64,000 nt of DNA from Microbacterium oxydans. GTDB lineage: Bacteria > Actinomycetota > Actinomycetes > Actinomycetales > Microbacteriaceae. Each line of letters starts with the position of its first letter. Within the stretch, counting starts at the first letter, position 1. The notes beneath the pieces are model-generated. The model was not told the origin of the DNA, did no database searches, and saw only the letters and a list, made by a program, of their open reading frames with translations. The stretch is from the NCBI RefSeq assembly GCF_900095745.1, contig NZ_FMIR01000007.1:1-64000 (forward strand), in the 5' to 3' direction. Shown here piece by piece: positions 1 to 64,000 of this stretch. The position numbers and the translations under genes are program-made.

Positions 1-54
1 GACGTGACCTTCCACTCGGGCGACCCCCTCACCCCCGCCGACCTGAAGGTGTGA
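1..54 (+). CDS. C-terminal end of an unidentified upstream protein (partial)
   Basis: The window opens inside a reading frame whose last 17 codons read DVTFHSGDPLTPADLKV and end at TGA (52-54). A single base separates this stop from the kynureninase ATG, so the two genes are probably in one operon and translationally coupled. By position it could be another tryptophan/kynurenine-pathway enzyme, such as a dioxygenase or formamidase, but the 17 residues do not let me identify the family. Confidence 0.55.
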   Translation, partial: DVTFHSGDPLTPADLKV

Positions 55-55
55 C

Positions 56-1294
56 ATGACCGACCCCCGCGACACCGACCTGCTCGACGCCGCCCGTGCC
101 CTCGACGCCGCCGACCCGCTGCGTGCCCACCTCGACGCGTTCGCCGAGGCGCCGGGTGTCACGGCCTACCTCGACGGCAACTCGCTCGGCCGCCCGCTGC
201 GCGACATCCCGGAGAAGCTCGCCGCGTTCGTGCGGGAAGACTGGGGCACGCGGCTCATCCGCTCCTGGGATGAGCAGTGGATGGCGCTGCCGATGGAGCT
301 CGGAGACCGCATCGGCCGGGTCGCGCTCGGCGCCGCGGCCGGCCAGACCGTCGTGGCCGACTCGACGAGCGTGCTGATCTACAAGCTCATGCGCGCCGCC
401 GCAGCAGCCGACCCGGACCGCACCGAGCTCGTCATCGAGGCCGGCAACTTCCCCACCGATCGGTTCCTCGCCGAGGGCGTCGCGGCCGAGACCGGCATGA
501 CCCTGCGCTGGCTCGAACCCGATCCCGTGCACGGGGTGACCGTCGCCGACGTCGAGGCCGTCGTGTCGGAACGCACCGCCCTGGTCTCGCTGAGCCACGT
601 CGACTACCGCTCCGGCGCCCTCGCGGACATGCCCGGCATCACCGCCGCAGCGCACGACGCGGGCGCGCTCATGATGTGGGACCTCTGCCACTCGGCCGGC
701 GTGATTCCGATGCAGCTCGACGAGTGGGGCGTCGACCTGGCCGTCGGCTGCACCTACAAGTACCTCAACGGCGGACCGGGCTCCCCCGCGTTCGCCTACC
801 TGCGTCACGGACTCCAGGGTGTGCTGCGTCAGCCGATCCAGGGCTGGTGGAGCGCGGCCGACATCTTCGCGATGGGGCCGGAGTACGTGCCGGCGGGCGA
901 CATCCGTCAGCTGCTGAGCGGCACCCCGCCGGTGACGTCGATGCTCGCGATGCAGGGGATGCTCGACCTCATCGAGCAGTCCACGATCGCCGGAGTCCGG
1001 GCGAAGTCGCAGTCGCTGACCGACCTCGCGGTGCGCGCATACGACGAGGTGCTCGCACCTCTCGGCGTGCGGCTGCTGAGCCCGCGCGACGCCGACCTCC
1101 GCGGCGGCCACGTGACGATCGGCCACCCGGACTTCCGCGAAGTCACGCGGCGGCTGTGGGCCGACGGCATCATCCCCGACTTCCGCTTCCCCGACGGCAT
1201 CCGCCTCGGGCTCTCCCCACTGAGCACCTCGCACGTCGAGACGATCACGGGGGTCCTGGCCGTGCGCGACGCCCTGGAGTCCGGTGACTTCTGA
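56..1294 (+). CDS. kynU: kynureninase
   Basis: This 412-residue protein has the usual length for kynureninase. That cytosolic PLP enzyme cleaves kynurenine to anthranilate and alanine in tryptophan catabolism. Seen: an N-terminal YLDGNSLGRP segment, the PLP-fold aspartate region MMWDLCHSAGV, and the Schiff-base lysine K235 inside TYKYLNGGPGSPAF, a motif characteristic of the family. The ATG follows a GAAGG box and lies one base after the preceding stop. The 3' end overlaps the PaaX-like gene by 11 bp, which suggests coupled expression and that the regulator controls this catabolic operon. I see no truncation or missing catalytic residue. Confidence 0.95.
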   Translation: MTDPRDTDLLDAARALDAADPLRAHLDAFAEAPGVTAYLDGNSLGRPLRDIPEKLAAFVREDWGTRLIRSWDEQWMALPMELGDRIGRVALGAAAGQTVVADSTSVLIYKLMRAAAAADPDRTELVIEAGNFPTDRFLAEGVAAETGMTLRWLEPDPVHGVTVADVEAVVSERTALVSLSHVDYRSGALADMPGITAAAHDAGALMMWDLCHSAGVIPMQLDEWGVDLAVGCTYKYLNGGPGSPAFAYLRHGLQGVLRQPIQGWWSAADIFAMGPEYVPAGDIRQLLSGTPPVTSMLAMQGMLDLIEQSTIAGVRAKSQSLTDLAVRAYDEVLAPLGVRLLSPRDADLRGGHVTIGHPDFREVTRRLWADGIIPDFRFPDGIRLGLSPLSTSHVETITGVLAVRDALESGDF

Positions 1295-2123
1295 CCCCGC
1301 CGCCGCGCCCGTGCTCGATGACATCGACGCACGCCCCGGCAGCACCGCCTCGCTGCTGCGGACACTCGTCGGGGTGTTCCTGCGCCCGCTCGGCGGCTGG
1401 ATCTCGGCGGCCGACCTCGTCGCGCTCGCGGGCGACCTCGGGATCGAGGCAGGCCCCGCCCGCACCGGCATCACACGTCTGAAGCAGAAGGGGCTCCTGC
1501 TCGCGGAGCGCGATGCCGGGATCGGCTACCGCCTCAACCCGGCCGCCGTCGGGATGCTCGAGCGCGGTGACCGCCGCATCTTCGAGATGCGCGAGATGAC
1601 GGATGCCGACTCCTGGTGCCTGATCTCGTTCTCGATTCCCGAGAGCGCACGCAGCATCCGGCACCAGCTGCGCCGCCGCCTGCAGTGGATCGGCGCCGGA
1701 GTCGTGTCCCCCGCGCTGTGGATCTGTCCGGGGCACCTCCACGACGAGGTGGAGCAGATCCTCGAAGAGCTCGACGCCCGGAGTCGGGCGACCCTGTTCC
1801 AGGCATCCGCCCCCGCGCCGGCCGGCACGCTCGTCGAGGCTGCCGCGCAGTGGTGGGATCTCGCGGCCCTGCGCGCCGAGCACCTCGACTTCCAGGACCA
1901 GCTCACCGCGCTGCCTTCCGAGCCGTTCGCCGCGTACGTGCACTTGATCGACCGCTGGCGGGTGCTGCCCTACACCGACCCCGGGCTTCCGCCGTCGATG
2001 CTGCCGGCCGACTGGCCCGGACGACGCAGCTTCGAGGAGTTCGCGCGGCTCTCGGTTGAGCTGGCCGCTCCCGCCCGCGAGCACGTGCGCGCCCGGACGA
2101 CCGGACGCGCACGCGTCGGCTAG
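1284..2123 (+). CDS. PaaX-family transcriptional regulator
   Basis: The 279-residue protein starts at GTG inside the kynU 3' end. It has a PaaX-like arrangement. An N-terminal winged-helix region of about residues 15-85 (LLRTLVGVFLRPLGGWI, then GPARTGITRLKQKGLL) resembles the PaaX HTH and is followed by a WxxxS-type core (SWCLISFSIPE) and a C-terminal helical domain. Members of this family usually repress aromatic catabolism genes and bind an aromatic acid or acyl-CoA ligand. The overlap with kynU suggests local control of kynurenine breakdown; the ligand is unknown. Its stop codon lies in a CTAG palindrome (2120-2123) shared with the stop of the convergent gene. Confidence 0.85.
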   Translation: MTSDPAAAPVLDDIDARPGSTASLLRTLVGVFLRPLGGWISAADLVALAGDLGIEAGPARTGITRLKQKGLLLAERDAGIGYRLNPAAVGMLERGDRRIFEMREMTDADSWCLISFSIPESARSIRHQLRRRLQWIGAGVVSPALWICPGHLHDEVEQILEELDARSRATLFQASAPAPAGTLVEAAAQWWDLAALRAEHLDFQDQLTALPSEPFAAYVHLIDRWRVLPYTDPGLPPSMLPADWPGRRSFEEFARLSVELAAPAREHVRARTTGRARVG

Positions 2124-2614
2124 GCCGTCGGCCCCGCCACCTCGGCGAGGAAGCCGGCGACGTGCTCCTGCAGACGCAGGATGCGCAGATCGCGCGCGAA
2201 CTCGCGGTCGAAGCCCTGGTAGGCCAGCGGCGGGAGGATGCGCACGTTGCGGTTGCAGCCGAACTCGGCACACGTGAGCACGCCGACCGAGTCGCCCTTG
2301 CGTCCGGCGGCACCGGCCTTGCGTGCCACGAACAGCTGCACGTCGTTGCGGAGCGTGACGTCTTCGCACCAGGAGCACTGCGCCCGGGCGATCACGCGCT
2401 GCTCGGCGCGCTGCAGGAACACACCGACCGGGGCGTCGTCGACCCACGTGACGACGTACGCGCGGCGGGGCATCTTCGGATCCACCCAGCCGAGGAAGTC
2501 GAGCCGGTCGAAGTCGATCTCGGCGAAGCCGGGCGGGAGGGTCAGGTCGGAGACCTCCTTGCGGGAGGCGTTGAGGAAGGAGGCGCGGATGCCGCGCTCG
2601 TCGATGGGACGCAT
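2120..2614 (-). CDS. FBP-domain (EF-G-binding-like) treble-clef zinc protein
   Basis: This 164-residue protein resembles the actinobacterial FBP family (PF16571), related to the C-terminal zinc finger of FusB-type EF-G-binding proteins. Four cysteines form a treble-clef pattern: C80 and C83 in QCSWCED, then C115 and C120 in LTCAEFGCNRNVR. The N-terminal MRPIDERGIRASFLNASRKE is typical of the family. Known relatives bind elongation factor G and promote ribosome release, some giving fusidic acid resistance. Whether this chromosomal copy does so is inference. It is monocistronic and convergent with the PaaX-like gene. Confidence 0.8.
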   Translation of the reverse strand: MRPIDERGIRASFLNASRKEVSDLTLPPGFAEIDFDRLDFLGWVDPKMPRRAYVVTWVDDAPVGVFLQRAEQRVIARAQCSWCEDVTLRNDVQLFVARKAGAAGRKGDSVGVLTCAEFGCNRNVRILPPLAYQGFDREFARDLRILRLQEHVAGFLAEVAGPTA

Positions 2615-2911
2615 GAGAAGGTGCTTTCAGGAGTGGTCGCCGCAGAGGGCGAGTCGATCGGATGAGGCGCCCGGGACGGATGCCGGGGTATGACACAGCA
2701 CCGGGGACGGGGTTTCCGCCTCCGGCCGGTCTTCAGCCTCTGCCTGCGGCGCGGAAGGCGCCTGCAGCTCCGCTCTGCGCCCGAGGGGCGCTCATCGACG
2801 ACAGCACCCCGAGAGACTACACCCGTTTGTTTCACTCCGTGTCGGTCCGCCTGGCTCCGACCCGGAACCCGACTTAGTCTTTCCGGAACGTCGATCCTGA
2901 AGGAGACCACC
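2615..2911. other. Intergenic region between divergent genes
   Basis: These 297 bases separate the FBP gene from the small + strand gene. Several overlapping open frames run through them, but none has a convincing ribosome-binding site or a recognisable product. I see only a good Shine-Dalgarno (AAGGAG, 2900-2905) serving the GTG at 2912. No hairpin, repeat or RNA gene is evident. Confidence 0.5.
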
Positions 2912-3259
2912 GTGTCCACGCCGCTGAACCGCCTTTCGCCCCTCCCGGTGCGTGAGCGTGCAGCGTGCATGTGCAGCCACGGCGACCGGTGCTCTTCGTT
3001 CGCCCCCGGCCACGCGCTGCATCTGATCCAGGCGCGCATCGCCTCGGCGACGCCCGCGGGGTGGGTCGACGCGCTGGTCGTGACGACGGATGCCGTCGCC
3101 GGCGACCTCGTCGTGCGCACGCTCGACGGCGAGGTCCACGAGCTGTGGAACGGATCCGGCGCGGCGCTCGAAGCAGCCCCGGGCACACCGGTCGCGCTGC
3201 ATGCCCGCTACGGCGTGCTCGCCGTGGGGCGCACGCAGTTCAACGTCGCCACCGTCTGA
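2912..3259 (+). CDS. hypothetical protein, 115 aa
   Basis: I chose the GTG at 2912 because AAGGAG lies 7 bp upstream. The open frame extends further 5' (to 2690), but that extension is arginine-rich and looks spurious. The protein is soluble, has no signal peptide, and carries three cysteines near its N-terminus (CMCSHGDRC), a possible metal or redox motif. The rest looks like a small beta-barrel (WVDALVVTTDAVAGDLVVRTLDGEVHELWN split by turns). I do not recognise the family. Confidence 0.6.
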   Translation: MSTPLNRLSPLPVRERAACMCSHGDRCSSFAPGHALHLIQARIASATPAGWVDALVVTTDAVAGDLVVRTLDGEVHELWNGSGAALEAAPGTPVALHARYGVLAVGRTQFNVATV

Positions 3260-3299
3260 CGCGGCCCGTCACCGACGGGCCGTCGGGAGCGATCGCCCG

Positions 3300-3701
3300 T
3301 CAGGCGCTCGCCATCATCATGTCTTTCATGGCCATGCAGGCATCCATGCACGCCTGGCACGCCTGAGCGCACATGCGGCACACGTCGCTGTCGTCGGCAT
3401 GCCGCATGCACTCGTCCATGCAGACCTGGCACATCGCGATGCACGCGTTGAGCATGGCCATCATCGAGGCCGGCGTCATGCCCTGCATCCGCATCATCGA
3501 GCGCATCATGGTGTTGCACATGTCGGCGCAGTTCATACAGGCCGGCGAACAGTCCATCATCTGCGTCGAGCACACCGTGCACGCCTGCTCGCACGCGGCG
3601 CACGCATCCATGCACGCCTGCATGACGGACATGTCCATCATGCCCATGTCGGGCATCGACTCCATGTTCTTCGACATGGCGCCCATCATCATCGAGTCCA
3701 T
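3300..3701 (-). CDS. four-helix-bundle copper-binding protein (Csp/DUF326 type)
   Basis: The 133-residue protein contains 18 cysteines and about 36 methionines. The cysteines sit in repeated CxxxC, CxxC and ACxxAC patterns along predicted helices, for example QACMDACAACEQAC and CRMCAQACQACMDAC. This matches the copper storage protein (Csp) family, in which a four-helix bundle packed with cysteines binds many Cu(I) ions. There is no signal peptide, so it would be a cytosolic Csp3-like member. It differs in a methionine-dense N-terminus (residues 1-27). GAAGGAAG precedes the ATG. Expected role: copper buffering or detoxification (family knowledge); copper control is not shown. Confidence 0.85.
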   Translation of the reverse strand: MDSMMMGAMSKNMESMPDMGMMDMSVMQACMDACAACEQACTVCSTQMMDCSPACMNCADMCNTMMRSMMRMQGMTPASMMAMLNACIAMCQVCMDECMRHADDSDVCRMCAQACQACMDACMAMKDMMMASA

Positions 3702-3741
3702 CGCTCACCGCTTCCTTCGAGGTCCGCGGGCAGGACCACCC

Positions 3742-3770
3742 GCCTGGCGCCAGGCTAGTCCCTCGGGGAC
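3742..3770. promoter_or_regulatory. Palindromes upstream of the copper-binding protein gene
   Basis: A perfect 14-bp palindrome GCCTGGCGCCAGGC (3742-3755) and, beside it, GTCCC-TCG-GGGAC (3758-3770) lie 41-69 bp upstream of the copper-protein ATG. A TAGCCT hexamer between them could be a -10 box. They are plausible operators, for example for a copper sensor, but I recognise no specific consensus. Confidence 0.35.
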
Positions 3771-3890
3771 CCCGCGTCGATGGGGCGGAACGCTGACATG
3801 AGCGAGCCGGATTGTCAATCCCGTGGCTCGTTCCGCGCCCGCGTGGAAAGGTCGGGATCAATCGAATCCGCCCTAGGAGAGGAGCAGAAC

Positions 3891-4100
3891 ATGAGTGCTG
3901 CAGATGACGTCAAGAACGCCGCCGAGAAGGCCGCAGGAAAGGTCAAAGAGGGCGTCGGCAAGCTCACCGACAACGAGCGTCTCGAGGCCGAGGGCCAGGC
4001 AGATCAGGTCAAGGCATCGACCAAGCAGGCCGGTCAGAACGTGAAGGACGCCGCCGAGAAGACCGGCGACAGCGTGCGCGACGCGTTCGACAAGAAGTAG
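3891..4100 (+). CDS. CsbD-family stress protein
   Basis: The ATG at 3891 follows AGGAGAGGAG; a longer upstream frame lacks a ribosome site. The 69-residue hydrophilic, alanine/lysine-rich helical protein (MSAADDVKNAAEKAAGKVKE, then GKLTDNERLEAEGQADQ) matches the CsbD family. Its members are small abundant proteins induced by general stress, with unknown molecular function. The second half repeats the helical pattern (QAGQNVKDAAEKTGDSVRDA). It is a single gene ending before a strong hairpin shared with the convergent 54-residue membrane peptide gene. Confidence 0.88.
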   Translation: MSAADDVKNAAEKAAGKVKEGVGKLTDNERLEAEGQADQVKASTKQAGQNVKDAAEKTGDSVRDAFDKK

Positions 4101-4124
4101 GACGAGAGTCCCCCGGAAACGGCA

Positions 4125-4162
4125 AAGAGGTGGGGCCCGCCATCGGGCGGGCCCCACCTCTT
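4125..4162. terminator. Bidirectional intrinsic-type terminator
   Basis: A perfect 16-bp inverted repeat (AAGAGGTGGGGCCCGC and its complement) with a 6-base loop sits between the stop of the CsbD gene and the stop of the convergent small membrane gene. The A and T ends of the stem make it plausible in both directions. Confidence 0.8.
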
Positions 4163-4178
4163 CGGGATCAGACCTCGG

Positions 4179-4343
4179 TCAGACCTTGCGGCTGCCGCTG
4201 ATCGCTCGGATCAACCAGGCGATCACAGCGATCGCGAGGAGGACGAGTCCGACCCACAGGAGGAACTGGAGCGACTGCACCAGTCCTCCGGTGATCGCGA
4301 GGATCACTGCGACGACGATGACGATGATCAGGAGGATGTTCAT
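4179..4343 (-). CDS. small hydrophobic membrane peptide, 54 aa
   Basis: The frame reads MNILLIIVIVVAVILAITGG from its start and ends GSRKV. It has two predicted membrane segments (about residues 3-20 and 25-46) and a short basic tail, which suggests a hairpin in the membrane. GAAGGGAAAG precedes the ATG. Similar tiny hydrophobic proteins are widespread in actinobacteria without known function. Its neighbours are stress-type genes and it shares the terminator of CsbD. I assign no function. Confidence 0.7.
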   Translation of the reverse strand: MNILLIIVIVVAVILAITGGLVQSLQFLLWVGLVLLAIAVIAWLIRAISGSRKV

Positions 4344-4463
4344 CGGTCTTTCCCTTCTTTCGGGGCGCGAACGCCCGACTGCGGTGACACCACGCTAGCT
4401 CCCGGGAGCCATCTTCCAGAGGGGGTTGACTTCCACCCTCCGAGTGCGCGAAAGGATGAGCCC

Positions 4464-4730
4464 ATGCCAGGACGACGGAACAATTCGCTCAAGGACCCCG
4501 AGCTGTACGAAGAGCTCAGGGACGACGGGGCGTCCAAGGAGAAGGCGGCGCGGATCTCGAACGCGGCCGCGAAGGAAGGCCGCAGCACCGTCGGTCGCCG
4601 TGGCGGAGAACACGGCGACTACGACGACTGGACCGTTCCGGAGCTGCGCAAACGCGCGAAGGAACTGGGACTCACCGGCTACAGCCACAAGCGGAAGTCC
4701 GAGTTGATCTCCGCCCTCAGGAATCACTGA
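4464..4730 (+). CDS. DUF7218 / Rho termination factor N-terminal-like small protein
   Basis: This 88-residue protein has two parts. Residues 1-50 are basic and helical (NNSLKDPELYEELRDDGASK, then KAARISNAAA). Residues about 55-88 form a Rho_N/SAP-like helix-extended-helix motif (WTVPELRKRAKELGLTGYSH, then KSELISALRNH). That fold binds nucleic acid in Rho and in SAP proteins. An AAAGGA box precedes the ATG. It ends 8 bp before the ligase gene and may be co-transcribed. A nucleic-acid-binding role is inference from the motif. Confidence 0.8.
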   Translation: MPGRRNNSLKDPELYEELRDDGASKEKAARISNAAAKEGRSTVGRRGGEHGDYDDWTVPELRKRAKELGLTGYSHKRKSELISALRNH

Positions 4731-4738
4731 GGCCGGGG

Positions 4739-5881
4739 ATGACCCGCTTCGGCATCGAGGAGGAGTTCCTCTTCCTCGATGAGCACTCGTTGGTGCCCGT
4801 GGCTCTGGCCTCCGGCACGCGCGAGCGCATCACGCGGCTCCGCACCGGCGGCGAGGTCACGAAGGAGTATCTGACCTCGCAGATCGAGTGCCTCACCGAG
4901 CCCGTCTCGACCGGCGCGGATGCCGAGGCACAGCTGCGACACCTGCGCGAGCTGATCGGCTGGCATGCGCAGGAGCAGCAGGCGATCGCGGCCTCGTCGG
5001 GAACGCCGTTCGCCACGACGCGCTCCTCCGCCGTCTCCCCGTCCCCGCACTACGACGTGGTGGCCGAGCAGCTCGGCCATCTCACCCACGATCACGAGGT
5101 CAACGGCCTGCACGTGCACGTCGAGGTGCTCGACGACGAAGAGCGGGTGCGCGCACTCGACCGGGTGCGCGGCTGGTTGCCGGTGCTGCTGGCCCTCACC
5201 GGGAACAGCCCGTTCGTGGAGGGCCGCGACACCTCCTTCGCCAGTTGGCGCAGCATCCTGATCCGTCGTCTGCCCGGTTCGTGGAGCCCGCCGCACTTCC
5301 GCGATCTCACCGAGTACCGCTCGGGGGTGCAGCGACTCATCGATCTGCGGGCCATCGCCGATGCCGCCTCCCTCTCCTGGGCGGTGCGCATCTCGGAGCG
5401 CTACCCGACGGTCGAGGTGCGGGTCTTCGACGCGCAGCTGACTCCGGAGGAGTCGGTGCTCGCCGCGCTGCTCAGCCGCGCGATCGTGCTGACCGACGAC
5501 CAGCCTCCCGCCGCGATCGGCGCGGATGTGATCGACGCGTCACTGTGGACCGCTGCTCGCCGCGGCATGGACGCGCGCGTGATCGACCCGACGACCGGGG
5601 AGATCGACGACGCGCGGACCGTCGCCGAGCGGATGCAGGCCGTTATCGCCCCGGCGCTTCGTGAACTCGGTGACGAGGAGTGGGTGCACGACGGGCTCGC
5701 CCGGCTGCGCACCGACGGCACCGGCGCCACTCGGCAGCGCCGCAGCGTCGAGCAGGACGGGACGGCCGGGCTCGCGCGACTCCTCCGCGCCGGAACGCCG
5801 GCAACTCACCCGGCACCAGCTGCGCCTCGGCCCGATCCGCACGGGGAACGACAGGAGCCCGCGCCCGCGCCCGCGGCCTGA
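4739..5881 (+). CDS. YbdK-type carboxylate-amine ligase (GCS2 family)
   Basis: The 380-residue protein begins with the family signature FGIEEEFLFLD and contains the GCS2 active-site segments HDHEVNGLHVHVEV (about 118-131) and TVEVRVFDAQLTP (about 223-235). The family is ATP-grasp-like glutamate-cysteine ligase type 2. YbdK has weak glutamate-cysteine ligase activity in vitro and its physiological substrate is often unknown. The last ~40 residues are proline/alanine-rich (PAPAAPRPD) and look disordered. It follows the DUF7218 gene by 8 bp. Because actinobacteria generally make mycothiol rather than glutathione, another amide-forming role is possible. Confidence 0.85.
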   Translation: MTRFGIEEEFLFLDEHSLVPVALASGTRERITRLRTGGEVTKEYLTSQIECLTEPVSTGADAEAQLRHLRELIGWHAQEQQAIAASSGTPFATTRSSAVSPSPHYDVVAEQLGHLTHDHEVNGLHVHVEVLDDEERVRALDRVRGWLPVLLALTGNSPFVEGRDTSFASWRSILIRRLPGSWSPPHFRDLTEYRSGVQRLIDLRAIADAASLSWAVRISERYPTVEVRVFDAQLTPEESVLAALLSRAIVLTDDQPPAAIGADVIDASLWTAARRGMDARVIDPTTGEIDDARTVAERMQAVIAPALRELGDEEWVHDGLARLRTDGTGATRQRRSVEQDGTAGLARLLRAGTPATHPAPAAPRPDPHGERQEPAPAPAA

Positions 5882-5912
5882 CCGCCGCCGCCCGGGTGTC
5901 CGCCGCCGGGAG

Positions 5913-5918
5913 TAATGT
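5913..5918 (+). promoter_or_regulatory. -10 box of a leaderless promoter (DHA2 exporter)
   Basis: TAATGT ends six bases before the GTG start at 5925, so transcription would begin at or beside the start codon. No Shine-Dalgarno is present, which fits leaderless translation. Confidence 0.5.
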
Positions 5919-5924
5919 CGGCCT

Positions 5925-7322
5925 GTGGCCTCCTCCTTCGCCCCTCTCCAGCGGCTCGTGATCTCGATCGCCGTGCTCGCCTCGTTCGTGACGTTCCTCG
6001 ACGGCACCGTCGTGAACGTCGCCCTGCCCGCGATCAGCCGCGAACTCGGCGGCGGCATCACCACTCAGCAGTGGGTGGTCGACGCGTACCTGATCACGCT
6101 GAGCGCGCTGATCCTGCTCGCCGGATCGGTGTCCGACGCCTACGGCCGCGTGCTGGTGATGCGCATCGGCCTGATCGCGTTCGGAATCGCCTCCATCGCG
6201 GTGGCCGCGGCCTTCGATCCGCTCATGCTGATCATCGCCCGGGCCGCGCAGGGTGCAGCCGGCGCGCTGCTGGTGCCGAGCTCGCTCGCGCTCATCACCG
6301 CGACCATGCGCGCCGACGTGCAGTCCCGGGCGATCGGTGTGTGGACCGCCTTCACGACCGGAGCCCAGCTCGTCGGCCCGCTGCTCGGCGGCCTGTTCGT
6401 CGACTACCTGTCCTGGCGCTTCGTCTTCCTCATCAATGTGATCCCCATCGGCATCACCCTGCTGCTGCTCGCCCGCCTGAAGCTTCCGGAGCACCCGCGC
6501 GGCATCAAGGTCGACTGGTGGAGCGGTGCGCTGTGCGCGCTCGGCCTCGGCGCCGTGGTGTTCGCCCTGATCGAGCAGCCCAACATGGGGTGGCAGTCGC
6601 CGGCGATCTGGATCCCCGCCGTCGTGGGCGCTGCCCTGTTCGCCCTGTTCCTGTGGCGTCAGCAGCACTCGGCCTCGCCGCTCATGCCGCTGTGGCTGTT
6701 CCGGGTGCGCGACTTCGGCTGGGGCAACCTCGCCACCCTCTTCGTGTACGCGGCGCTGTCGCTCAACGGCTTCGTGGTCGGCGTCTACCTGCAGCAGGGC
6801 GCGGGTCTCAGCGCCACGGCGGCCGGGCTCGCGAGCCTCCCGATGACGATCCTGATGATCCTGATCTCCTCCCGCGCGGGACAATGGGCCGGCCGGTGGG
6901 GGCCACGGTTCTTCATGACCATCGGTCCGCTGATCATGGCGGTCGGCGCACTCATGCTGCTGCTCGTCGCAGACGACTTCGACTACTGGTGGCAGGTGCT
7001 GCCCGCGATGATCGTGATGGGTCTCGGCCTCTCGCTCACCGTGGCGCCGCTGACCGCGGCGATCCTCGGGGCGATCGATGAGAACCACTCCGGCATCGCC
7101 TCGGCGGTGAACAACGCGATCTCCCGCGTCGCCGGTCTGCTCGTCGTCGCGATGCTCTCGACGATCGTCGGCGGCACGCTCGACCTCGACGGGTTCCACA
7201 ATGCGGCCTGGGTCACGGCGGCGTTGCTCGTCGTGGGCGGCGTGGTGTCGTGGATCGGCATCCGCCGCAACCCGGCCGAACCGGCACCGGCCGACGTCGC
7301 CGCGTCCGGCGCCCCGCAGTGA
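5925..7322 (+). CDS. DHA2-family MFS exporter (EmrB/QacA-like)
   Basis: The 465-residue integral membrane protein appears to have 14 transmembrane segments. It carries DHA2 signatures: LDGTVVNVALPAISREL in TM1, and a motif-A-like SVSDAYGRVLVMRIG loop after TM2. Such proteins are proton-coupled exporters of drugs or other hydrophobic compounds. The substrate cannot be told from sequence. It starts at GTG with a leaderless-type promoter 43 bp after the ligase stop. The GH114 lipoprotein gene begins 2 bp after it and may be co-transcribed. No dedicated regulator gene lies beside it. Confidence 0.88.
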   Translation: MASSFAPLQRLVISIAVLASFVTFLDGTVVNVALPAISRELGGGITTQQWVVDAYLITLSALILLAGSVSDAYGRVLVMRIGLIAFGIASIAVAAAFDPLMLIIARAAQGAAGALLVPSSLALITATMRADVQSRAIGVWTAFTTGAQLVGPLLGGLFVDYLSWRFVFLINVIPIGITLLLLARLKLPEHPRGIKVDWWSGALCALGLGAVVFALIEQPNMGWQSPAIWIPAVVGAALFALFLWRQQHSASPLMPLWLFRVRDFGWGNLATLFVYAALSLNGFVVGVYLQQGAGLSATAAGLASLPMTILMILISSRAGQWAGRWGPRFFMTIGPLIMAVGALMLLLVADDFDYWWQVLPAMIVMGLGLSLTVAPLTAAILGAIDENHSGIASAVNNAISRVAGLLVVAMLSTIVGGTLDLDGFHNAAWVTAALLVVGGVVSWIGIRRNPAEPAPADVAASGAPQ

Positions 7323-7324
7323 CC

Positions 7325-8173
7325 ATGCCCACGAGGACGCGCCGGGGCGGAACGCCGCTCGCCGCCGCCATGCTGGTGCTGGCGCTCGGCGGATGCGCGG
7401 CGCCCGCCGCTCCCCCCGCGTCCGGCGAATCGTCGGCACCCGCCGCGTCGTTCAGCCTTCCGCCGTCCGGCGCGACCCCCGACTACCAGCTCGGCGGTGC
7501 GTACGAACCGGCGTCCGAGGTCGGGATCGTCGGCCGGGACCGGAGCGCGGAGCCGGCCGAGGGCGTGTACTCGATCTGCTACGTCAACGGATTCCAGACG
7601 CAGCCCGACGAACTCGACTCCTGGCCCCGCGACCTGCTGCTGCAGAGTGACGGCGAGGTGGTCTTCGACCCGGACTGGCCCGACGAGGCACTGCTCGACA
7701 CGTCGACAGCCGAGCGCCGCGACCGGATCGCCGCCACGGTGATCCCGTGGATCGAGGGGTGCGGGGATGACGGCTTCGACGCCGTCGAGTTCGACAACCT
7801 CGACTCGTACACCCGGTCTGACGGGGCGCTCTCCTTCGACGACAACCTGGCGCTGGCCACACTTTTGGTCGGGGCGGCCCATACGGCCGGCCTCGCGGCC
7901 GGGCAGAAGAACACTGCCGAGGATGCGGCGGTGCTGCACGACCAGGCCGGGTTCGACTTCGCGGTCACCGAGGAGTGCGCGGTCTACGCCGAGTGCGGCG
8001 CCTACACCGCGGTCTACGGCGATCACGTCATCGACATCGAATACGCCGACGAGCTGCCCCGCCCGTTCGCCGAGATGTGTGCGGACGACGACTCCCCGGC
8101 ATCGATGGTGCTCCGCGACCGCGACCTGGTCACCCCGACCGACGACGACTACGTGTTCGAGACCTGTCGCTAG
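7325..8173 (+). CDS. GH114-type endo-alpha-1,4-polygalactosaminidase-like lipoprotein
   Basis: The ATG at 7325 gives a 282-residue protein with a classic lipoprotein signal (MLVLALGGC, modified Cys24), so it is exported and lipid-anchored. After a Ala/Pro/Ser linker, residues ~50-280 match GH114/TM1410-like TIM barrels: YQLGGAYEP, GVYSICYVNGFQT and DGFDAVEFDNLDSYTRS. The acidic residues of the last segment are the likely catalytic ones. Family members cleave alpha-1,4-galactosamine polymers of exopolysaccharides, so a biofilm or cell-envelope polysaccharide is a possible substrate (inference). Confidence 0.85.
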   Translation: MPTRTRRGGTPLAAAMLVLALGGCAAPAAPPASGESSAPAASFSLPPSGATPDYQLGGAYEPASEVGIVGRDRSAEPAEGVYSICYVNGFQTQPDELDSWPRDLLLQSDGEVVFDPDWPDEALLDTSTAERRDRIAATVIPWIEGCGDDGFDAVEFDNLDSYTRSDGALSFDDNLALATLLVGAAHTAGLAAGQKNTAEDAAVLHDQAGFDFAVTEECAVYAECGAYTAVYGDHVIDIEYADELPRPFAEMCADDDSPASMVLRDRDLVTPTDDDYVFETCR

Positions 8174-8176
8174 GCT
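8171..8176 (+). promoter_or_regulatory. -10 box of a leaderless promoter
   Basis: TAGGCT overlaps the stop codon of the GH114 gene and ends six bases before the GTG at 8183. This is the TAnnnT-N6-start arrangement of leaderless actinobacterial transcripts. Confidence 0.5.
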
Positions 8177-8182
8177 GACTGC

Positions 8183-8833
8183 GTGACGAGGACAGGCGGA
8201 GTGGTCGATTCCGTACGCCAGGCCGCCTCGGGTGCCTTCAGCCGTGCGGCGGTGCCGCTCTGGGCCGCCGTGGTCGCGATCGTCGGCCTGCTGGGAGCGT
8301 TCGTGGCATTCGGCGGCCTCGCCCCGGCGACGACGCAGCCGTCGCTCGTCCCCGCCGGCAGCGAGGCGCGCACCTCGCTGTACGCCGTGACCGTGATGGA
8401 TGCCGAGGTCACCGACGAGGTCGAGGAGCAGTATCTGGAGGCGGAGCCGGGTGAGACCCTGCTCATCGTCACGGTGCGACTGGAGAACCTCTCCGACCGC
8501 GCGGTCGGGGTGGAGGGCACGGCCGACCAGGTCGCCTCACGGCTGCTCTCCTCGAGCGCACCGCTTCTCGAACTCTCGGGCGTGGCCGTGACCGACACCG
8601 CGCGCTCCTGGCGGGCGGACGGTTCGCTGCGCGCGGTGGTGCTGCAACCCGGCGTCCCCGCCGATGTGCGCATCGCCTTCCCCGTCGCCGACGATGCTCT
8701 CGACGAGCACGAGGCCCACCTCGATGTGTACGACGCCAGGGAGCAGTCCGGCCAGGTCATCCTCTCGTCGTCGGCGATCACGTGGCGACGGACCGACCTG
8801 ATCGCCCGCACCCCCGTGGAGGTCGGTCCGTGA
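8183..8833 (+). CDS. membrane-anchored protein with DUF4352-like Ig domain
   Basis: The 216-residue protein has one N-terminal membrane anchor (about residues 26-45, VPLWAAVVAIVGLLGAFVAF) and an extracytoplasmic domain. Its core, LYAVTVMDAEVTDEV then ETLLIVTVRLENLSDRAVGV, resembles the Ig-like DUF4352/TRF2-type fold found in many secreted Gram-positive proteins. It is the first of three genes with 4-bp overlaps, so all three products are probably made in fixed proportion. I do not know the function and see no enzyme motif. Confidence 0.75.
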   Translation: MTRTGGVVDSVRQAASGAFSRAAVPLWAAVVAIVGLLGAFVAFGGLAPATTQPSLVPAGSEARTSLYAVTVMDAEVTDEVEEQYLEAEPGETLLIVTVRLENLSDRAVGVEGTADQVASRLLSSSAPLLELSGVAVTDTARSWRADGSLRAVVLQPGVPADVRIAFPVADDALDEHEAHLDVYDAREQSGQVILSSSAITWRRTDLIARTPVEVGP

Positions 8834-9393
8834 GCGCGCGCGGCGGATGGATTCCGTGGGCCGCGGGTATCGCGCTCGTCCTCGCGGCCGGCGTGGTGAC
8901 GGCGGTCACACCGCCCGAGGATGCGCTGACCGATCCCTTCTTCACGAGGGCGGCCGTCGCCGACACGGCCACTTCCCGTACTCTCATCGCCGCGGTGCAG
9001 GAGGCCTCGTTCGCCGACCGGCTGACGGTGGCGGACAAGTGGGAGGCCGAGGGGAACTGGCTCGTGATCGAACTCGCCGCGTCCGCACCGACGACCGAGG
9101 AGGATGCCGTGATCGGCGTCGCGAGCCTCGTGATCGACGGGCAGGTCTTCCTGGCGAGCGAGCGTCCGCCGACATCGCTGCTCCGGGCCAAGCTGCGAGT
9201 GGGCACCGACACCGTCGGGACACTGGCGTTCGAGCTTCCGGAGGGCCTACGGACCGGGAACGGAGAGCTGCGACTCACCGGTGAGTACCCGACGCCGCGT
9301 CTCGACGACGTCATCACCTTCCCGCTCTCGCTCGATGAGGTGCCGCAGGAGACCGACAGGGAACTCGACGAGCCGCGATTGGGGGCGCCATGA
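8830..9393 (+). CDS. membrane-anchored hypothetical protein, 187 aa
   Basis: The GTG at 8830 overlaps the previous stop (GTGA), indicating translational coupling. An N-terminal segment (IPWAAGIALVLAAGVVTAV, about residues 8-26) anchors the protein, and the rest is an exported beta-rich domain. It repeats the pattern of its neighbour: an extended strand ending in NWLVIELAASAPT, then DGQVFLASERPPTSLLRAKL. This suggests a second Ig-like domain and perhaps an ancient duplication of the first gene. No family is recognised. Confidence 0.75.
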   Translation: MSARGGWIPWAAGIALVLAAGVVTAVTPPEDALTDPFFTRAAVADTATSRTLIAAVQEASFADRLTVADKWEAEGNWLVIELAASAPTTEEDAVIGVASLVIDGQVFLASERPPTSLLRAKLRVGTDTVGTLAFELPEGLRTGNGELRLTGEYPTPRLDDVITFPLSLDEVPQETDRELDEPRLGAP

Positions 9394-9875
9394 CCTGGTG
9401 GCGGACACAGCGCTTCGCACTGGTGGCGCTCGTGGTGGCCGCGGCCGCCGCGATCGCCGTGCACGTCTGGTTCGATGTGCTGCCCGCCGCCCCGAAGAGT
9501 ACGCAGGTGCAGGATGCGGAGGACGGGAGGGCCGAGGTCACCGGGCAGAAACTCCGTCTGGACTCCGCCCGCTGGGATGAGTTCGAGGCACCGGCGGGAT
9601 CGCGCACGCTCAGCATCCGGATCGATGCCAGGGCGGAGGGCGAGTCCGCCGGATGCGGGATGTTCACCCTCGCCGAGACCGAGGGCGCGCGCGTCTGGAC
9701 CAACGCCCGGTCCGCGCTCGACGTGCCGTATGACGAGGGCGAGTCGGGCTGCCAGAAGGAGTCAGGCTCCTATGCCATCCTCGCGGTGTTCCTGCTCCCC
9801 GACGACGCCGACGGGCCGTTCGCGCTCGACATCCCCGGCACCGACGAGATCGCGCGCTTCCCCATCGAACCCTGA
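9390..9875 (+). CDS. membrane-anchored hypothetical protein, 161 aa
   Basis: This is the third member of the coupled operon (ATGA overlap with the gene before). It has an N-terminal anchor (FALVALVVAAAAAIAVHVWF, residues 9-28) and a ~130-residue exported domain with two cysteines (SAGCGMF and ESGCQKE) that may form a disulphide. The domain is beta-rich and acidic. Its 3' end overlaps the convergent membrane-protein gene by 114 bp. No known family is recognised; the three proteins may form one envelope complex (inference). Confidence 0.72.
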   Translation: MTWWRTQRFALVALVVAAAAAIAVHVWFDVLPAAPKSTQVQDAEDGRAEVTGQKLRLDSARWDEFEAPAGSRTLSIRIDARAEGESAGCGMFTLAETEGARVWTNARSALDVPYDEGESGCQKESGSYAILAVFLLPDDADGPFALDIPGTDEIARFPIEP

Positions 9876-11027
9876 TTCGCGCGTGCCCATCCTCGCTTCC
9901 GGGCGACCCACCACGGTGTCGAAGGCGGTCGCCACGATCGCGACGCGCAGCGGCTCGGCCACGGCGGCCACGGCGACGAGGAGAAGCGGGAAGAAGCCCG
10001 ACCAGAACGCGGTGTCGTGCGCGCCGACGAGCTGGAGCAGACCGCGCGAACCGACCTGCTCGGCCCACGACCACACGGCATACGCCAGTGCCGTGCAGCC
10101 GAACACGACGGGGCCGCCGCGCCAGATCAGGGCCAGTGCCGCCCACAGCCCCTCGAGGCGGAGTGCGAGGTTTCGCGCGAGGTTCGACACCGCACCAGGG
10201 GGCGCCTGCTCGATACGCCCCAGCACCGCCGGCGTCGCGTCGAAGGTCGTGCCGTAGATGACGCCGGCCACGGTCAACCATGCCGCGGGCACGACCACCG
10301 CGGCGACCACCAGCCCGACCAGCCACAGCACCGTCTCCCACAGCGCCGCCACCGGGAGCACGTGGGCCCCGAACCAGTCGCCGATGCCCTCGAACCAGGC
10401 GACGCCCGCTCGATCGGCGATCCACTCCTTGGCCTGCGCCCACCACTGGCCCACCAGGGTGAAGAGCATGAAGGTCCAGACCACCTCGGCGTACGCGGCG
10501 AGCGCGAGCGTCCATGTCGGCAGTCTCCCGCCGATTCGCGCGAGGAGCACGCGCACGACGAGCGCGATGACCAGCACGGCGACCGGCAGCACGCCCACCG
10601 CGATGAGGCCGCCGCGGTCACCGAGCTGGGCGGCGTCGTAGCTGGCGTCGCGCAGGGCGATGCCGCTCGCGATGTTGAAGAACGCCTTGATGTCGACGTC
10701 GAGCATTCCCCAGGCGGCATAGAACGCGAAGAACGGCAGGATGGCGACCAGCGTCGTCTGCGCGAACTGCCGGTAGCCCGGGCGGTGGTCGGATGCACTG
10801 TGCGGCAGCGACCGCTGCACCGTGAGGTACATGGCGACGTACGACACCAGGCGCGCGGCCACGGCGAGCGGCAGGAGCAGGAGCCCGCCGAGCGTGGTGA
10901 GTCCGCCTATGAAACCCGCGAGCTGCACGAAGATCTCGTGAAGTGCCTCGCCGGCGAGATACCAGGCCGCCAGCGCGAGGCCGTGCCGTGCGAGGAGGCG
11001 CCCGAAGGTGCGCACGGCCGGGATCAT
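9762..11027 (-). CDS. polytopic membrane protein of unknown function
   Basis: I start this at the ATG at 11027 (MIPAVRTFGRLL); the upstream extension is Arg/Gly-rich and unlikely. The 421-residue protein has about 8-9 membrane helices, many with tryptophan and aromatic residues (LALAAWYLAGEALHEIF, ILPFFAFYAAWGMLDVDIKA, WTFMLFTLVGQWWAQAKEW). The last ~45 residues are charged and encoded opposite the 3' end of the convergent gene, so the true C-terminus could be affected by sequencing or annotation choices. No transporter or enzyme motif is recognised. Confidence 0.7.
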   Translation of the reverse strand: MIPAVRTFGRLLARHGLALAAWYLAGEALHEIFVQLAGFIGGLTTLGGLLLLPLAVAARLVSYVAMYLTVQRSLPHSASDHRPGYRQFAQTTLVAILPFFAFYAAWGMLDVDIKAFFNIASGIALRDASYDAAQLGDRGGLIAVGVLPVAVLVIALVVRVLLARIGGRLPTWTLALAAYAEVVWTFMLFTLVGQWWAQAKEWIADRAGVAWFEGIGDWFGAHVLPVAALWETVLWLVGLVVAAVVVPAAWLTVAGVIYGTTFDATPAVLGRIEQAPPGAVSNLARNLALRLEGLWAALALIWRGGPVVFGCTALAYAVWSWAEQVGSRGLLQLVGAHDTAFWSGFFPLLLVAVAAVAEPLRVAIVATAFDTVVGRPEARMGTRESGFDGEARDLVGAGDVERERPVGVVGEQEHREDGIGA

Positions 11028-11190
11028 GCCCCCACGGTACCGGTTCGCTGACCGCCCCTGCGGAGCGGATGTCGACACCCCGCCCGCGCCGCGGCGCGTA
11101 TGCCCCGCACGCCCGTCTGCGTCAAGTCCCTGGAGCGGATGATCCACACGCGGCAGGATGCGAAGCATCGCACCGATGGGAGCCCTGTTC

Positions 11191-12243
11191 ATGACCGTAT
11201 CCGCCCCGGCATCCGCCCCGGCCGCAACCCTCCCCTTCACCGACAGAGGGCCGCTGAGTCACGCCGTCATGTCGCACCTGACGGGCGACGACGCCGCTGC
11301 CTCCGACCACACGGGCCTCGCGACCGCTGCCGTGGCGGCGAGCGCTGACGTGGTGCGCGACGACGACATCCAGCTCGCGCTCTTCGTCCTCTACGCCTCG
11401 TCCTACGGATCGCTCCCGCAGCTCGATGCCGACCTGGAGTGGGACCCCGCCCTTCTCACCACACGCCGGATCCTCGAGGAGGCGTTCGAGAGCGCGCTGC
11501 GGGCGAGGGTGCCGATGCCGGAGTCCCCCGAGCCGACCGTGGATGCCGTCGGCCGCGCGCTCTTCGCCCTGGCCGCCGCCGACACGGGACCGAGCCTCTC
11601 GCGGCACATCGCGAAGAAGGCCACCAGGGAGCAGGCGGAGGAGACCCTCATCCAGCGCTCGGTGTACACGCTGCGCGAGGCGGATCCGCATTCCTGGGCC
11701 ATCCCGCGCCTGGAAGGACGCGCCAAGGCCGCCCTCGTCGAGATCCAGTCGGACGAGTACGGCGGCGGGCGACCGCAGCGCGTGCATGCCGAGCTCTTCG
11801 CCCGCGCGATGCGTGCCGCCGGCCTCGATGCCACCTATGGAGCGTACGTCGACGATGTGCCGGCGATCACTCTCGCCTCGCACAACATGATGTCGATGTT
11901 CGGGCTCAACCGCCGCCTCGTCGGCGCGATCGTCGGGCACCTGGCCGCATTCGAGATGACCTCGTCCATCCCCTGCCGCCTGTATGCCGACGGCCTGCAT
12001 CGTCTGGGGTTCGACCCGGATGTGGCGGCCTACTTCGAGGAGCACGTCGAGGCGGATGCGGTGCACGAGCAGATCGCCGCGCGAGACCTGGCCGGCAGCC
12101 TCGCCGAAGACCACCCCGAGCTGCTGCCCGACATCCTGTTCGGCGCGGCGGCGTGCCTGACCGTGGACGGTTGGGGCGGCGAACACATCCTGGAGTCCTG
12201 GCAGGCGGGCACCTCGTCGCTCCGGCCGCGGGTGGCGTCATGA
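11191..12243 (+). CDS. iron-containing redox enzyme, haem-oxygenase-like diiron fold
   Basis: The 350-residue protein (ATG at 11191 after GGGAG) resembles the iron-containing redox enzyme family (PF14518-like), which has a haem-oxygenase-like all-helical fold. Likely iron ligands lie in VEIQSDEYGGGRPQRVHAELF, in GHLAAFEMTSSIP and in the C-terminal EADAVHEQIAARDL, giving the Glu/His/Glu/His/Asp pattern of such oxidases. Relatives include BesC, UndA and SznF-type diiron oxygenases that cleave or hydroxylate small amino-acid-like substrates. It overlaps the CDGSH gene (ATGA), so the iron-sulphur protein is a natural candidate electron donor. The substrate is unknown. Confidence 0.82.
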   Translation: MTVSAPASAPAATLPFTDRGPLSHAVMSHLTGDDAAASDHTGLATAAVAASADVVRDDDIQLALFVLYASSYGSLPQLDADLEWDPALLTTRRILEEAFESALRARVPMPESPEPTVDAVGRALFALAAADTGPSLSRHIAKKATREQAEETLIQRSVYTLREADPHSWAIPRLEGRAKAALVEIQSDEYGGGRPQRVHAELFARAMRAAGLDATYGAYVDDVPAITLASHNMMSMFGLNRRLVGAIVGHLAAFEMTSSIPCRLYADGLHRLGFDPDVAAYFEEHVEADAVHEQIAARDLAGSLAEDHPELLPDILFGAAACLTVDGWGGEHILESWQAGTSSLRPRVAS

Positions 12244-12446
12244 ATGCCCGGACCGAGCCGCCGTCGATCACGCCCTATCCCGACGGACCGCTGCTCGTGC
12301 GGGGCGCCGTCGAACTGCGCACCGCCGACGGTGAGCCGATCGAGCCGCATCGTCGCACCGTGGCCCTGTGCCGCTGCGGGCTCTCGACCCTCAAGCCGTT
12401 CTGCGACGGCACCCACAAGGCGGCGGGTTTCCGCACCGACGACTGA
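12240..12446 (+). CDS. CDGSH-type [2Fe-2S] protein
   Basis: The 68-residue protein carries one complete CDGSH motif, CRCGLSTLKPFCDGTH, which fits C-x-C-x2-S/T-x3-P-x-C-D-G-S/T-H. Three cysteines and one histidine bind a [2Fe-2S] cluster. There is no membrane anchor or signal, so it is a small soluble iron-sulphur protein. The start ATG overlaps the stop of the diiron gene by 4 bp. Small CDGSH proteins transfer electrons or clusters, and the tight coupling makes a redox partnership likely (inference). Confidence 0.92.
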   Translation: MNARTEPPSITPYPDGPLLVRGAVELRTADGEPIEPHRRTVALCRCGLSTLKPFCDGTHKAAGFRTDD

Positions 12447-12470
12447 TCGCCGCGCCGACGTCGTCGCGGT

Positions 12471-13250
12471 TCAGGCCTCGGGCCAGTAGTAGCTGTCGGG
12501 GAGGGCGCGGGCGCCGAAGATCGCCTGACCGACACGCACGCAGGTCGCCCCCTCCTCGACCGCGATCTCGTAGTCCCCCGACATCCCCATCGAGAGCTCG
12601 CCGGAGCCGATGAGGTCGGGCGCGTCTTCTCTGGCCTGGTCTCGCAGTGTGCGAAGGAGGGAGAAGCACTCGCGCACCCGCTGGTCGTCGGGCGTCAGGA
12701 TGGCGAGCGTCATGAGTCCGCGCACGCGAAGGCTCTGATACGAGGGCAGTGCCTCGAGGAAGGCGGGGAGTTCCCCCGGCGGCATCCCGAACTTGGAATC
12801 CTCGGCAGAGGTGTTCACCTGCACGAAGACGTCGAGGCTGCGTCCTGCCGCCTGCAGGCGCCGATCGAGCGCCTCGGCGACACGCAACCGGTCGAGGGCC
12901 TGGAATTCCGTGGCGAAGGTGGCGACGTCCCGTGCCTTGTTGGTCTGCAGATGTCCGATGATCGACCAGGACACGTCGAGGTCGCTCGTCTCGCCGTGCT
13001 TGCGCACCGCCTCTTGCACCTTGTTCTCTCCGAGCAGCCGCATGCCCGACTCGATGGCGACCCTGACGCGCTCGGTGGGGACGGTCTTGCTCACCGGAAG
13101 CAGCGTGACCTCTTCCGGGAGGCGTCCGGCGCGACGGGCCGCCTCGTCGATGCGTGTGCGGACGGCTGCGACGTTGTGGTGGAAGTCGTCGACGGTGAAC
13201 GCCGTGGGGTATCGATCGTCGACCCCGCTCGGCTGCTCTGGTTTTGACAT
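12471..13250 (-). CDS. PLP-homeostasis protein (YggS/PLPBP family)
   Basis: The 259-residue protein is the usual YggS size. It keeps the lysine that binds PLP (K55 in LLPVSKTVP), the GENKVQEA segment, IGHLQTNKAR, VNTSAEDSKFG and the phosphate-binding GMSGDYEIAVEEG. Family members are single-domain PLP-binding proteins that buffer PLP and affect amino- and keto-acid pools, without known catalysis. The ATG lies inside a 16-bp operator shared with the mocR promoter. A TATGTT hexamer 12 bp upstream could be its -10 box, which would leave a leader of only a few bases. It is divergent from the gabT-like gene. Confidence 0.92.
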   Translation of the reverse strand: MSKPEQPSGVDDRYPTAFTVDDFHHNVAAVRTRIDEAARRAGRLPEEVTLLPVSKTVPTERVRVAIESGMRLLGENKVQEAVRKHGETSDLDVSWSIIGHLQTNKARDVATFATEFQALDRLRVAEALDRRLQAAGRSLDVFVQVNTSAEDSKFGMPPGELPAFLEALPSYQSLRVRGLMTLAILTPDDQRVRECFSLLRTLRDQAREDAPDLIGSGELSMGMSGDYEIAVEEGATCVRVGQAIFGARALPDSYYWPEA

Positions 13251-13258
13251 AGGTCAAA
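13243..13258. promoter_or_regulatory. MocR-type operator copy 1
   Basis: TTTGACATAGGTCAAA is an imperfect palindrome with TTTGAC/GTCAAA arms. The identical 16 bases occur in reverse orientation at 21947-21962 upstream of mocR. This copy covers the start codon of the PLP-homeostasis gene and the -35 hexamer of the divergent gabT-like promoter, so one bound regulator could control both. Confidence 0.75.
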
Positions 13259-13272
13259 GGCTAACATAGTCT
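13244..13272 (+). promoter_or_regulatory. Predicted promoter of the gabT-like operon
   Basis: A consensus -35 TTGACA (13244-13249) lies inside the operator. A TAGTCT candidate -10 follows with 17-bp spacing (13267-13272), and CATAGT at 13265 is an alternative. The mocR promoter shows the same TTGACA-N17-TAGnnT geometry. The leader to the ATG at 13329 would be about 50 bases. Confidence 0.55.
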
Positions 13273-13328
13273 TAGGTCGATCTGATGCGAGGCTGGATCG
13301 CCTCGCGCCACACCCGACAGGAGCCACC

Positions 13329-14666
13329 ATGTCCCCGCTCGACGTGCTTCCCGACCGCTCATCCGCCCCTTCCCTGCGCACCGAGGTGCCGGGGCCGCGG
13401 AGCCGTGCGATCCACGAGCGGCGTCAGAGATCCGTGGCCCGCGGGGTCGGCAGCGTGCTCCCGATCTACATCGACCACGCCGACGGCCCGTGGGTGACCG
13501 ACGTCGACGGCAACCGCTTCCTCGACCTGGGGAGCGGCATCGGCGTGACCACGATCGGCCACGGGAACCCCGCCGCCATCGCAGCGGCCGCCGCGCAGAT
13601 GGAACAGGTCACGCACACCCTCTTCACCGTGACCCCCTACGAGGGATACGTGCGCCTCGCGGAGCGCCTCGCCGAGAAGACTCCCGGCGACCACGAGAAG
13701 CGCTCCTTCTTCGCCAACTCCGGGGCGGAGGCCGTGGAGAACGCGGTCAAGATCGCCCGCAGACACACTGGCCGCCGCGCGGTCGCCGCGCTCGACCACG
13801 CCTTCCACGGGCGCACGAACCTCACGCTCGCCATGAACCACAAGGCGGCGTACGGCACTGGTTTCGGTCCCTTCGCGCCGGACATCCACCGCGTACCGAA
13901 CTCGTACCCGTACCGGGACGGTCTCACCGGCGAGCAGGCGGCGCAGCGGACGATCGCGCACCTCGAGCAGCGCATCGGCGTCACCGACCTCGCAGCTCTG
14001 ATCGCGGAGCCCATCCAGGGCGAGGGCGGCTTCGTCGTGCCCGCAGACGGTTACCTGCCCGCACTGCAGGAGTGGTGCACCCGCAACGGCGTCGTGTTCA
14101 TCGCAGACGAGATCCAGACCGGCCTCGGCCGCACGGGGACCTGGTTCGCGAGCGAGCAGTTCGGCGTCGTGCCCGATCTCGTGCTCACCGCCAAGGGCAT
14201 CGCGGCCGGTCTCCCGCTCGCCGGGGTCACCGGTCGTGCCGAGATCATGGATGCCGCCGACCCCGGCACTCTCGGCGGCACGTTCGGCGGCAACCCGGTA
14301 TCCATCGCCGCAGCCCTGGCCGTCTTCGATGAGCTCGAGCACGGAGACTTCTTCGCCGAGGCGTTGCGCATCGGCGACAGGCTCGAGCAGCAGTTGAACG
14401 ACCTCGCCGCGCGGCATCCGCTGATCGGCGATGTGCGCGGGCGAGGTGCGATGTATGCGTTCGAGCTGACGGAACCCGGTACGTCACGTCCGGCGGCCGG
14501 CGCGGCCTCGGCCGTCGCGGCTTTCGCGGCGCAGGAGGGGATCCTGCTTCTCACCGCGGGCAGCGACGCGAACGTGATCCGTTTCCTGCCGACGCTCACC
14601 ACCACGGACCAGCAGCTCGACATCGCGATGGACGTGATCGATCGCGCATTGACGGCTCTCGCCTGA
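13329..14666 (+). CDS. gabT: class III aminotransferase, 4-aminobutyrate aminotransferase type
   Basis: The 445-residue enzyme has the class III PLP signature. Seen: NSGAEAVENAVKIAR, the HAFHGRT segment, IAEPIQGEGGF, VFIADEIQTGLGRTG and the Schiff-base lysine K289 in LTAKGIAAGLPL, followed by GTFGGNPVS. The closest recognised subgroup is GabT, which moves the amino group of GABA to 2-oxoglutarate. Other omega-amino substrates are possible, and no succinate-semialdehyde dehydrogenase of the usual type is beside it. It is divergent from the PLP-homeostasis gene and probably heads an operon with the GAPDH-like and amidotransferase genes. Confidence 0.85.
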   Translation: MSPLDVLPDRSSAPSLRTEVPGPRSRAIHERRQRSVARGVGSVLPIYIDHADGPWVTDVDGNRFLDLGSGIGVTTIGHGNPAAIAAAAAQMEQVTHTLFTVTPYEGYVRLAERLAEKTPGDHEKRSFFANSGAEAVENAVKIARRHTGRRAVAALDHAFHGRTNLTLAMNHKAAYGTGFGPFAPDIHRVPNSYPYRDGLTGEQAAQRTIAHLEQRIGVTDLAALIAEPIQGEGGFVVPADGYLPALQEWCTRNGVVFIADEIQTGLGRTGTWFASEQFGVVPDLVLTAKGIAAGLPLAGVTGRAEIMDAADPGTLGGTFGGNPVSIAAALAVFDELEHGDFFAEALRIGDRLEQQLNDLAARHPLIGDVRGRGAMYAFELTEPGTSRPAAGAASAVAAFAAQEGILLLTAGSDANVIRFLPTLTTTDQQLDIAMDVIDRALTALA

Positions 14667-14730
14667 TCTGCGTTCGACCGAACATCCTCACAGATCACTC
14701 CGGATCCTCACCACCCCCTGAAGGAGCTCC

Positions 14731-15741
14731 ATGCCCGCCAAGATCGCCATCAACGGACTCGGGCGCATCGGGCGCAACCAGCTCCGCCTTCTGATGGCGC
14801 GCAGGTCCGACCTGGAGCTGGTCGCGCTGAACGACCCACGCGGCGCACGCGCGGTCGCCGAGCTCCTCGAGAACGACCGGGCAGGCGGCCGGCCTGCGGG
14901 CGGGGCGCGGCATGACGACAGGCATCTCTTCGTCAACGGTCACGCGATCCGGGTGTACTCCGAACACGACCGCCGATCCCTGCCGTGGGACGAACTCGGC
15001 GTCGACATCGTGATCGAGTCGACCGGCCAGGCGATCCGCGCCGACGCCGCGAGGGAGCACCTCGCCGCCGGAGCCGAGAAGGTGATCATGACCTCGCCCG
15101 CCGCCGGCGATGACGGGACTCTGGTCCTCGGAGTGAACGAGGGGTCGTACGATCCCGACCGACACCACGTCGTCTCCAGCGGGTCGTGCACCACGCTCTG
15201 TCTGGCGCCGGTGCTGCAGACGTTCGACGACGCGTTCGGGATCGACGCGGCGCTGATGACGACGGTCCACGCAGGCTCCGTCGACGACTGCTTCCAAGAC
15301 ATCCCGCACGCCGACCTGCTGCCCGCGGGAACCCGAGACGCGAGGATCACCGCGAGCAGCCTCGGCGCCGCCGAGGCCGTCACCCGCGTCCTCCCGCACC
15401 TCGACGGCCGACTCGAGGGCACGGCGCTGCGGGCTCCCACCCTCAGGGGGTCGATCACGCATCTCACCGTCACGGCGACGCAGACCGTGACGGCCGACGA
15501 GGTGAGGGTGGCCTTCCAGACGGCTTCGGAGGGAAGACTCAAAGGGATCCTGCGCTGCGCCGACGATGAGATCGCCGTCTCGGACTCGGTCATCGACCCG
15601 CACTCGTCGATACTGGACACCACGCTGATCCGCGCGACCGGCTCCCAGGTGAAGATCTCGGCCTGGTACGACGACGAGTGGGGATACTCGCACCGTCTCA
15701 CCGAGCTCGTCGCGCACGTCGCAGAAGGACGGACACCATGA
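14731..15741 (+). CDS. glyceraldehyde-3-phosphate dehydrogenase-like enzyme (type I)
   Basis: The 336-residue protein starts with the GAPDH nucleotide-binding signature KIAINGLGRIGRNQLR. It has the catalytic cysteine C153 in SSGSCTTLCLAPV, and TVHAGSVDDCFQDIPHADL with the catalytic-type histidine. The usual ASCTTN is changed to GSCTTL, and the substrate loop differs from glycolytic GAPDH. Its gene context, after an aminotransferase and overlapping an amidotransferase, also argues against the housekeeping enzyme. An erythrose-4-phosphate or semialdehyde substrate is possible. AAGGAG lies 5 bp before the ATG; the gap to gabT is 64 bp. Confidence 0.85.
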   Translation: MPAKIAINGLGRIGRNQLRLLMARRSDLELVALNDPRGARAVAELLENDRAGGRPAGGARHDDRHLFVNGHAIRVYSEHDRRSLPWDELGVDIVIESTGQAIRADAAREHLAAGAEKVIMTSPAAGDDGTLVLGVNEGSYDPDRHHVVSSGSCTTLCLAPVLQTFDDAFGIDAALMTTVHAGSVDDCFQDIPHADLLPAGTRDARITASSLGAAEAVTRVLPHLDGRLEGTALRAPTLRGSITHLTVTATQTVTADEVRVAFQTASEGRLKGILRCADDEIAVSDSVIDPHSSILDTTLIRATGSQVKISAWYDDEWGYSHRLTELVAHVAEGRTP

Positions 15742-16478
15742 CGATCGATTCCTCGCGGTCGCGCATCGCCCTCGCATTCCGGCACGTCCACTTCGAGGAT
15801 CTGGGAATCCTCGAGCCGCTCCTGATCGAGCGCGGGTATCACGTGGAGTATGTCGACCTCGGTGTGCAGGCGATCGACATCGAGCGGGTCGACGACGCGG
15901 ATCTGCTGATCGTGCTGGGCGGTCCCATCGGGGTGTACGACACCGTGCACTATCCGTTCCTGCACGCGTCGAAGGAGGCGATCGCGCATCGGCTGCGCGA
16001 CGGCCGGGCGATGCTGGGCATCTGCCTGGGCGCACAGCTGATCGCCGAGGAGATGGGAGCAGTGGTCGCTCCGACCGGGTCCGTGGAGATCGGCTACGCG
16101 CCGCTCGAGCTCACGGTCGAGGGGCTCGACTCTCCCCTGCGCCCCCTCGACGGGCTGCCCGTCCTGCACTGGCACGGCGATGCCTTCGCCATCCCTGAGG
16201 GCGCCCGCCATCTCGGCCGCACTCCGGACTTCCCGAACCAGGCGTTCGCCACCGACACCGTGCTCGCGCTGCAGTTCCACCTGGAGGCCGACCATCGCAC
16301 GATCGGCAATTGGCTCATCGGGCACGCGCACGAGCTGCACCACCACGGCATCGACCCGCGAACGATCCGCGAGCAGGCCAGGATCCACGGCCCGCGGCTC
16401 GAGACCGCCGCTCGCACCACGATCGCCGCCTGGCTGGACGAGGTCGACAGCCCCGCACACCACGCCGACGCGAACTGA
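15738..16478 (+). CDS. class I glutamine amidotransferase domain protein
   Basis: This 246-residue protein starts at an ATG overlapping the stop of the dehydrogenase gene. The triad is intact: nucleophile C96 in MLGICLGAQLIAEE, and H181 with E183 in LQFHLEAD. VLGGPIGVYD forms the oxyanion segment. Family members hydrolyse glutamine, or gamma-glutamyl compounds such as gamma-glutamyl-GABA, or supply ammonia to a synthase. No synthase domain is fused. Next to a GabT-like enzyme, a gamma-glutamyl amine hydrolase role is an attractive but unproven idea. It ends 8 bp before a strong terminator. Confidence 0.85.
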   Translation: MTIDSSRSRIALAFRHVHFEDLGILEPLLIERGYHVEYVDLGVQAIDIERVDDADLLIVLGGPIGVYDTVHYPFLHASKEAIAHRLRDGRAMLGICLGAQLIAEEMGAVVAPTGSVEIGYAPLELTVEGLDSPLRPLDGLPVLHWHGDAFAIPEGARHLGRTPDFPNQAFATDTVLALQFHLEADHRTIGNWLIGHAHELHHHGIDPRTIREQARIHGPRLETAARTTIAAWLDEVDSPAHHADAN

Positions 16479-16485
16479 GACGGCA

Positions 16486-16525
16486 CGACGAAGGGCCGGG
16501 ACCTGATGGTCCCGGCCCTTCGTCG
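16486..16525. terminator. Bidirectional terminator hairpin
   Basis: An 18-bp perfect inverted repeat (CGACGAAGGGCCGGGACC and complement) with a TGAT loop lies between the convergent amidotransferase and AhpD-like genes. There is no U-tract, as is common in high-GC actinobacteria. Confidence 0.85.
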
Positions 16526-16533
16526 GTGGCGGT

Positions 16534-17079
16534 TCAGCTCGCGCGGCGCAGTGCCACGCTCGGGAAGTCCACCGGCACATCGAGCGCGATGTTCACGTAG
16601 TTCGTGAACAGGTTCAGCGCCACCTGACCGATGGTCTCGACGATCTGCTCGTCGTTCCACCCCTGCGCGCGGACCGCGTCGACATCGGCCGAGGACACCT
16701 GTCCGCGGGCGTCGACGAGCTTCAGCGCGAATGCCAGCAACGCGGCCGTGCGCGGATCGTCGGACTCGCCGACCTGTGCTGCGGCGAGCGTCTCGCGCGT
16801 CAGACCGGCCTTCTTGCCGAGTGCGGTGTGCGCCGCGAGGCAGTAGTTGCACGAGTTGCGGTCGGCGACCGCCACGGCGATCTGCTCACTGAGCGCAGCA
16901 CCGAGGGTGCCGCCCCCGTACGCGCCGAATGCGCTCCACATGCTCGTCAGGGCAGCCGGAGAGTGGGCGACGGCGCGGAACATCGCCGGCACGGTTCCGA
17001 AGGCGCCGGCGATCTGGTCGAGCTGCTCCTTGACGGGTCCGGTGGCCGATTCGCGTTCGATGAGAGAGACGTTGGGCAT
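16534..17079 (-). CDS. AhpD-like carboxymuconolactone decarboxylase family protein
   Basis: The ATG at 17079 follows AAGGAG. The 181-residue protein has the AhpD core with the redox pair C77/C80 in RNSCNYCLAAH, plus the helical tail FTNYVNIALDVPVDFP seen in the peroxidase-related subgroup. Members act as alkylhydroperoxidases or disulphide reductases; the physiological reductant is unknown. It is divergent from the AraC-type regulator gene with about 120 bp between them, so that regulator probably controls it. No truncation is seen. Confidence 0.9.
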   Translation of the reverse strand: MPNVSLIERESATGPVKEQLDQIAGAFGTVPAMFRAVAHSPAALTSMWSAFGAYGGGTLGAALSEQIAVAVADRNSCNYCLAAHTALGKKAGLTRETLAAAQVGESDDPRTAALLAFALKLVDARGQVSSADVDAVRAQGWNDEQIVETIGQVALNLFTNYVNIALDVPVDFPSVALRRAS

Positions 17080-17201
17080 GTGATGCTCCTTCGCTAGCAG
17101 GATGAGGCCGATCGGCCTCATCCTCGAGTCTTCCGGGAATCGCCGGACGATGCGCACCAGAACGTCTTGCATTCATGACCAATCGTCCAGATACTGGAGA
17201 C

Positions 17202-18053
17202 ATGCCCTCTGTCGACCGCCTCACTCCGCTGCTCGAGCGCTTCCGCGTGCGCACGCGCCTGTTCCACACGGGCCCCCTGTGCGGCACGACGGTCTTCCCG
17301 GCGAGCAGCGGTCACGGCTACCTGCACGTGCTGCGTCGCGGAGAGATGGAGGTGACCCACCGTCGGCCTGACGGCAGCACCGAGCGCGAGGTCATCACGC
17401 GGCCGAGCCTGCTGTTCTTCCCGCGTCCGCTCGACCACACCTTCCTCAACGCGCCGACCGACGAGTCGGACTTCGCGTGCGCGACGCTGGACTTCGACGG
17501 CGGTGCCACTCATCCGCTCGTGCGCACGCTGCCGTCGGTGATCGTGCTGCCCCTCGACGAGGTCGCCGCCCTCGCCCCGGCCCTCGACCTGCTGTTCTCC
17601 GAGGTCGACAACGTCCGCTGCGGACGCCCGCTCGTGGCCGACCGCATGTTCGAAGTGGTCCTGATCCAGCTGCTGCGATGGATGCTCGACAACAGCGGTC
17701 GGCTCGACCTCCCCCCGGGCCTGCTTCCCGGTCTCGCCGACGAGCGGCTCGCTCCGGCACTGGTCGCGATGCACGAGGCGCCGGGCGATCCGTGGAACCT
17801 GGAGTCGCTGGCGCGCAGGTCGAACATGTCGCGGAGCGCCTTCGCCGCACGGTTCAAGGACGTCCTCGGGCGATCGCCCGGTGACCACCTCACCGAATGG
17901 CGTCTCACCGTCGCGCAGGAGCAGTTGCGCGCCGGGATGTCGGTCAGCACCGTCGCCGCGGAGCTCGGCTACGCCAGCGCCTCGGCGTTCTCGCGGGTCT
18001 TCGCCCAGCGCATCGGCCATTCGCCGCGCGTGTGGCTCGCCCTGGCCGCCTGA
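17202..18053 (+). CDS. AraC-family transcriptional regulator with N-terminal cupin
   Basis: The protein is 283 residues from the ATG at 17202, or 292 from 17175; neither start has an ideal ribosome site. Residues 1-~150 form a cupin-type sensing domain (RTRLFHTGPLCGTTV, HGYLHVLRRGEMEV). The C-terminal ~100 residues contain two HTH motifs: LESLARRSNMSRSAFAARFK and GMSVSTVAAELGYASASAFS. The GRSPGDHLTEWRL linker is typical. It is divergent from the AhpD-like gene, its most likely target. Related regulators respond to oxidative or aromatic signals; the ligand here is unknown. Confidence 0.9.
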   Translation: MPSVDRLTPLLERFRVRTRLFHTGPLCGTTVFPASSGHGYLHVLRRGEMEVTHRRPDGSTEREVITRPSLLFFPRPLDHTFLNAPTDESDFACATLDFDGGATHPLVRTLPSVIVLPLDEVAALAPALDLLFSEVDNVRCGRPLVADRMFEVVLIQLLRWMLDNSGRLDLPPGLLPGLADERLAPALVAMHEAPGDPWNLESLARRSNMSRSAFAARFKDVLGRSPGDHLTEWRLTVAQEQLRAGMSVSTVAAELGYASASAFSRVFAQRIGHSPRVWLALAA

Positions 18054-18075
18054 CCACGCAGCGCGAGCCCGGCGG

Positions 18076-19188
18076 TCACCCGCCGGCCGACATCACGGCC
18101 TCGAGACCGTTGATGACCCGGTCGAGGTCTTCACGCGAGAGCGACGGGTGCACCGGGATCGAGAGCACCTCCTGTGCCGCCCGCTCGGTCTCGGGCAGGT
18201 CGACCTCGGGGGCGTACCGCTGCAGCGAGGGCAGCCGGTGGTTGGGGATCGGGTAGTAGACGCCCGCTCCGACAGCGTGTTCATCGCGCAGGGCATCCCG
18301 CACCCGGTCGCGCTCGCCCCCGGCGATGCGCACCGTGTACTGGTGATACACGTGCTCGGCGCCGTCGGCGACCCGCGGAATCGTGAGCCCGTCGATGCCG
18401 GCGAGCGCCTCATCCAACAGCGCCGCATTCCGCTGACGCTGCCGAGTCCACTCCCCCACCTTCCGCAGCTGCACGCGACCCACCGCGGCGTGCACCTCGC
18501 TCATGCGGTTGTTGTACCCGACGATCTCGTTCGCGTACTGCGTCTCCATCCCCTGGTTTCGCAGCAGCCGCATGGTGCGAGCCATGTCCTCGTCGGCGCA
18601 CGCGACGATGCCGCCTTCGATGGCCGTCATGTTCTTGGTCGGATACAGGCTGAACATCCCGAACGCGCCGATGGTGCCGGACGGACGACCGCGCCAGGCA
18701 GCCCCGTGCGCCTGCGCCGCATCCTCGTAGATCGCCAGGTCGTGCTCGGCCGCCACCGCTTCTATCTCGTCGACGAGGAAGGGGTGCCCATACAGATGCA
18801 CCGGCATGATGCCCTTCGTCCGCGGAGTGATCGCCGCGCGCACCCGTGCCGGATCGAGGGTGAAGTGCACCGGCTCGATATCGACGAAGACCGGGGTCGC
18901 GCCCGCGAGGACGACGGAGTTCGCCACCGCAGCGAACGTGAACGATGGCACGATCACCTCGTCGCCCGCCCCGACCCCCGACGCGATCAGGCCCAGCAGC
19001 TGCCCGCTCGTGCCGGAGTTGACGGCCACCGCGGTGCGGCCCTGCAGGAACTGCTCGGCGAACTCCGCCTCGAACGCGGCGACCTCCGGGCCCTGGGCGA
19101 GCATCCCGCTGCGCAGCACGCGTTCGACGGCCGCCACCTCCTCGTCACCGATGAGCGGTTTGGCTGCGGGGATGAATGCGCTGTCCAT
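18076..19188 (-). CDS. DegT/DnrJ/EryC1-family aminotransferase
   Basis: I used the ATG at 19188; upstream codons run into the tRNA. The 370-residue PLP enzyme has the family pattern VNSGTSGQLLGLIASGVG, IYEDAAQAHGA and the internal-aldimine lysine K185 in SLYPTKNMTAIEGG. Family members transaminate keto-sugars bound to nucleotides, for surface glycans, antibiotics or flagellin decoration. No nucleotide-sugar genes are next to it, so the substrate is open. It stands alone between the AraC regulator and the tRNA-Cys gene. Confidence 0.92.
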   Translation of the reverse strand: MDSAFIPAAKPLIGDEEVAAVERVLRSGMLAQGPEVAAFEAEFAEQFLQGRTAVAVNSGTSGQLLGLIASGVGAGDEVIVPSFTFAAVANSVVLAGATPVFVDIEPVHFTLDPARVRAAITPRTKGIMPVHLYGHPFLVDEIEAVAAEHDLAIYEDAAQAHGAAWRGRPSGTIGAFGMFSLYPTKNMTAIEGGIVACADEDMARTMRLLRNQGMETQYANEIVGYNNRMSEVHAAVGRVQLRKVGEWTRQRQRNAALLDEALAGIDGLTIPRVADGAEHVYHQYTVRIAGGERDRVRDALRDEHAVGAGVYYPIPNHRLPSLQRYAPEVDLPETERAAQEVLSIPVHPSLSREDLDRVINGLEAVMSAGG

Positions 19189-19233
19189 GGCGGAAGGCCC
19201 TTCGTCGGCGTCGGCTCTCGTGAGCCCGGTCTG

Positions 19234-19304
19234 AGGTGGAGGCAGGAATCGAACCTGCGTGCACGGTCTTGCGGACCGCGACCTGGCCACTCGGTCACTC
19301 CACC
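19234..19304 (-). tRNA. tRNA-Cys (GCA), divergent copy
   Basis: On the minus strand the 5' end GGTGGAG pairs with CTCCACC, giving a full 7-bp acceptor stem. The T arm GCAGG-TTCGATT-CCTGC and a 4-base variable region are present. The anticodon arm is GCGGT-CCGCAAG-ACCGT. The anticodon reads GCA, and the discriminator base is U, as expected for tRNA-Cys. Position 33 is C instead of the almost invariant U, base 10 is A instead of G, and the first anticodon-stem pair is G-U. CCA is not encoded. It is isolated, not in the usual Gly-Cys-Val type cluster, so it may be an extra diverged copy. Confidence 0.8.
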
Positions 19305-19317
19305 GGGTCGGAGGCGC

Positions 19318-20568
19318 TCAGCGCCCTGGCGGAGAGTATCCGCTCAGAAAGGAGCCGAAGCGTCGGAGCGCGTCGGCGAGCACGTCGGTCTGGGGGAGGA
19401 AGGCGATCCGCACATGATCGGGGGTACGCAGATGGAACGCCCTCCCGTGCACGAGGAGGATGCGCTCCGCGTCGAGGAGGTCGAGGACCAGCCGTTCGTC
19501 GTCGTCGATGCGGTGCAGCTCCGGATCGAGTCGCGGGAAGAGATACAGCCCCCCACCCGCGGCCTGGGTGCGGACACCCGGAATCGCGTCGAGCGCGTCG
19601 AGCGCCGCATCCCGTTGCCGCGTGAGCCGGCCATCGGATGCGACCAGTGCGTCGAGCGAGTCATCCTGCGTCAGCGCGGCCGTGATCGCGTGCTGCGCGG
19701 GAACCGACGCACACATCCGCATGGACGCCAGCAGTCGCACGCCGGAGAGGAACTGGTCATCGGCATGGAACCCGGTGACCGTCATCCAGGCGGCACGGTA
19801 GCCCGCGACGCGGTGGGTCTTCGACAGCCCGGCGAACGTGACGCAGGGGACATCCGGCGCGATCTGGGCGGTGGAGAGGTGCTCGAACCCGGGATAGACG
19901 ACCCGGTCGTAGATCTCATCGGAGAGCAGCAGCAGCCCGTGTCGTCGCGCGAGCTCGGCGATCTGCTCGAGCACCTCGCGCCCGTACACCGCCCCCGTCG
20001 GGTTGTTCGGGTTGATGAGGACGATCGCCGCGGTGTGCGGGCCGATCAGCGACTCCATCGCCGCGAGGTCGGGCATCCAGCCTTCGGACTCGACACAGGG
20101 GTAGTGCACCGGCTGCCCTCCGGAGAGCACGGTCGATGCGGTCCACAGCGGATAGTCCGGGCTCGGGATCAGCACCTCGTCGCCCGGTTCCAGCAGCGCC
20201 TGCAGCGTGAGCCCGACGAGCTCGGAGACGCCGTTGCCGACCGTGATGTCTTCGATCGAGAGAGCGGGGAAACCGCGGCGGCGGGCGTAGTGCGCAGCGA
20301 TCGCCTCGCGGGTCTCGGGCAGGCCGGCCGATTCCGAGTACCCGTGCGCGTGCGGGAGCGCGGAGCGCAGTGCCTCGACGATGGCCGCCGGAGCCTCGAA
20401 TCCGAAGGGGGCCGGGTTGCCGATGTCGAGCCGCAGGATGGACTCGCCGCTGCGCTCGAGTTCGGCTGCGCGCGCCGCGACGGGGCCGCGGAGGTCGTAC
20501 AGCACACCCTCCAGCCGGGAGGAGCGTCCGATTCGATACTCGGCTTCGGCCATCCCACCCGCCCTCAT
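19318..20568 (-). CDS. class I/II PLP aminotransferase (AlaA-like)
   Basis: The ATG at 20568 overlaps the stop of mocR by 4 bp, so translation is probably coupled; an internal ATG five codons on is an alternative. The 416-residue enzyme has the fold-type I motifs RLDIGNPAPFGFEAP, INPNNPTGAVYG, LLSDEIYDRVVY and the Schiff-base lysine K250 in TFAGLSKTHRVAGYR. It is most like AlaA-type alanine or broad-range aminotransferases. Coupling to a MocR regulator suggests that its expression follows PLP or amino-donor status (inference). Confidence 0.92.
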   Translation of the reverse strand: MRAGGMAEAEYRIGRSSRLEGVLYDLRGPVAARAAELERSGESILRLDIGNPAPFGFEAPAAIVEALRSALPHAHGYSESAGLPETREAIAAHYARRRGFPALSIEDITVGNGVSELVGLTLQALLEPGDEVLIPSPDYPLWTASTVLSGGQPVHYPCVESEGWMPDLAAMESLIGPHTAAIVLINPNNPTGAVYGREVLEQIAELARRHGLLLLSDEIYDRVVYPGFEHLSTAQIAPDVPCVTFAGLSKTHRVAGYRAAWMTVTGFHADDQFLSGVRLLASMRMCASVPAQHAITAALTQDDSLDALVASDGRLTRQRDAALDALDAIPGVRTQAAGGGLYLFPRLDPELHRIDDDERLVLDLLDAERILLVHGRAFHLRTPDHVRIAFLPQTDVLADALRRFGSFLSGYSPPGR

Positions 20569-21926
20569 GACTCCGCTCCCGTCCCGCGGGTGCCGGCGAT
20601 GGCACCGGCGAGGTCGTCGACGAGGCGCTGCGTGTCGGCCTCGTCGAGGTCGTGCACGGTCAGACGCAGGTGCGTGTCACCGGACGAGCCGTCAGAGTCG
20701 AGCGCGAACTCCGCACCGGAGCGGGCGAGCCAGCCTCGCTGCGCGAGACGACGGGACACCTCGGCGGTATCGCCCTGGACGTCGACCCAGACGTTGAGCC
20801 CGTCGTCGCCCTGCGCGTGCACTCCCCGTGCGGCCAGCTGCGCGACGAACGCGCGGTTGCGTGCCGCGTAGTGTGTGCCGGCGTCAGCGATCAGGCTCTG
20901 CGTGGCGGCATCGCGCAGCATTCCGGCGGCGAGCCGCTGCATCACGTGGCTGACCCACATCGTGCCGGGGCTGAGCCGCAGGGCGAGCCGGTTCGCCGTG
21001 ACCGAGTCGGATGCCGTGACCGCGAGGCGCATGTCGGGTCCGAGGAACTTCGACACCGAGCGCACGAGCGCCCATCGTTGATGGGTGGGCGCGATGATGC
21101 TGGAGTACGGCGTGGTCGAGAGCAACGAGAAGTGGTCGTCTTCGATGACCAGCACGTGCGGGTGCTCGGCGAGAACCTCGCGAAGCGCCATCGCCCGTGC
21201 CGCGGTGATGCCGACCCCGGTCGGGTTGTGCGCGCGCGGCGTGCAGACGATCGCGCGGGCGCCGCTTTCCAGGGCGGTGCGCAGGCCCTCGACGGTCATC
21301 CCCTCGCGGTCGACGGGGATCGCGACGGGCGCGTACCCGGCGAGGCGTGCGGTGTGGATGCTGGAGAGGAAGCACGGGTCTTCGAGACCGACACGGTCGC
21401 CCTGCACCAGGCTCTGGGCGAGCAGGCGCTCGACGGCGTCCACGGCCCCGGCGGTGATCGACAGACGGAACGGACGAGGGTGGTCGGCGGCGATCCGCTC
21501 CGTGGCCCATTCGGCCAGTGCGGGGTCGATCACGGACTCGCCGTAGAGCACGTGGGCGGGCTCGACACCGGCGAAGGCGGCGGCGAGGTCGGGAAGATGC
21601 GCGGCATCGGGGTTGCCGCTGCCGATGTCGCGCAGCACCGTCCCCGCGGTGTAACCCTCGTCGGGGTTCTGCGCGGGACCGAGCACCGTCGTGCCGGTGC
21701 GGCCGCCCGTGATCGCGACGCGCGCGGTGACCAGCGAGCGGTAGGCCGCGAGCACCGTGTTGCGGTTGACGCCGAGGCGGGCGGCGAGGGCCCGGACCGA
21801 GGGGAGGTGATCGCCGGGGGCGAGCTCGCCGCGATCGACGAGATCGCGCACGCTCTCCGAGATCTCGGCGGCGGTGGCGCCCGCGATGCGGTCGGAGACG
21901 TCGTCGCGATCGCGTGCCTGAGCCAT
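20565..21926 (-). CDS. MocR/PdxR-type GntR regulator with aminotransferase domain
   Basis: The 453-residue protein fuses an N-terminal GntR winged helix (about residues 15-75, with GDHLPSVRALAARLGVNRNT as recognition region) to a class I aminotransferase-like domain. That domain keeps RAHNPTGVGI, VIEDDHFSLL and the PLP lysine K293 in RSVSKFLGPDMR. MocR proteins sense PLP, or PLP plus an amino compound such as GABA, and control vitamin B6, GABA or taurine genes. Its promoter contains a 16-bp site identical to that at the gabT-like/PLP-protein promoter. The mRNA appears leaderless. Confidence 0.93.
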   Translation of the reverse strand: MAQARDRDDVSDRIAGATAAEISESVRDLVDRGELAPGDHLPSVRALAARLGVNRNTVLAAYRSLVTARVAITGGRTGTTVLGPAQNPDEGYTAGTVLRDIGSGNPDAAHLPDLAAAFAGVEPAHVLYGESVIDPALAEWATERIAADHPRPFRLSITAGAVDAVERLLAQSLVQGDRVGLEDPCFLSSIHTARLAGYAPVAIPVDREGMTVEGLRTALESGARAIVCTPRAHNPTGVGITAARAMALREVLAEHPHVLVIEDDHFSLLSTTPYSSIIAPTHQRWALVRSVSKFLGPDMRLAVTASDSVTANRLALRLSPGTMWVSHVMQRLAAGMLRDAATQSLIADAGTHYAARNRAFVAQLAARGVHAQGDDGLNVWVDVQGDTAEVSRRLAQRGWLARSGAEFALDSDGSSGDTHLRLTVHDLDEADTQRLVDDLAGAIAGTRGTGAES

Positions 21927-21932
21927 GGCTCG

Positions 21933-21961
21933 ACGCTATTCGAGATTTTGACCTATGTCAA
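21933..21961 (-). promoter_or_regulatory. Predicted leaderless promoter of mocR
   Basis: Reading the minus strand, TTGACA (21956-21961) is followed after 17 bp by TAGCGT (21933-21938) and then six bases to the ATG. Transcription would therefore start at the start codon. Confidence 0.6.
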
Positions 21962-21962
21962 A
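21947..21962. promoter_or_regulatory. MocR-type operator copy 2
   Basis: The minus strand reads TTTGACATAGGTCAAA, identical to the site at 13243-13258. It overlaps the -35 hexamer of mocR, which suggests autoregulation by the same protein that controls the gabT-like and PLP-homeostasis genes. Confidence 0.75.
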
Positions 21963-21979
21963 GTGGCACCGAGGCGGCA

Positions 21980-22014
21980 GAGGAGCGGGACCTGCTCCAC
22001 CGGCCCCGCTCCTC
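21980..22014 (-). terminator. Terminator-like hairpin after the amine oxidase gene
   Basis: GAGGAGCGGG and CCCGCTCCTC form a 10-bp stem with a 15-base loop, located 17 bp beyond the amine oxidase stop. Confidence 0.6.
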
Positions 22015-22030
22015 CCCTACTCCCGCGCCG

Positions 22031-23422
22031 CTACGACGCGACCAGCACCGCCTGCGCCGCTTCGAGCCCGCTGGAGTGCGCGCTCGCGACCGAGCTCTTG
22101 ATCGCCCCGGCCCAGAACAGCGTGTCCTTCGCCGGCCGGTAGATCGTGTCCTGATCCCGCTCGCCGGTCGCATACGCCCCGAGGGCGAACTCGTCGTCGC
22201 GCCAGTCGTAGTTCGACGCGTTCACGTAGTTCAGCCCCTGGTCGCCGGCGAGCTTGCGCACTCCGGCGAGCGCCGCGTCGAGCCGCTCCTTCTCCGGAAG
22301 CGCGAGCAGCTCCCGCGCGCGATCCCCGGTGTCCCAGGCCACGATGAGCTGGCCGTCGTAGCCGGGCATCCCGGTGGACTCGTCCCAGAACTGGCAGGGC
22401 CCCTCGTCGTGCTGGTTCACCATGTCGAAGCTCTCCGGGCGCACCGGGTGGTCGAACTCGAGGATGGTCTTGTACGCGACGGTCTGCTTCACCGCGTCGA
22501 TGGCCGCCATCCGGTCGTCCTCCAGCGGCGGCGAGAAGGTGATCGACTTCTTCTGCAGCACCCCGATGGGCACCGTGACGACGCAGGCATCCGCCTCGAA
22601 TGTCTCGGATCCCGCCTGCACGCTCACTCCGGATCCGGAGTAGTCGATCGTCTCGATCGGCGTCTCCAACCGCACCTCCACGCCTTCCCCCACGGCGTTC
22701 AGGATGTCGACGTACGGCGCGAGCAGCTTGTAGTCACCGGCGTACCCGTCGGGCTCGATCACCCCGGTCTTCGACACCGTCAGGCAGGCGGTCAGCGTGT
22801 CGACGACACCGTAGGCCGGGTAGACGGCGAACTGCTCGGTGTCGACCTGGATTCCCAACAGCGCGAGCGGGTAGTTCGTCGGCGCGATGCCGAGGCGCTC
22901 CAGGTACTGCAGCGCCGACTCCTTCGCCGTCGGTTCCGGCAGCGGCACCGCGAGCGCGGGCGTGCCCTCGGGGAAGGCGTAGAAGTCGGGGGTGTCCCAG
23001 CCGACCCACGGCGTGCTCGGGCTGTAGCGGGAGAACTTGTTCTCGAACTTCCGCCCCTCGATCCCGAGCTTCTGCGCCCAGGCCCAGGTCTCGGTGTCCG
23101 GCCCGCCGTGACACAGCGATGCACCGCGCTCGTGCGGGATGCTCATCAGGGTGCGGTCGGTCCACAGGCGTCCGCCCACGCGGTCGCGCGCCTCGAGCAC
23201 GATCACCTTCTTGCCGGCATCCATCAGCTCCCGCGCGGCGGCCATGCCGGCGGAGCCCGCCCCGATGACGATGACGTCGTAGGACCCTCCTCCGCTTCCC
23301 GCGGACGGCGAGGGCGATGCCTCGTCCGGCCCGCACCCGACGAGCATGATCGCGCCCGCCCCGAGCATCCCGCCCAGCACTGCACGCCGCGAGAAGACGA
23401 CGTCACTCATGCGCTTTTCCAT
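22031..23422 (-). CDS. flavin-containing monoamine oxidase, Tat-exported lipoprotein
   Basis: The ATG at 23422 follows GAGGAG. The 463-residue protein begins with a twin-arginine signal (SRRAVLGG, residues 11-18) ending in a lipobox with Cys30 (MLVGC), so it is exported folded and lipid-anchored. The FAD fold shows VIVIGAGSAGMAAARELMD, LEARDRVGGRLWTDR and the C-terminal LFWAGAIKSS. The family oxidises primary or polyamine groups to aldehydes with release of H2O2 and ammonia. Its place at the 3' end of the pot cluster suggests polyamines as substrate (inference). A hairpin at 23469-23488 lies between it and potC. Confidence 0.9.
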   Translation of the reverse strand: MEKRMSDVVFSRRAVLGGMLGAGAIMLVGCGPDEASPSPSAGSGGGSYDVIVIGAGSAGMAAARELMDAGKKVIVLEARDRVGGRLWTDRTLMSIPHERGASLCHGGPDTETWAWAQKLGIEGRKFENKFSRYSPSTPWVGWDTPDFYAFPEGTPALAVPLPEPTAKESALQYLERLGIAPTNYPLALLGIQVDTEQFAVYPAYGVVDTLTACLTVSKTGVIEPDGYAGDYKLLAPYVDILNAVGEGVEVRLETPIETIDYSGSGVSVQAGSETFEADACVVTVPIGVLQKKSITFSPPLEDDRMAAIDAVKQTVAYKTILEFDHPVRPESFDMVNQHDEGPCQFWDESTGMPGYDGQLIVAWDTGDRARELLALPEKERLDAALAGVRKLAGDQGLNYVNASNYDWRDDEFALGAYATGERDQDTIYRPAKDTLFWAGAIKSSVASAHSSGLEAAQAVLVAS

Positions 23423-23468
23423 CAACGAACTCCTCTGATCGTGGAAGACCGAAAACTGCTGTGTGCCT

Positions 23469-23488
23469 GACTGCAGCCCCCTGCAGTC
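23469..23488 (-). other. Hairpin between potC and the amine oxidase gene
   Basis: GACTGCAG-CCCC-CTGCAGTC is a perfect 8-bp stem with a 4-base loop in the 112-bp gap. It could reduce readthrough or mark an RNA processing site; it is short for a terminator. Confidence 0.45.
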
Positions 23489-23534
23489 CCCCAGATCTGA
23501 GTGAGCGTCGCATCCGGCGACGCCCGCGTCCGCG

Positions 23535-24347
23535 TCAGTCGCGCTCGTCGACCTCCTTCCCGAGCCGCTGTGAGATCCACACCGGGATGAAGGACGCGAC
23601 GATGACGACCGTCGCGACGACGTTGACGACGTTGGCCTCATTGGGCCGCGCCATCTGGTTCATGATCCACAGCGGCAGGGTGTCGACGCCGGGAGGAGCC
23701 GTGAAGATCGTCACGTACACCTCGTCGAAGCTGAGGGCGAAGGCGAGGATGGCGCCGGCGATGAGCGCGCTGCGGAACTGCGGCAGCGTCACCAGCACGA
23801 ATGTCTGCCACGGGCTCGCCCCGAGGTCTTTCGACGCCTCCTCGATGCCGGGGTTCATCCGTCGCAGCCGCGCGAGCACGTTGTTGAACACCATGACGAT
23901 GCAGAAGGTGCCGTGCGCGATGATCATGCCGTAGAACCCGACCTGGATGCCGATGGGCTCCAGGATCTGGTTGTACGTGTTGTTCAGGGCGACACCGGTG
24001 ACGATGCCCGGCAGGGCGATCGGCAGCACCACGAGGAGGTTCACGGCGCGCTGACCGAAGAACGAGTACCGCTGCAGCGCGAAGGCCACGAGCGTTCCGA
24101 GGATCACGGCGATCACGGTGGCACCGGAGGCGACGAGGACCGAGTTCAGCAGAGCCGCGCGCACCGGCTCGCTGGTGAACGCCTTGCCCCACCATTCGAG
24201 CGAGAACCCGGTGACCGGCCAGCTCACGATGCGCGCGGAGTTGAACGAGTTGAGCACGACGAGCGCGAGCGGGATGTACATGAACGCGAGCACGATCGCG
24301 ACGATGACCCCGAGGACGACCTTGGAGGTGCGGGACAGTCTCAGCAT
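23535..24347 (-). CDS. potC: polyamine ABC transporter permease PotC
   Basis: The start at 24347 gives 270 residues; an earlier ATG would overlap the preceding gene. It has six predicted membrane helices and the permease EAA loop (GIEEASKDLGASPWQTFVLVTLP, about residues 163-185), which contacts the ATPase. The short N-terminus and the VLNSFNSARIVSWPVTGFS segment are typical of PotC/PotI permeases. It follows potB by 7 bp and works with PotA, PotB and PotD to import spermidine or putrescine. No defect is seen. Confidence 0.9.
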   Translation of the reverse strand: MLRLSRTSKVVLGVIVAIVLAFMYIPLALVVLNSFNSARIVSWPVTGFSLEWWGKAFTSEPVRAALLNSVLVASGATVIAVILGTLVAFALQRYSFFGQRAVNLLVVLPIALPGIVTGVALNNTYNQILEPIGIQVGFYGMIIAHGTFCIVMVFNNVLARLRRMNPGIEEASKDLGASPWQTFVLVTLPQFRSALIAGAILAFALSFDEVYVTIFTAPPGVDTLPLWIMNQMARPNEANVVNVVATVVIVASFIPVWISQRLGKEVDERD

Positions 24348-24354
24348 GCGCGAC

Positions 24355-25182
24355 TCACATCCTTTCCAGAGCACCGGTGCGCTGCACGCTCACCAGGTAG
24401 ACGACGACGAAGGCGATCGGCACGAGCGAGTACGCGGCCGCCAGCGGCGGGTTCAGGTTGATGTTCGACGCGATCACGCTGCCGATCATCTGCGTGTCGC
24501 CGCCGACGAACCGGGCGACGAGGTAGTCGCCGAGGCTCAGGGAGAACGTGAACACCGAACCCGCGATGAGGGCGGGCTTGATGAGCGGGAGCACGACCGA
24601 GACGATCGTGCGCCAGGATCCGGCGCCGAGATCGGCGGAGGCGTCGAAGAGGTTGGGCGGCAGTTGTCGGATCGCGGTGTACACCGGGACCGCCATGTAC
24701 GGCAGCCACAGGTACGTGAGGGTGAGCACGACGGTCAGGATGCTGAAGCCGGGGCCGGAGAGCCCGAGGGGTGCGAGCAGCCAGTTCGCGAACCCCTGCT
24801 CGGTGAAGGTGATCCGCATCGCGAGCACCTTGACCAGGTAGCCGGCCCAGAGCGGCAGGGTGATCGAGACCGCGAGGAGTGCCCGCAACCAGGGCGAGGC
24901 GACCTTCGCCATGAAGATGCCGAGGGGGACGGAGATGAGCACGGCGAGCACCGTCACGGCGAGCGCGATCCCGAGGGTGCGCAGCGAGGTCGACAGGTAG
25001 GCCGGATTGACGAAGAGCTGCTCGAAGTTGCGCAGCGTGAAACCGGGCTTCACCTTCGAGGTGAAGGGGTCGGTGATCCAGAAGGCGGTCACGAGGAGCA
25101 TGACCAGCGAGAAGATGTAGATCCCGATGAGCCAGCTCATCGGAAGAGCGAGGAGCCCGGCGATGCGGAGGCGGCGCTTCAT
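24355..25182 (-). CDS. potB: polyamine ABC transporter permease PotB
   Basis: The 275-residue inner-membrane protein (ATG at 25182) has six predicted helices. Its EAA loop LFDASADLGAGSWRTIVSVVLP is typical of PotB/PotH. The periplasmic-type segment after TM1 (FWITDPFTSKVKPGFTLRNFEQLF) is also family-like. It pairs with PotC as the heterodimeric channel. The gene lies 74 bp after the potD stop, with a strong hairpin in that gap, so it is probably expressed at a lower level than the binding protein. Confidence 0.9.
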   Translation of the reverse strand: MKRRLRIAGLLALPMSWLIGIYIFSLVMLLVTAFWITDPFTSKVKPGFTLRNFEQLFVNPAYLSTSLRTLGIALAVTVLAVLISVPLGIFMAKVASPWLRALLAVSITLPLWAGYLVKVLAMRITFTEQGFANWLLAPLGLSGPGFSILTVVLTLTYLWLPYMAVPVYTAIRQLPPNLFDASADLGAGSWRTIVSVVLPLIKPALIAGSVFTFSLSLGDYLVARFVGGDTQMIGSVIASNINLNPPLAAAYSLVPIAFVVVYLVSVQRTGALERM

Positions 25183-25220
25183 GTCGATCCCGTTCGTGGT
25201 GGCGGAAGATCTGCGGAGGT

Positions 25221-25248
25221 GAGGGGCGGGCCGGACGACCCGCCCCTC
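25221..25248 (-). terminator. Hairpin after potD (partial terminator or RNA stabiliser)
   Basis: GAGGGGCGGG and CCCGCCCCTC form a 10-bp GC stem with an 8-base loop, 9 bp past the potD stop and before potB. Such hairpins after binding-protein genes commonly raise binding protein over permease levels. Confidence 0.65.
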
Positions 25249-25256
25249 GATGCGGC

Positions 25257-26444
25257 TCAGCCCTTGACCGAGAGCCAGGCGTCCGTCCACTGCTGGAAGT
25301 TGGTGCAGGTGACGTCGGTGCGGCCGTCGATGCACTGCTCGATCGGAGTCGTCCAGAACCAGACGTTCTTGAAGTACTCCTCGTCGGTGGCGTTGAAGTA
25401 GTCGCAGTGCGCCTTCGCCTCATCGCTGGTGTCGCAGAAGGCGGCGTTCGCGGGAGCCATGCCGAAGTTCATCGCGATCGCGCCGTTCACCTCCGGCGAA
25501 GAGGAGTAGTCCATCCACGCGTAGGCGCAGTTCGGGTTCTTCGACTCGGTCGCCATCATCCAGGCGTCCGACCATCCGGTCGAGCCCTCTTCCGGCAGCA
25601 CACTCTTGAACTTGTCATCCTCGGTCAGCTTGCGCAGCACCTCCCACGACGTGCCGAGCACCGTGGTGCCGCCCGCGAACGAGGTGATCTGCGCCGCAGG
25701 GTCGGACCAGTACTCGGAGACGATGTCGTTCTGCTGCTTGAGCAGGTCGATCGCCGCATCCAGCTGCTTCTGGTCGAGCGCGTACGGGTTCGTGATGCCG
25801 AGGTCGGGCTCGTGCGCCATCAGGTACACCGCGGCGTCGGCGATGTAGATCGGGGCGTCGTAGGCGATGACCTTGCCCGCGTAGGGGCTGTCCTTCTCCC
25901 ACGCGATGTCCCAGCTGGTGGGCTCCTCGGTCACGACATCGCTGTTGTACTGCAGGATGTTCGCGCCGCGGCCGATCGGGATGCCGTAGGACTTGCCGTT
26001 GATGGTGTCGTAGATCTGGCCCTTCATGCCCTCGACGATGTCGTCGCCGAAGTTCGGGATGAGCTCGAGGTTCAACGGCTGCACGTCGCCACCCGCGATC
26101 AGGCGCAGGCTCGCGTCGCCCGAGGCGGAGACCAGGTCGTAGTCGCCGGTGCGCATGAGCTGGACCATCTCGTCGCTGGTGCCGGCGACGCGGCGGTTCA
26201 CGACGCAGCCGGTCTCGGTGGTGAAGGCGTCGCTCCAGGCGGGCTCGACGAATCCACTCCAGGCGACGATGTTGACTTCGCCCTCGTAGTCGCCGAGCTC
26301 CTCCTGCATGGCGATGTCGGGAACGTCGATCTGGAGCCCGCCGCCACCCTCGGCCGGCGTCTCCTCTCCGCCGGTGGAACAGCCGGACAGGGCCAGGGCG
26401 GCGACCGCGGTCATCGCCGCGGTGGCCAGGATCTTCTTACGCAT
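25257..26444 (-). CDS. potD: polyamine-binding lipoprotein PotD
   Basis: The ATG at 26444 follows AAGGAGCG. The 395-residue protein has a lipoprotein signal (ALALSGC, Cys22) and the PotD/PotF fold: VNIVAWSGFVEPAWSDAF, DYDLVSASGDASLRLIAGG, GKSYGIPIGRGANILQYN and AYAWMDYSSSPEVNG. Its job is to capture spermidine or putrescine outside the membrane and deliver it to PotB/PotC. Acidic and aromatic residues typical of amine binding are present, but ligand specificity cannot be fixed by eye. It lies between potA and potB on the minus strand. Confidence 0.92.
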   Translation of the reverse strand: MRKKILATAAMTAVAALALSGCSTGGEETPAEGGGGLQIDVPDIAMQEELGDYEGEVNIVAWSGFVEPAWSDAFTTETGCVVNRRVAGTSDEMVQLMRTGDYDLVSASGDASLRLIAGGDVQPLNLELIPNFGDDIVEGMKGQIYDTINGKSYGIPIGRGANILQYNSDVVTEEPTSWDIAWEKDSPYAGKVIAYDAPIYIADAAVYLMAHEPDLGITNPYALDQKQLDAAIDLLKQQNDIVSEYWSDPAAQITSFAGGTTVLGTSWEVLRKLTEDDKFKSVLPEEGSTGWSDAWMMATESKNPNCAYAWMDYSSSPEVNGAIAMNFGMAPANAAFCDTSDEAKAHCDYFNATDEEYFKNVWFWTTPIEQCIDGRTDVTCTNFQQWTDAWLSVKG

Positions 26445-26517
26445 GGATCGCTCCTTCGTGATCGGTGCTGCTGTGTTCTCAGGTGTTCGGGTGTTGCGGT
26501 GTTTCACGTGCGGTTCT

Positions 26518-27603
26518 TCAGGGAAGCCGGGCCGCGTGGTCGGGTGACCAGACGGCACGGACGTGGTGTCCGCGGGCGAGATCGTCGTCGGCGGAGTGGC
26601 GCGCGTTCGGGCGTTCGGCGATGAGGTCGAGGCCCGCGTCGGTCGTCACGAGGTAGCGGGTGGCGGGGCCTGTGTAGACGACCTCGCTGATGGTGCCGGT
26701 GAGCGAGACCTCGCCCGCGGCGAGCGCCGCATCCGGTCCGGTCAGCCGCATCCGCTCCGGACGCACGCTCATGGTCCGCCGGTCGCCGGTCAGGCTCTCG
26801 GCCAGCTCTCCGCCGATGAGGTTCGAGAGCCCGAGGAAGCGTGCGACGAACTCGGTCTCCGGGCGCTCGTACACATCCCGGGCGGTGCCGACCTGCTCGA
26901 TCCGGCCGCCGTTGAACACCGCGACGCGGTCGCTCAGGGTGAGGGCCTCCTCCTGGTCATGGGTGACGAAGATGAAGGTGATGCCGACCTCGCGCTGGAT
27001 CTGCTTGAGCTCGATCTGCATCTGCTCGCGGAGCTGCTTGTCGAGCGCGCCGAGCGGTTCGTCGAGCAGCAGCACCTGGGGGCGCAGGATGAGGGCGCGG
27101 GCCAGGGCGATCCGCTGCCTCTGCCCGCCGGAGAGCTGGTGCGGCAGACGGTCGGCGACGTGGTCGAGCCGCACCTGCTCCAGCGAGGTCTGCACCCGAG
27201 TGGCCCTGGCGCTCTTGCCCTCGCCGCGGACGCGCAATCCGTAGCCGACGTTGTCGGCGATGGTCAGGTGCGGGAACAGCGCGTAGTCCTGGAAGACGGT
27301 GTTGACCGGACGGGCGTGCGGAGGGGTCCTGGTCACGTCGACGCCGGAGAGGCGGATGCTGCCGGAGGTGGTGTCTTCGAAGCCGGCGATCATGCGCAGC
27401 ACCGTCGTCTTGCCCGAGCCCGATGGACCGAGCATCGAGAGGAACTCCCCCGAGGCGACCTCGAGGTCGAGGTCCCGGACGGCGGTGAACTCGCCGAACG
27501 ACTTCGTGACGCCGCTCAGGGTCACCGTCCCGTCGGGACGGGCGGCCTCTGAGGCTGCGGGTGCTGCGGGTGCCGTGGCGATCATCTCGCGCTCCTCGGT
27601 CAT
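26518..27603 (-). CDS. potA: polyamine ABC transporter ATPase PotA
   Basis: The 361-residue ATPase has Walker A GPSGSGKTT (59-67), Q-loop TVFQDYALFP (102-111), signature LSGGQRQR (157-164) and Walker B VLLLDEP (177-183). A TOBE regulatory domain follows (SVRPERMRLTGPDAA and after). This is the PotA/CUT-type arrangement. It is the first gene of the minus-strand pot operon, reading from a good promoter at 27627-27655. The N-terminal ~24 residues are an Ala/Pro-rich extension not typical of the family. Confidence 0.93.
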   Translation of the reverse strand: MTEEREMIATAPAAPAASEAARPDGTVTLSGVTKSFGEFTAVRDLDLEVASGEFLSMLGPSGSGKTTVLRMIAGFEDTTSGSIRLSGVDVTRTPPHARPVNTVFQDYALFPHLTIADNVGYGLRVRGEGKSARATRVQTSLEQVRLDHVADRLPHQLSGGQRQRIALARALILRPQVLLLDEPLGALDKQLREQMQIELKQIQREVGITFIFVTHDQEEALTLSDRVAVFNGGRIEQVGTARDVYERPETEFVARFLGLSNLIGGELAESLTGDRRTMSVRPERMRLTGPDAALAAGEVSLTGTISEVVYTGPATRYLVTTDAGLDLIAERPNARHSADDDLARGHHVRAVWSPDHAARLP

Positions 27604-27626
27604 CGTCGAACTCGGAAGATTCCCAA

Positions 27627-27655
27627 AACATATAAACCCAGAGGTAATATGTCAA
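27627..27655 (-). promoter_or_regulatory. Predicted pot operon promoter with overlapping dyad
   Basis: On the minus strand TTGACA (27650-27655) and TATGTT (27627-27632) are 17 bp apart. The symmetrical halves ACATAT (27628-27633) and ATATGT (27647-27652), 13 bp apart, overlie both boxes. The divergent FCD-GntR protein is the obvious candidate to bind here. Confidence 0.6.
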
Positions 27656-27701
27656 CAGCGAGTTTCTTGGGTATGGTGAGCGCGGAAGGGAGAATCGCAG
27701 A

Positions 27702-28493
27702 ATGGCATCGAGCTCGACGACGCATCCGACGCACGCCCCTGCCGACCCCTCCCCCGACGCGGAGCACGAGCAACCGCACCGCCTTCAGGGCGCGCTGTTC
27801 CAGCCCATCGGCGACGAGGGCAGGGCCGAGCTCGTCGAGCGCCGCCTGGTCGACGCGATCACCCGCGGCCACCTCCGTGCCGGCGAGCGCCTCCCCTCCG
27901 AGGCCGACCTCAGCAAGAGCCTCGGCGTCGCTCCGGTGACCGTGCGCGAGGCGCTTCTCGCGTTGCGCGGTCGCGGTCTCGTCGTCACCCGACGCGGGCG
28001 CAACGGCGGCAGCTTCGTCGCCGCACACGCCGATCCCCTGACGTTCGCGCGGGAAGCGGTGCGTCGCACCTCGCGCGTCGCCCTGCGCGATCTCGGCGCG
28101 CACTACGCCGCCATCACCGGTGCCTGCGTCCGCCTCGCGGCGAGGCGCGCCGACCCCAGCGAGACCCAGCGGGTCCGTCGTCGGATGGACCGTATCGACG
28201 AACTCGACACCGAGGCGCAGCGCCGGCTGCTCGACGACGTGCAGATCGAGATCGTCGCGCTCAGCCAGTCGGCGCGATTGACTCGCGAGCAGATGAAGCT
28301 CCAGGCGGAACTCTCGCCGTACCTGCGTCTCGTCGCGCACGAGACCGAGAATCTTCGACGGCAGGGCGCGCACCTCGCCGCCGTCATCGACGCCGTGGAG
28401 GCCGGAGACCCCGACGCCGCCGGGGCGAGGACCGAGCTCATGGCCGCCGAGACCATCGACGCGCTGATCCGGCTCCAGGCCGCGAACGGTTAG
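27702..28493 (+). CDS. FCD-type GntR (FadR-family) transcriptional regulator
   Basis: The 263-residue protein has a GntR winged helix at about residues 45-105 (AITRGHLRAGERLPSEADLS, then APVTVREALLALRGRGLV). A C-terminal all-helical FCD domain follows, where acidic and histidine residues of the family usually bind a metal and a carboxylic acid ligand. GGAAGGGAG precedes the ATG. It is divergent from the pot operon and is followed 37 bp later by the Cache-domain gene. It probably represses the pot operon; the signal could be a polyamine-derived acid (inference). Confidence 0.9.
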   Translation: MASSSTTHPTHAPADPSPDAEHEQPHRLQGALFQPIGDEGRAELVERRLVDAITRGHLRAGERLPSEADLSKSLGVAPVTVREALLALRGRGLVVTRRGRNGGSFVAAHADPLTFAREAVRRTSRVALRDLGAHYAAITGACVRLAARRADPSETQRVRRRMDRIDELDTEAQRRLLDDVQIEIVALSQSARLTREQMKLQAELSPYLRLVAHETENLRRQGAHLAAVIDAVEAGDPDAAGARTELMAAETIDALIRLQAANG

Positions 28494-28530
28494 TTCCGAA
28501 GACCCGCATCGACGTGCACAGGAGGACGCG

Positions 28531-29232
28531 ATGAACACAGCAACCGACACCGCCACCCAGGCCGCGGCCGCGATCGTGGAGGACTACTTCTCCGCGCCCG
28601 TGCGGGCCCTGGTCGACTGGGTGGGCCCGTTCGCCACCCAGGTCGCCGAGGCCAGGGCCACCGGACCGCTCACCCGCTCGAAGATCGATGCCCTGGTGCG
28701 CCCGCATGCCCTGAAGACACTCGACCTGCGCGGCGTGCCCGTCTACGGCGCCGGGTTCATCGCGGCGATCGATCTGCTCGCCGACGCCCACAGCCACCTG
28801 GCGTGGTGGCAGGGCGACGACCGGCGGCAGCTCGTGCTCGCCTCGCAGTCGCTCAACAAGGAGAACATCGACTACAGCGCGCTCGAGTGGTACCGCGTGC
28901 CGATGACCACCGGCGAGCCGCATGTGGCCGGCCCTTACGTCGACTACCTCTGCAGCGACGAGTACACGATCACGATCGCCGTGCCCGCCGACGTGGACGG
29001 ACAGCGGATCGGCGTCGCCGGACTCGACCTGCTCGTGTCGGCGGTCGAGCGGGACCTGACCCACCGGTTCGCCGCGCTGGGCAGCGAGGTCACGCTGACG
29101 AACGGCGTCGGGCGCGTGGTGGTGTCGACCGACCCGCGATGGGCGACCGGCGACTCGGTGCGGGGCAGCGGTCTCGCCGACCTGCCGCGGGTCGCCTGCC
29201 CCACCGTCGCGCTCGATGTGATCGTGGGCTGA
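28531..29232 (+). CDS. free-standing Cache-domain protein
   Basis: The 233-residue protein resembles an extracellular Cache sensor domain. Residues ~100-170 carry the typical LNKENIDYSALEWYRVPMTT-like stretch, PHVAGPYVDYLCSDEYTITI and VAGLDLLVS. Cache domains normally sit outside the membrane in kinases and chemoreceptors. This one has no signal peptide and no membrane segment, so it should be cytosolic. It is co-directional with the FCD regulator beside a polyamine transporter. A role as ligand-binding accessory of that regulator is inference. Confidence 0.8.
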   Translation: MNTATDTATQAAAAIVEDYFSAPVRALVDWVGPFATQVAEARATGPLTRSKIDALVRPHALKTLDLRGVPVYGAGFIAAIDLLADAHSHLAWWQGDDRRQLVLASQSLNKENIDYSALEWYRVPMTTGEPHVAGPYVDYLCSDEYTITIAVPADVDGQRIGVAGLDLLVSAVERDLTHRFAALGSEVTLTNGVGRVVVSTDPRWATGDSVRGSGLADLPRVACPTVALDVIVG

Positions 29233-29280
29233 GTCGACCTGACCCGTGCGCGCGTCGGTGGCACCGGGCACGATGGGGAC

Positions 29281-30066
29281 ATGACCGACGGCTACGATCC
29301 CGACTTCCTCGGGGTGCCCCTCCCCCTGCCGCGCCCGGCGCAACCCGTTCGCCCGCTCCCCTATCCGCGCTTCACGGTGCTGCTCGATCCTGCGCGGCAG
29401 CTCGCGGCGGTGACGGCGGTGAACATCGACGGCAGGTCTCTGCAGGATCTCCCGCGCACGGGCGACTGGCGCCTCGACGAGCGCGCGCCCGCGACTGAGC
29501 AGACCGGACCCGACGTGTATGCCCGCAATGACCTCGACCGCGGGCACCTCGTGCGCCGCCGCGATCCCGGATGGGGGTCGGTCGACGCGGCTCGCGCCGC
29601 CACCGAGGCGACCTTCTTCTACCCGAACGCCGCACCGCAGGCGGCCGGCTTCAACCAGTCGAAGGAGCTCTGGCTCGGCCTCGAAGACCACGTGCTCGCG
29701 TATGCCGAGACCACGGATCAGCGGGTCTCGGTCTTCACCGCGCCGATCCTCGCCGCGGACGACCCGCCGTACCGCGGCATCCGGATCCCGCTGCGATTCT
29801 GGAAGATCGCCGCCTGGCAGGGGCCGGACGGTCTCGCCGCCGCTGGTTTCGTTCTCGATCAGTCCGAGCTCGTCGACACCCGCGAGGGCATTCTCGCCGT
29901 ACCGCCGCTGGGCGCCTTCCGCACGTTCCAGGTGCCGGTCGCCGACATCGCCACCCTGACCGGCATCGACCTGGGACCACTGCCGGAAGCGGATGTGCAG
30001 GAGCGGCCCGGAGCCCGCGAGACGGGGTGGCGGAGTCTGGGCGCTGCGGACGACATCCTGTTGTGA
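29281..30066 (+). CDS. DNA/RNA non-specific endonuclease (DRGH type)
   Basis: The 261-residue protein carries the Serratia nuclease/NucA motif with catalytic H89 in NDLDRGHLVRR, and the metal-coordinating N125 in GFNQSKELWLGLE, with correct spacing. The beta-beta-alpha-metal family degrades DNA and RNA, usually outside the cell. No signal peptide or export motif is seen, so it would be cytosolic or exported in another way. No immunity gene is recognised beside it, although the unknown next gene could be considered. It begins 48 bp after the Cache gene. Confidence 0.88.
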   Translation: MTDGYDPDFLGVPLPLPRPAQPVRPLPYPRFTVLLDPARQLAAVTAVNIDGRSLQDLPRTGDWRLDERAPATEQTGPDVYARNDLDRGHLVRRRDPGWGSVDAARAATEATFFYPNAAPQAAGFNQSKELWLGLEDHVLAYAETTDQRVSVFTAPILAADDPPYRGIRIPLRFWKIAAWQGPDGLAAAGFVLDQSELVDTREGILAVPPLGAFRTFQVPVADIATLTGIDLGPLPEADVQERPGARETGWRSLGAADDILL

Positions 30067-30093
30067 TGCGGGCTGAGGAGGCACACTGGACCG

Positions 30094-30807
30094 ATGGAGT
30101 TCAGCGGAGTGGTCCCGACGGACGCGCCAGACCCGAGCATCGAGGCGGAGGCCCGGCTGCGGAGTCTTCCCTTCCCCGTCTTCGAGCTGCGGTCGCAGCC
30201 CGCGCTCACGCGCATGTCGATCACCGGCTTCACGGAGATCGGCGGCCCGGCGGGCACCGACGAGGTGTCAGCGGAGTTCAGCTACACGTTGTGGCGGTAC
30301 CCCGACGATCACACCGATCCCCGCAATGAGATCGAGCTGGACGAGGCGACGAGGCGTTCCCTCGAAGACGAACCGCCATGGGGGCGTCCGGCCTGGCTGA
30401 TCGAGCAGGTACAGGCTTTCCGGTATCCGATGCTGTGGGAAGCGGTGCGCACCACCTGGCGCGCTTCCCGCGCTCGCGAGGGCAGCACCCTCTCCGATCA
30501 GCTCGTCGCGCACACCAACCACATCCTGCGCAACCGATTCCGCGAGGAGCTCGGCCTGTCCCGGGATCCGCGCGACGACGACGATGCGTGGACCGCCACG
30601 ATCACCGCGGTATCGGACACCTCGCTCGACGTCGACGGAGAACACCGCCCCGGGCTGCAGATCGACACCGACCCGTTCGTCTACAGCATCGGCTTCCGCG
30701 TCGACGAGCATGTGGTGTGCACGGCGGTGGTGCCGCGGGACGCCCTGCCCCTCGTCGACCTCTCCTTCACGCGCCTCTCGACGCCACCCCAGGAGCCTCA
30801 CCCCTGA
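30094..30807 (+). CDS. hypothetical protein, 237 aa
   Basis: The protein is acidic, soluble and without signal or membrane segment. It has an N-terminal beta-rich part (SITGFTEIGGPAGTDEVSAE), a helical middle rich in tryptophan (RPAWLIEQVQAFRYPMLWEA, VRTTWRASRA) and a C-terminal beta part. The start at 30094 is preceded by CACACT and six bases, a leaderless-like layout. It follows the nuclease gene by 27 bp. I do not recognise the family; a nuclease inhibitor role is only a possibility from position. Confidence 0.6.
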   Translation: MEFSGVVPTDAPDPSIEAEARLRSLPFPVFELRSQPALTRMSITGFTEIGGPAGTDEVSAEFSYTLWRYPDDHTDPRNEIELDEATRRSLEDEPPWGRPAWLIEQVQAFRYPMLWEAVRTTWRASRAREGSTLSDQLVAHTNHILRNRFREELGLSRDPRDDDDAWTATITAVSDTSLDVDGEHRPGLQIDTDPFVYSIGFRVDEHVVCTAVVPRDALPLVDLSFTRLSTPPQEPHP

Positions 30808-30820
30808 GGCTGCGAGGTGA

Positions 30821-30834
30821 TTACGACGTTGTAT
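30821..30834. promoter_or_regulatory. LacI operator at its own promoter
   Basis: TTACGACGTTGTAT differs from TTACAACGTTGTAA at two positions. It overlaps a good -10 hexamer TATCAT (30832-30837), 30 bp before the LacI-gene start, so the regulator probably represses itself. Confidence 0.7.
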
Positions 30835-30867
30835 CATCAAGGACGGTGATGACGTCTGGGAGGTCGT

Positions 30868-31887
30868 ATGGCAGCCACCCTCCACGACGTGGCGAATCTC
30901 GCCGGCGTCTCGATCAAGACCGTCTCCAACGTCGTCAACGACTACCCGCATGTCAAGGAGTCGACGAGGACCCGCGTACGCCAGGCGATCGAAGAGCTCA
31001 ATTACCAGCCGAACCTTTCGGCACGCTCTCTCCGCTCCGGACGGAGCGGCGTGATCGGGCTGGTGCTTCCCGAGTTGAGCCTCAGCTACTTCGGGGAACT
31101 CGCCGACGCGGTCATCGCCGAGGCGGAGAGACACGGTCTCGTGGTGCTCATCGAGAAGACCGGCGCCGACCGTGACCGCGAGATCGCCGTCCTGACGAGC
31201 CCACGCATGCAGCTCACCGACGGGCTCATCTTCAGCCCCCTCGGCATGGGTCAGGCGGATGCTCAGCACTTCGAGGTCGACTTCCCGGTGGTGCTGCTCG
31301 GCGAGCGCATCTTCGGGGGACCTGTCGATCACGTCACCATGCGCAACGTCGAAGCTGCGCAGGCGGCGACGGAACTGCTCCTTCAGGCCGGTCGACGACG
31401 CATCGCTCTCGTCGGCGCACACGTCGATGAGGATGTGGGATCCGCAGCCCTCCGCACCCAGGGCTACGAGCAGGCACTCGCCGCCGCCGGCATCGAGGTC
31501 GATCAGTCGCTCGTGCGGTACACGACGCTCTGGCACCGCTCGAACGGAGCCGAGGCGATCCGCGACCTTCTGAATGACGGCGTCGAGTTCGATGCCGTGT
31601 TCGGGCTCAACGACGCGCTCGCGCTCGGCGCGATGCGCGCCCTCCAGGAGGCAGGCCTCCGCATTCCCGACGACGTCTCGGTCGTGGGCTTCGACGACAT
31701 CGACGAGGCCCAGTACACGCTCCCGAGCCTGTCGACGATCAACCCCGGTCGGGAGCAGATCGCCGCTCTCGCCGTGGAGCTGCTCCTCACCCGCATCCGT
31801 GACGGCGGCGGTCGGCCGTCGGACCCCCGCGAGGTGCTGGTCGACTTCGAGGTGGTCGTCCGCGAGTCCGCCGTCCCGTCGGACTGA
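30868..31887 (+). CDS. LacI-family transcriptional regulator of the arabinan locus
   Basis: The 339-residue protein has the LacI headpiece (LHDVANLAGVSIKTVSNVVN, residues 5-24, then the hinge NLSARSLRSGRSG). The periplasmic-binding-like sensor carries GLNDALALGAM, VGFDDIDEAQY and INPGREQIA. GGGAGG precedes the ATG. Five near-identical palindromic sites occur at its own promoter and at the glycosidase and transporter promoters nearby. It is therefore the likely repressor of the locus, released by an arabinose-type sugar (inference). Confidence 0.93.
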   Translation: MAATLHDVANLAGVSIKTVSNVVNDYPHVKESTRTRVRQAIEELNYQPNLSARSLRSGRSGVIGLVLPELSLSYFGELADAVIAEAERHGLVVLIEKTGADRDREIAVLTSPRMQLTDGLIFSPLGMGQADAQHFEVDFPVVLLGERIFGGPVDHVTMRNVEAAQAATELLLQAGRRRIALVGAHVDEDVGSAALRTQGYEQALAAAGIEVDQSLVRYTTLWHRSNGAEAIRDLLNDGVEFDAVFGLNDALALGAMRALQEAGLRIPDDVSVVGFDDIDEAQYTLPSLSTINPGREQIAALAVELLLTRIRDGGGRPSDPREVLVDFEVVVRESAVPSD

Positions 31888-31956
31888 CTCGGGCCGGGAC
31901 ACAGGAGCGGAGCGGCCGATGTCTCCGACCGCCCCGCGCCCCGCATCACGCCTTCA

Positions 31957-34185
31957 TCACTGGATGCCCTCCTTGATGAGGCGCCACTCCTGGCACGCCG
32001 CCCCGGTCGGACCCCACTGCTGCGCGACCGCCCCGTCGGCCGTCGAGCACGAGCCGATCTCGAGGAGCTTCGCACTGTTCGCGTTGGCGATGGTCCAGTA
32101 GCCCGCACTGTTGGGCGCCAGGTTCCAGCGCTGCGTGGCGGTGCCGCTCGCCGACCGCTGGACCGCGTCGGTGCCGTCAGCGGTGGAGGCGCCGGGGATC
32201 TCGAGGAGCTTCCGGCTGTTCTTGTTCACGAGTTCGAACGTTCCCCCCGTCGCGGGCTGCACCTTCCAGATCTGCGTGGCGTTCGCTGTCGGCCCCCACT
32301 GCCCGGCGGGGGCACCGTCGGTCGTGAGCGCGGACAGGATCTCGAGCACCTTGCCGCTGTTGCGGTTCTGCACCTGGAAGGTCGCCGGCAGGGTCGTTCC
32401 GCTCTTGTGGAGCTGAATCTGGTCCAGTTCAGCGAAGGTGCCCGAGTACGCGAACCGCACGGTGTTCGACCCGGCATTGAGGGTGACGGACTTCTGCGCC
32501 CAGAGGTAGCGCCCCCAATCAGCCGTGGCGGGATAGCTGATGTTCGTCGCCGTCCCTCCGTTCACCGACACCGCATGACCGCTCGTGGACCCCATCCCGT
32601 TGGCGTACCGGACATTGAGGTCGTATGTACCCGCCTGCGGAGCATCGACGGTGAAGGTCACCGTGCTGTCCGCGAAGTTGATGTTGCCGACCTTGCTCCC
32701 GTTCGAGGCGTCGCCGTGCGTCACGAGAGTGGTGTTCGTCCGCGCGGCGTTCTCCGCCTCGTAGGCGGTCGCCGTGAGCGGGATCGTCCCGACCCGGATG
32801 TCGTTGTAGAGGTAGGTCTGGCTGGGGTTCGACGGATTCGCGCGGTAGTTGTCGACGTTCACCGCCTGGTACAGCGTGCGACCATCCGGGCTGTAGTCGA
32901 TCCCCTGCGCGAAGCCGGTGATCGAGCTCGGCCCGTTGAACGTCACGGCGAAGGGCAGTCGCTCCCACGGTCCGGCGCCGAGGTTGTAGTTGACGAAGAA
33001 GTTCTGGCCCCCGTCGAGGTTGCCGGCGGCGTCGAGTCCCCACTTCGAGGCGACGACGATCATTCCCTTCGGTCCTCCGGTGGGCACCCACTTCACCGTC
33101 GGGGACGATCCGATTCCGCGACCGTCGGCGAGTTCGACCGGCGTTCCCAGACTCGTCGTCGTTCCCCAGTTGAGGCCATCGGGCGACTTCTTGAAGAACA
33201 CGGGCGAGGCGTTCGAGAACGCGTATCCCTGAGCATTCACCACTTCGTAGGTCGCGATGTAGGAGCCGTCGGGCAGCTTGTCCACCGTGATCATCCCTGG
33301 GCGATGCGTGGAGTCGGTCGGTGCGGACACGTTCGAGAGCGCGCCCCATGTCTGACCGCCGTCGAGCGAGCGCCGGTAGGAGACGGCCTGGAGAACGCCG
33401 TTCGCCTTCTGCCGTTCATCCGAGAAGTAGGCGACGAGACCGCCCCCGCCATCGATCGCCAGCGTCGGCTCCCAGACGGTCGTGGTCGTGGAGGTCGAGG
33501 AGGGGTCGTAGATCGCCGGCCCACCCGTGTCGATCGTGCTCACGTAGCTCCACGAGGCCCCTCGGTCGGTGCTCTTGTAGACGACGAGCTTCGTCACCGA
33601 CGACGCGGCGTTGCGGTCAGCGGGTCTGATCTGGCCGGTGAGCAGGATCGTGCCGGCCGCGAGGTTTCCGGTCGTCTGCGGAACCTCGAAGAGGAACGGC
33701 TGTGCAAGGCGGTCGAGCTGCGTCTTGCTCTCCTGTCCGGCGGTCCCGGGGAACTGCAGCCCCGGGTTGACCGCCGAGATCTTCTGCCAACTCGTGCCGT
33801 CGTTGGTGCTGCGGAAGATCGGCCACTCCTGGTGGCATGCCAGGGCGGGGTTCGCGAGGCATGCCTGCGTGTCGGTCGTGGGGTTGGAGCTCGGGTTGAC
33901 GTCCTTGATCAGACGCCCGTCGTCGAACGTGTTCAGGAGCGTCCCATTGGAGGTTCCGTTGTGCTTGAGGGCGATGATCTTGGCGTAGGCCGTGCCGGTC
34001 GCGTCTCCGCCCTCATCGTTGAACGACGAACCGTTCGGCGGGGCGTACACGAGCGATCCGTTGCCCGTCGTCACCGCCTGAGCCGATGTCGCGACGAATC
34101 CCGTCGCCACGAGTGCCAGCGTCGCGGCGATGGCGGACAGTCCTGCCAGCCTCCCGCGAGATCTCTGTTCCGATAACCGCTTCAT
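31957..34185 (-). CDS. secreted BNR-propeller glycosidase with CBM35 and ricin-type modules (GH93-like)
   Basis: The ATG at 34185 follows GGAGGA and gives 742 residues. In order: signal peptide (1-~36, ending SAQA), a BNR-type beta-propeller (~40-440) with Asp-box-like repeats (STNDGTSWQKI, STDRGASWSYV, SLDGGQTWGAL), a CBM35-like domain (~470-600, YEAENAARTNTTLVTHG), and a ricin-B/CBM13-like trefoil with QxW repeats (ATQIWKV, TQRWNL, CQEWRL). Together with a GH51 enzyme nearby this best fits a GH93 exo-arabinanase; sialidase families share the fold. It would act outside the cell on plant arabinan. Two LacI-type operators precede it. Confidence 0.82.
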   Translation of the reverse strand: MKRLSEQRSRGRLAGLSAIAATLALVATGFVATSAQAVTTGNGSLVYAPPNGSSFNDEGGDATGTAYAKIIALKHNGTSNGTLLNTFDDGRLIKDVNPSSNPTTDTQACLANPALACHQEWPIFRSTNDGTSWQKISAVNPGLQFPGTAGQESKTQLDRLAQPFLFEVPQTTGNLAAGTILLTGQIRPADRNAASSVTKLVVYKSTDRGASWSYVSTIDTGGPAIYDPSSTSTTTTVWEPTLAIDGGGGLVAYFSDERQKANGVLQAVSYRRSLDGGQTWGALSNVSAPTDSTHRPGMITVDKLPDGSYIATYEVVNAQGYAFSNASPVFFKKSPDGLNWGTTTSLGTPVELADGRGIGSSPTVKWVPTGGPKGMIVVASKWGLDAAGNLDGGQNFFVNYNLGAGPWERLPFAVTFNGPSSITGFAQGIDYSPDGRTLYQAVNVDNYRANPSNPSQTYLYNDIRVGTIPLTATAYEAENAARTNTTLVTHGDASNGSKVGNINFADSTVTFTVDAPQAGTYDLNVRYANGMGSTSGHAVSVNGGTATNISYPATADWGRYLWAQKSVTLNAGSNTVRFAYSGTFAELDQIQLHKSGTTLPATFQVQNRNSGKVLEILSALTTDGAPAGQWGPTANATQIWKVQPATGGTFELVNKNSRKLLEIPGASTADGTDAVQRSASGTATQRWNLAPNSAGYWTIANANSAKLLEIGSCSTADGAVAQQWGPTGAACQEWRLIKEGIQ

Positions 34186-34232
34186 TGCGTCCTCCGAGGT
34201 TGGGGTCCTGACGCGGAGATCCCCATCAGGAT

Positions 34233-34246
34233 TTACATCGTTGTAA
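34233..34246. promoter_or_regulatory. LacI operator at the GH93-like gene, downstream copy
   Basis: TTACATCGTTGTAA, flanked to give the 18-bp near-palindrome at 34231-34248, covers the predicted transcription start of the secreted glycosidase gene. Confidence 0.7.
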
Positions 34247-34250
34247 ATGG

Positions 34251-34279
34251 AGAATTGCACAACGTTGTAAATCAGTCAA
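34251..34279 (-). promoter_or_regulatory. Predicted promoter of the GH93-like gene
   Basis: On the minus strand TTGACT (34274-34279) and AATTCT (34251-34256) are separated by 17 bp, and an operator fills the spacer. The leader to the ATG is about 60 bases. Confidence 0.45.
34257..34270. promoter_or_regulatory. LacI operator at the GH93-like gene, spacer copy
   Basis: GCACAACGTTGTAA matches 12 of 14 bases of TTACAACGTTGTAA and lies between the -35 and -10 boxes. Its centre is 24 bp from the downstream copy. Confidence 0.7.
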
Positions 34280-34291
34280 GAGCCGCGACGA

Positions 34292-35524
34292 TCAGGCCCG
34301 GGTATGCCGCAGGAACGCGTCCGCGACAGGTGTGCGATACCGCTGGAGCACACCATCGCCGTCCTCTTCGAGCGCCCACAGTCCCATGGAGAGGCGGTAG
34401 TCCATCGGGTTGCCGTCTCCCGGGCGATAGGACCACTCGACCATGTCCGTGATGCACCACCATGTGTATCCGATGACGTCGACACCCGTCGCACGAAGAT
34501 CCTCCACCGCTGCGATCGACGCATCCATCCAGGCGATCCGCTCTTCGACGGTGCCGGTGTAGCTCGTCTCGGTCAGGAAGACGGGCCGCTCGTAGCGCGC
34601 GGCGAACGACTCGATGACGTCGGCCAGCCCTTCGGTGCCGGCGTCGAGGCGCGGCCGGAGGTCGCGGGGACCCCCGGTGTGCACCACCCCTGCTTCGAAG
34701 ACCTCCGTGGAGTGCTGCGGGTAGTAGTTGACGCCGACCACGTCGGGGATCGCCGTGTTCTCGCTGGCCCAGGCGAAGTCCTCGTCGGTGAACCCGTTCT
34801 CCCGCAGGTACGGCACGAGCGGGTGATCGCCGCCGACGCGTCCCATCACGAGGTCCTGCACGATGTATGCGCGATGCCGCAGGTGCTCATGAGTGTCGCT
34901 GTGCGCGGCGGTGTCGCCCGCGAACCGGAAGGAGGCCTCGACGTGCACGAAGTCGGCATCCGGATCGACGGCAGCGATCGCCCGCTGCGTTGTGACGATC
35001 CCGCGTGAGACCCCCCGAAGAACCTCGACGAAGCCGCGATCCCCGGAGCGGTACGGCGGCCACTGCGCGAACTCGCCGCAGTACATGATGTTCAGAAGCG
35101 GCTCGTTGAGCGGTGTGTAGTGCCGGATCCGACCTCGATACCTTTCTGCGACGGCGGCCGCGTATTCGGCGACGCGCTCCGGGTACTCCGGATTGACGAA
35201 CTGATCCTCGAGCCAGAGCGGTGTCCCGTAGTGGACGAGATCGGCGATGAGCTCGATCCCCAGCTCGTCGAAGCGGTCGATGACTCCATCGAGCCACTCC
35301 CAGTCCCACTCTCCCGGCGCCGGGTTGACGCGATACCAGGGGATCCCCCACCGCACCATCTCGCTTCCGACTTCGGCGCAGTAGCCGAGATCCTCCGACC
35401 AGAAGCGGTAGTGCTGCATGAGTTCGTACTCATCCAGCGCACGCTCACCCGGCCGTGTCTGAGGGATGAAGGTGTCCTCCACTCCCATCGCGAATCGCAG
35501 GCGTCCGTCCTCGAACCAGTTCAC
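34292..35524 (-). CDS. clan GH-A (family 1-like) glycoside hydrolase
   Basis: I chose the GTG at 35524, preceded by AGAGGAC; the longer upstream frame is Arg/Pro/Ser-rich and spurious. The 410-residue cytosolic protein has a TIM barrel with the GH1-type acid/base motif TPLNEPLLN (E141) and a late glutamate in PVFLTETSYTGT (E319) as probable nucleophile. The usual GH1 TENG is absent, so the exact family is uncertain. It lies between the binding protein and the secreted enzyme genes, probably cleaving imported oligosaccharides. Transcription likely reads through a hairpin at 35600-35630. Confidence 0.78.
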   Translation of the reverse strand: MNWFEDGRLRFAMGVEDTFIPQTRPGERALDEYELMQHYRFWSEDLGYCAEVGSEMVRWGIPWYRVNPAPGEWDWEWLDGVIDRFDELGIELIADLVHYGTPLWLEDQFVNPEYPERVAEYAAAVAERYRGRIRHYTPLNEPLLNIMYCGEFAQWPPYRSGDRGFVEVLRGVSRGIVTTQRAIAAVDPDADFVHVEASFRFAGDTAAHSDTHEHLRHRAYIVQDLVMGRVGGDHPLVPYLRENGFTDEDFAWASENTAIPDVVGVNYYPQHSTEVFEAGVVHTGGPRDLRPRLDAGTEGLADVIESFAARYERPVFLTETSYTGTVEERIAWMDASIAAVEDLRATGVDVIGYTWWCITDMVEWSYRPGDGNPMDYRLSMGLWALEEDGDGVLQRYRTPVADAFLRHTRA

Positions 35525-35575
35525 GTCGTCGTCCTCTTTCTCGGATCCGAGGATCCGTTTGGCTCTCTCAGCCGG

Positions 35576-35593
35576 GTGTCGGGCGCCCGACAC
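35576..35593. other. Perfect 18-bp palindrome
   Basis: GTGTCGGGCGCCCGACAC is fully self-complementary and lies between the binding-protein terminator and the glycosidase start. It may be a protein-binding site or part of an RNA structure; its role is unknown. Confidence 0.5.
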
Positions 35594-35599
35594 ACGGCA

Positions 35600-35630
35600 A
35601 CCCGCACCGATCGGGAGCGTCGGTGCGGGT
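35600..35630 (-). terminator. Hairpin after the sugar-binding protein gene
   Basis: ACCCGCACCGA and TCGGTGCGGGT form an 11-bp stem with a 9-base loop, 16 bp past the binding-protein stop. It may give partial termination before the glycosidase gene. Confidence 0.7.
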
Positions 35631-35645
35631 GGTCGTGCAACGGAG

Positions 35646-36902
35646 TCAGCCCGCCAGGGCCGCCTCCATCTCTTGCTGCGCCGTGCGGAGCAACTCCGCG
35701 GGGTCGCCGCCGGCGAGCGCTTTCTGCGTGGCGGTGTCGAGCGCGGTGAGCACATCCGTGGACGGGATGACACCCGGCAGGAGTGCGGCACCGTACTGGG
35801 ACTGCTCGGTGAGGGCAGACACGACCGGATTCTCCGCGACATCCTCAGCCGAAACCTCCGACGTGAGCGGGGGCCAGCCGGAAGCCAGCGACCACGTGAC
35901 CATGTTCTCCTTCTGATAGAACCACGTGAAGAACTTCTCGGCCGCCGCCTTCTCCTCCGCCGATGCCTGAGCGGTGATGCTCATGTCGACGGCGAGAGCG
36001 GAGGCCACGATCCCATCAGGCCCGGCCGGGAGCGGAGCGATGCCGTACTCGATGCCCGATTCCTCGGAGACGGTGGCGAGCCACGGACCCCCGAGGGTCA
36101 TCGCGACCTTCCCCGCACTGAAGAGTCCATCGGCGTCGGCGCCCGTGATGCCGGTCGGCGAGAACTTCCCGGCGGCGACGGCATCGGACCAATACGTGAG
36201 GGTCTCGACGTTCTCCGGCGAATCGACCACGACGTCGCCGTCGGCGGTCACGACATCGCCACCGCCGCTCTTGAACAGAGACGGCCAGACGCCGTTGCCC
36301 ACGGTCGCGTTGTCCTGGAGGGCGAGTCCATACTGCTCGGGCTCACCGTCTCCGTTCGCGTCGACGGTGAGCGCGGTCGCGGCAGCGACCCACTCGTCCC
36401 ACGTCGTCGGAACGGAGACGCCGGCCGCTTCGAACATCGCGGTGTTGTAGAACATCGTCAGCGGGGTGAAGCTCAGCGGAGCCCCGAAGCGCTCGCCGTC
36501 GACGATGCCGGTATCGACCGCACCGGGGTTGAGAACGTCCGAGGCACTGTCGCTCTCGTACCAGTCGTCGAGGGGCTGGAGTGCACCTTTCGACGCGAAG
36601 ACCGGGATGTTCTCGGGAGGGATCGCCATGAGCTGCGGCCCCTTCTTCGCGGTCAGCGCCGGCAGAGCCGAGTCCAGGAGTGTCGCCCAGGGCTTGACCG
36701 ACGGCGTGATCTTGACCTCATCCTGCGACTTGTTGAACTCGGCGACGAGGTCGTTCAGCACCTCGCCATCCGCTTCCGTGTAGCCGTGCCAGAAGTCGAG
36801 CTCGATCACTCCGCCCTCCTCGGAGGGGGTGCCGGCCGACGAGCAGCCGGCCAGGGCGAGCAGAAGGACGCTCGCGAACGCTGCGGGTAGTGCTTTCTTC
36901 AT
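35646..36902 (-). CDS. carbohydrate ABC transporter substrate-binding lipoprotein
   Basis: The ATG at 36902 follows GGAGG. The 418-residue protein has a lipobox (LLALAGC, Cys20) and a family 1 sugar-binding fold: IELDFWHGYTEADGEVLNDL, PLSFTPLTMFYNTAMFEAAG, PTTWDEWVAAATAL and VAMTLGGPWLATV. It captures oligosaccharides for the divergent CUT1 permeases. The ATPase is missing, so a shared MsmK-type ATPase elsewhere is likely. An ideal operator TTACAACGTTGTAA sits over its transcription start. The ligand is probably arabino-oligosaccharide (inference). Confidence 0.92.
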   Translation of the reverse strand: MKKALPAAFASVLLLALAGCSSAGTPSEEGGVIELDFWHGYTEADGEVLNDLVAEFNKSQDEVKITPSVKPWATLLDSALPALTAKKGPQLMAIPPENIPVFASKGALQPLDDWYESDSASDVLNPGAVDTGIVDGERFGAPLSFTPLTMFYNTAMFEAAGVSVPTTWDEWVAAATALTVDANGDGEPEQYGLALQDNATVGNGVWPSLFKSGGGDVVTADGDVVVDSPENVETLTYWSDAVAAGKFSPTGITGADADGLFSAGKVAMTLGGPWLATVSEESGIEYGIAPLPAGPDGIVASALAVDMSITAQASAEEKAAAEKFFTWFYQKENMVTWSLASGWPPLTSEVSAEDVAENPVVSALTEQSQYGAALLPGVIPSTDVLTALDTATQKALAGGDPAELLRTAQQEMEAALAG

Positions 36903-36965
36903 CAGGGGAACCTCCACTGTTCGACCACTCTGTCGGCGCGGAGGACGGGTGTCCTCATCATCGCT

Positions 36966-36979
36966 TTACAACGTTGTAA
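36966..36979. promoter_or_regulatory. LacI operator, perfect palindrome, at the binding-protein promoter
   Basis: TTACAACGTTGTAA is completely symmetrical and covers about +1 to +14 of the predicted transcript. A weaker half-like sequence GTAAACGTTATAG follows at 36979-36991. Confidence 0.8.
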
Positions 36980-36985
36980 GTAAAC

Positions 36986-37014
36986 GTTATAGAGGTTATG
37001 GTTCTCGATGTCCC
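36986..37014 (-). promoter_or_regulatory. Predicted promoter of the sugar-binding protein gene
   Basis: On the minus strand GGGACA (37009-37014) and TATAAC (36986-36991) are 17 bp apart, just upstream of the perfect operator. Confidence 0.5.
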
Positions 37015-37088
37015 GCAAAAAGTCAAGCTGTTCAGTCGACCGCCCCCATGGTCGCCCGCTCGCGATCATCCGACACCGGGGCGACGAG

Positions 37089-37118
37089 TTGACGAGCCGC
37101 CCCCGAGGTCCTTACTGT
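37089..37118 (+). promoter_or_regulatory. Predicted promoter of the permease/GH51 operon
   Basis: TTGACG (37089-37094) is followed after 18 bp by TACTGT (37113-37118). Transcription would start at about 37125, inside the operator. Confidence 0.5.
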
Positions 37119-37123
37119 GTGGG

Positions 37124-37137
37124 TTACAACGTTGTAG
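37124..37137. promoter_or_regulatory. LacI operator at the permease promoter
   Basis: TTACAACGTTGTAG matches the ideal palindrome at 13 of 14 bases and overlies the predicted transcription start, 11 bp before the permease ATG. Confidence 0.8.
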
Positions 37138-37148
37138 AGAGAGTGACG

Positions 37149-38099
37149 ATGACTGCCACGACTTCCCCACCCACCCGTCGCCGCCGTCCGCCGGCGCAGC
37201 TCGGCGGGCGCGGCCCGATCGGAGGCGCGGCGAAGCGTCGCCTGACGATCCTGGCCTTCCTCGTGCCGGCTCTGACGATCCTCGCTCTGTTCGTCTTCTG
37301 GCCGATGCTGTCTGCGCTCAGGCTCTCGTTCACCGATGCGAGCGGCTTCGGACTCGAGGAGTACGTGGGCTTCGCGAACTACGTCGAGGTCTTCACCGAC
37401 CCCGAGATGCTCCAGGCGATGAGCAACACGGTGCTGTACACCGTCCTCTTCACGCCGGTGGCCGTGGTGCTCGCGCTCCTGCTCGCCCTCGCGCTCAACA
37501 GCCCGAATCTGCCACTGCGAGGCATGTTCCGCACGTGGCTGTTCCTGCCGTTCATCGTCTCCCTCGCCGTCGCCGCGTTCGCCTGGCAGTATCTGCTCGA
37601 CCCGCAGGTGGGCCTCCTGAACTACTGGCTGCAGGCCTTCGGCATCCGCATCGGCAACGTGCTCCAGGATCCGGTACTCGCGATGCCGACCGTTGTCCTG
37701 GTCGCCGTGTGGAAGAACTTCGCGTTCTACATGATCGTCTTCCTCGCCGGGCTCCAGGAGATACCGAAGAGCCTGTACGAGGCGGCCAACATGGACGGCG
37801 CCGGCCCCATAGCCCGCTTCCGCAACGTCACCCTCCCCCTGCTGGGCAACACCACGGGATTCGTGCTCATCATCGCGACGATCGCCGCGCTCCAGGCCTT
37901 CGACCAGATCTATGTGCTCACCGGCGGTGGACCGTATCGCAGCACGCAGACGATCGTCATGCAGATCTACCAGTCCGGATTCCGTGACCTCGAACTCGGC
38001 TTCGCCTCCGCGGTGTCGTACGTGCTGCTCATCGCGACGCTCGTCCTGAGCCTCGTCCAGTTCGCCCTCTCGGGCCGTCGAGCGAAGGACGCCGCATGA
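37149..38099 (+). CDS. carbohydrate ABC transporter permease, MalF type
   Basis: The ATG at 37149 gives 316 residues with an N-terminal basic tail and six predicted membrane helices. The EAA loop LYEAANMDGAGPIARFRNVTLP (about residues 212-233) and GGPYRSTQTIVMQIYQSGF are CUT1 signatures. It pairs with the next gene's MalG-type permease (ATGA overlap) and the divergent binding protein to import sugars. GAGAGAG is a modest ribosome site. No ATPase gene is present in the cluster. Confidence 0.92.
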   Translation: MTATTSPPTRRRRPPAQLGGRGPIGGAAKRRLTILAFLVPALTILALFVFWPMLSALRLSFTDASGFGLEEYVGFANYVEVFTDPEMLQAMSNTVLYTVLFTPVAVVLALLLALALNSPNLPLRGMFRTWLFLPFIVSLAVAAFAWQYLLDPQVGLLNYWLQAFGIRIGNVLQDPVLAMPTVVLVAVWKNFAFYMIVFLAGLQEIPKSLYEAANMDGAGPIARFRNVTLPLLGNTTGFVLIIATIAALQAFDQIYVLTGGGPYRSTQTIVMQIYQSGFRDLELGFASAVSYVLLIATLVLSLVQFALSGRRAKDAA

Positions 38100-38950
38100 C
38101 CGACATCGCCCTCTCCCGACGCCGCCCGACACGACTGCGCGTCGGTCGCGGACTCTACTTCCTGGCGATGCTGTTCGTCACACTCCTGATCCTGCTGCCG
38201 ATCCTCATCATCGTCTTCACCGCCTTCAAGCCGGTGTCCGAGGTCAACGCCTTCCCACCCTCGCTCGTTCCGGGGACGTGGACACTCGACAACTTCGAGC
38301 GGATCTTCACGGATCTGCCGTTCGCCCGGCTGATATTCAACAGCTTCGTCTTCGCGGGCGGAGTCACGATCTGTGCGCTCGTCTTCGATTCTCTGGCCGC
38401 ATACGTGCTCGCCCGCATCGACTTCCGCGGAAGTCGCGTACTCCTCGTCGTGATCGTGGCGAGCCTGATGATCCCGTTCCAGGCGACCCTCATCCCGATC
38501 TACCAACTCGTCTCGGACTTCGGCTGGGTGAACACGTTCTGGGGCCTCATCATCCCCCGCGCGGCAGACGCCTTCGGGATCTTCTTCCTCCGCCAGTTCT
38601 TCCTCTCCCTCCCGCGCGATCTCGACAACGCCGCCCGCATAGACGGGGCTTCGGAGTTCCGGATCTTCCGCAGCGTCGTGCTCCCCAACGCCGTCCCCGC
38701 CCTTCTCACACTGGGCATCTACACGTTCGTCAACAACTGGAACGATCTGCTGTGGCCGCTCGTCTTCACGACGGAGCAGGAGATGGGGACCATCACCTCC
38801 GGGCTCACATTGCTCACGGGGCCCAGCGGGATCATCCCCTACGGCGTCATGATGGCCGGCTCCCTGATCGCCGTGGTGCCGCTCGCGATCATGTTCCTCT
38901 TCGTCCAACGACGCTTCATCGAGAGCGTCGCGAGCACCGGGCTCAAGTAG
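38096..38950 (+). CDS. carbohydrate ABC transporter permease, MalG type
   Basis: The 284-residue protein overlaps the previous gene by 4 bp. It has six predicted helices, the MalG N-terminal segment FTAFKPVSEVNAFPPSLVP, and the EAA loop NAARIDGASEFRIFRSVVLP (about residues 177-196). The C-terminus ends in QRRFIESVASTGLK, typical of the subfamily. It completes the transmembrane channel of the sugar importer. The GH51 gene follows 67 bp later on the same strand. Confidence 0.93.
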   Translation: MTDIALSRRRPTRLRVGRGLYFLAMLFVTLLILLPILIIVFTAFKPVSEVNAFPPSLVPGTWTLDNFERIFTDLPFARLIFNSFVFAGGVTICALVFDSLAAYVLARIDFRGSRVLLVVIVASLMIPFQATLIPIYQLVSDFGWVNTFWGLIIPRAADAFGIFFLRQFFLSLPRDLDNAARIDGASEFRIFRSVVLPNAVPALLTLGIYTFVNNWNDLLWPLVFTTEQEMGTITSGLTLLTGPSGIIPYGVMMAGSLIAVVPLAIMFLFVQRRFIESVASTGLK

Positions 38951-39017
38951 ACCGACCATCCGCACGTCGGCCGCGACCCGCTCGTGAGCACCGTGAAGAC
39001 CTGACCGAAAGGCAGAA

Positions 39018-40568
39018 ATGACCGCCGCACGATTGACCTTCGACACTCAGCTTCCGGTCGGGGCTGTGAACCGCCGTGTCTTCGGCTCCTTCGTGGAGCA
39101 TCTGGGCCGATCCGTCTACGACGGCATCTACGAGCCCGGGCACCCGAGCGCCGACGCCGAGGGATTTCGCTCCGACGTGAAGGCGCTGGTGTCCGAGCTC
39201 GGGGTGAGCGCGATCCGTTACCCCGGTGGGAACTTCGTCTCCGGGTTCCGTTGGGAGGACAGTGTGGGTCCGCGCTCGCAGCGTCCCGCCCGGCTCGACC
39301 TCGCCTGGCATTCGACGGAATCGAACGAGGTGGGGCTGCACGAGTTCGCTTCGTGGCTGGAGTCCGTCGGCAGTGAGCTCATGCTCGCCGTGAACCTGGG
39401 TACACGCGGCACGCTGGAGGCACTCGATCTCCTGGAGTACACGAACCTGCGATCTGGCTCGGCACGGGCGGCGGAGCGCGCCGCGAACGGCCGGACCGAG
39501 CCGTTCGACGTGCGGATGTGGTGTCTCGGGAACGAGATGGACGGCCCGTGGCAGCTCGGGCACCGCTCGGCGGACGACTACGGCAAGCTCGCCGCGCAGA
39601 CCGCTCGCGCGATGCGGATGTTCGATCCCTCACTCGAGCTGGTCGTCTGCGGCTCCTCCAGTCGCTCGATGCCCACCTTCGGCGAATGGGAGCGCGTCGT
39701 CCTCTCCCACACGTACGACGACATCGACTACATCTCCTGCCACGCGTACTACGAGGAGAAGGGCGGCGATCTCGGGAGCTTCCTCGCCTCATCCGTCGAC
39801 ATGGACGAGTTCATCTCGTCGGTGATCGCGACCGTCGACCACGTCAAAGCGACGAAGCGCAGCGACCATGTCGTGAACCTCTCCTTCGACGAGTGGAACG
39901 TCTGGTACAACACCCGGTTCGAGACCGTGGACAAGATCACCGGTGCGCAGAACTGGCCCACGGCGCCGAGACTCCTCGAAGATGCCTACTCCGTGGCGGA
40001 CGCCGTGGTCGTGGGCAGCCTCCTCATCTCGCTGCTGCGCCGGGCAGACAGGGTGACGAGCGCTTCGCTCGCTCAGCTGGTCAACGTCATCGCCCCGATC
40101 ATGACGGAGCCGGGCGGGATCGCCTGGAAGCAGACGACCTTCTTCCCGTTCGCCGTCACCTCCGAACTCGCGACCGGGCTGTCGATCCCCACTCATATCG
40201 AGTGCGACCGGTATGAGACCGACACCTACGGGAGCGTGCCGGTCGTCGATGCCGTGACGACGTTCGACTCCCCCACGGGCAGCGTCGGCCTGTTCATGGT
40301 CAACCGCTCGCAGACCGACCCGGTGACCCTCTCCTTCGACGTCGCGGAATTCGGCACGGTACTGGAAGCGTCCGCGCGGACCCTCAGCGACGATGACGTG
40401 TACGCCGTGAACACGCTCGACGATCCGGAGCGCGTGACTCTTCGACAGAACGAGACACTGGTCATCGCCGATGGCGTCGCGGTCGTCGAGCTGCCGCCCG
40501 TCTCGTGGACGGCCGTCAGTCTCCGGGTCGCCTCGGCGGCAGCCGCCGAGGAGGGCGCGTCTCGGTGA
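39018..40568 (+). CDS. GH51 alpha-L-arabinofuranosidase
   Basis: The 516-residue cytosolic enzyme has the GH51 signatures. Seen: FGSFVEHLGRSVYDGIYEPG, IRYPGGNFVSGFRWED, acid/base E173 in WCLGNEMDGPWQ and nucleophile E292 in LSFDEWNVWY. The C-terminal beta-sandwich ends in ELPPVSWTAVSLRV. It has no signal peptide and removes terminal arabinofuranosyl units from imported oligosaccharides, which gives the locus its arabinan assignment. GAAAGG lies before the ATG. It is convergent with the OYE gene and no terminator is visible between them. Confidence 0.95.
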   Translation: MTAARLTFDTQLPVGAVNRRVFGSFVEHLGRSVYDGIYEPGHPSADAEGFRSDVKALVSELGVSAIRYPGGNFVSGFRWEDSVGPRSQRPARLDLAWHSTESNEVGLHEFASWLESVGSELMLAVNLGTRGTLEALDLLEYTNLRSGSARAAERAANGRTEPFDVRMWCLGNEMDGPWQLGHRSADDYGKLAAQTARAMRMFDPSLELVVCGSSSRSMPTFGEWERVVLSHTYDDIDYISCHAYYEEKGGDLGSFLASSVDMDEFISSVIATVDHVKATKRSDHVVNLSFDEWNVWYNTRFETVDKITGAQNWPTAPRLLEDAYSVADAVVVGSLLISLLRRADRVTSASLAQLVNVIAPIMTEPGGIAWKQTTFFPFAVTSELATGLSIPTHIECDRYETDTYGSVPVVDAVTTFDSPTGSVGLFMVNRSQTDPVTLSFDVAEFGTVLEASARTLSDDDVYAVNTLDDPERVTLRQNETLVIADGVAVVELPPVSWTAVSLRVASAAAAEEGASR

Positions 40569-40572
40569 GCCC

Positions 40573-41661
40573 TCAGACCCCGGCGCGCACGCTCTCCAAC
40601 GACGGGTAGTCGGTGTACCCCTCGGCCGTGCGCCCGTAGAACAGCTGCGGGCGCGGATCGTTGAGCTCCGCCCCCTCACGCCAGCGCTCGACCAGGTCGG
40701 GGTTGGCGATCACGGGGCGTCCCGCGGCGACGGCATCCGCCCATCCGTCAGCGACCAGGGCCTCGGAATCCTCCCGCGTCGTGGCGACGCCGAAGCCGGT
40801 GTTGACGATCAGCGGAGCGCCTGCCGTGCGCCGAATGTGCTGCACGAGCTCGCTCGTCGGCGTGGCGCTGAGCACGTCGATGAAGGCGAGACCGAGCGGG
40901 GCGAGCCCCTGGGCGACAGCGGCGTAGGTCGCGTGGACGTCTGCGTCATCCTCTTCGAGCACGCCCTGGATGTTGTGCTGCGGCGACAGCCGGATGCCGG
41001 TGCGGTCGGCTCCCACCGCGGCGGCGACGGCGGCCGTGACCTCGATCGCGAAGCGGGCGCGGTTCTCGGGCGAACCGCCGTGGCTGTCGTCGCGGATGTT
41101 CGACACGGGCGACAGGAACTCGTGGACCAGGTAGCCGTTCGCACCGTGCACCTCGACGCCGTCGAAGCCGGCGACGATCGCGTTGCGTGCGGCCTGCGCG
41201 AACTGCTCGACGACCTCGGGGATCTCATCGAAGGTGAGCGCGTGGGCGACGGGAAGGTCGGCTTTGCCCACGGGCGTGTGCGTCTGGCCCGGTGCGGCGA
41301 GCGCGCTCGGGGCGACCACGCGCGGCTGCCCGGAGATCTCCGGGTGCCCCACTCGGCCACCGTGCATCAGCTGCATGACGATCGTGCCGCCCGCCTCGTG
41401 GACCGCTGCGGTGACGGGCCGCCACCCCTCGATCTGGGCGGGCGTGACGATGCCCGGTTGGCCCGCATAGGACTTGCCTTCGGCAGCCGGCCAGGTGCCC
41501 TCGGAGATGATGAGGCCCTGACCCGCGCGCTGCCGGTAGTACTCCGCCATCACCTCGGTGGGCACGCCGTCGTCATCCGCGCGGGTGCGGGTGAGCGGCG
41601 CCATGACGACGCGATTGGACAGCTGCAGGGCGCCGAAGACGGCCGGATCGAAGAGAGTCAC
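40573..41661 (-). CDS. old yellow enzyme family NAD(P)H:flavin oxidoreductase
   Basis: The 362-residue FMN protein starts at GTG (VTLFDPAVFGALQLSNRVVM). Seen: APLTRTRADDDGVPTEVMAEYYRQR in parts, the FMN/active-site LMHGGRVGHPEISG, and GFDGVEVHGANGYLVHEFLSP with substrate-binding His/Asn, then GSPENRARF. Family members reduce activated alkenes, nitro-esters or quinones using NADPH. It lies 38 bp after a co-directional MarR gene, probably in one operon that responds to electrophiles (inference). The start is not preceded by a strong ribosome site. Confidence 0.9.
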   Translation of the reverse strand: MTLFDPAVFGALQLSNRVVMAPLTRTRADDDGVPTEVMAEYYRQRAGQGLIISEGTWPAAEGKSYAGQPGIVTPAQIEGWRPVTAAVHEAGGTIVMQLMHGGRVGHPEISGQPRVVAPSALAAPGQTHTPVGKADLPVAHALTFDEIPEVVEQFAQAARNAIVAGFDGVEVHGANGYLVHEFLSPVSNIRDDSHGGSPENRARFAIEVTAAVAAAVGADRTGIRLSPQHNIQGVLEEDDADVHATYAAVAQGLAPLGLAFIDVLSATPTSELVQHIRRTAGAPLIVNTGFGVATTREDSEALVADGWADAVAAGRPVIANPDLVERWREGAELNDPRPQLFYGRTAEGYTDYPSLESVRAGV

Positions 41662-41699
41662 AGTGGGAGGTAAGGCTCGGGGCGAGCCTCGTATTCCCC

Positions 41700-42197
41700 T
41701 CAGTTGCCGCCGAGGGCGGAGAGCAGGTCGGCGAAGTGGTCGAGGTCGGCGGCCGTCCACTTGCGCAGCCGCTCGCCGATGCGGCCCTCGTAGCGGGAGC
41801 GGGCGACGGCGATCCGCTCCTGCGCCAGGTCGGTGGCGACGAGGACGCGCGCGCGGCGGTCGTCCGGGTCGTGCACGCTCTCGACGAGTCCGAGCTGCTC
41901 GAGCTGGCGCACCTGACGGCTCACCGCTGACTTGTCGGTCTGCAGGTGCTCGATGATCGCGCCGGCCGAGGTCGCCTTGCCGGTCGCGATCGAGGTGAGC
42001 ACCTGGTATCCGAGAGGCTGCAGTTCGGGGTGGACGGTCGCGGCGGCCTCGCGCCAGCTGATGCGGATGCGCGCGAAGAGACGACCGAGTTCCTGCTCGA
42101 CCCTGGTGACGGCCTGGTCGAGATCCGCCCCGCTCAGACGACCCTCTTCAGAGGGAGATGCGGGGGTGTCGGCGGGGGCGTCGGACGAGGCGCTCAT
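41700..42197 (-). CDS. MarR-family transcriptional regulator (upstream of OYE gene)
   Basis: The ATG at 42197 gives 165 residues with a winged helix: SAGAIIEHLQTDKSAVSRQV, then LEQLGLVESVHDPDDRRARV wing. The N-terminal dimerisation helix includes LGRLFARIRISWREAAATVH. TACACT lies seven bases upstream of the start, a leaderless-type promoter. The protein is a paralogue of the next upstream MarR (shared ATVHPELQ/ARVHPELQ and TDKSAVSRQVRQLE/MDKSVISRQVRMLE). It probably controls itself and the OYE gene. Confidence 0.9.
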   Translation of the reverse strand: MSASSDAPADTPASPSEEGRLSGADLDQAVTRVEQELGRLFARIRISWREAAATVHPELQPLGYQVLTSIATGKATSAGAIIEHLQTDKSAVSRQVRQLEQLGLVESVHDPDDRRARVLVATDLAQERIAVARSRYEGRIGERLRKWTAADLDHFADLLSALGGN

Positions 42198-42204
42198 GCT
42201 CGCC

Positions 42205-42210
42205 AGTGTA
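42205..42210 (-). promoter_or_regulatory. -10 box of a leaderless promoter (MarR gene)
   Basis: TACACT on the minus strand ends seven bases before the ATG at 42197; no Shine-Dalgarno is visible. Confidence 0.5.
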
Positions 42211-42214
42211 CGGC

Positions 42215-42248
42215 GAAGCCCCACTGTCGAACGCGACAGCGGGGCTTC
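42215..42248 (-). terminator. Strong hairpin after the exporter/MarR operon
   Basis: GAAGCCCCACTGTCG and CGACAGCGGGGCTTC form a 15-bp stem with one mismatch and an AACG loop, three bases past the stop of the exporter-operon MarR gene. It probably terminates that operon, though its position close upstream of the next MarR gene also allows an operator role. Confidence 0.7.
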
Positions 42249-42250
42249 AC

Positions 42251-42706
42251 TCAGACCTCTGCGAGGAGTCGGAACACCTTGGACGCGGCCTGGATCTCGG
42301 CGGGCGTCAGCTCGTCGACGACGGCCTGCAGGCGGGTGCCGTACTCGCGGCGGACCTCGGCGAGCACTGCGCAGGCCGACGGGGTCGCGCTCAGCACCCG
42401 CAGTCGCCCGTCCCGCTCGTCCGGCCGGGACTCGAGAAGCTCTGCCTCCTCCAGCATCCGCACCTGACGGCTGATGACCGACTTGTCCATCTCGAACCGC
42501 TCGGCCAGCTCATGCGCGTTCGCGGTGCCCGCCCGAGCGATGAACGTCAGCAGCTTGTACCCGGCCACCTGCAGCTCGGGGTGCACCCGAGCTGCAGACT
42601 CCTTCCACAGCGACCTGGTCCTCGCGAAGATGAGGTTCAGGTGCGCCTGGAGGTCACCGAGCGCGCTGTCGACATCTGCCGGCTCGACCGCTTCGGGGGC
42701 GAGCAT
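42251..42706 (-). CDS. MarR-family regulator of the DHA2 exporter operon
   Basis: The 151-residue protein starts one base after the exporter stop, so it is translated from the exporter transcript. It contains a winged helix (NAHELAERFEMDKSVISRQV, then LEEAELLESRPDERDGRLRV). It is related to the MarR at 41700-42197. The arrangement exporter-then-MarR under a palindromic operator fits a drug-efflux autoregulatory circuit in which a transported compound releases the repressor (inference). No defect is seen. Confidence 0.9.
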   Translation of the reverse strand: MLAPEAVEPADVDSALGDLQAHLNLIFARTRSLWKESAARVHPELQVAGYKLLTFIARAGTANAHELAERFEMDKSVISRQVRMLEEAELLESRPDERDGRLRVLSATPSACAVLAEVRREYGTRLQAVVDELTPAEIQAASKVFRLLAEV

Positions 42707-42707
42707 C

Positions 42708-44423
42708 TCAGCGCTCCTGGTCCCGATCTTCGCGTTCGAGGACGCGCACCGAACCGGTCGCGGGCGACGCGGACTCCGCACCTCCGAGCCGGATGGCCCC
42801 GGTGGAGAGCGACGCGCCGACCTCGGCCTCGGAGACCTCGATGACGGATTCCTCCGCCTGCTCGAGCATCTGCTCGGCGGCGTTCTTCGTCGACAGCGGC
42901 TTGTTCTTGATGAACGCGATCGCGATGATGGCGATCACCGCGAGCGGGATGGCGATGATGAACGAGTCGGCGATGCCGTGGCCGTAGGCGCCCTCGACGA
43001 TCGTGCGGATCGTGTCGGGCAGCTGTCCGACCTTCGGCACGTCACCCGAGGCGAGGTGCTTGAGCGCATCGACCTCGGCGGGCGTCGTCGGCGTGAAGCC
43101 CTTGAGCGAGTCGGTGATGTACGACGCGACGCTGGTCGACAGCATCGCGCCCATCACGGTGACGCCGATGGTGCCGGCGATCGTGCGGAAGAAGTTCACG
43201 TTCGACGACGCGGCGCCCAGCTGCTGCGGCGCGGTGTCGTTCTGCACGATGAGCGTGAGGTTCTGCATGACCATGCCGAGGCCCGCACCGAGGATGAACA
43301 TATAGACGGCGACCAGCGGGAACGGGGTGTCGTAGCGCAGGGTGGCCATCAGACTGACGCCGATGGTGGCGAGAACCGAGCCCGTCAGCATCCAGCCCTT
43401 CCACTTGCCGAAGCGGCTCACGAGCTGGCCGATGATGATCGACGCGCCCATCTGGCCGATGATCATCGGGATGGTCATCAGGCCCGACTCGGTGGGCGTG
43501 GCGCCACGAGCCAGCTGGAAGTACTGCGCGAGGAACACCGAGGTCGCGAACATCGAGACGCCGATGGCGATCGAGGCGATGACCGAGAGGGTGAAGGTGC
43601 GGTTGCGGAACAGCGACATCGGCACGATCGGTTCCTTGACGAAGAACTCGACCGTGATGAAGGCGGCGATCGCGACTCCGGCGATGACGGCGAGCATGAT
43701 GCTCGTCGAGGAGTCCCAGTCGAACTGGCTGCCGCCCATCGAGACCCAGATGAGCAGGGTCGAGACGCCGACCGCGAGGAGCACGATGCCGAAGTAGTCG
43801 ATCGAGACCTTGCTGTCGCGCTGCGGCTTGGGCAGGTGCAGCGTGAACTGCAGCAGGACGAGGGCGAGGATCGCGAACGGCACGCCGACGAAGAAGTTGG
43901 AGCGCCAGCCCCACACGTCGGTGAGGAGTCCGCCGAGCAGCGGGCCGCCGATGGTGCCGAGGGCCATGATGCCGCCGACGACGCCCATGTACTTGCCGCG
44001 CTCACGCGGGGAGATGATGAGGGCCACGGCGATCATGACGAGCGACATCAGGCCGCCGACGCCGATGCCCTGGATGACGCGAACCGCGATGAGCATGTTC
44101 GTGTCGGTCGAGAAGCCGGCGATCACGGTGCCGACCGTGAAGAGGATGAGCGAGATCTGCACGAGGACCTTGCGGTCGACGAGGTCGGCGAGCTTGCCCC
44201 AGATGGGGGTCGAGACGGCGGTGGCCAGAAGGCTCGCGGTGATGACCCAGGTGTACTGGGACTGGGTGCCGCCGAGGTCGGCGATGATGACCGGCATCGA
44301 GGTCGACACGACGGTGCCCGAGAGCACGGCGACGAACATGCCGACGACGAGTCCGGAGATCGCGGTGAAGACCTCGCGGGCCGAGCGGGTGGCTTCGGGT
44401 GCTGAGGATGTGGTGTTTGGCAC
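42708..44423 (-). CDS. DHA2-family multidrug MFS exporter
   Basis: I chose the GTG at 44423, preceded by AGGAGC; an in-frame TTG 13 codons upstream lacks a ribosome site. The 571-residue protein has 14 predicted helices. DHA2 signatures are MFVAVLSGTVVSTSMPVIIADLGG in two parts, GKLADLVDRKVLVQISL and RVIQGIGVGGL. A ~50-residue cytosolic acidic tail ends in EREDRDQER. It exports hydrophobic or cationic drugs; substrates are unknown. A MarR gene follows immediately, and a 32-bp perfect palindrome overlies its promoter. Confidence 0.92.
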   Translation of the reverse strand: MPNTTSSAPEATRSAREVFTAISGLVVGMFVAVLSGTVVSTSMPVIIADLGGTQSQYTWVITASLLATAVSTPIWGKLADLVDRKVLVQISLILFTVGTVIAGFSTDTNMLIAVRVIQGIGVGGLMSLVMIAVALIISPRERGKYMGVVGGIMALGTIGGPLLGGLLTDVWGWRSNFFVGVPFAILALVLLQFTLHLPKPQRDSKVSIDYFGIVLLAVGVSTLLIWVSMGGSQFDWDSSTSIMLAVIAGVAIAAFITVEFFVKEPIVPMSLFRNRTFTLSVIASIAIGVSMFATSVFLAQYFQLARGATPTESGLMTIPMIIGQMGASIIIGQLVSRFGKWKGWMLTGSVLATIGVSLMATLRYDTPFPLVAVYMFILGAGLGMVMQNLTLIVQNDTAPQQLGAASSNVNFFRTIAGTIGVTVMGAMLSTSVASYITDSLKGFTPTTPAEVDALKHLASGDVPKVGQLPDTIRTIVEGAYGHGIADSFIIAIPLAVIAIIAIAFIKNKPLSTKNAAEQMLEQAEESVIEVSEAEVGASLSTGAIRLGGAESASPATGSVRVLEREDRDQER

Positions 44424-44461
44424 GGGGGTAACGCTCCTGCGTAGAAAGTTGATCGAGGTCA

Positions 44462-44490
44462 ACCATACTCCGATAGTTGCGAAAGCGCAA
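44462..44490 (-). promoter_or_regulatory. Predicted promoter of the DHA2 exporter operon
   Basis: On the minus strand TTGCGC (44485-44490) and TATGGT (44462-44467) are 17 bp apart. The -35 box and spacer are embedded in the MarR-type palindrome. Confidence 0.6.
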
Positions 44491-44499
44491 CTATCGGAG
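44468..44499. promoter_or_regulatory. MarR-type operator, 32-bp perfect palindrome
   Basis: CTCCGATAGTTGCG-AAAG-CGCAACTATCGGAG has fully complementary 14-bp arms. The inner AGTTGC/GCAACT halves resemble operators of actinobacterial MarR proteins. It overlaps the exporter promoter, so bound MarR would block transcription. Confidence 0.8.
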
Positions 44500-44504
44500 G
44501 GTGT

Positions 44505-45482
44505 TCACAACCCCTCGATGAACGCGCGCGAAACCGCCCCCAGAGCCCCGGATCGCGAATCTCCCGACGATTCTGAGGAGTTATGCACGGCGCGCGTCTC
44601 GCTCACGAGCACCGCGGCCACACCGCCGGCGCAGAGGGCGAAGCCGAGGACGGTGAGCACCGTGAGCGGCTCACCCAGCAGCAGCGCTCCGGCCAGCGCG
44701 GTCGTCGGAGCGATCAGGAAGAGCAGCGCATTCAGAGCGGTGATGCCGACCCGGCGCAGCAACCACCAGTAGAGCCCGTAGGCCGCGAGCGTCGGGAAGA
44801 CAGCGGCGAATCCGGCGGCGATCCAGAACGATGCGGATGCCGGCGGCGCGAGCGCACCGAAGACTGCGGCGACCGGCACGAGGGCGGCAGCGGTCACCGT
44901 GACGTGGATGGTCAGCGTCACCAGGGTGCTCGTCCGCGGTTCGGAGCGGCGCTGGAGGAACGTGGCGACGATCAGGGACGCCATCGCGAGGGCCGGCCAC
45001 AGGTAGGCGATCGGGTGCGCCGCGGAACCCTCGAGCTGCGAGCGCACGACCAGCAGGACCCCCACGGCCCCGAGCAGGAGTCCAGCCCACTGCGCCGCGC
45101 GCACGCGAAGCCCGAGCAGCGGCCCGACCAGCGCTGCGACAACGAGGGGCTGCACGGCATCGATCAGCGCCGTGGTGCCGGTGGCGACGCCCGAGGCGAT
45201 GGCCATGTACACCGCCGTGCAGTAGCCGAACTGGGCGAAGAGTCCGATGACCGCCTGTCGGCCCAGGTCGCGCCGCGTGACGCCGCGAGCAGCACCGGCG
45301 AAAAGCACGATCGCGAGCAGGATCGCAGCGAGGGGAACGAAGCGCCAGACGAGCAGCGTCAGCGGCGGCACCTCGACGGCGGCGATCGCCGGCACGAGGA
45401 ATCCGGAGCTCCAGGTGACGACGAAGGCCACGGATGCCGCGATCGTCACGCCGACACGAACTATACCGATCTGTATACCCAT
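44505..45482 (-). CDS. EamA/DMT-family transporter
   Basis: The ATG at 45482 gives 325 residues with ten predicted helices in two EamA repeats (~8-140 and ~155-295). Family-like segments are VTWSSGFLVPAIAAVEVPPL, YMAIASGVATGTTALIDAVQ and LFLIAPTTALAGALLLGEPL. EamA proteins export amino acids, metabolites or drugs. A TATAGT box seven bases before the ATG suggests a leaderless transcript. The divergent TetR gene and two shared operators indicate TetR control. The substrate is unknown. Confidence 0.9.
   Translation of the reverse strand: MGIQIGIVRVGVTIAASVAFVVTWSSGFLVPAIAAVEVPPLTLLVWRFVPLAAILLAIVLFAGAARGVTRRDLGRQAVIGLFAQFGYCTAVYMAIASGVATGTTALIDAVQPLVVAALVGPLLGLRVRAAQWAGLLLGAVGVLLVVRSQLEGSAAHPIAYLWPALAMASLIVATFLQRRSEPRTSTLVTLTIHVTVTAAALVPVAAVFGALAPPASASFWIAAGFAAVFPTLAAYGLYWWLLRRVGITALNALLFLIAPTTALAGALLLGEPLTVLTVLGFALCAGGVAAVLVSETRAVHNSSESSGDSRSGALGAVSRAFIEGL
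45462..45477. promoter_or_regulatory. TetR operator copy A (inside the EamA start region)
   Basis: Read on the minus strand this is TATACAGATCGGTATA, matching copy B (TATACAGGTTGGTATA) at 14 of 16 bases in opposite orientation. It lies within the first codons of the EamA gene. Confidence 0.7.
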
Positions 45483-45491
45483 TCCTCCGAC

Positions 45492-45507
45492 TATACAGGT
45501 TGGTATA
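45492..45507. promoter_or_regulatory. TetR operator copy B (over both divergent promoters)
   Basis: TATACAGGTTGGTATA overlaps the TATACT -10 box of the TetR gene (45504-45509) and the TATAGT -10 box of the EamA gene (45490-45495, minus strand). Its centre is 30 bp from copy A, about three helical turns, allowing two dimers on one face. Confidence 0.75.
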
Positions 45508-45516
45508 CTCGGCGTC

Positions 45517-46131
45517 ATGGCCGTCCCCGTTCCCGACCTCGCCCCGCTCACCCCTGGCGCCTCCCGCGTGCTCGACGCGGCGTCGCTGCTCTTCTACGAG
45601 CGCGGCATCCACGCGGTGGGCGTCGACACGATCGCCGAGGCCGCTGGCGTCACCAAGAAGACCCTCTACGACCGCTTCGGCTCCAAGGAGGCGCTGGTCG
45701 TCTCCTACCTCCAGCACCGCGATGCACGATGGCGGACACACGTCGCCGAGCACCTCTCGCGCGTGCCCGAGCCCGGCATCGAGCGCGTGCTCGCCGTGTT
45801 CGACGCGGCGATCACCTGGTCAGACGAGAACAGCCCCAAGGGGTGCAGCGCGATCAACGCGCGCGCCGAGATCGGCGACGGCCACGACGGCCACCCGGTC
45901 TTCCCCGAAGTGGCCCGTCAGAAGGCCTGGCTGCTCGACCTCTTCGCCGAGCTGTGCCGAGAGGCAGGCGCCGCGGACCCCGACCTGATGTCGAAGGCCC
46001 TGATGCTGCTCTACGAGGGTGCCATCGTCACCGTCGGCATGGAGACGTTCGGCACGCCGTGGGAAACGGCACGCGCACTGGCCGGGACGATGCTGATGCA
46101 GGACCGGGGGTTTCTCTCACCGTCCCGCTGA
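45517..46131 (+). CDS. TetR-family transcriptional regulator (with EamA exporter)
   Basis: The 204-residue protein has an N-terminal TetR HTH (HAVGVDTIAEAAGVTKKTLYDRFGSKEALV in two parts, about residues 31-61) and a helical ligand domain with GCSAINARAEIGDGHDGHPV. The ATG follows a perfect TATACT box by seven bases, so it is probably leaderless. Two inverted copies of a 16-bp site lie between it and the EamA gene. It should repress both genes until a ligand, possibly the transporter substrate, binds. Confidence 0.92.
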   Translation: MAVPVPDLAPLTPGASRVLDAASLLFYERGIHAVGVDTIAEAAGVTKKTLYDRFGSKEALVVSYLQHRDARWRTHVAEHLSRVPEPGIERVLAVFDAAITWSDENSPKGCSAINARAEIGDGHDGHPVFPEVARQKAWLLDLFAELCREAGAADPDLMSKALMLLYEGAIVTVGMETFGTPWETARALAGTMLMQDRGFLSPSR

Positions 46132-46178
46132 TCCGCCTCATCCCGCGCGTGATCCTTCTGCGCAGGTCCATCGGGGAG

Positions 46179-46184
46179 TAGCTT
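46179..46184 (+). promoter_or_regulatory. -10 box of a leaderless promoter (alpha/beta hydrolase)
   Basis: TAGCTT ends six bases before the GTG at 46191 and no ribosome site is present. Confidence 0.45.
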
Positions 46185-46190
46185 TTCAGC

Positions 46191-47081
46191 GTGTCGACGG
46201 ATTCGCGGAGTGAACGGGCGCACATCGCCCCGGCAGACCTCGACGCGGCGCTCGGCGACGTCGACTGGACGGTGCCGCCGCCCGAGTCGACGGCCTCGCG
46301 ATTCTCGGCGCCGAGCGGCGAGCTGGCCGTGGTGTCGCTGGGCGATCCCGCGCATCCGCGCGTGGTCCTGGTACCGGGGGCGACCGGTTCCAAGGAGGAC
46401 TTCGCACTGATGCTGCCGCTCCTGGCGGAGGCGGGCTTCTTCGTGCAGTCGTTCGACCTCGCCGGACAGTACGAATCACATGCCGCCGGGGCGCACACGA
46501 GCTACACATACGAGCTGTTCATCGGCGACCTCATCGCCTTCCTCGAAGCCGGCACCCCCGCTCATCTGCTGGGCTACTCCTTCGCCGGCACGGTCGCGCA
46601 GCTGGTCGCCGTCCGTCGCCCCGATCTCGTGCTCTCCCTGGCGCTCCTGACCACTCCCCCCGGCGTCGGCAACGTCTTCGCGACCATGAAGTGGCTGGGC
46701 CCGATCGCCCCGATAGCAAGCCCTCGCCGGGGCGCCGGACTCATGATCTGGGGGATCGTGACGAACAAGAACCGCGTCCCACCCCGGAGGCTCGAGTTCG
46801 TCCGCTCCCGGTTCGCGCTCACGAGCAGGCGCAGCGTCGACGAGATCGTCGGGCTCATGATGACCGCACCCGATGTGCGCGGCCGCGTGCGGGCACTGGA
46901 CATGCCGAAGCTGGTCGTCGCCGGCTCGCATGACCTGTGGCCGCTCGCCGCCCATGAACGCTACGCCCACGACATCGGCGCCGACTTCCGCGCTTACGCG
47001 ACCGGGCACAGCCCGAGCGAGACCACTCCGCATCAGCTCACGGCTGATCTGCTCGATCTCTACGCGCGCGCCGACGGCTGA
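46191..47081 (+). CDS. alpha/beta hydrolase
   Basis: The 296-residue cytosolic protein has the alpha/beta hydrolase fold. The nucleophile elbow is LLGYSFAGTVA with S130; the usual glycine after the second variable residue is alanine. Acid and base candidates are the Asp in VVAGSHDLWPL and the His in YATGHSPSETTP. VVLVPGATGSKEDFA supplies the oxyanion loop. Specificity (ester, lactone or haloalkane) is unknown. It starts at GTG with a leaderless-type promoter and is convergent, one base apart, with the glycosyltransferase gene. Confidence 0.88.
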   Translation: MSTDSRSERAHIAPADLDAALGDVDWTVPPPESTASRFSAPSGELAVVSLGDPAHPRVVLVPGATGSKEDFALMLPLLAEAGFFVQSFDLAGQYESHAAGAHTSYTYELFIGDLIAFLEAGTPAHLLGYSFAGTVAQLVAVRRPDLVLSLALLTTPPGVGNVFATMKWLGPIAPIASPRRGAGLMIWGIVTNKNRVPPRRLEFVRSRFALTSRRSVDEIVGLMMTAPDVRGRVRALDMPKLVVAGSHDLWPLAAHERYAHDIGADFRAYATGHSPSETTPHQLTADLLDLYARADG

Positions 47082-47082
47082 C

Positions 47083-47844
47083 TCAACCGCGGAGGGCGTC
47101 CGCATCAGCCTCACGCCGCGCCCGTCGCCGCACGCGCAGCGGCTCGTGCGACAGATGCAGCCGGACCGTGGGGAGCACATAGCTCAGCCGACGCCGGAGT
47201 GACGCCCAGTCCCGGAACGGGCGCGCCGACACCTCGACAACCAGACTCCGGTCCCGCAGCACGGTCATCTCGGGGCGCACATGGAACGACAGGTCGAAGT
47301 CGTCGTGGATGTTCTGCTCCTCGCGGTGCACCTCGCCGCTCAGCATCCGCCAGGTCTCGGCGCGCATCGCCATGTTCGAGCCGAACAGCGGTGCATGCCC
47401 GAGCAGCGGGGTGAGCACCGTGTACATGCCGCCGATGTAGAGGTGCTCCCCCATCCAGTGCACCAGCGGCGTGGAGCCGTAGAAGCTCGGATCGCCGGTG
47501 AGGAAGTCGAGGCCGTCGCGGCTCCGGAACGTCCGCTCGATCCGCTCGATCCAGTCGGGCCTCGGGCGCGAATCGGCATCCAATCGCGCGATGATGTCGC
47601 CGGTCGCCGCGTCGTAGCCCGCCGCCGAGGCCCGAGGAATGCCCTGCACGGGCTCGGTCACCACGCGTGCACCGAACCGCTCGGCGACGGCCACCGTGTC
47701 ATCCGTGCTGCCGTTGTCGACGACCACGACCTCGTCGGGTCGGCGGGTCTGCCGCTCAAGAGCGCGGAGGCAGTGCTCCAGAAGGACGGCGTCGTTCCGC
47801 ACCGGGATGACCACGGAGACGGAGCGGGGGAAGACGGTCGTCAT
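47083..47844 (-). CDS. family 2 glycosyltransferase
   Basis: The 253-residue protein has the GT-A fold of GT2. Seen: SVVIPVRNDAVLLEHCLRAL, VVVDNGSTDDTVAVAERFGA, the DxD-type IIARLDADSRPRPDW and the acceptor-side EQNIHDDFDLSFHV. There is no membrane helix. Such enzymes use a nucleotide sugar to extend glycans, glycolipids or cell-wall polymers. No other glycan genes are next to it, so the acceptor is unknown. AGGAG precedes the ATG. It is divergent from the SGNH hydrolase gene. Confidence 0.92.
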   Translation of the reverse strand: MTTVFPRSVSVVIPVRNDAVLLEHCLRALERQTRRPDEVVVVDNGSTDDTVAVAERFGARVVTEPVQGIPRASAAGYDAATGDIIARLDADSRPRPDWIERIERTFRSRDGLDFLTGDPSFYGSTPLVHWMGEHLYIGGMYTVLTPLLGHAPLFGSNMAMRAETWRMLSGEVHREEQNIHDDFDLSFHVRPEMTVLRDRSLVVEVSARPFRDWASLRRRLSYVLPTVRLHLSHEPLRVRRRARREADADALRG

Positions 47845-47959
47845 CGTTCTCCTGTCGTGCGTGTGGGCGTCGGAGATAGTCTCCCGCGTGCAGCCCCGTC
47901 AGACGGCGATTGAGAGAGGATGGACGGATGATCCGTGACGAGATCGGCAGATCGCCTCG

Positions 47960-48679
47960 ATGACCGGCGCGCGCATGACCGGGAAACCCCTCGCCGCCAT
48001 CGCGGCGTCGGTCGCTGCCTTCGCGGCCGTCGTCGGCGTCGTCTACAGACGCGTCATGTACCCGCCGCTGCCCCGCCCCCGGCAAGACCGGATCCGGATC
48101 GCCGCCGTCGGTGACAGCAACACCTATGGTGCAGGGACGCTGTTCCGAGGTCGGGGTCGCCGGTCCTACCCGGGCCGCCTCGAACAGCTCCTCGGCGACG
48201 GATACCAGGTGCTCAACTACGGCGTGAATCGGTGCACGCTGCAACAGGAAGGCGACTGGCCGTACGACGCGACTCCCCAGGCCGCGGCATCTCTGCAGGC
48301 CGGAGCGGACATCGTGCTCGTCATGCTCGGCTCGAACGATGCCCGCGGAGACAACTGGAACGCGGAGCGCTACGAGACCCAGCTCGCTGCGTTCGTGGAG
48401 CGCTACCGCACGCGCGGAGCGACCGTGTTCCTGCTGACTCCGCCTGTCGCGTTCCCGAATCGCCGCGGGGTCCACGAGCGGATCATCGCCGACGAGGTGG
48501 CCCCGATCGTGCGCACCGTCGCGAGCAGGCTGGGGGTCGACCTGATCGACGTGTTCGACGTCACCCGCCGATCCGTCACACGGCATCCGGACGGCATCCA
48601 CCTCGATGTCCGCGCGAGCGGGATCGTCGCCGAGACGGTCGCCGAGACCCTCCAGATCCCGGGGAAGTCGGCGGAGTAG
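47960..48679 (+). CDS. SGNH/GDSL-type hydrolase, membrane-anchored
   Basis: The 239-residue protein has an N-terminal membrane anchor (~10-29, PLAAIAASVAAFAAVVGVVY). The SGNH blocks follow: catalytic S53 in AVGDSNTYGAG, the block II glycine in LNYGVN, GSNDARG (block III) and D211/H214 in HPDGIHLD. The catalytic domain probably faces outside. Such enzymes remove acetyl or acyl groups from polysaccharides, lipids or peptidoglycan. No strong ribosome site is seen and an internal ATG at 47975 is an alternative. Confidence 0.88.
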   Translation: MTGARMTGKPLAAIAASVAAFAAVVGVVYRRVMYPPLPRPRQDRIRIAAVGDSNTYGAGTLFRGRGRRSYPGRLEQLLGDGYQVLNYGVNRCTLQQEGDWPYDATPQAAASLQAGADIVLVMLGSNDARGDNWNAERYETQLAAFVERYRTRGATVFLLTPPVAFPNRRGVHERIIADEVAPIVRTVASRLGVDLIDVFDVTRRSVTRHPDGIHLDVRASGIVAETVAETLQIPGKSAE

Positions 48680-48709
48680 TCGGCACGCGAGCGCCGACAG
48701 CTCCCGACC

Positions 48710-51700
48710 TCAGACGCGAGGCCTCCGGCGCATCGCCAGCGTCAGTCCCGCGAGGAGCAGCAGCACTCCCGCAGCCAGACCCGGTGCCGCATCCGCCCCG
48801 GTGAACGCCAGCCCACCGCCGGTTCCGCCACCGGAACCACCGCCGCCTCCACCTCCCGACGGATCCGAGCCCGCACGCACAGCCCAGACCCCTTGCGCAT
48901 CGTTGTCCGTGGCGGATGCCTCGGTGTCGGTGTCGATCGTCGGCACCTCGAGCGGGTTCAGCTGCTCGAAGACGACGTCGTCGAACCCATCGCCGTCGAG
49001 GTCGGTGATCCCCGCCGGTGCGACGTAGGCGACGTTGCGCATCGTCTCGGTGCCGGCGGGCACGGAGACGATCCGGACGACGACCGACAGCACCGGCCCG
49101 TCGGCGCCCGCAGGCAGCTCTTCGGCGGCCGTCGCCGTGAGTCCGTCGACCGTGTACCCGTCGCCCGACATCGACACGAGTTCCACTCCGTCGGGCAGCA
49201 GCTGGGTGATCGACCACCCGGCCGGCGCCGCCCGCGGTCCGATGTTCTGTGGCATGAGAGTCCAGGTGAGGGTGTCGCCCGCTGCGAGGACCTGATCGTC
49301 GTCGAGTTCGAGGGTCTGCTGGAGTGAGAGGTCGATGCAGTTCATCGGGTAGAGGACCGGCGCCTCCGTCAGCTCGTAGACGGCGGCCCCGCCCCCGCCG
49401 TAGAACAGTGCGTCGTCCAGGTATCCGGTCGCCAGGCACTCGGAGCCCCAGTCGTTGGGGTCGTCGTGGTTGCGGGCATCCACCGCCACGGGGCCATCTC
49501 CGGGCAGCGAGCGCTCGACACCCGCTGCCGCATCCGCACCGACGACGGCATTGGGGAACGTCCGCACCGCCGTGGAGTCCGGATCGAAGGTGTTGCCGAC
49601 GACGAGGACCGGATCCCGCAGGGTCCGCCGCTCCCCTTCGGGACTGGCCGGATCCGCGGTGCCGACGACCACGGATGTGCCGACTCCGGTGAAGACGTTG
49701 TCGCGCACGCGGACATCGGAGGACGAGTACGACCCCGCCTCCGCGCCGTCCTCCCAGAGCGGCGCGACCCGCACCCCGACGCCGTCGGTCGCGTGGTCGA
49801 TGTCGTTCTCGGCGACGAGCAGATCGTGCGCTCCTCCGGCCGTCACCACGTCGGACTGGCCGCTCACCGTGTTGCGCACGACCTGGGTGGCCGTCGTCCC
49901 CTGGAGCACGTGGATCCCGCCGTCGTTGTCGGTCATGACGTTGTCGTGGATGACGATGTCGTGGCTGATGCCGTTCTCGGGTGTCGTCACCACGAATGCC
50001 CCGACCGCGGCGTTGCCCGTGAAGGTGGAGGAACCCACATCGAGGTTCGAAACGCTGCGACCGTAGAGCGCGCGCTCCACCACACCGGCAACCGTGGCGT
50101 TCTGCACCGTCGCTCCGGAGGTCGCCGAGTAGAAGAACCCGTACGAGCCGGCGTCGATGGATGCGCGATCGACGTGGACATCCTGCGAGCCGTATGCCCG
50201 GAGGATCGCCGCACCGGTCACCGGGGTCAGACCGGAGCGGCCGTGGACGACGATGTCCTGCGCGCGCACACCGATGGACTGGTGGATGACGAGCGCCGCG
50301 CCGGTCAGTTCGGCATCGACATCCGAGATCGTCGCGTTCGTCACACCGAGCAGGTAGATGCCGCTCGAGGCATCGGGCGCGCCGTCGGCGCGGACATCGG
50401 AGATCCTGATGTCCGCGCGATCGGACTCCGGGGTGAACGACGACTGCGAACCGATCGCGTAGAGGAACCCGGTCGCCTGCACGCCTGTCACCGTCACGCG
50501 ACCGGCGTTGACGAGGTTGATCCCGGTGCCGCTCTCGCCCCACGTTCCGGCGTCGAGCACAGGATCCGTGACCGAGGCCCGCTGCGTCGAACCGAGAGTG
50601 ATCCCGCCGAACGCGGTGATCCGCGGGGCGATGATCTCCGGGCCCTCACCGTCGTTGTCCACGTGCGTCGTGATGCCGTACATCATCCCGGTGATCGTCG
50701 GTGCGTCGATCCTGACGCTCGTCGAGCGGAGGGTCAGGATGCCCGTCGACTGGACGGCACCCGTGCCCGTGATGTCCGCGCGGACGATGCTCGCTCCGGT
50801 CGTGGCGCCGAGCGCGATGCCCTCGCGGCTGGCTCCGGTGATGGTCGCGTCGGTGATGGTCGCACCGGCCGATGCGTTGGTCGTGGCGGTGCCGATGCCG
50901 CGGGCGAAGCCGTCCACGCTCACGAGTTCGACGCGTGCTCCGTTCGAGTTCGCCAGATCGATCCCGGTACCGGTGCCGGCGGTGCCGGTGACCTCGACTC
51001 CCGAGACCTGCGGAGCCGTCGCAGCCCCCAGTGAGATACCCGCGGTCGCGGAGGTGAAGCTGCCCCCGGTGACGACGATCCCGCCGGCGGTCGATGCCGC
51101 GGTCACCGCGACGCCGGTCGCCACACCGCTGACCTCGGCATCCGTGATCGTGGCCGATCCCGTCGTCAGATTGATGCCGTACGACGAGACGACCCCGCCG
51201 CCATCCATCGTGAAACCGTCGATGACGATGCCCGTCAGCCCCGCCCCCACCTGGATGCCGGTGGGCCTCGCGACCGCATTCGGATTCCGCACGGCCACCT
51301 CTCGGATCGCGACATCGGCGCCCGTGACCGAGATGGTGGCCCCTGTCGATGCAACCCCCACCGTGACATCGTCGGCGAGTTGCAGTCCCCCGGCGCTGAC
51401 GGTGAACCGGGTGTACAGCGTGGAAGCGGCGCTGGTGTCGAGCGTCACCGCGCGCGTGACTGTGAGCGCTCCGGTGAAGGCGTAGTCGCTGGGAACGAAG
51501 GAGACGACCCCGTCCGCCGGTGCCGCGGTGATCGCCGCCTGAAGTGTGAGCAGCGCGCTGTCGGCCGGTCGCTGGGCGGGCGTCCCGACCCACGCCATCC
51601 GCACGGTGTTGGCGTTCGGAATCAGATTCGGAGCAGGAGGGGGTGGGAACTCGACGACGGTCTCATCCGGAACAGGCGACGGCTCGTCCAGCCCGTCCGG

Positions 51701-51895
51701 AACCGGAGTGTCGTCCGGCGGCTCCGGGTCGCCTGTCTCCAGGTCGGTCGGCGCCAGCAGCGCGGGAACGGGGCCCCGGATGCTCGGTGCCGCCACGGCC
51801 GGTGACGAGGCGATCGCACCGGCTCCGAGGACCGCAGCGAGCACCACCGCCACGAGCAGCGGACCGCGCCGAGGTGCAGCAGTAATGCGGTTCAT
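48710..51895 (-). CDS. LAFTG-anchored surface protein with parallel beta-helix repeats
   Basis: The ATG at 51895 gives 1061 residues. Order: signal peptide (1-~36), a Pro/Asp/Glu-rich linker (~40-95), then about 650 residues of right-handed beta-helix (PbH1) repeats rich in Gly, Thr, Val and Asp (TVTGVQATGFLYAIG, NATISDVDAELTGAAL), and a DUF11-like domain (DTLTWTLMPQNIGPRAAPAG, ~900-1000). A glycine-rich spacer leads to a sortase signal: LAFTG at 1029-1033, hydrophobic helix, RRRPRV tail. LAxTG is the class E sortase motif of high-GC actinobacteria. It should be covalently attached to the cell wall and act in adhesion or polysaccharide binding. Confidence 0.88.
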   Translation of the reverse strand: MNRITAAPRRGPLLVAVVLAAVLGAGAIASSPAVAAPSIRGPVPALLAPTDLETGDPEPPDDTPVPDGLDEPSPVPDETVVEFPPPPAPNLIPNANTVRMAWVGTPAQRPADSALLTLQAAITAAPADGVVSFVPSDYAFTGALTVTRAVTLDTSAASTLYTRFTVSAGGLQLADDVTVGVASTGATISVTGADVAIREVAVRNPNAVARPTGIQVGAGLTGIVIDGFTMDGGGVVSSYGINLTTGSATITDAEVSGVATGVAVTAASTAGGIVVTGGSFTSATAGISLGAATAPQVSGVEVTGTAGTGTGIDLANSNGARVELVSVDGFARGIGTATTNASAGATITDATITGASREGIALGATTGASIVRADITGTGAVQSTGILTLRSTSVRIDAPTITGMMYGITTHVDNDGEGPEIIAPRITAFGGITLGSTQRASVTDPVLDAGTWGESGTGINLVNAGRVTVTGVQATGFLYAIGSQSSFTPESDRADIRISDVRADGAPDASSGIYLLGVTNATISDVDAELTGAALVIHQSIGVRAQDIVVHGRSGLTPVTGAAILRAYGSQDVHVDRASIDAGSYGFFYSATSGATVQNATVAGVVERALYGRSVSNLDVGSSTFTGNAAVGAFVVTTPENGISHDIVIHDNVMTDNDGGIHVLQGTTATQVVRNTVSGQSDVVTAGGAHDLLVAENDIDHATDGVGVRVAPLWEDGAEAGSYSSSDVRVRDNVFTGVGTSVVVGTADPASPEGERRTLRDPVLVVGNTFDPDSTAVRTFPNAVVGADAAAGVERSLPGDGPVAVDARNHDDPNDWGSECLATGYLDDALFYGGGGAAVYELTEAPVLYPMNCIDLSLQQTLELDDDQVLAAGDTLTWTLMPQNIGPRAAPAGWSITQLLPDGVELVSMSGDGYTVDGLTATAAEELPAGADGPVLSVVVRIVSVPAGTETMRNVAYVAPAGITDLDGDGFDDVVFEQLNPLEVPTIDTDTEASATDNDAQGVWAVRAGSDPSGGGGGGGSGGGTGGGLAFTGADAAPGLAAGVLLLLAGLTLAMRRRPRV

Positions 51896-52029
51896 GTGGC
51901 CCCCTCGCGCCGAACCGGGACCGGCCCTCCGCCGGTGGTTGCCGATCGTAGCGCCCTCCCGATCCTCGTAACAGTCCCCTCTCACCTCACCCGGACGGGT
52001 GATCCGGCCGCGGGAAACCGCGTGAGAGC

Positions 52030-53211
52030 ATGAGGGCGATGCGGTCCGAGGCCTCTGTCGCGAGTCCCCGTCGGCACGCCTGGCTGCGTGTCGACGTCAT
52101 CGTGGCGCTCATCGCCCTCGTGATCCTGCTGCCGTCGAGCATCGCGATCCTCACCGAACCCGCCACCCGACCCGAGCCCTGGGTCCTCGCGCTCATGATC
52201 GCCCTGTACGTGGTGCTGCACCTCACGACGCTGCTCGCCGTGCGGCATCCGGTCGTCGCCCTCGTGATCGCGAACGCGGTCATGTGCGCTCTCGTGCTCG
52301 TCCCGGGCATCCGCGCGGCATCCGGAGCCTTCCTCCCCTCGGCCGCGGCCTACCTGCTGGTCATCGGCCAGGTCGCCGCGCAGACCGGCACGACCGTGCG
52401 AGTGCTGGCACTGGCGGGCGGCATCTTCGGCGCCGGCCTCATCGCCTTCACCGAGCTTCGACTCGACGATCCGGAGCTCCGCCTCGGGGCGTTCCTCGGA
52501 CTCAGCGGCGCGATCGCGGCGGCCTGGGCGCTGGGGCTGGTCCTGCGGGTGCGGCGCGACCAGGCCGAGGAGCGGATGGCGGCGCGCGTCTCGCAGGCGA
52601 TCGCGGATGAGCGCGGACGGATCAACCGCGACCTGCACGACATCGTCGCGCACTCGATGACGGTGATGATCGCGCAGGCCGAGGTCGCCCGCACGGTGCG
52701 CGCCGAGGACCCCGACCGGAGTGACGCTGCTCTCGGGATCGTCGTGGACACCGGCCGTGAGGCTCTGCGCGGAATGCGTTCGGTCGTCGCCGACGATGCC
52801 CCGCGCCAGCCGTTGCCCACCGTCGACTCCCTGGAGGAGCTCGTCGAGGGCGTGCGCACTCCCTCGACCGACGTGCGGCTGAGCGAGTCGGGCACCAGGG
52901 CTCCGCTTCGCGCCGACGCTGCGCTGGCACTGCATCATGCGGTGCGCGAGGCGCTCACGAACTCCGTCCGACACAACGCCTCCCCGGTGAAGATCGAGGT
53001 GAGCCTCGACTGGCGACCCGACTCCGTGCATGCCACGGTGCGCGATGACGGCGGGTCGGGGCCGGTCGTGACCGATCTCGGCAGCGGTGTGGGCCTGGTC
53101 GGGATCACCGAGCGGGTGCGGCTCGCCGGCGGCACGCTCACCGCGCACGGACGGGATTCGCGGGGATGGATCGTCACGGTGGATCTTCCGACCGAGAGGA
53201 GCAACGGATGA
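52030..53211 (+). CDS. NarL-type sensor histidine kinase
   Basis: The 393-residue protein has about five membrane helices (~22-172) with short loops, then a HisKA_3 dimerisation domain with H203 in NRDLHDIVAHSM and a HATPase (~300-385, GSGVGLVGITERVRLAGG). The absence of a large external domain suggests sensing within or near the membrane, as in LiaS/DesK. Its stop overlaps the response-regulator start (ATGA). A second ATG three codons in is an alternative start. Its stimulus is unknown. Confidence 0.93.
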   Translation: MRAMRSEASVASPRRHAWLRVDVIVALIALVILLPSSIAILTEPATRPEPWVLALMIALYVVLHLTTLLAVRHPVVALVIANAVMCALVLVPGIRAASGAFLPSAAAYLLVIGQVAAQTGTTVRVLALAGGIFGAGLIAFTELRLDDPELRLGAFLGLSGAIAAAWALGLVLRVRRDQAEERMAARVSQAIADERGRINRDLHDIVAHSMTVMIAQAEVARTVRAEDPDRSDAALGIVVDTGREALRGMRSVVADDAPRQPLPTVDSLEELVEGVRTPSTDVRLSESGTRAPLRADAALALHHAVREALTNSVRHNASPVKIEVSLDWRPDSVHATVRDDGGSGPVVTDLGSGVGLVGITERVRLAGGTLTAHGRDSRGWIVTVDLPTERSNG

Positions 53212-53864
53212 CCCTCCGCGTACTCATCGTCGATGACCAGGAGTTGTTCCGCACCGCCATCGCGCTGATGCTCTCGCGCGATCCGCGCCTGTCGGACGTC
53301 GCCACCGCCTCGTCCGGCGAAGCAGCGATCGAGCATGTGCGCGCTCATGCCGTCGACGTGGTCCTGATGGACATCCGGATGCCGGGGATGGACGGCATCG
53401 CCGCCACCCGGGAGGTGCTGCGGCTCCGGCCCGCCACCCGGGTCCTGATCCTCACCACCTTCGACCTGGACGAGTACGTGTATGCCGCGATCCGCGAGGG
53501 GGCGAGTGGCTTCCTCACCAAGGACGCCAGCCCGGCGGAACTCGCGGATGCCGCGGTCGCGGTGGCTGCCGGCGAGTCGGTGATGTCGCCGCGCGCCACC
53601 GAAGCACTGATCGGCTTCGTCCGTGACGGCGCCCCCGGAACGGATCCGGCATCGGCTCTCGCCGCCCTCAGCCCTCGCGAGCAGGAGGTCGCCCGCGCTC
53701 TCGCCACCGGCGCCTCGAACGACGACATCGCGCGCAAGCTGTTCCTCTCGGCGAACACGGTGAAGACGCATGTGAAGGCCGTGCTCGCGAAGCTCGGCGT
53801 TCCCGATCGGGTGCACGTCGTCATCTGGGCGTACGAGAACGGTCTGCTCCGCCCGGGACGCTGA
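53208..53864 (+). CDS. NarL/FixJ-family response regulator
   Basis: The 218-residue protein has a receiver domain with phosphoacceptor D55 (VVLMDIRMPGMDG), acidic pocket D9/D10, and T/K residues LTTFD and LTKDA. A LuxR-type HTH follows (LSPREQEVARALATGASNDD then NTVKTHVKAVLAKLG). It is translationally coupled to its kinase. A direct repeat of CCTGCGGGTGA-like sequences, 22 bp apart, lies upstream of the adjacent membrane-protein gene and could be its binding site. Confidence 0.94.
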   Translation: MTLRVLIVDDQELFRTAIALMLSRDPRLSDVATASSGEAAIEHVRAHAVDVVLMDIRMPGMDGIAATREVLRLRPATRVLILTTFDLDEYVYAAIREGASGFLTKDASPAELADAAVAVAAGESVMSPRATEALIGFVRDGAPGTDPASALAALSPREQEVARALATGASNDDIARKLFLSANTVKTHVKAVLAKLGVPDRVHVVIWAYENGLLRPGR

Positions 53865-53888
53865 CCGCTCTGCGCCGGCAGGTTCACT

Positions 53889-53921
53889 CCTGCGGGTGAG
53901 GAGGATGACCCCTGCGGTTGA
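53889..53921. promoter_or_regulatory. Direct repeat, candidate response-regulator site
   Basis: CCTGCGGGTGA (53889-53899) and CCTGCGGTTGA (53911-53921) are 22 bp apart, two helical turns, and end at the expected -35 position of the next gene. This geometry suits an activating dimer of the adjacent NarL-type regulator. Confidence 0.55.
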
Positions 53922-53943
53922 AGTCGGCGGCGGAACGCGTTCC

Positions 53944-53949
53944 TAGCGT
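53944..53949 (+). promoter_or_regulatory. -10 box of a leaderless promoter (membrane protein)
   Basis: TAGCGT ends six bases before the ATG at 53956. No good -35 hexamer is present at the usual spacing, which fits a promoter needing an activator. Confidence 0.5.
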
Positions 53950-53955
53950 GGAAGC

Positions 53956-55062
53956 ATGTCCATTCCCACACGCATCATCGTCCTCCTCGCCGCCGCTGTC
54001 GGCGCCCTGGCCGTGACCGTCACCAGCCTCGTGAGGATGCTCACCCCCGGCACCGACGCACTGCCCTCGAGCCTGATCGGCAACCTCGGCCACGGGGTCG
54101 AACTCGCGCTCGCCCTCACGGGGGCGCTCGCTGCGCTCCTCGTATCCGTGTCCGCACTGGCGACTCGTGACCTCGCGAACCGCGCCGTGCCGCGGTGGCT
54201 CCTGCACACGGTCGGCCTCGTGGCCGGGGGGCTCCTCGCCGTCACGATGCCCGGAGGCGTGATCGCCGCGGCGGGTTACACCTTCGCGATGATGGTCATC
54301 GTCGGCGCCCTGGTCCTCATCGTCCTCACCGTGCTGCGCCGTCCGCTGGTCGGCCTCCTGGTCGCCGCTGTGGTCGTCGGCGCCCTCGCTTACGCCGCCA
54401 TCGGGCTCGGGGCCGGGCCGCTCGTCCCCCAGATCCTGGGCAGCTACGGCATGATCCTCCCGCAGGCCGGTCTCGCGCTCGCCCATGTCGCCGCGGCCGC
54501 CGGGCTGCTGATCTGGATGATCGCCGACCCGTCATCCAGACGAAGCCGATTCGCGCGCGAGGTGCTCCGGCACCGCCGCGCAATCACGATCGTGGCGGCC
54601 GCGTGCGCTCTCCCCTACGCGTTCGCCCGCGCGAGCTGGCTGACGCCCTGGCCGCTGTTCGGCGGAAGCGCGGAGATGTTCGCCGCAGACCCCTCGGTCC
54701 GCGTGCTCGGTCTTGCGCTCGGCGCAGCCATGCTCACCGGAGGCGTGCTCACCCTGGGCCTGATCCTGCCCTGGGGCGAGCGGTTCCCCCGCTTCCTCGC
54801 GGGACTCGGCGGGCGATCGGTGCCGCCCGGGCTGGCCATCGTCCCGGCGAGCCTCGTCAGCGTCCTGTTCACGGCCGCCGGCATCCAATTCGCTCTGGAG
54901 GGAGTGGGGAACGTGGAGAACTCCGTGTACGTGCTTCTGATGTTCCCGTTCTGGCTCTGGGGTCCGCTCCTGGGTCTCGCCACCTGGGCCTATGCGATGC
55001 GGCGGGCGACGCCGACGGTCGCGCGGCGGGCGGGCTCCCCCGCCTCGCAGGTCACGGCCTAG
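53956..55062 (+). CDS. polytopic membrane protein, probable output of the two-component system
   Basis: The 368-residue protein has about ten predicted membrane helices with short loops, for example RIIVLLAAAVGALAVTVTSL, MVIVGALVLIVLTVLRR and LMFPFWLWGPLLGLATWAYA. Two conserved-looking loops (SWLTPWPLFGGSAEMF and GILQFALEGVG-like, VLFTAAGIQFALEGV) may matter for function. No family is recognised. It lies 91 bp after the response regulator, with a candidate binding repeat upstream, so it is the likely target of that system. Confidence 0.8.
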   Translation: MSIPTRIIVLLAAAVGALAVTVTSLVRMLTPGTDALPSSLIGNLGHGVELALALTGALAALLVSVSALATRDLANRAVPRWLLHTVGLVAGGLLAVTMPGGVIAAAGYTFAMMVIVGALVLIVLTVLRRPLVGLLVAAVVVGALAYAAIGLGAGPLVPQILGSYGMILPQAGLALAHVAAAAGLLIWMIADPSSRRSRFAREVLRHRRAITIVAAACALPYAFARASWLTPWPLFGGSAEMFAADPSVRVLGLALGAAMLTGGVLTLGLILPWGERFPRFLAGLGGRSVPPGLAIVPASLVSVLFTAAGIQFALEGVGNVENSVYVLLMFPFWLWGPLLGLATWAYAMRRATPTVARRAGSPASQVTA

Positions 55063-55124
55063 CCGGTCGGCGCCTCGGATCCGTCGCGACGGTCCGGGGC
55101 GCCTTAGCCTGCGCTCGCCCGCGG

Positions 55125-55508
55125 TTACTGGTTGAGCAGATTCGTCTCGGCGATCAGGTCGAGTCGGGACAGCAGCAGGTCACCGGCCGATCCGGCGACG
55201 GCGAAGGCGTTGACGGTGATCACAACGGCCACGACAAGGAGGAGCACGATCTTCGGGATGTCGTACCGCCGCTGCACGGCGAGTCCGATGACCGCGAACC
55301 CGCTCAGGACGGCGATCACCTGCCCCACGACCGTCGCGAAGGCCATCCGGATCGCGCTCTCCTCGGTGAGCGGGCCGTAGCTATTGAAGGCGGCCGAGAC
55401 CGCGAACGGGACGACGAGGACTCCGAACACGAGGATGATGACCAGCCGGAATCGTGGACGTCGCCGCGAGGTGACGATCGACTGCTGCTCTGCGATCGGG
55501 ACGGTCAT
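55125..55508 (-). CDS. small membrane protein, 127 aa
   Basis: The ATG at 55508 gives an N-terminal basic tail, then about three hydrophobic segments (FRLVIILVFGVLVVPFAVSA, VVGQVIAVLSGFAVIGLAVQ, IVLLLVVAVVITVNAFAVAG). TACGGT seven bases before the ATG fits a leaderless transcript. A longer frame begins at 55559 but lacks signals. It is downstream of a co-directional TetR gene (48 bp). No family is recognised. Confidence 0.65.
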   Translation of the reverse strand: MTVPIAEQQSIVTSRRRPRFRLVIILVFGVLVVPFAVSAAFNSYGPLTEESAIRMAFATVVGQVIAVLSGFAVIGLAVQRRYDIPKIVLLLVVAVVITVNAFAVAGSAGDLLLSRLDLIAETNLLNQ

Positions 55509-55515
55509 GGGCTTG

Positions 55516-55521
55516 ACCGTA
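55516..55521 (-). promoter_or_regulatory. -10 box of a leaderless promoter (small membrane protein)
   Basis: TACGGT on the minus strand ends seven bases before the ATG at 55508. Confidence 0.4.
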
Positions 55522-55555
55522 GCAGAGCGGCGGGTTTCGGGTGGGCGCCTCGTGG

Positions 55556-56206
55556 TCACCGCGCGCGTAGGGCGTGGTCGTTCCGGCCATCACGCGGACC
55601 GTAGCCGGCGAGGAAGAGGTCGACAGAGCCCGCCACGTCAGCCGACTTCTCCTCGTCGCCGAGCATGCGGGCGTTCAGCGGTGCACCGATCACCAGCCAG
55701 GTGAACTGTTCAGCGGCGGCGCGGGGATCGGCGAGGCGGAGCCGCCCCTCGGCCGCGAGCGCGCTCAGCGCATCGGCGAGGTTCTGGATGTTGGTGTTCC
55801 AGCTCTCCTCCAGGTAGGTGGCCGCCACCTGCGCCTGCTCGCGCGCCTCGGCCGTCACGAGCCTGCGCATCGCCACCACCGGAGGGCTCAGGATGCCGGC
55901 CTGCATCGTCTCGGCGAGTTCGATGAGACCCGCGCGGAGGTCTTCGCTCGCACGCAGCCGATCGAGGGCGGGGCGCATCGCATCGCGACCGGCCAGCGTC
56001 CAGTGGTGCACGACGGAGGCGTACAGCGTCCTCTTCGAGGAGTGCTCGCGGTAGAGCGACGCCTTCGAGATGCGAGCACGCTTGGCGACCTCGTCCATGG
56101 ATGCACCCCGGTAGCCGTGTTGGAGGAAGACATCGCGCGCGACGGCGATCAACTCCGCACCGGTGAGGCCGGACGGACGCCCGCGGGCGGGGAGGTCGGT
56201 GCTCAT
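55556..56206 (-). CDS. TetR-family transcriptional regulator
   Basis: The 216-residue protein has a TetR HTH at about residues 13-60 (ELIAVARDVFLQHGYRGASM, then KRARISKASLYREHSSKRTL; the usual YxxF is YREH). A C-terminal TetR_C-type ligand domain follows (RRLVTAEAREQAQVAATYLE). TAAACT six bases before the ATG suggests a leaderless transcript. Three copies of AGTACTAA lie between it and the divergent small-membrane-protein gene, consistent with repression of both. The ligand is unknown. Confidence 0.92.
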   Translation of the reverse strand: MSTDLPARGRPSGLTGAELIAVARDVFLQHGYRGASMDEVAKRARISKASLYREHSSKRTLYASVVHHWTLAGRDAMRPALDRLRASEDLRAGLIELAETMQAGILSPPVVAMRRLVTAEAREQAQVAATYLEESWNTNIQNLADALSALAAEGRLRLADPRAAAEQFTWLVIGAPLNARMLGDEEKSADVAGSVDLFLAGYGPRDGRNDHALRAR

Positions 56207-56214
56207 GATCCGAG

Positions 56215-56279
56215 TTTAGTACTTGACAGTCCTAAAACCACGATCTACCCTGAACATCAGCAGTACTAACCAGTACTAA
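56215..56279. promoter_or_regulatory. Candidate TetR operators and divergent promoters
   Basis: TTTAGTACT (56215-56223), whose complement is AGTACTAAA, is followed by CAGTACTAA at 56261-56269 and 56271-56279, a 10-bp period. The + strand promoter TTGACA (56223-56228)-N17-TACCCT (56246-56251) lies between them. The TetR gene's own -10 TAAACT (minus strand, 56213-56218) overlaps the first copy. Confidence 0.65.
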
Positions 56280-56292
56280 AGAAGGAGCGGCC

Positions 56293-56673
56293 ATGATCAT
56301 CTGGGGCATCGCCATCGCCACCGTCGTCTCGTTCATCGCCAGCGCCGTCCTCTACGCTCTCCCGCCGGTCTCGGCTCTGGTCACTCGCACGAGCACCCCG
56401 CGGCCCGGTCTCTCGGTCGCCGCCCAGATGGGTTCGGTCGTGCTGCGCAGCCTTCTCGCGTCCGGCCTCGTCGCCGGGCTGATGGTCGCCGCGTCCTGGC
56501 ACGGTGCCGCCGCCGGCGCGCTGCTCGGCCTCGCGCTCTCGGTACTGCCACTGATCCTGCTCCTGGGCGGCGTCGTGCACGAGAACACCGCGCCTTCCGT
56601 GGCGGCCGTCCACCTGCTCGACTGGGTGATCAAGCTCACCGTCATCGGGGCCATCATCGACCTCTTCGTCTGA
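56293..56673 (+). CDS. small integral membrane protein, DUF1761-like
   Basis: The 126-residue protein has four predicted membrane helices (about 3-24, 45-66, 70-92, 103-124). The overall layout resembles the DUF1761 family of small four-helix membrane proteins of unknown function, but the match by eye is weak. GAAGGAGCGG precedes the ATG. It is the first gene under the TetR-controlled promoter and is followed 22 bp later by the DUF1905 gene. No transport motif is recognised. Confidence 0.7.
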   Translation: MIIWGIAIATVVSFIASAVLYALPPVSALVTRTSTPRPGLSVAAQMGSVVLRSLLASGLVAGLMVAASWHGAAAGALLGLALSVLPLILLLGGVVHENTAPSVAAVHLLDWVIKLTVIGAIIDLFV

Positions 56674-56695
56674 ACTCGGGAAACAGGAGAACGCC

Positions 56696-56974
56696 ATGAG
56701 CACGCCACTCGACATCACTTTCACCGCCGTCCTCGGCAAGGTGCGCGAAGGCGACACCTGGACCTGCGTCCAACTCCCCGAGTCGGCGACGATCTTCGGG
56801 ACTCGCGGACTCGTCAAGGTCGCCGGGACCGTCGACGGTGAGCCGTTCCGCGGGGCGTTCATGGCTCTCGGCGACGGCACGCACAAGCTGCCTGTCACCG
56901 TCGCGATCCGCCGGCGCATCGGACGAACGGACGGCGACGAGGTCACCGTCCACCTGACCGAACGTCTCAACTGA
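56696..56974 (+). CDS. DUF1905-family protein
   Basis: The 92-residue protein matches DUF1905: FTAVLGKVREGDTWTCVQLP, then a central GTRGLVKVAGTVDGEPFRGA, a GDGTHKLPVTVAIRRRIG segment and a short acidic beta-strand end (DEVTVHLTERL). It is a small beta-barrel-like soluble protein found alone or fused to YdeI-type domains; function unknown. It sits in an operon with the small membrane protein behind TetR operators. GGAG lies 7-8 bp before the ATG. Confidence 0.88.
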   Translation: MSTPLDITFTAVLGKVREGDTWTCVQLPESATIFGTRGLVKVAGTVDGEPFRGAFMALGDGTHKLPVTVAIRRRIGRTDGDEVTVHLTERLN

Positions 56975-56994
56975 GGCGTCGGCCAGGAGCGCGG

Positions 56995-57183
56995 TCAGCC
57001 GTCTTCGGGGTCTTCCGCGAGGACATCGGCGTCGTCGGTGTCGCCTCCGTCGCTCGGGACCACCGTGGGCGGGTTCCCCTTGCCGTCCTCGGCGCCGAGG
57101 TTGTCGTTCTCCTCTGCACCCGGGCCCGGCTCCGTGCTGATGTCGTTCCGGTCGGTGCGGATGTCGTCGCTTCCACCACTCAT
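56995..57183 (-). CDS. small acidic hypothetical protein, 62 aa
   Basis: The ATG at 57183 follows AAGGAACG. The product is strongly acidic and low-complexity (MSGGSDDIRTDRNDISTEPG, and ending AEDPEDG) with no hydrophobic core, so it is likely disordered. Similar short acidic proteins occur in Microbacteriaceae, but I know no function. It is convergent with the DUF1905 gene and lies 136 bp from the start of the gene cluster behind it. Confidence 0.55.
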   Translation of the reverse strand: MSGGSDDIRTDRNDISTEPGPGAEENDNLGAEDGKGNPPTVVPSDGGDTDDADVLAEDPEDG

Positions 57184-57319
57184 GTGCGTTCCTTCCCGTG
57201 GGCAGACGCCGCAGGCTCCGCGCATGCGGGACGGCGTCCATGTCGGTCCGACGCTACGACGGTGCAGGCGCAGTGGCACGCCCCTTGACACCGATGCGAT
57301 CGGCGAGCACCTCTCGCGG

Positions 57320-57691
57320 TCAGCCGCAGAAGGCGGAGGCGGAGTTCTTGAGCTGCTCGATCGCCTCGACGGTCTCGGGCGCCTGCAGGTCTGTCATCCC
57401 GCCGATCTTCTCCGCACCCGAGCGGATGAGGTCGCCCAGCTGACCGTCGGTGTTCTCGGCCAGCCCGTTGAGGGAGGCGACCAGGTCGTCGCGCGCGGCA
57501 TCCGCCTGCTCGGCCGACAGCTCCCCCTGATCGAGCAGCGTCTGGTACTGCCCGTACGCGTCGTCGATGGTGGTGCAGGCAGCCTGCACGTCGACGCCGA
57601 GAGCATCGCCCGCCATCTGCGTCACCTGCGAGCAGCCCGCCAGGATGAGGCCGGCGGCGAGCACGAGCGGGAGGACGAGGATTCGGCGCAT
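57320..57691 (-). CDS. small lipoprotein, 123 aa
   Basis: The ATG at 57691 gives a lipoprotein signal (MRRILVLPLVLAAGLILAGC, Cys20). The mature part is all-helical with two further cysteines (AACTTI and the C-terminal FCG), which may form a disulphide. The pattern YGQYQTLLDQGELSAEQADA and ATVEAIEQLKNSA-like repeats suggest a helical bundle. No family is recognised. It is divergent from the OmpR-type regulator gene, 125 bp away. Confidence 0.72.
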   Translation of the reverse strand: MRRILVLPLVLAAGLILAGCSQVTQMAGDALGVDVQAACTTIDDAYGQYQTLLDQGELSAEQADAARDDLVASLNGLAENTDGQLGDLIRSGAEKIGGMTDLQAPETVEAIEQLKNSASAFCG

Positions 57692-57816
57692 GCCCCGAGG
57701 GTAGCGGCTCGACCTGGCGCCTTCCTGCGACCCATGCCGGTCGCCGTATAGAGCACTTCCACGGGCGCAGGCGTCTAACATCGCAAGCGCGCGATGGCCG
57801 AGGAGGTGGGCGCCTG

Positions 57817-58482
57817 ATGAAGGTCATGCTCGTGGATGACGATGCGGAGATCCGCCTCGGCTTCACGACCGCCCTGCGGCGCCGCGGTCACACCGTCGAC
57901 ACCGCCGAGGATGTTGCCTCTGCCCGCGCGCTCGCCGAACGGATCGCTCCGGATGTCGCGATCATCGACGTCATGCTCCCCGACGGCGACGGGTTCTCGC
58001 TGTGCCGCGAGATCCGCACCCGATGGGGCTTCCCGACCGTCATGCTCACGGCGCGCGATGAGGATGCGGACGTCGTCATCGGCCTCGACGCCGGAGCAGA
58101 CGACTACATCACGAAGCCGGTCAGTGTGGCCGTGCTCGAAGCGCGCCTGCGGACGGTCCTGCGCCGCAGCTCCCGCCTCACCGCGGAGCCGCTCCGGGTC
58201 GGCACACTCGAACTGCATGAGGACTCCGCGGAGGCACTGGCCGACGGCCAAGCCCTGCCGCTGAGCCCCACCGAGTTCCGCCTGCTGCATGAGCTGGCAC
58301 TGAACGACGGTCACGCCCTGAGCCGCTCGCGCCTGATCGACGCGGTCTGGGCGCAGTCGCCACCCGACACTCCCCGGGCGGTCGACACCGCCATCCAGCG
58401 GCTGCGTGCGAAGTTGACAGCGGCGAATGTCACGACGCCACAGCTGGAGACCATGCGGGGGATCGGATACCGGCTGCGATGA
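57817..58482 (+). CDS. OmpR-family response regulator
   Basis: The 221-residue protein has a receiver domain (phosphoacceptor D51 in IIDVMLPDGDGF, conserved LTARDEDAD and the Lys in DYITKPVSVAV). A winged-helix DNA-binding domain follows (ELALNDGHALSRSRLIDAVW then DTAIQRLRAKLTAAN). GGAGG lies 13 bp before the ATG. Its stop overlaps the kinase start by 4 bp. The LCP ligase gene lies downstream, so envelope homeostasis is the probable output (inference). Confidence 0.94.
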   Translation: MKVMLVDDDAEIRLGFTTALRRRGHTVDTAEDVASARALAERIAPDVAIIDVMLPDGDGFSLCREIRTRWGFPTVMLTARDEDADVVIGLDAGADDYITKPVSVAVLEARLRTVLRRSSRLTAEPLRVGTLELHEDSAEALADGQALPLSPTEFRLLHELALNDGHALSRSRLIDAVWAQSPPDTPRAVDTAIQRLRAKLTAANVTTPQLETMRGIGYRLR

Positions 58483-59867
58483 CCGCACGTCGTCGTCGCC
58501 CCACCCTCCGCACGGCCATCGCCTTCGCTCTCGTCGGCAGCACGATCGCGGTCTCGGTGCTCGTCACCGGTGTCGTCGTGTTCACAGCGGGGCGCATCGT
58601 GTACGAGTCGCGGCAGGAAGGTCTGCTCGACGAGTTCTCCACGACCGCTGACGCCCTCTTCACCTCCATCTCCACCGTGTCCCCGAAGGACACGTGGAAG
58701 TACTACGCCGAGATCCTCCCCGGCGAGACCGTCATCATCGACCTCGACAGCGGCCGCAGCGCCGGAGAGCTCCGTCCGGGCCAGGTGCCGGACACGCTGG
58801 GCATCGACGACAGCCGTCGCTCCGGCGATCTGACCTCGCTGATGACCACGCTCGACGGTCGTGAAGTGTTCTTCGTCTCGACAGTCCGGGACGATCTCCC
58901 CCAGGATCCGAGCGCTCGCCTCGCCGTCGTCACGGCGTACTCGATGCAGCCGCAGCAGGATCAGGTGCGAGAGCTCATCGTCTCGGGCGCGCTCCTCAGC
59001 GGCGGCGTCGTGGTCCTCGTGGTCCTGCTCGAGCGTCTGCTCGGCGGTGCGTTGACGCGCCCGCTTCGACGCCTGGTCGACACCGCCCATGCGGTCGGAT
59101 CCGGCGAAGGCCCGCCGGAATGGAAGCCGTCGTTCGACGACGTCGACCGCGTGGCCGATGCCCTCCACCTCTCCTCGGAGCGTCTGGGCGACACCATCGG
59201 GCAGCTGCAGCGCCGTGAGGCGGAGTCCCGGCAGTTGGTCAGCGACGTCGCCCACGAGCTGCGCACACCGCTCACCTCGATGCTGGCGGTCGACGAGCTC
59301 CTCGACGACGACGAGCAGGCGACCGCGGAGGAGCGGGCGGTCGCCGCTGCGGTCGTGCGCGCCGGAACGCGCCGCCTACACTCCCTGATCGAGCACCTGC
59401 TCGAACTCTCCCGCCTCGATGCCGGGGTCGCGCGCGTGCACCGCACGACCGTCGTGCTCGCGGAGCTGCTGACCGACGTCGTGGATGCGACCGGAGTCGA
59501 CGTCGCCGAACTGTCGGTCGCCCCGGACCTTCGGATCCGCACCGACTCGTCGCGGCTGCACACCGTGGTGGCGAATCTGCTCACCAACGCGTCCCGGCAC
59601 GGTCGCCCGCCCGTCACGGTCCGCGTGCACGAAGACGGCGACATGCTGCACATCGACATCGGCGACCACGGCCCCGGCATCGGCGAGCCCGATGCCGAAC
59701 GGGTGTTCGACCGCTTCGTCACCACCGACCGTTCGCGCTCCGATGGTGTGGGCACTGGGCTCGGACTCGCGATCGCCCGCGACAACGCGCGGCTCCTCGG
59801 CGGGGAGCTCGCGCTGCTCCCCCGCTCCCCCGGCGCGACGTTCCGCGTGACCCTTCCTCGCCTGTGA
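58479..59867 (+). CDS. sensor histidine kinase (OmpR-type system)
   Basis: The 462-residue kinase has two membrane helices (~14-37 and ~167-187) around a ~130-residue external sensor. It then has a HAMP-like linker (LTRPLRRLVDTAHAVGSGE), the HisKA box with H259 (SDVAHELRTPLTSM) and a HATPase domain (LLTNASRHG, DHGPGIGEPD, GTGLGLAIARDN). It phosphorylates the coupled OmpR regulator. The external domain is not obviously PAS or Cache, so the signal is unknown. Confidence 0.93.
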   Translation: MTARRRRPTLRTAIAFALVGSTIAVSVLVTGVVVFTAGRIVYESRQEGLLDEFSTTADALFTSISTVSPKDTWKYYAEILPGETVIIDLDSGRSAGELRPGQVPDTLGIDDSRRSGDLTSLMTTLDGREVFFVSTVRDDLPQDPSARLAVVTAYSMQPQQDQVRELIVSGALLSGGVVVLVVLLERLLGGALTRPLRRLVDTAHAVGSGEGPPEWKPSFDDVDRVADALHLSSERLGDTIGQLQRREAESRQLVSDVAHELRTPLTSMLAVDELLDDDEQATAEERAVAAAVVRAGTRRLHSLIEHLLELSRLDAGVARVHRTTVVLAELLTDVVDATGVDVAELSVAPDLRIRTDSSRLHTVVANLLTNASRHGRPPVTVRVHEDGDMLHIDIGDHGPGIGEPDAERVFDRFVTTDRSRSDGVGTGLGLAIARDNARLLGGELALLPRSPGATFRVTLPRL

Positions 59868-59925
59868 CACTCGTGTGACATTCGTCCTCGACGATGGCTG
59901 CTCGCCCATGTCGAGAGGTCTTCCC

Positions 59926-61125
59926 ATGAGTCTCCCCCCTCCCCCTTCTCCGAGCCGACGACGCCGGAGACGCCTGCGGCGCTTCCTCACACTGACTGCG
60001 GTCGGGATCCTGGTCATCGCCGGCGGCACGGTCGCGATCGCGGCGATCCGGCTGTCCCAGAACGTGACCACGGTCGAGCTGCAGCCGGTACGCGACAGCG
60101 AGGAGCCTCCCGCCGTGGCCGACTTCGACGGGGAGTTCGACGTGCTGCTCGTCGGATCGGACGGCCGCGCCGGGCAGGGCGTCCAGTACGGGGAGGGCGG
60201 CGATGTCGAGGGCAGCCGGAACGACGTCACGCTCCTGCTGCACGTGAACGAGACGCACGACGCCGCCACCGTCATCTCCTTCCCGCGCGATCTGCTCGTC
60301 GACATCCCCGCGTGCACCGATCCCGAGACGGGAAGCACCTGGAACGCGGGCTGGCGGGTGCAGTTCAACGAATCGCTCGCCCGCGGCGGACTGGGCTGCG
60401 TCACCTCCACCGTCACCGCACTGACCGGCATCGATCTCGCCTACGCGGCGGAGATCAGCTTCACCGGCGTCATCGAGGCCTCGAACGCCGTCGGCGGCGT
60501 CCCCATCTGCTTCGCCGGGCCCATCCACGATCGGCACTCCGGACTGGATATCCCCGCCGCGGGGACGTACGACCTGAGCGGCGAGCAGGCCCTGGCGCTC
60601 CTGCGCTCCCGCTACGGCGTCGGCGACGGCAGCGACCTCGCCCGCATCTCCACCCAGCAGGTCTTCCTCTCCTCTCTCGTGCGCACGCTGCGCGACCAGT
60701 CGACCCTCACCGATCCGGTGAAGCTCTACGGCATCGCCGATGCGGCGACGCGGAACATGACCCTGTCGACGCAGCTGGCCGACCTGGGCACGCTGACCTC
60801 GATGGCGAAAGTCTTCAGCGACCTCCCCCTCGAGAACATCGCGTTCGTGTCGTACCCGCACCTGCCCGCGGGCGACCGCGTGGTCCCCGACGAGCACGCC
60901 GCTGCCGAGCTGATGGACCGGGTGAAGGCCGGCGAAACGGTGAACATCAGCGCCGACCGCACGGGCCGTGGCAGCGAGTTGTCCGACGACACCGCCCCGC
61001 CGAGCTCGGAACCCGACGATGGTGCGACCGAGGAGGAACCACCGGCCGACGCCGCCCCACTCCCCGAGAACCTCGATGGCCAGAGCGCGGCGCAGGACAC
61101 CTGCGTGCGCCCCTACGGGGGCTAG
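59926..61125 (+). CDS. LCP (LytR-CpsA-Psr)-family cell-wall ligase
   Basis: The ATG at 59926 follows AGAGG. The 399-residue protein has an Arg-rich start, one membrane anchor (~22-44) and an external LCP domain. The motifs DVLLVGSDGRAGQ, GSRNDVTLLLH and ISFPRDLLVDIP contain the Asp and Arg residues that bind the polyprenyl-pyrophosphate glycan. A final ~70-residue acidic Pro/Glu-rich tail is disordered. The family transfers glycopolymers onto peptidoglycan. It lies 58 bp after the kinase gene, suggesting two-component control of wall-polymer attachment. Confidence 0.92.
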   Translation: MSLPPPPSPSRRRRRRLRRFLTLTAVGILVIAGGTVAIAAIRLSQNVTTVELQPVRDSEEPPAVADFDGEFDVLLVGSDGRAGQGVQYGEGGDVEGSRNDVTLLLHVNETHDAATVISFPRDLLVDIPACTDPETGSTWNAGWRVQFNESLARGGLGCVTSTVTALTGIDLAYAAEISFTGVIEASNAVGGVPICFAGPIHDRHSGLDIPAAGTYDLSGEQALALLRSRYGVGDGSDLARISTQQVFLSSLVRTLRDQSTLTDPVKLYGIADAATRNMTLSTQLADLGTLTSMAKVFSDLPLENIAFVSYPHLPAGDRVVPDEHAAAELMDRVKAGETVNISADRTGRGSELSDDTAPPSSEPDDGATEEEPPADAAPLPENLDGQSAAQDTCVRPYGG

Positions 61126-61250
61126 CGGTCAGCGGGCGCGGGGCGGCGCGCCGAGCGGCACCCGCGCGTTGAGCACGACCAGAGCGATGGCTCCCCCAGC
61201 GGCGATCGTCGCTCCACGGGACCGCGTGACGTCCTTGATACGTTCGAGGC
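61126..61250. other. Intergenic region
   Basis: These 125 bases hold only a candidate leaderless -10 box (TACGTT, 61239-61244). I see no RNA, hairpin or coding signal. Confidence 0.4.
61239..61244 (+). promoter_or_regulatory. -10 box of a leaderless promoter (100-aa membrane protein)
   Basis: TACGTT ends six bases before the ATG at 61251, following the same spacing as other leaderless starts in the window. Confidence 0.4.
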
Positions 61251-61553
61251 ATGAATGTGTTCGGCGTGCTCCTCTCCCTGGCCGGCTCGATCCTCTTCCT
61301 GACCGCCCTGGTGATGACGCTGCGTGCGAATGCGACGAGTACGGTGCCGTTCTGGCGCAACCCGGCCGAGACCCCCGTCGGCTCGGTCGCGATGCGTTCG
61401 ATCGGCGCGGGGCTCCTGGTCTTCGGAGCCGTGATGCTCACCGCTGAGGGCTGGCGGTGGCCGGTGCTGATCGTGCTCGTCGTTCCGGGGATCGCCTTCG
61501 TGGCGCTCGCCCTGCACAACCGGCGCATCGCGGCCACCGCGGGCGGTGACTGA
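61251..61553 (+). CDS. small integral membrane protein, 100 aa
   Basis: The protein has two or three predicted helices (about 5-26, 47-68 and 70-90) and a short basic tail. FGVLLSLAGSILFLTALVMT and GWRWPVLIVLVVPGIAF are the main segments. It starts at ATG with a leaderless-type promoter. No family is recognised, and it ends just before the decayed LacI fragment. Confidence 0.65.
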   Translation: MNVFGVLLSLAGSILFLTALVMTLRANATSTVPFWRNPAETPVGSVAMRSIGAGLLVFGAVMLTAEGWRWPVLIVLVVPGIAFVALALHNRRIAATAGGD

Positions 61554-61589
61554 GCGCGCTCAGGACGGCGTACGCCGCGTCGCGTCGCC

Positions 61590-61772
61590 GTGGCCGGTCA
61601 TGCGCAGGACAGCTCGATCCCGATCACCAGCGTCGGCCAGCCGGGACACGAGATGGGCCGCACCGCCGCCCAGGTGCTCTACGAGGAGATCTCCGACCCC
61701 GCCGACCACACGCACCGCACGATCACGATGACGCCCACGCTCTTCGCCCGCGCGAGCTCGGCCGTCGTCTGA
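61590..61772 (+). pseudogene. Remnant of a LacI-family regulator C-terminus
   Basis: One frame reads SIPITSVGQPGHEMGRTAAQ, then VLYEEISDPADHTH and ends MTPTLFARASSAVV. This matches the end of LacI-type regulators (DISITSVGQPGxEMGR, then the C-terminal beta-strand). It is only about 60 codons, has no HTH or sensor core and no plausible start, so it is probably the remainder of a deleted gene. The piece is still in frame, which suggests a recent loss. Confidence 0.7.
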
Positions 61773-61806
61773 CGCCGGCGAGAGCACTGCGCACCGGACG
61801 CACGGA

Positions 61807-62310
61807 TCAGCTCGTGAACGTCCCGGTGTACTGCAGGTTCCCCCGGAACTCCACAGCGACCGTGTCGGGGGCGACCGAGATCGTGTAAGGATCACCCCGC
61901 AGGAACGGACCCGTGATCTCCACGTTGCCGATGTCGCCCGACTCCGCTCCGGCGGCCAGCTCGTTCCGATTCATCAAGGTGACGACGTTGCGCTCCCGGA
62001 AGGCGGTCCAGTTGGGCGAGGCGTTCAGCAGCGTGTCTTCGATGCCGTCGACCTCCGGCAGGAAGATGGTGATCCGGAGAGAGTTGATCGGATACGCGAT
62101 CGTCGACGTCGCGCCGTTGTAGTTCGTGCCCGACAGATAGATCCCGGCGTTCTCGTAGGCGTTGCCGATGAGGAAGAGCGTCCCGCCGTCCTGCTCCGAT
62201 GCGGCGGCGAGCGGCGTCGCAGCCGCGACGGCGACGATCGGGACTCCCCAGGCGGCGCCGCGGAGAACGCTCCGGCGGCTCACACCCTGCGGTTCAGCGG
62301 ATTCGTGCAT
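61807..62310 (-). CDS. Tat-exported hypothetical protein, 167 aa
   Basis: The N-terminus is a twin-arginine signal (SRRSVLRGAAWGVPIVAVAA, cleavage near residue ~37). The mature domain is beta-rich with no cysteine (NAGIYLSGTNYNGATSTIAY, SIAPDTVAVEFRGNLQYTG-like end), suggesting a folded secreted beta-sandwich. ATG at 62310. No enzyme motif is recognised. It lies downstream of the LamG-type gene on the same strand, after a terminator. Confidence 0.72.
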   Translation of the reverse strand: MHESAEPQGVSRRSVLRGAAWGVPIVAVAAATPLAAASEQDGGTLFLIGNAYENAGIYLSGTNYNGATSTIAYPINSLRITIFLPEVDGIEDTLLNASPNWTAFRERNVVTLMNRNELAAGAESGDIGNVEITGPFLRGDPYTISVAPDTVAVEFRGNLQYTGTFTS

Positions 62311-62359
62311 GTTTCCCCCCGGAACGAACGATCACTCTCGAGTTTATGTCGCCGACACG

Positions 62360-62403
62360 CAGCGCGGCCTCGGGAACGGTGATCCGTCCCCGAGGCCGCG
62401 CTG
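62360..62403 (-). terminator. Terminator after the LamG-type protein gene
   Basis: CAGCGCGGCCTCGGG and CCCGAGGCCGCGCTG form a perfect 15-bp stem with a 14-base loop, 13 bp past the stop of the minus-strand gene. Confidence 0.75.
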
Positions 62404-62416
62404 ACTTCGCTTTCGA

Positions 62417-64000
62417 CTACCCGCCGGCGCCGGTCAGCGTGAACGGCACGGTCGTGGCGTTGCCCGCCACGTCGTACACGACCAGCGTGTTCGCCCCGAC
62501 CTTGGCGCCGAAGGCTCCCGGCTTCACGAAGTTGAGGTCGGACCAGACGTTGTCGGTCAGATCCTTCGCCACTCCGTTGACCGTCAGCCGATCGACCTTG
62601 CCTGCATCGTTGAGCTTGTACGACACCAGGCTGTAGGAGCCGTTCGCACCGACGGTGTACTGGCCACCCTCCTTGACCGTGACGGCGGGAGCCGTGACGT
62701 CGAGCGTGAAGGTGACCGTGGTGGCGTTGCCCGCCACGTCGTACACGACCAGCGTGTTCGCCCCGGCCACGGCGCCGAACACTCCCGGCTTCACGTGGTT
62801 CAGGTCGGACCAGACGTTGTCGGTCAGATCCTTCTCGACCCCGTTGAGGGTCAGCCGATCGATCTTCCCCTCGTCCTGGAGCTTGAACGACACCCTGCTG
62901 TAGACGCCGTCACGACCGACCGTGAACTCCGCGCCGCTCTTGACGGTTGCCACGGGAGCCGTGGTGTCCGTCGCCGCCGCCGTGACCGAGAGGTCGCGGA
63001 GACGGCCGAAGTTGTCGAACGAGCCGAAGCCCACCCGACCCTCGGGGAACGTCTTGTCGTTCGCGGTCATCAGCGGGGTGTCGAGTCCGTCGACGTAGAC
63101 GGCGATGTCGCCGCTGTCCACGCAGCGGACCACGCGCACGTCGTGCCACTCCTCATCGGTGACCGCCGGCGGAGCACCGACCGCACCATCCCACTGGTCG
63201 TCGATCCGCTCGCGGTCGGCCTTGTTCACCTTGAAGATGCCGTTGTGCGGGTAGATCGAGTTGTCCTGCGAGAGGTGCGCGTAGTAGTACTCCGTGTCCG
63301 ACTTCCAGCCGAAGACGATGATCACGTCGCGGTTGTTCACGGATGCCTTCTCGTCGAGACGCACCTGGCCGGTGAGGTCGAACGATCCGAGCTCCGGTCC
63401 TTCGGTGAGGACGGCGTACTCGAACGGTCGGCGGATGCCGTCGTTCGGGTTGGTGCCGGCCTCGGTGAGCACGACCTCGTCGCCGGGGAAGTCCCACTTG
63501 GCCGGGGTCCGCGGTGCCCAGTCACCTTCGGCCATCACATCGGTGATGACCTCGCCGTCGGGCGTGCAGGTGGGCGGCGTCGGCGGTTCGACCGGCGGCA
63601 CGGCGTACAGCGCGTACTGTGCGGCGACCTGCTCGGCCGTCGGCACGGTGTCGAGCAGCATGATGTCGTCCATCCGCCCGTTGAACGGGTTGGCCTCCTT
63701 CGTGTTCTGCGGGAAGCTGCCGCCGATCTTGATGCCGGCCGGTGCGGTGTCGGACGTGGATCCTTCACCCCACGGGTTCGCCGCGGTGTACTTGCCCGCC
63801 AGCGGCTCGCCGTTCATGAACAGCTTCATCTCGCCCGCCGCGAAGTCGAAGGTCGCGGCGAGATGCACCCACTGCCCCTTCTTGAGGATCTCGTTCCACG
63901 GCAGGTCAGCCGCGAACGTCCACGAGCCGGCGCCGTCGACGCGACGCCCGAGCGCCACGAGCTTGAGCTCGCCGTCGACCGTGATGACCTCGAGCAGTGC
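62417..64000 (-). CDS. secreted LamG-type multidomain protein (5' end beyond window)
   Basis: The minus-strand frame stays open to the window edge, so this is only the C-terminal 527 residues. From the N-terminal side: a concanavalin/LamG-like domain ending in NPFNGRMDDIMLLDTVPTAE, a Pro-rich linker with one Cys, and a second jelly-roll (~145-330) like DUF1080 laminin-G folds (ADGDWAPRTPAKWDFPGDEV-like, KSDTEYYYAHLSQDNSIYPH). Two tandem ~89-residue Ig-like repeats follow (KDLTDNVWSDLN in both). It is probably an extracellular glycosidase or adhesion protein. No sorting signal follows. Confidence 0.85.
   Translation of the reverse strand, partial: ALLEVITVDGELKLVALGRRVDGAGSWTFAADLPWNEILKKGQWVHLAATFDFAAGEMKLFMNGEPLAGKYTAANPWGEGSTSDTAPAGIKIGGSFPQNTKEANPFNGRMDDIMLLDTVPTAEQVAAQYALYAVPPVEPPTPPTCTPDGEVITDVMAEGDWAPRTPAKWDFPGDEVVLTEAGTNPNDGIRRPFEYAVLTEGPELGSFDLTGQVRLDEKASVNNRDVIIVFGWKSDTEYYYAHLSQDNSIYPHNGIFKVNKADRERIDDQWDGAVGAPPAVTDEEWHDVRVVRCVDSGDIAVYVDGLDTPLMTANDKTFPEGRVGFGSFDNFGRLRDLSVTAAATDTTAPVATVKSGAEFTVGRDGVYSRVSFKLQDEGKIDRLTLNGVEKDLTDNVWSDLNHVKPGVFGAVAGANTLVVYDVAGNATTVTFTLDVTAPAVTVKEGGQYTVGANGSYSLVSYKLNDAGKVDRLTVNGVAKDLTDNVWSDLNFVKPGAFGAKVGANTLVVYDVAGNATTVPFTLTGAGG
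62451..62967 (-). repeat. Two tandem copies of an 89-codon repeat
   Basis: Two units 267 bp apart encode near-identical Ig-like domains. Long nucleotide stretches are identical, for example GTGGCGTTGCCCGCCACGTC at 62454 and 62721 in + strand reading. The high nucleotide identity argues for a recent duplication. Confidence 0.85.

Follow-up and report, generated by a model that had tools for sequence, protein, structure and literature searches.

Results

Overlapping genes for an HDO and a CDGSH protein

The DNA analyzed here (the window) is a stretch of 64,000 nucleotides from Microbacterium oxydans, the forward strand of which carries a gene for a 350-residue protein of the haem-oxygenase-like dimetal oxidase/oxygenase (HDO) family (PF14518; 11191..12243, +), with a predicted dimetal site of three His and four carboxylates (3H/4C), and a gene for a 68-residue CDGSH [2Fe-2S] protein (PF09360; 12240..12446, +), with a single, type 4-like motif. 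The HDO start was taken as the ATG at 11191, which has GGGAG 8 bases 5' of it, and the frame ends with the TGA at 12243. An alternative in-frame ATG at 11158 gives a protein of 361 residues, and the numbering of the HDO ligands follows this longer frame. A 4-bp gene overlap had been claimed in an earlier reading of the window made from the sequence alone (the sequence-only reading), and it was indeed found as the start/stop tetranucleotide ATGA (12240..12243, +), as would be expected of translational coupling. Third-position GC was 0.89 in the HDO frame and 0.87 in the CDGSH frame, and each of the two families was represented by a single gene in the source genome. The closest named relative of the HDO, among the best 80 of 539 loci, was that of Microbacterium sp. 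MYb45 (99% over the HDO).

Next to the pair lies a gene of the alanine-racemase-N family (12471-13250, -), while its other neighbors in the window encode a class-III aminotransferase, GAPDH, and a class-I amidotransferase; no Pfam match was obtained for the divergent gene upstream of the HDO. None of these neighbors suggests a pathway. The window also contains a GH114-family gene (PF03537; 7250-8173, +) and, after it, three adjoining same-strand genes with little or no Pfam match (8183-9875, +), all unrelated to the pair, as well as a gene of the YbdK-like carboxylate-amine ligase cluster (4739-5881, +), located 5.3 kb upstream of the pair.

Metal ligands and fold of the HDO protein

The HDO protein matched PF14518 with an E-value of 1.7e-59 (201 bits versus a cut-off of 28.9). 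Its seven predicted metal ligands, E174, E200, H210, E266, H296, D300, and H303, are encoded between 11680 and 12069 (+). Five of them (E200, H210, E266, H296, and D300) form the Glu/His/Glu/His/Asp pattern pointed out by the sequence-only reading, and E174 and H303 complete the set, which thus contains the three His and three or four carboxylates that are characteristic of HDOs. All seven were invariant in an alignment of 34 HDO sequences and, by a hand count on the alignment, correspond to E189, E215, H225, E281, H311, D315, and H318 of SznF. A wider alignment of 171 HDO loci (170 distinct sequences, many of them closely related) showed the complete set in 170, and the one remaining locus is cut short where its contig stops, so the loss of iron ligands that the sequence-only reading had named as evidence against itself was not observed. 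The counterpart of E174 is a Glu in SznF (E189) and RohS and not in HrmI. This agrees with the accessible part of the HDO review PMC13108848, where SznF is classed as 3H/4C and HrmI as 3H/3C; from this contrast, we infer that E189 is the extra ligand in SznF. With E174, the source protein possesses the extra Glu of the 3H/4C subgroup (SznF, RohS). The metal bound at the site is presumably iron.

The AF2 model of the HDO (mean pLDDT 94) was most similar to HrmI (Z 34.9), SznF (28.4), RohS (27.9), FlcD (25.5), and CADD (19.6), followed by other structures, and Z-scores above 14 against true haem oxygenases revealed the haem-oxygenase-like helical fold. Profile searches gave SznF (5.5e-19), HrmI (3.5e-18), and RohS (2.2e-16), and then BesC (0.0013). 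Since SznF, HrmI, and RohS led both the profile and the structure matches, the protein was placed on the N-oxygenase side of the HDO superfamily. It is thus probably a two-metal, O2-activating enzyme, as predicted from its sequence and model, and perhaps an N-oxygenase. N-oxygenation is not proven by the ligands alone, because the 3H/4C set occurs in a quarter of HDOs (PMC13108848, accessible part).

A comparison with the three enzymes revealed both common features and differences. SznF was the best PDB sequence match, with all seven ligands aligned and an N-terminal helical part preceding the HDO domain, but identity is only about 20%, and the C-terminal cupin with which SznF carries out N-nitrosation is absent from the source protein (no cupin domain was found by Pfam search in the 361-residue frame), which is therefore not SznF proper. 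The lysine N-oxygenase HrmI was the top structural match (311 residues aligned, rmsd 2.3) and has the same two-part architecture without a cupin, but shares 19% identity and has no Glu at the position of E174. RohS, a 2-aminoimidazole N-oxygenase, has in common with the source protein the Glu at E174 and the PRL motif after it, although identity is 16% and its N-terminal part is shorter. To our knowledge, no CDGSH partner is known for either SznF or RohS.

The CDGSH protein

The sequence-only reading was right in proposing a complete single CDGSH domain: PF09360 spans the full 68 residues (E 5.6e-20), and the ligands C44, C46, C55, and H59 are intact, in CRCGLSTLKPFCDGTH. They form the motif C-x-C-x8-C-x3-H, and the same ligand pattern was present in all 149 HDO-linked CDGSH proteins. 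The name 'ferredoxin' given to the protein in that reading should, however, be dropped, as CDGSH proteins differ from ferredoxins in having another fold and a His-ligated cluster. Judging by its motif, the protein belongs instead with the type 4 CISDs, which are recognized by a Lys or Arg directly after the His ligand, here K60 after H59. Such a Lys is given as a type 4 feature in the accessible part of PMC3174974. The type 4 protein RsCISD (PDB 3tbm) likewise has a single CDGSH motif with three Cys and one His ligand and a Lys after the His, and it matched the source protein over the whole length (4.7e-9). In contrast to the source-type CDGSH, which is tied to an HDO, RsCISD is without a known partner enzyme, and the accessible part of PMC3174974, dealing with CDGSH proteins, gives no partner.

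Linkage of the two genes in relatives

In a sample of 98 genomes (59 of the same genus and 39 of the order), 40 contained an HDO and 42 a CDGSH match. Both genes were present in 27 of the genus genomes and neither in the other 32 (Fisher 2e-17, a value that ignores shared ancestry). The CDGSH gene was found no more than about 1.1 kb from the HDO in 39 of the 40 HDO genomes, that is, in the source genome and in 38 of 39 fetched loci. In these 38, it adjoined the HDO downstream (26 loci), lay downstream about 1 kb apart (3), was convergent (1) or divergent (7), or was located upstream on the same strand (1). The sole unlinked HDO genome, G089, gave no CDGSH match genome-wide and none in the 2 kb downstream of its HDO, which on the upstream side stops 24 bases from the contig end. 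A CDGSH gene without an HDO occurred in three genomes (G079, G086, and G094). When L060 was left out of the 27 genus loci, a simple shared-gene rule placed the pair in 13 different neighborhoods in the other 26, indicating that it moves as a cassette. No HDO-CDGSH fusion was noticed in the loci examined; one suggested by a long frame in locus L071 was rejected, as the genes are in different frames.

The search was extended to 296 evenly drawn genomes of the phylum. They yielded 52 strong HDO matches (the source's own match, the fragment G109:C373, and 11 weak matches with E-values of 1e-6 to 1e-3 were left out of the count), with a CDGSH gene less than 5 kb away in 32, elsewhere in the genome in 7, and in 13 cases a genome without a match. 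At the level of the class and below, linkage was seen for 19 of 20 HDO matches, the source's own included, and the misses fell mainly in other classes. Among the best 80 of 539 named loci, 78 were linked, and the other two (L192 and L199) end 0.7 and 1.1 kb past the HDO. After dereplication (<72% identity, n=97), a CDGSH gene was found within 5 kb of 83 HDOs, farther off in one case, and nowhere in the fetched stretch in 13, so that the pair being unlinked in most relatives, which the sequence-only reading had considered fatal to its proposal, is not what the survey revealed. In the named, dereplicated, and tree counts, 'none' refers to the fetched stretch, and L111 and L103 have a CDGSH gene on another contig. 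A tree of 96 HDOs (83 linked; the truncated L121 was left out), which was built quickly and contains many weak branches, required at least 12 changes between four arrangements of the two genes and five changes of linkage, although in one clade 50 of 53 rows had the CDGSH gene downstream on the same strand. As the arrangement changed at least 12 times versus five changes of linkage, selection rather than inertia appears to hold the pair together. The strongest evidence for a joint function is that the genes were repeatedly re-placed beside each other. Far from being peculiar to the source genome, the pairing is of old origin and occurs widely in Actinomycetota.

The pairing breaks down in a basal branch and in much of the wider phylum, and 8 of the 13 unlinked tree rows sit in two basal branches. 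The unlinked HDOs that were aligned retain the same ligands. Since those HDOs keep them when unlinked or in CDGSH-less genomes, the CDGSH protein is not indispensable to the HDO class. In a search for another small Fe-S partner, 19 loci with absent or doubtful linkage were scanned for cysteine motifs, and no convincing candidate emerged; an 84-residue neighbor present in three of them was rejected, as it contains no cysteine and its C-terminal half is, by eye, Rho-like. Two genomes contained a second HDO copy. At L108 (G329:C33:17191-20239), two divergent copies are separated by about 1.2 kb, and their genome gave no CDGSH match. The other second copy, L122 (G173:C1:2998349-2999356), has two stop codons in the aligned reading and is possibly a decaying duplicate, the first copy of that genome being intact with a CDGSH gene nearby. 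Outside actinobacteria, none of five plasmid HDOs (Vibrio, Nostoc, Rahnella, Azospirillum, and Komagataeibacter) had a CDGSH gene annotated within 4 kb, in a collection whose annotation is incomplete. In this collection, the Streptomyces NBC_01237 record carries no annotation, and a Gordonia plasmid HDO (L238:3434-4474) is annotated as two adjacent pieces, with no annotated CDGSH gene.

Genes accompanying the pair

Neighbor enrichment was assessed by comparing the surroundings within 3 kb of the HDO (566 kb, near) with the rest of the same 97 loci (686 kb, far). The genes were called with a crude GC-frame script, which missed or over-extended some of them, and third-gene families were assigned from representatives checked with family models. 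A glycosyltransferase-like gene was found near in 20 of 97 loci and never far, a HemK2-like methyltransferase in 12 versus none, a YbdK-like carboxylate-amine ligase in 11 versus 2, a Mn catalase in 6 versus none, and a sigma-factor gene in 4 versus none. A zinc alcohol dehydrogenase was discarded as a companion, as it was not specific (9 near versus 7 far). The glycosyltransferase-like family (L063:8703-9764, L130:5848-6861, and 18 further loci) has an invariant ADDD motif and a helical C-terminal part, which is probably membrane-bound. Of two members checked against Pfam, one scored above the cut-off and the other had no match, and a model (pLDDT 91) matched GT-A enzymes, e.g. PcManGT and ArnC. 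On annotated plasmids, HDO, CDGSH, and methyltransferase genes occur together in two Streptomyces and one Kitasatospora, and a Curtobacterium plasmid carries the bare pair with a 4-bp overlap. The statement of the sequence-only reading that no biosynthetic partner lies beside the pair is therefore true of the window, but some relatives add a glycosyltransferase or a HemK2-like methyltransferase. Since the source genome has no glycosyltransferase match and only distant methyltransferase matches (the best 37% identity over part), the pair itself is the core.

Hsp20 and DUF-type stress genes were found near the pair in some relatives. On the Streptomyces plasmid p65_CHABEC (L239:1-5959), the methyltransferase, CDGSH, and HDO genes lie between two sigma-factor genes of the SigB/SigF/SigG type. 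A SigF-like motif upstream of the HDO was found in 2 of 18 Streptomyces/Mycobacterium-like loci, 0 of 59 Micrococcales, and 1 of 26 loci of a third group, with an expectation of 0.001-0.009 per locus and one locus counted in two groups; a wider look showed scattered sites. This would be a weak indication of a stress-regulon promoter.

Rieske genes beside SznF-like HDOs

A similar situation was found for an SznF-like HDO with a cupin from Azospirillum, the gene of which overlaps by 4 bp with the next gene, encoding a 111-residue Rieske protein. Comparison of five plasmid records with a match covering at least 80% of this HDO (Azospirillum itself included) showed a Rieske gene overlapping the 3' end of the HDO gene on four plasmids from different phyla and classes (L237:3476-5223, L245:3432-5155, L246:3468-5242, and L247:3432-5133); the overlaps were 4, 4, 10, and 20 bp in Azospirillum, Gloeothece, Methylobacterium, and Pantoea, respectively. 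In the fifth, from Tistrella (L248; 26.5% identity), no Rieske gene is annotated. Small His-ligated [2Fe-2S] partners thus recur beside SznF-type HDOs. In Pantoea, an ada gene (O6-methylguanine repair; L247:2203-3279) precedes the SznF-like HDO gene, a position that self-protection against an alkylating product would predict.

Discussion

Because the two genes remain neighbors across many actinobacteria despite reshuffled order, the CDGSH protein is probably the enzyme's own supplier of electrons (or iron). We consider it somewhat better than an even bet that the pair is one functional unit in which an O2-activating 3H/4C HDO is served by a dedicated CDGSH electron donor, perhaps for N-oxygenation, and used in stress or stationary phase. 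In HDOs, O2 is bound by the diferrous site, which is diferric when the reaction is over, and two electrons are needed for the next turnover; a CDGSH dimer contains two one-electron clusters. Under this mechanism, the SznF/RohS-like HDO and the small, probably dimeric CDGSH protein would be made together from the operon and would form a complex, in which the CDGSH protein would hand electrons singly to the diferric site, restoring its diferrous, O2-reactive state. The reaction would most likely be an N-oxygenation or another oxidation, with a small amine or an amino-acid-like compound as the substrate, and it may serve stress or stationary-phase physiology rather than a large secondary-metabolite cluster. 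The peroxo-diferric path of HDOs is described in the accessible part of PMC13108848. It speaks against a dedicated donor that other HDOs turn over with chemical reductants, as stated in the accessible part of PMC13185094.

That the two genes are neighbors merely through common descent or hitch-hiking, without a joint function, is highly improbable. Most Micrococcales loci do share one arrangement, as seen in the large clade with the CDGSH gene downstream, but the linkage of 83 of 97 HDOs, the excess of arrangement changes over linkage changes, and the fact that the 59 genomes of the genus contain either both genes or neither argue for a functional unit rather than chance, and the 13 neighborhoods likewise do not fit simple inheritance. 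The main rival to electron donation is the supply of iron or cofactor, in which the CDGSH protein would provide or store the iron of a labile dimetal site, as such or in a cluster that is degraded to iron. CDGSH proteins can also pass on clusters or iron, and the pair is not accompanied by a linked reductase for the CDGSH protein, which suits a metal donor just as well as an electron donor. Many HDOs have a labile diiron cluster and a flexible third core helix (PMC13108848, accessible part). Ferrous iron from a [2Fe-2S] protein would be unusual, though, and the Rieske partners of SznF-like HDOs, which come from a family known for electron transfer, favor electrons over iron, and we regard iron supply as rather unlikely.

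The pair could also carry out a single step in a small pathway of biosynthesis or modification, the other enzymes of which vary (a membrane-bound family-2-like glycosyltransferase, a HemK2-like methyltransferase) or are unlinked, as in the source genome. Both enzymes and the YbdK-like ligase cluster near the HDO, and named records show HDO, CDGSH, and HemK2/MTQ2 methyltransferase genes adjoining; in the source genome, however, neither the glycosyltransferase nor the methyltransferase is needed, and we see the pathway as possible, if less than probable. Somewhat less likely still is a stress-protection module, in which the HDO would protect cells under drying or other stress from damage by peroxide or free iron, the CDGSH protein would be its partner in redox or iron handling, and no notable small molecule would be made, although this is not exclusive of dedicated electron donation. 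It is suggested by DtpC, an HDO co-transcribed with the catalase KatE that protects dried Acinetobacter and needs its metal ligands (PMC13232832, accessible part), by the Mn catalase, sigma-factor, Hsp20, and DUF-type stress genes nearby, and by the plasmid set flanked on both sides by SigB/SigF/SigG genes. Such neighbors, however, occur in a minority of loci, and the SigF-like motif in 2 of 18 Streptomyces/Mycobacterium-like loci and in none of the 59 Micrococcales leaves the evidence for the latter thin. A possible link to spray-drying in Mycobacterium smegmatis depends on MSMEG_1772 being presumably the CDGSH protein and MSMEG_1773 presumably the HDO. In the accessible part of PMC5445863, MSMEG_1771 is a putative methylase and MSMEG_1772 and MSMEG_1773 are conserved hypothetical proteins, all raised in spray-dried lines; that of PMC7390352 holds nothing further on this link, and the published 32-base promoter of MSMEG_1773 had no match in 396 genomes of the genus of genome G134.

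A precedent for a dedicated donor is the flavin/[2Fe-2S] reductase MboB, without which the HDO MboA does not function; according to the authors, this may be the first case of an HDO with a redox partner of its own (PMC13185094, accessible part). The claim of the sequence-only reading that the pairing is new thus holds for the kind of partner and not for the idea of a dedicated redox partner. As in MboA/MboB, a linked redox protein would be dedicated to one HDO, the linkage being seen in 83 of the 97 dereplicated loci. In contrast, the Mbo pair consists of a 3H/3C desaturase (MboA) and an NAD(P)H reductase of the flavin/[2Fe-2S] type (MboB; PMC13185094, accessible part), while the partner described here is a 68-residue CDGSH protein without a flavin or NADH site. 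DtpC, from Acinetobacter desiccation tolerance and likened here by description, not sequence, is similar in being a stress-setting HDO encoded beside a catalase gene, but it has six reported ligands, and no CDGSH partner is mentioned in the accessible part of PMC13232832. The word CDGSH is likewise absent from the accessible parts of that paper and of the review PMC13108848, and no report of the HDO-CDGSH pairing was found among open-access papers, while both genes, and also the set of three, already bear these names in public records annotated by NCBI. As a whole, the interpretation offered by the sequence-only reading is partly supported.

A broader and tentative idea, which we would not put at even chances, is that small His-ligated [2Fe-2S] proteins are general dedicated donors to 3H/4C HDOs (CDGSH in Actinomycetota, Rieske elsewhere) and that the actinobacterial pair is a phylum-wide enzyme induced in stress or dormancy, with a common metabolite as its substrate and no place in a private antibiotic pathway. 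So far, the dedicated HDO partner has been a flavin/[2Fe-2S] reductase, and a conserved HDO-CDGSH pair would add a far smaller kind of partner; it would also suggest an HDO reaction that does not belong to a large biosynthetic cluster. If the pair is a real unit, bacterial CDGSH proteins would gain a job, and type 4 CDGSH proteins a defined partner.
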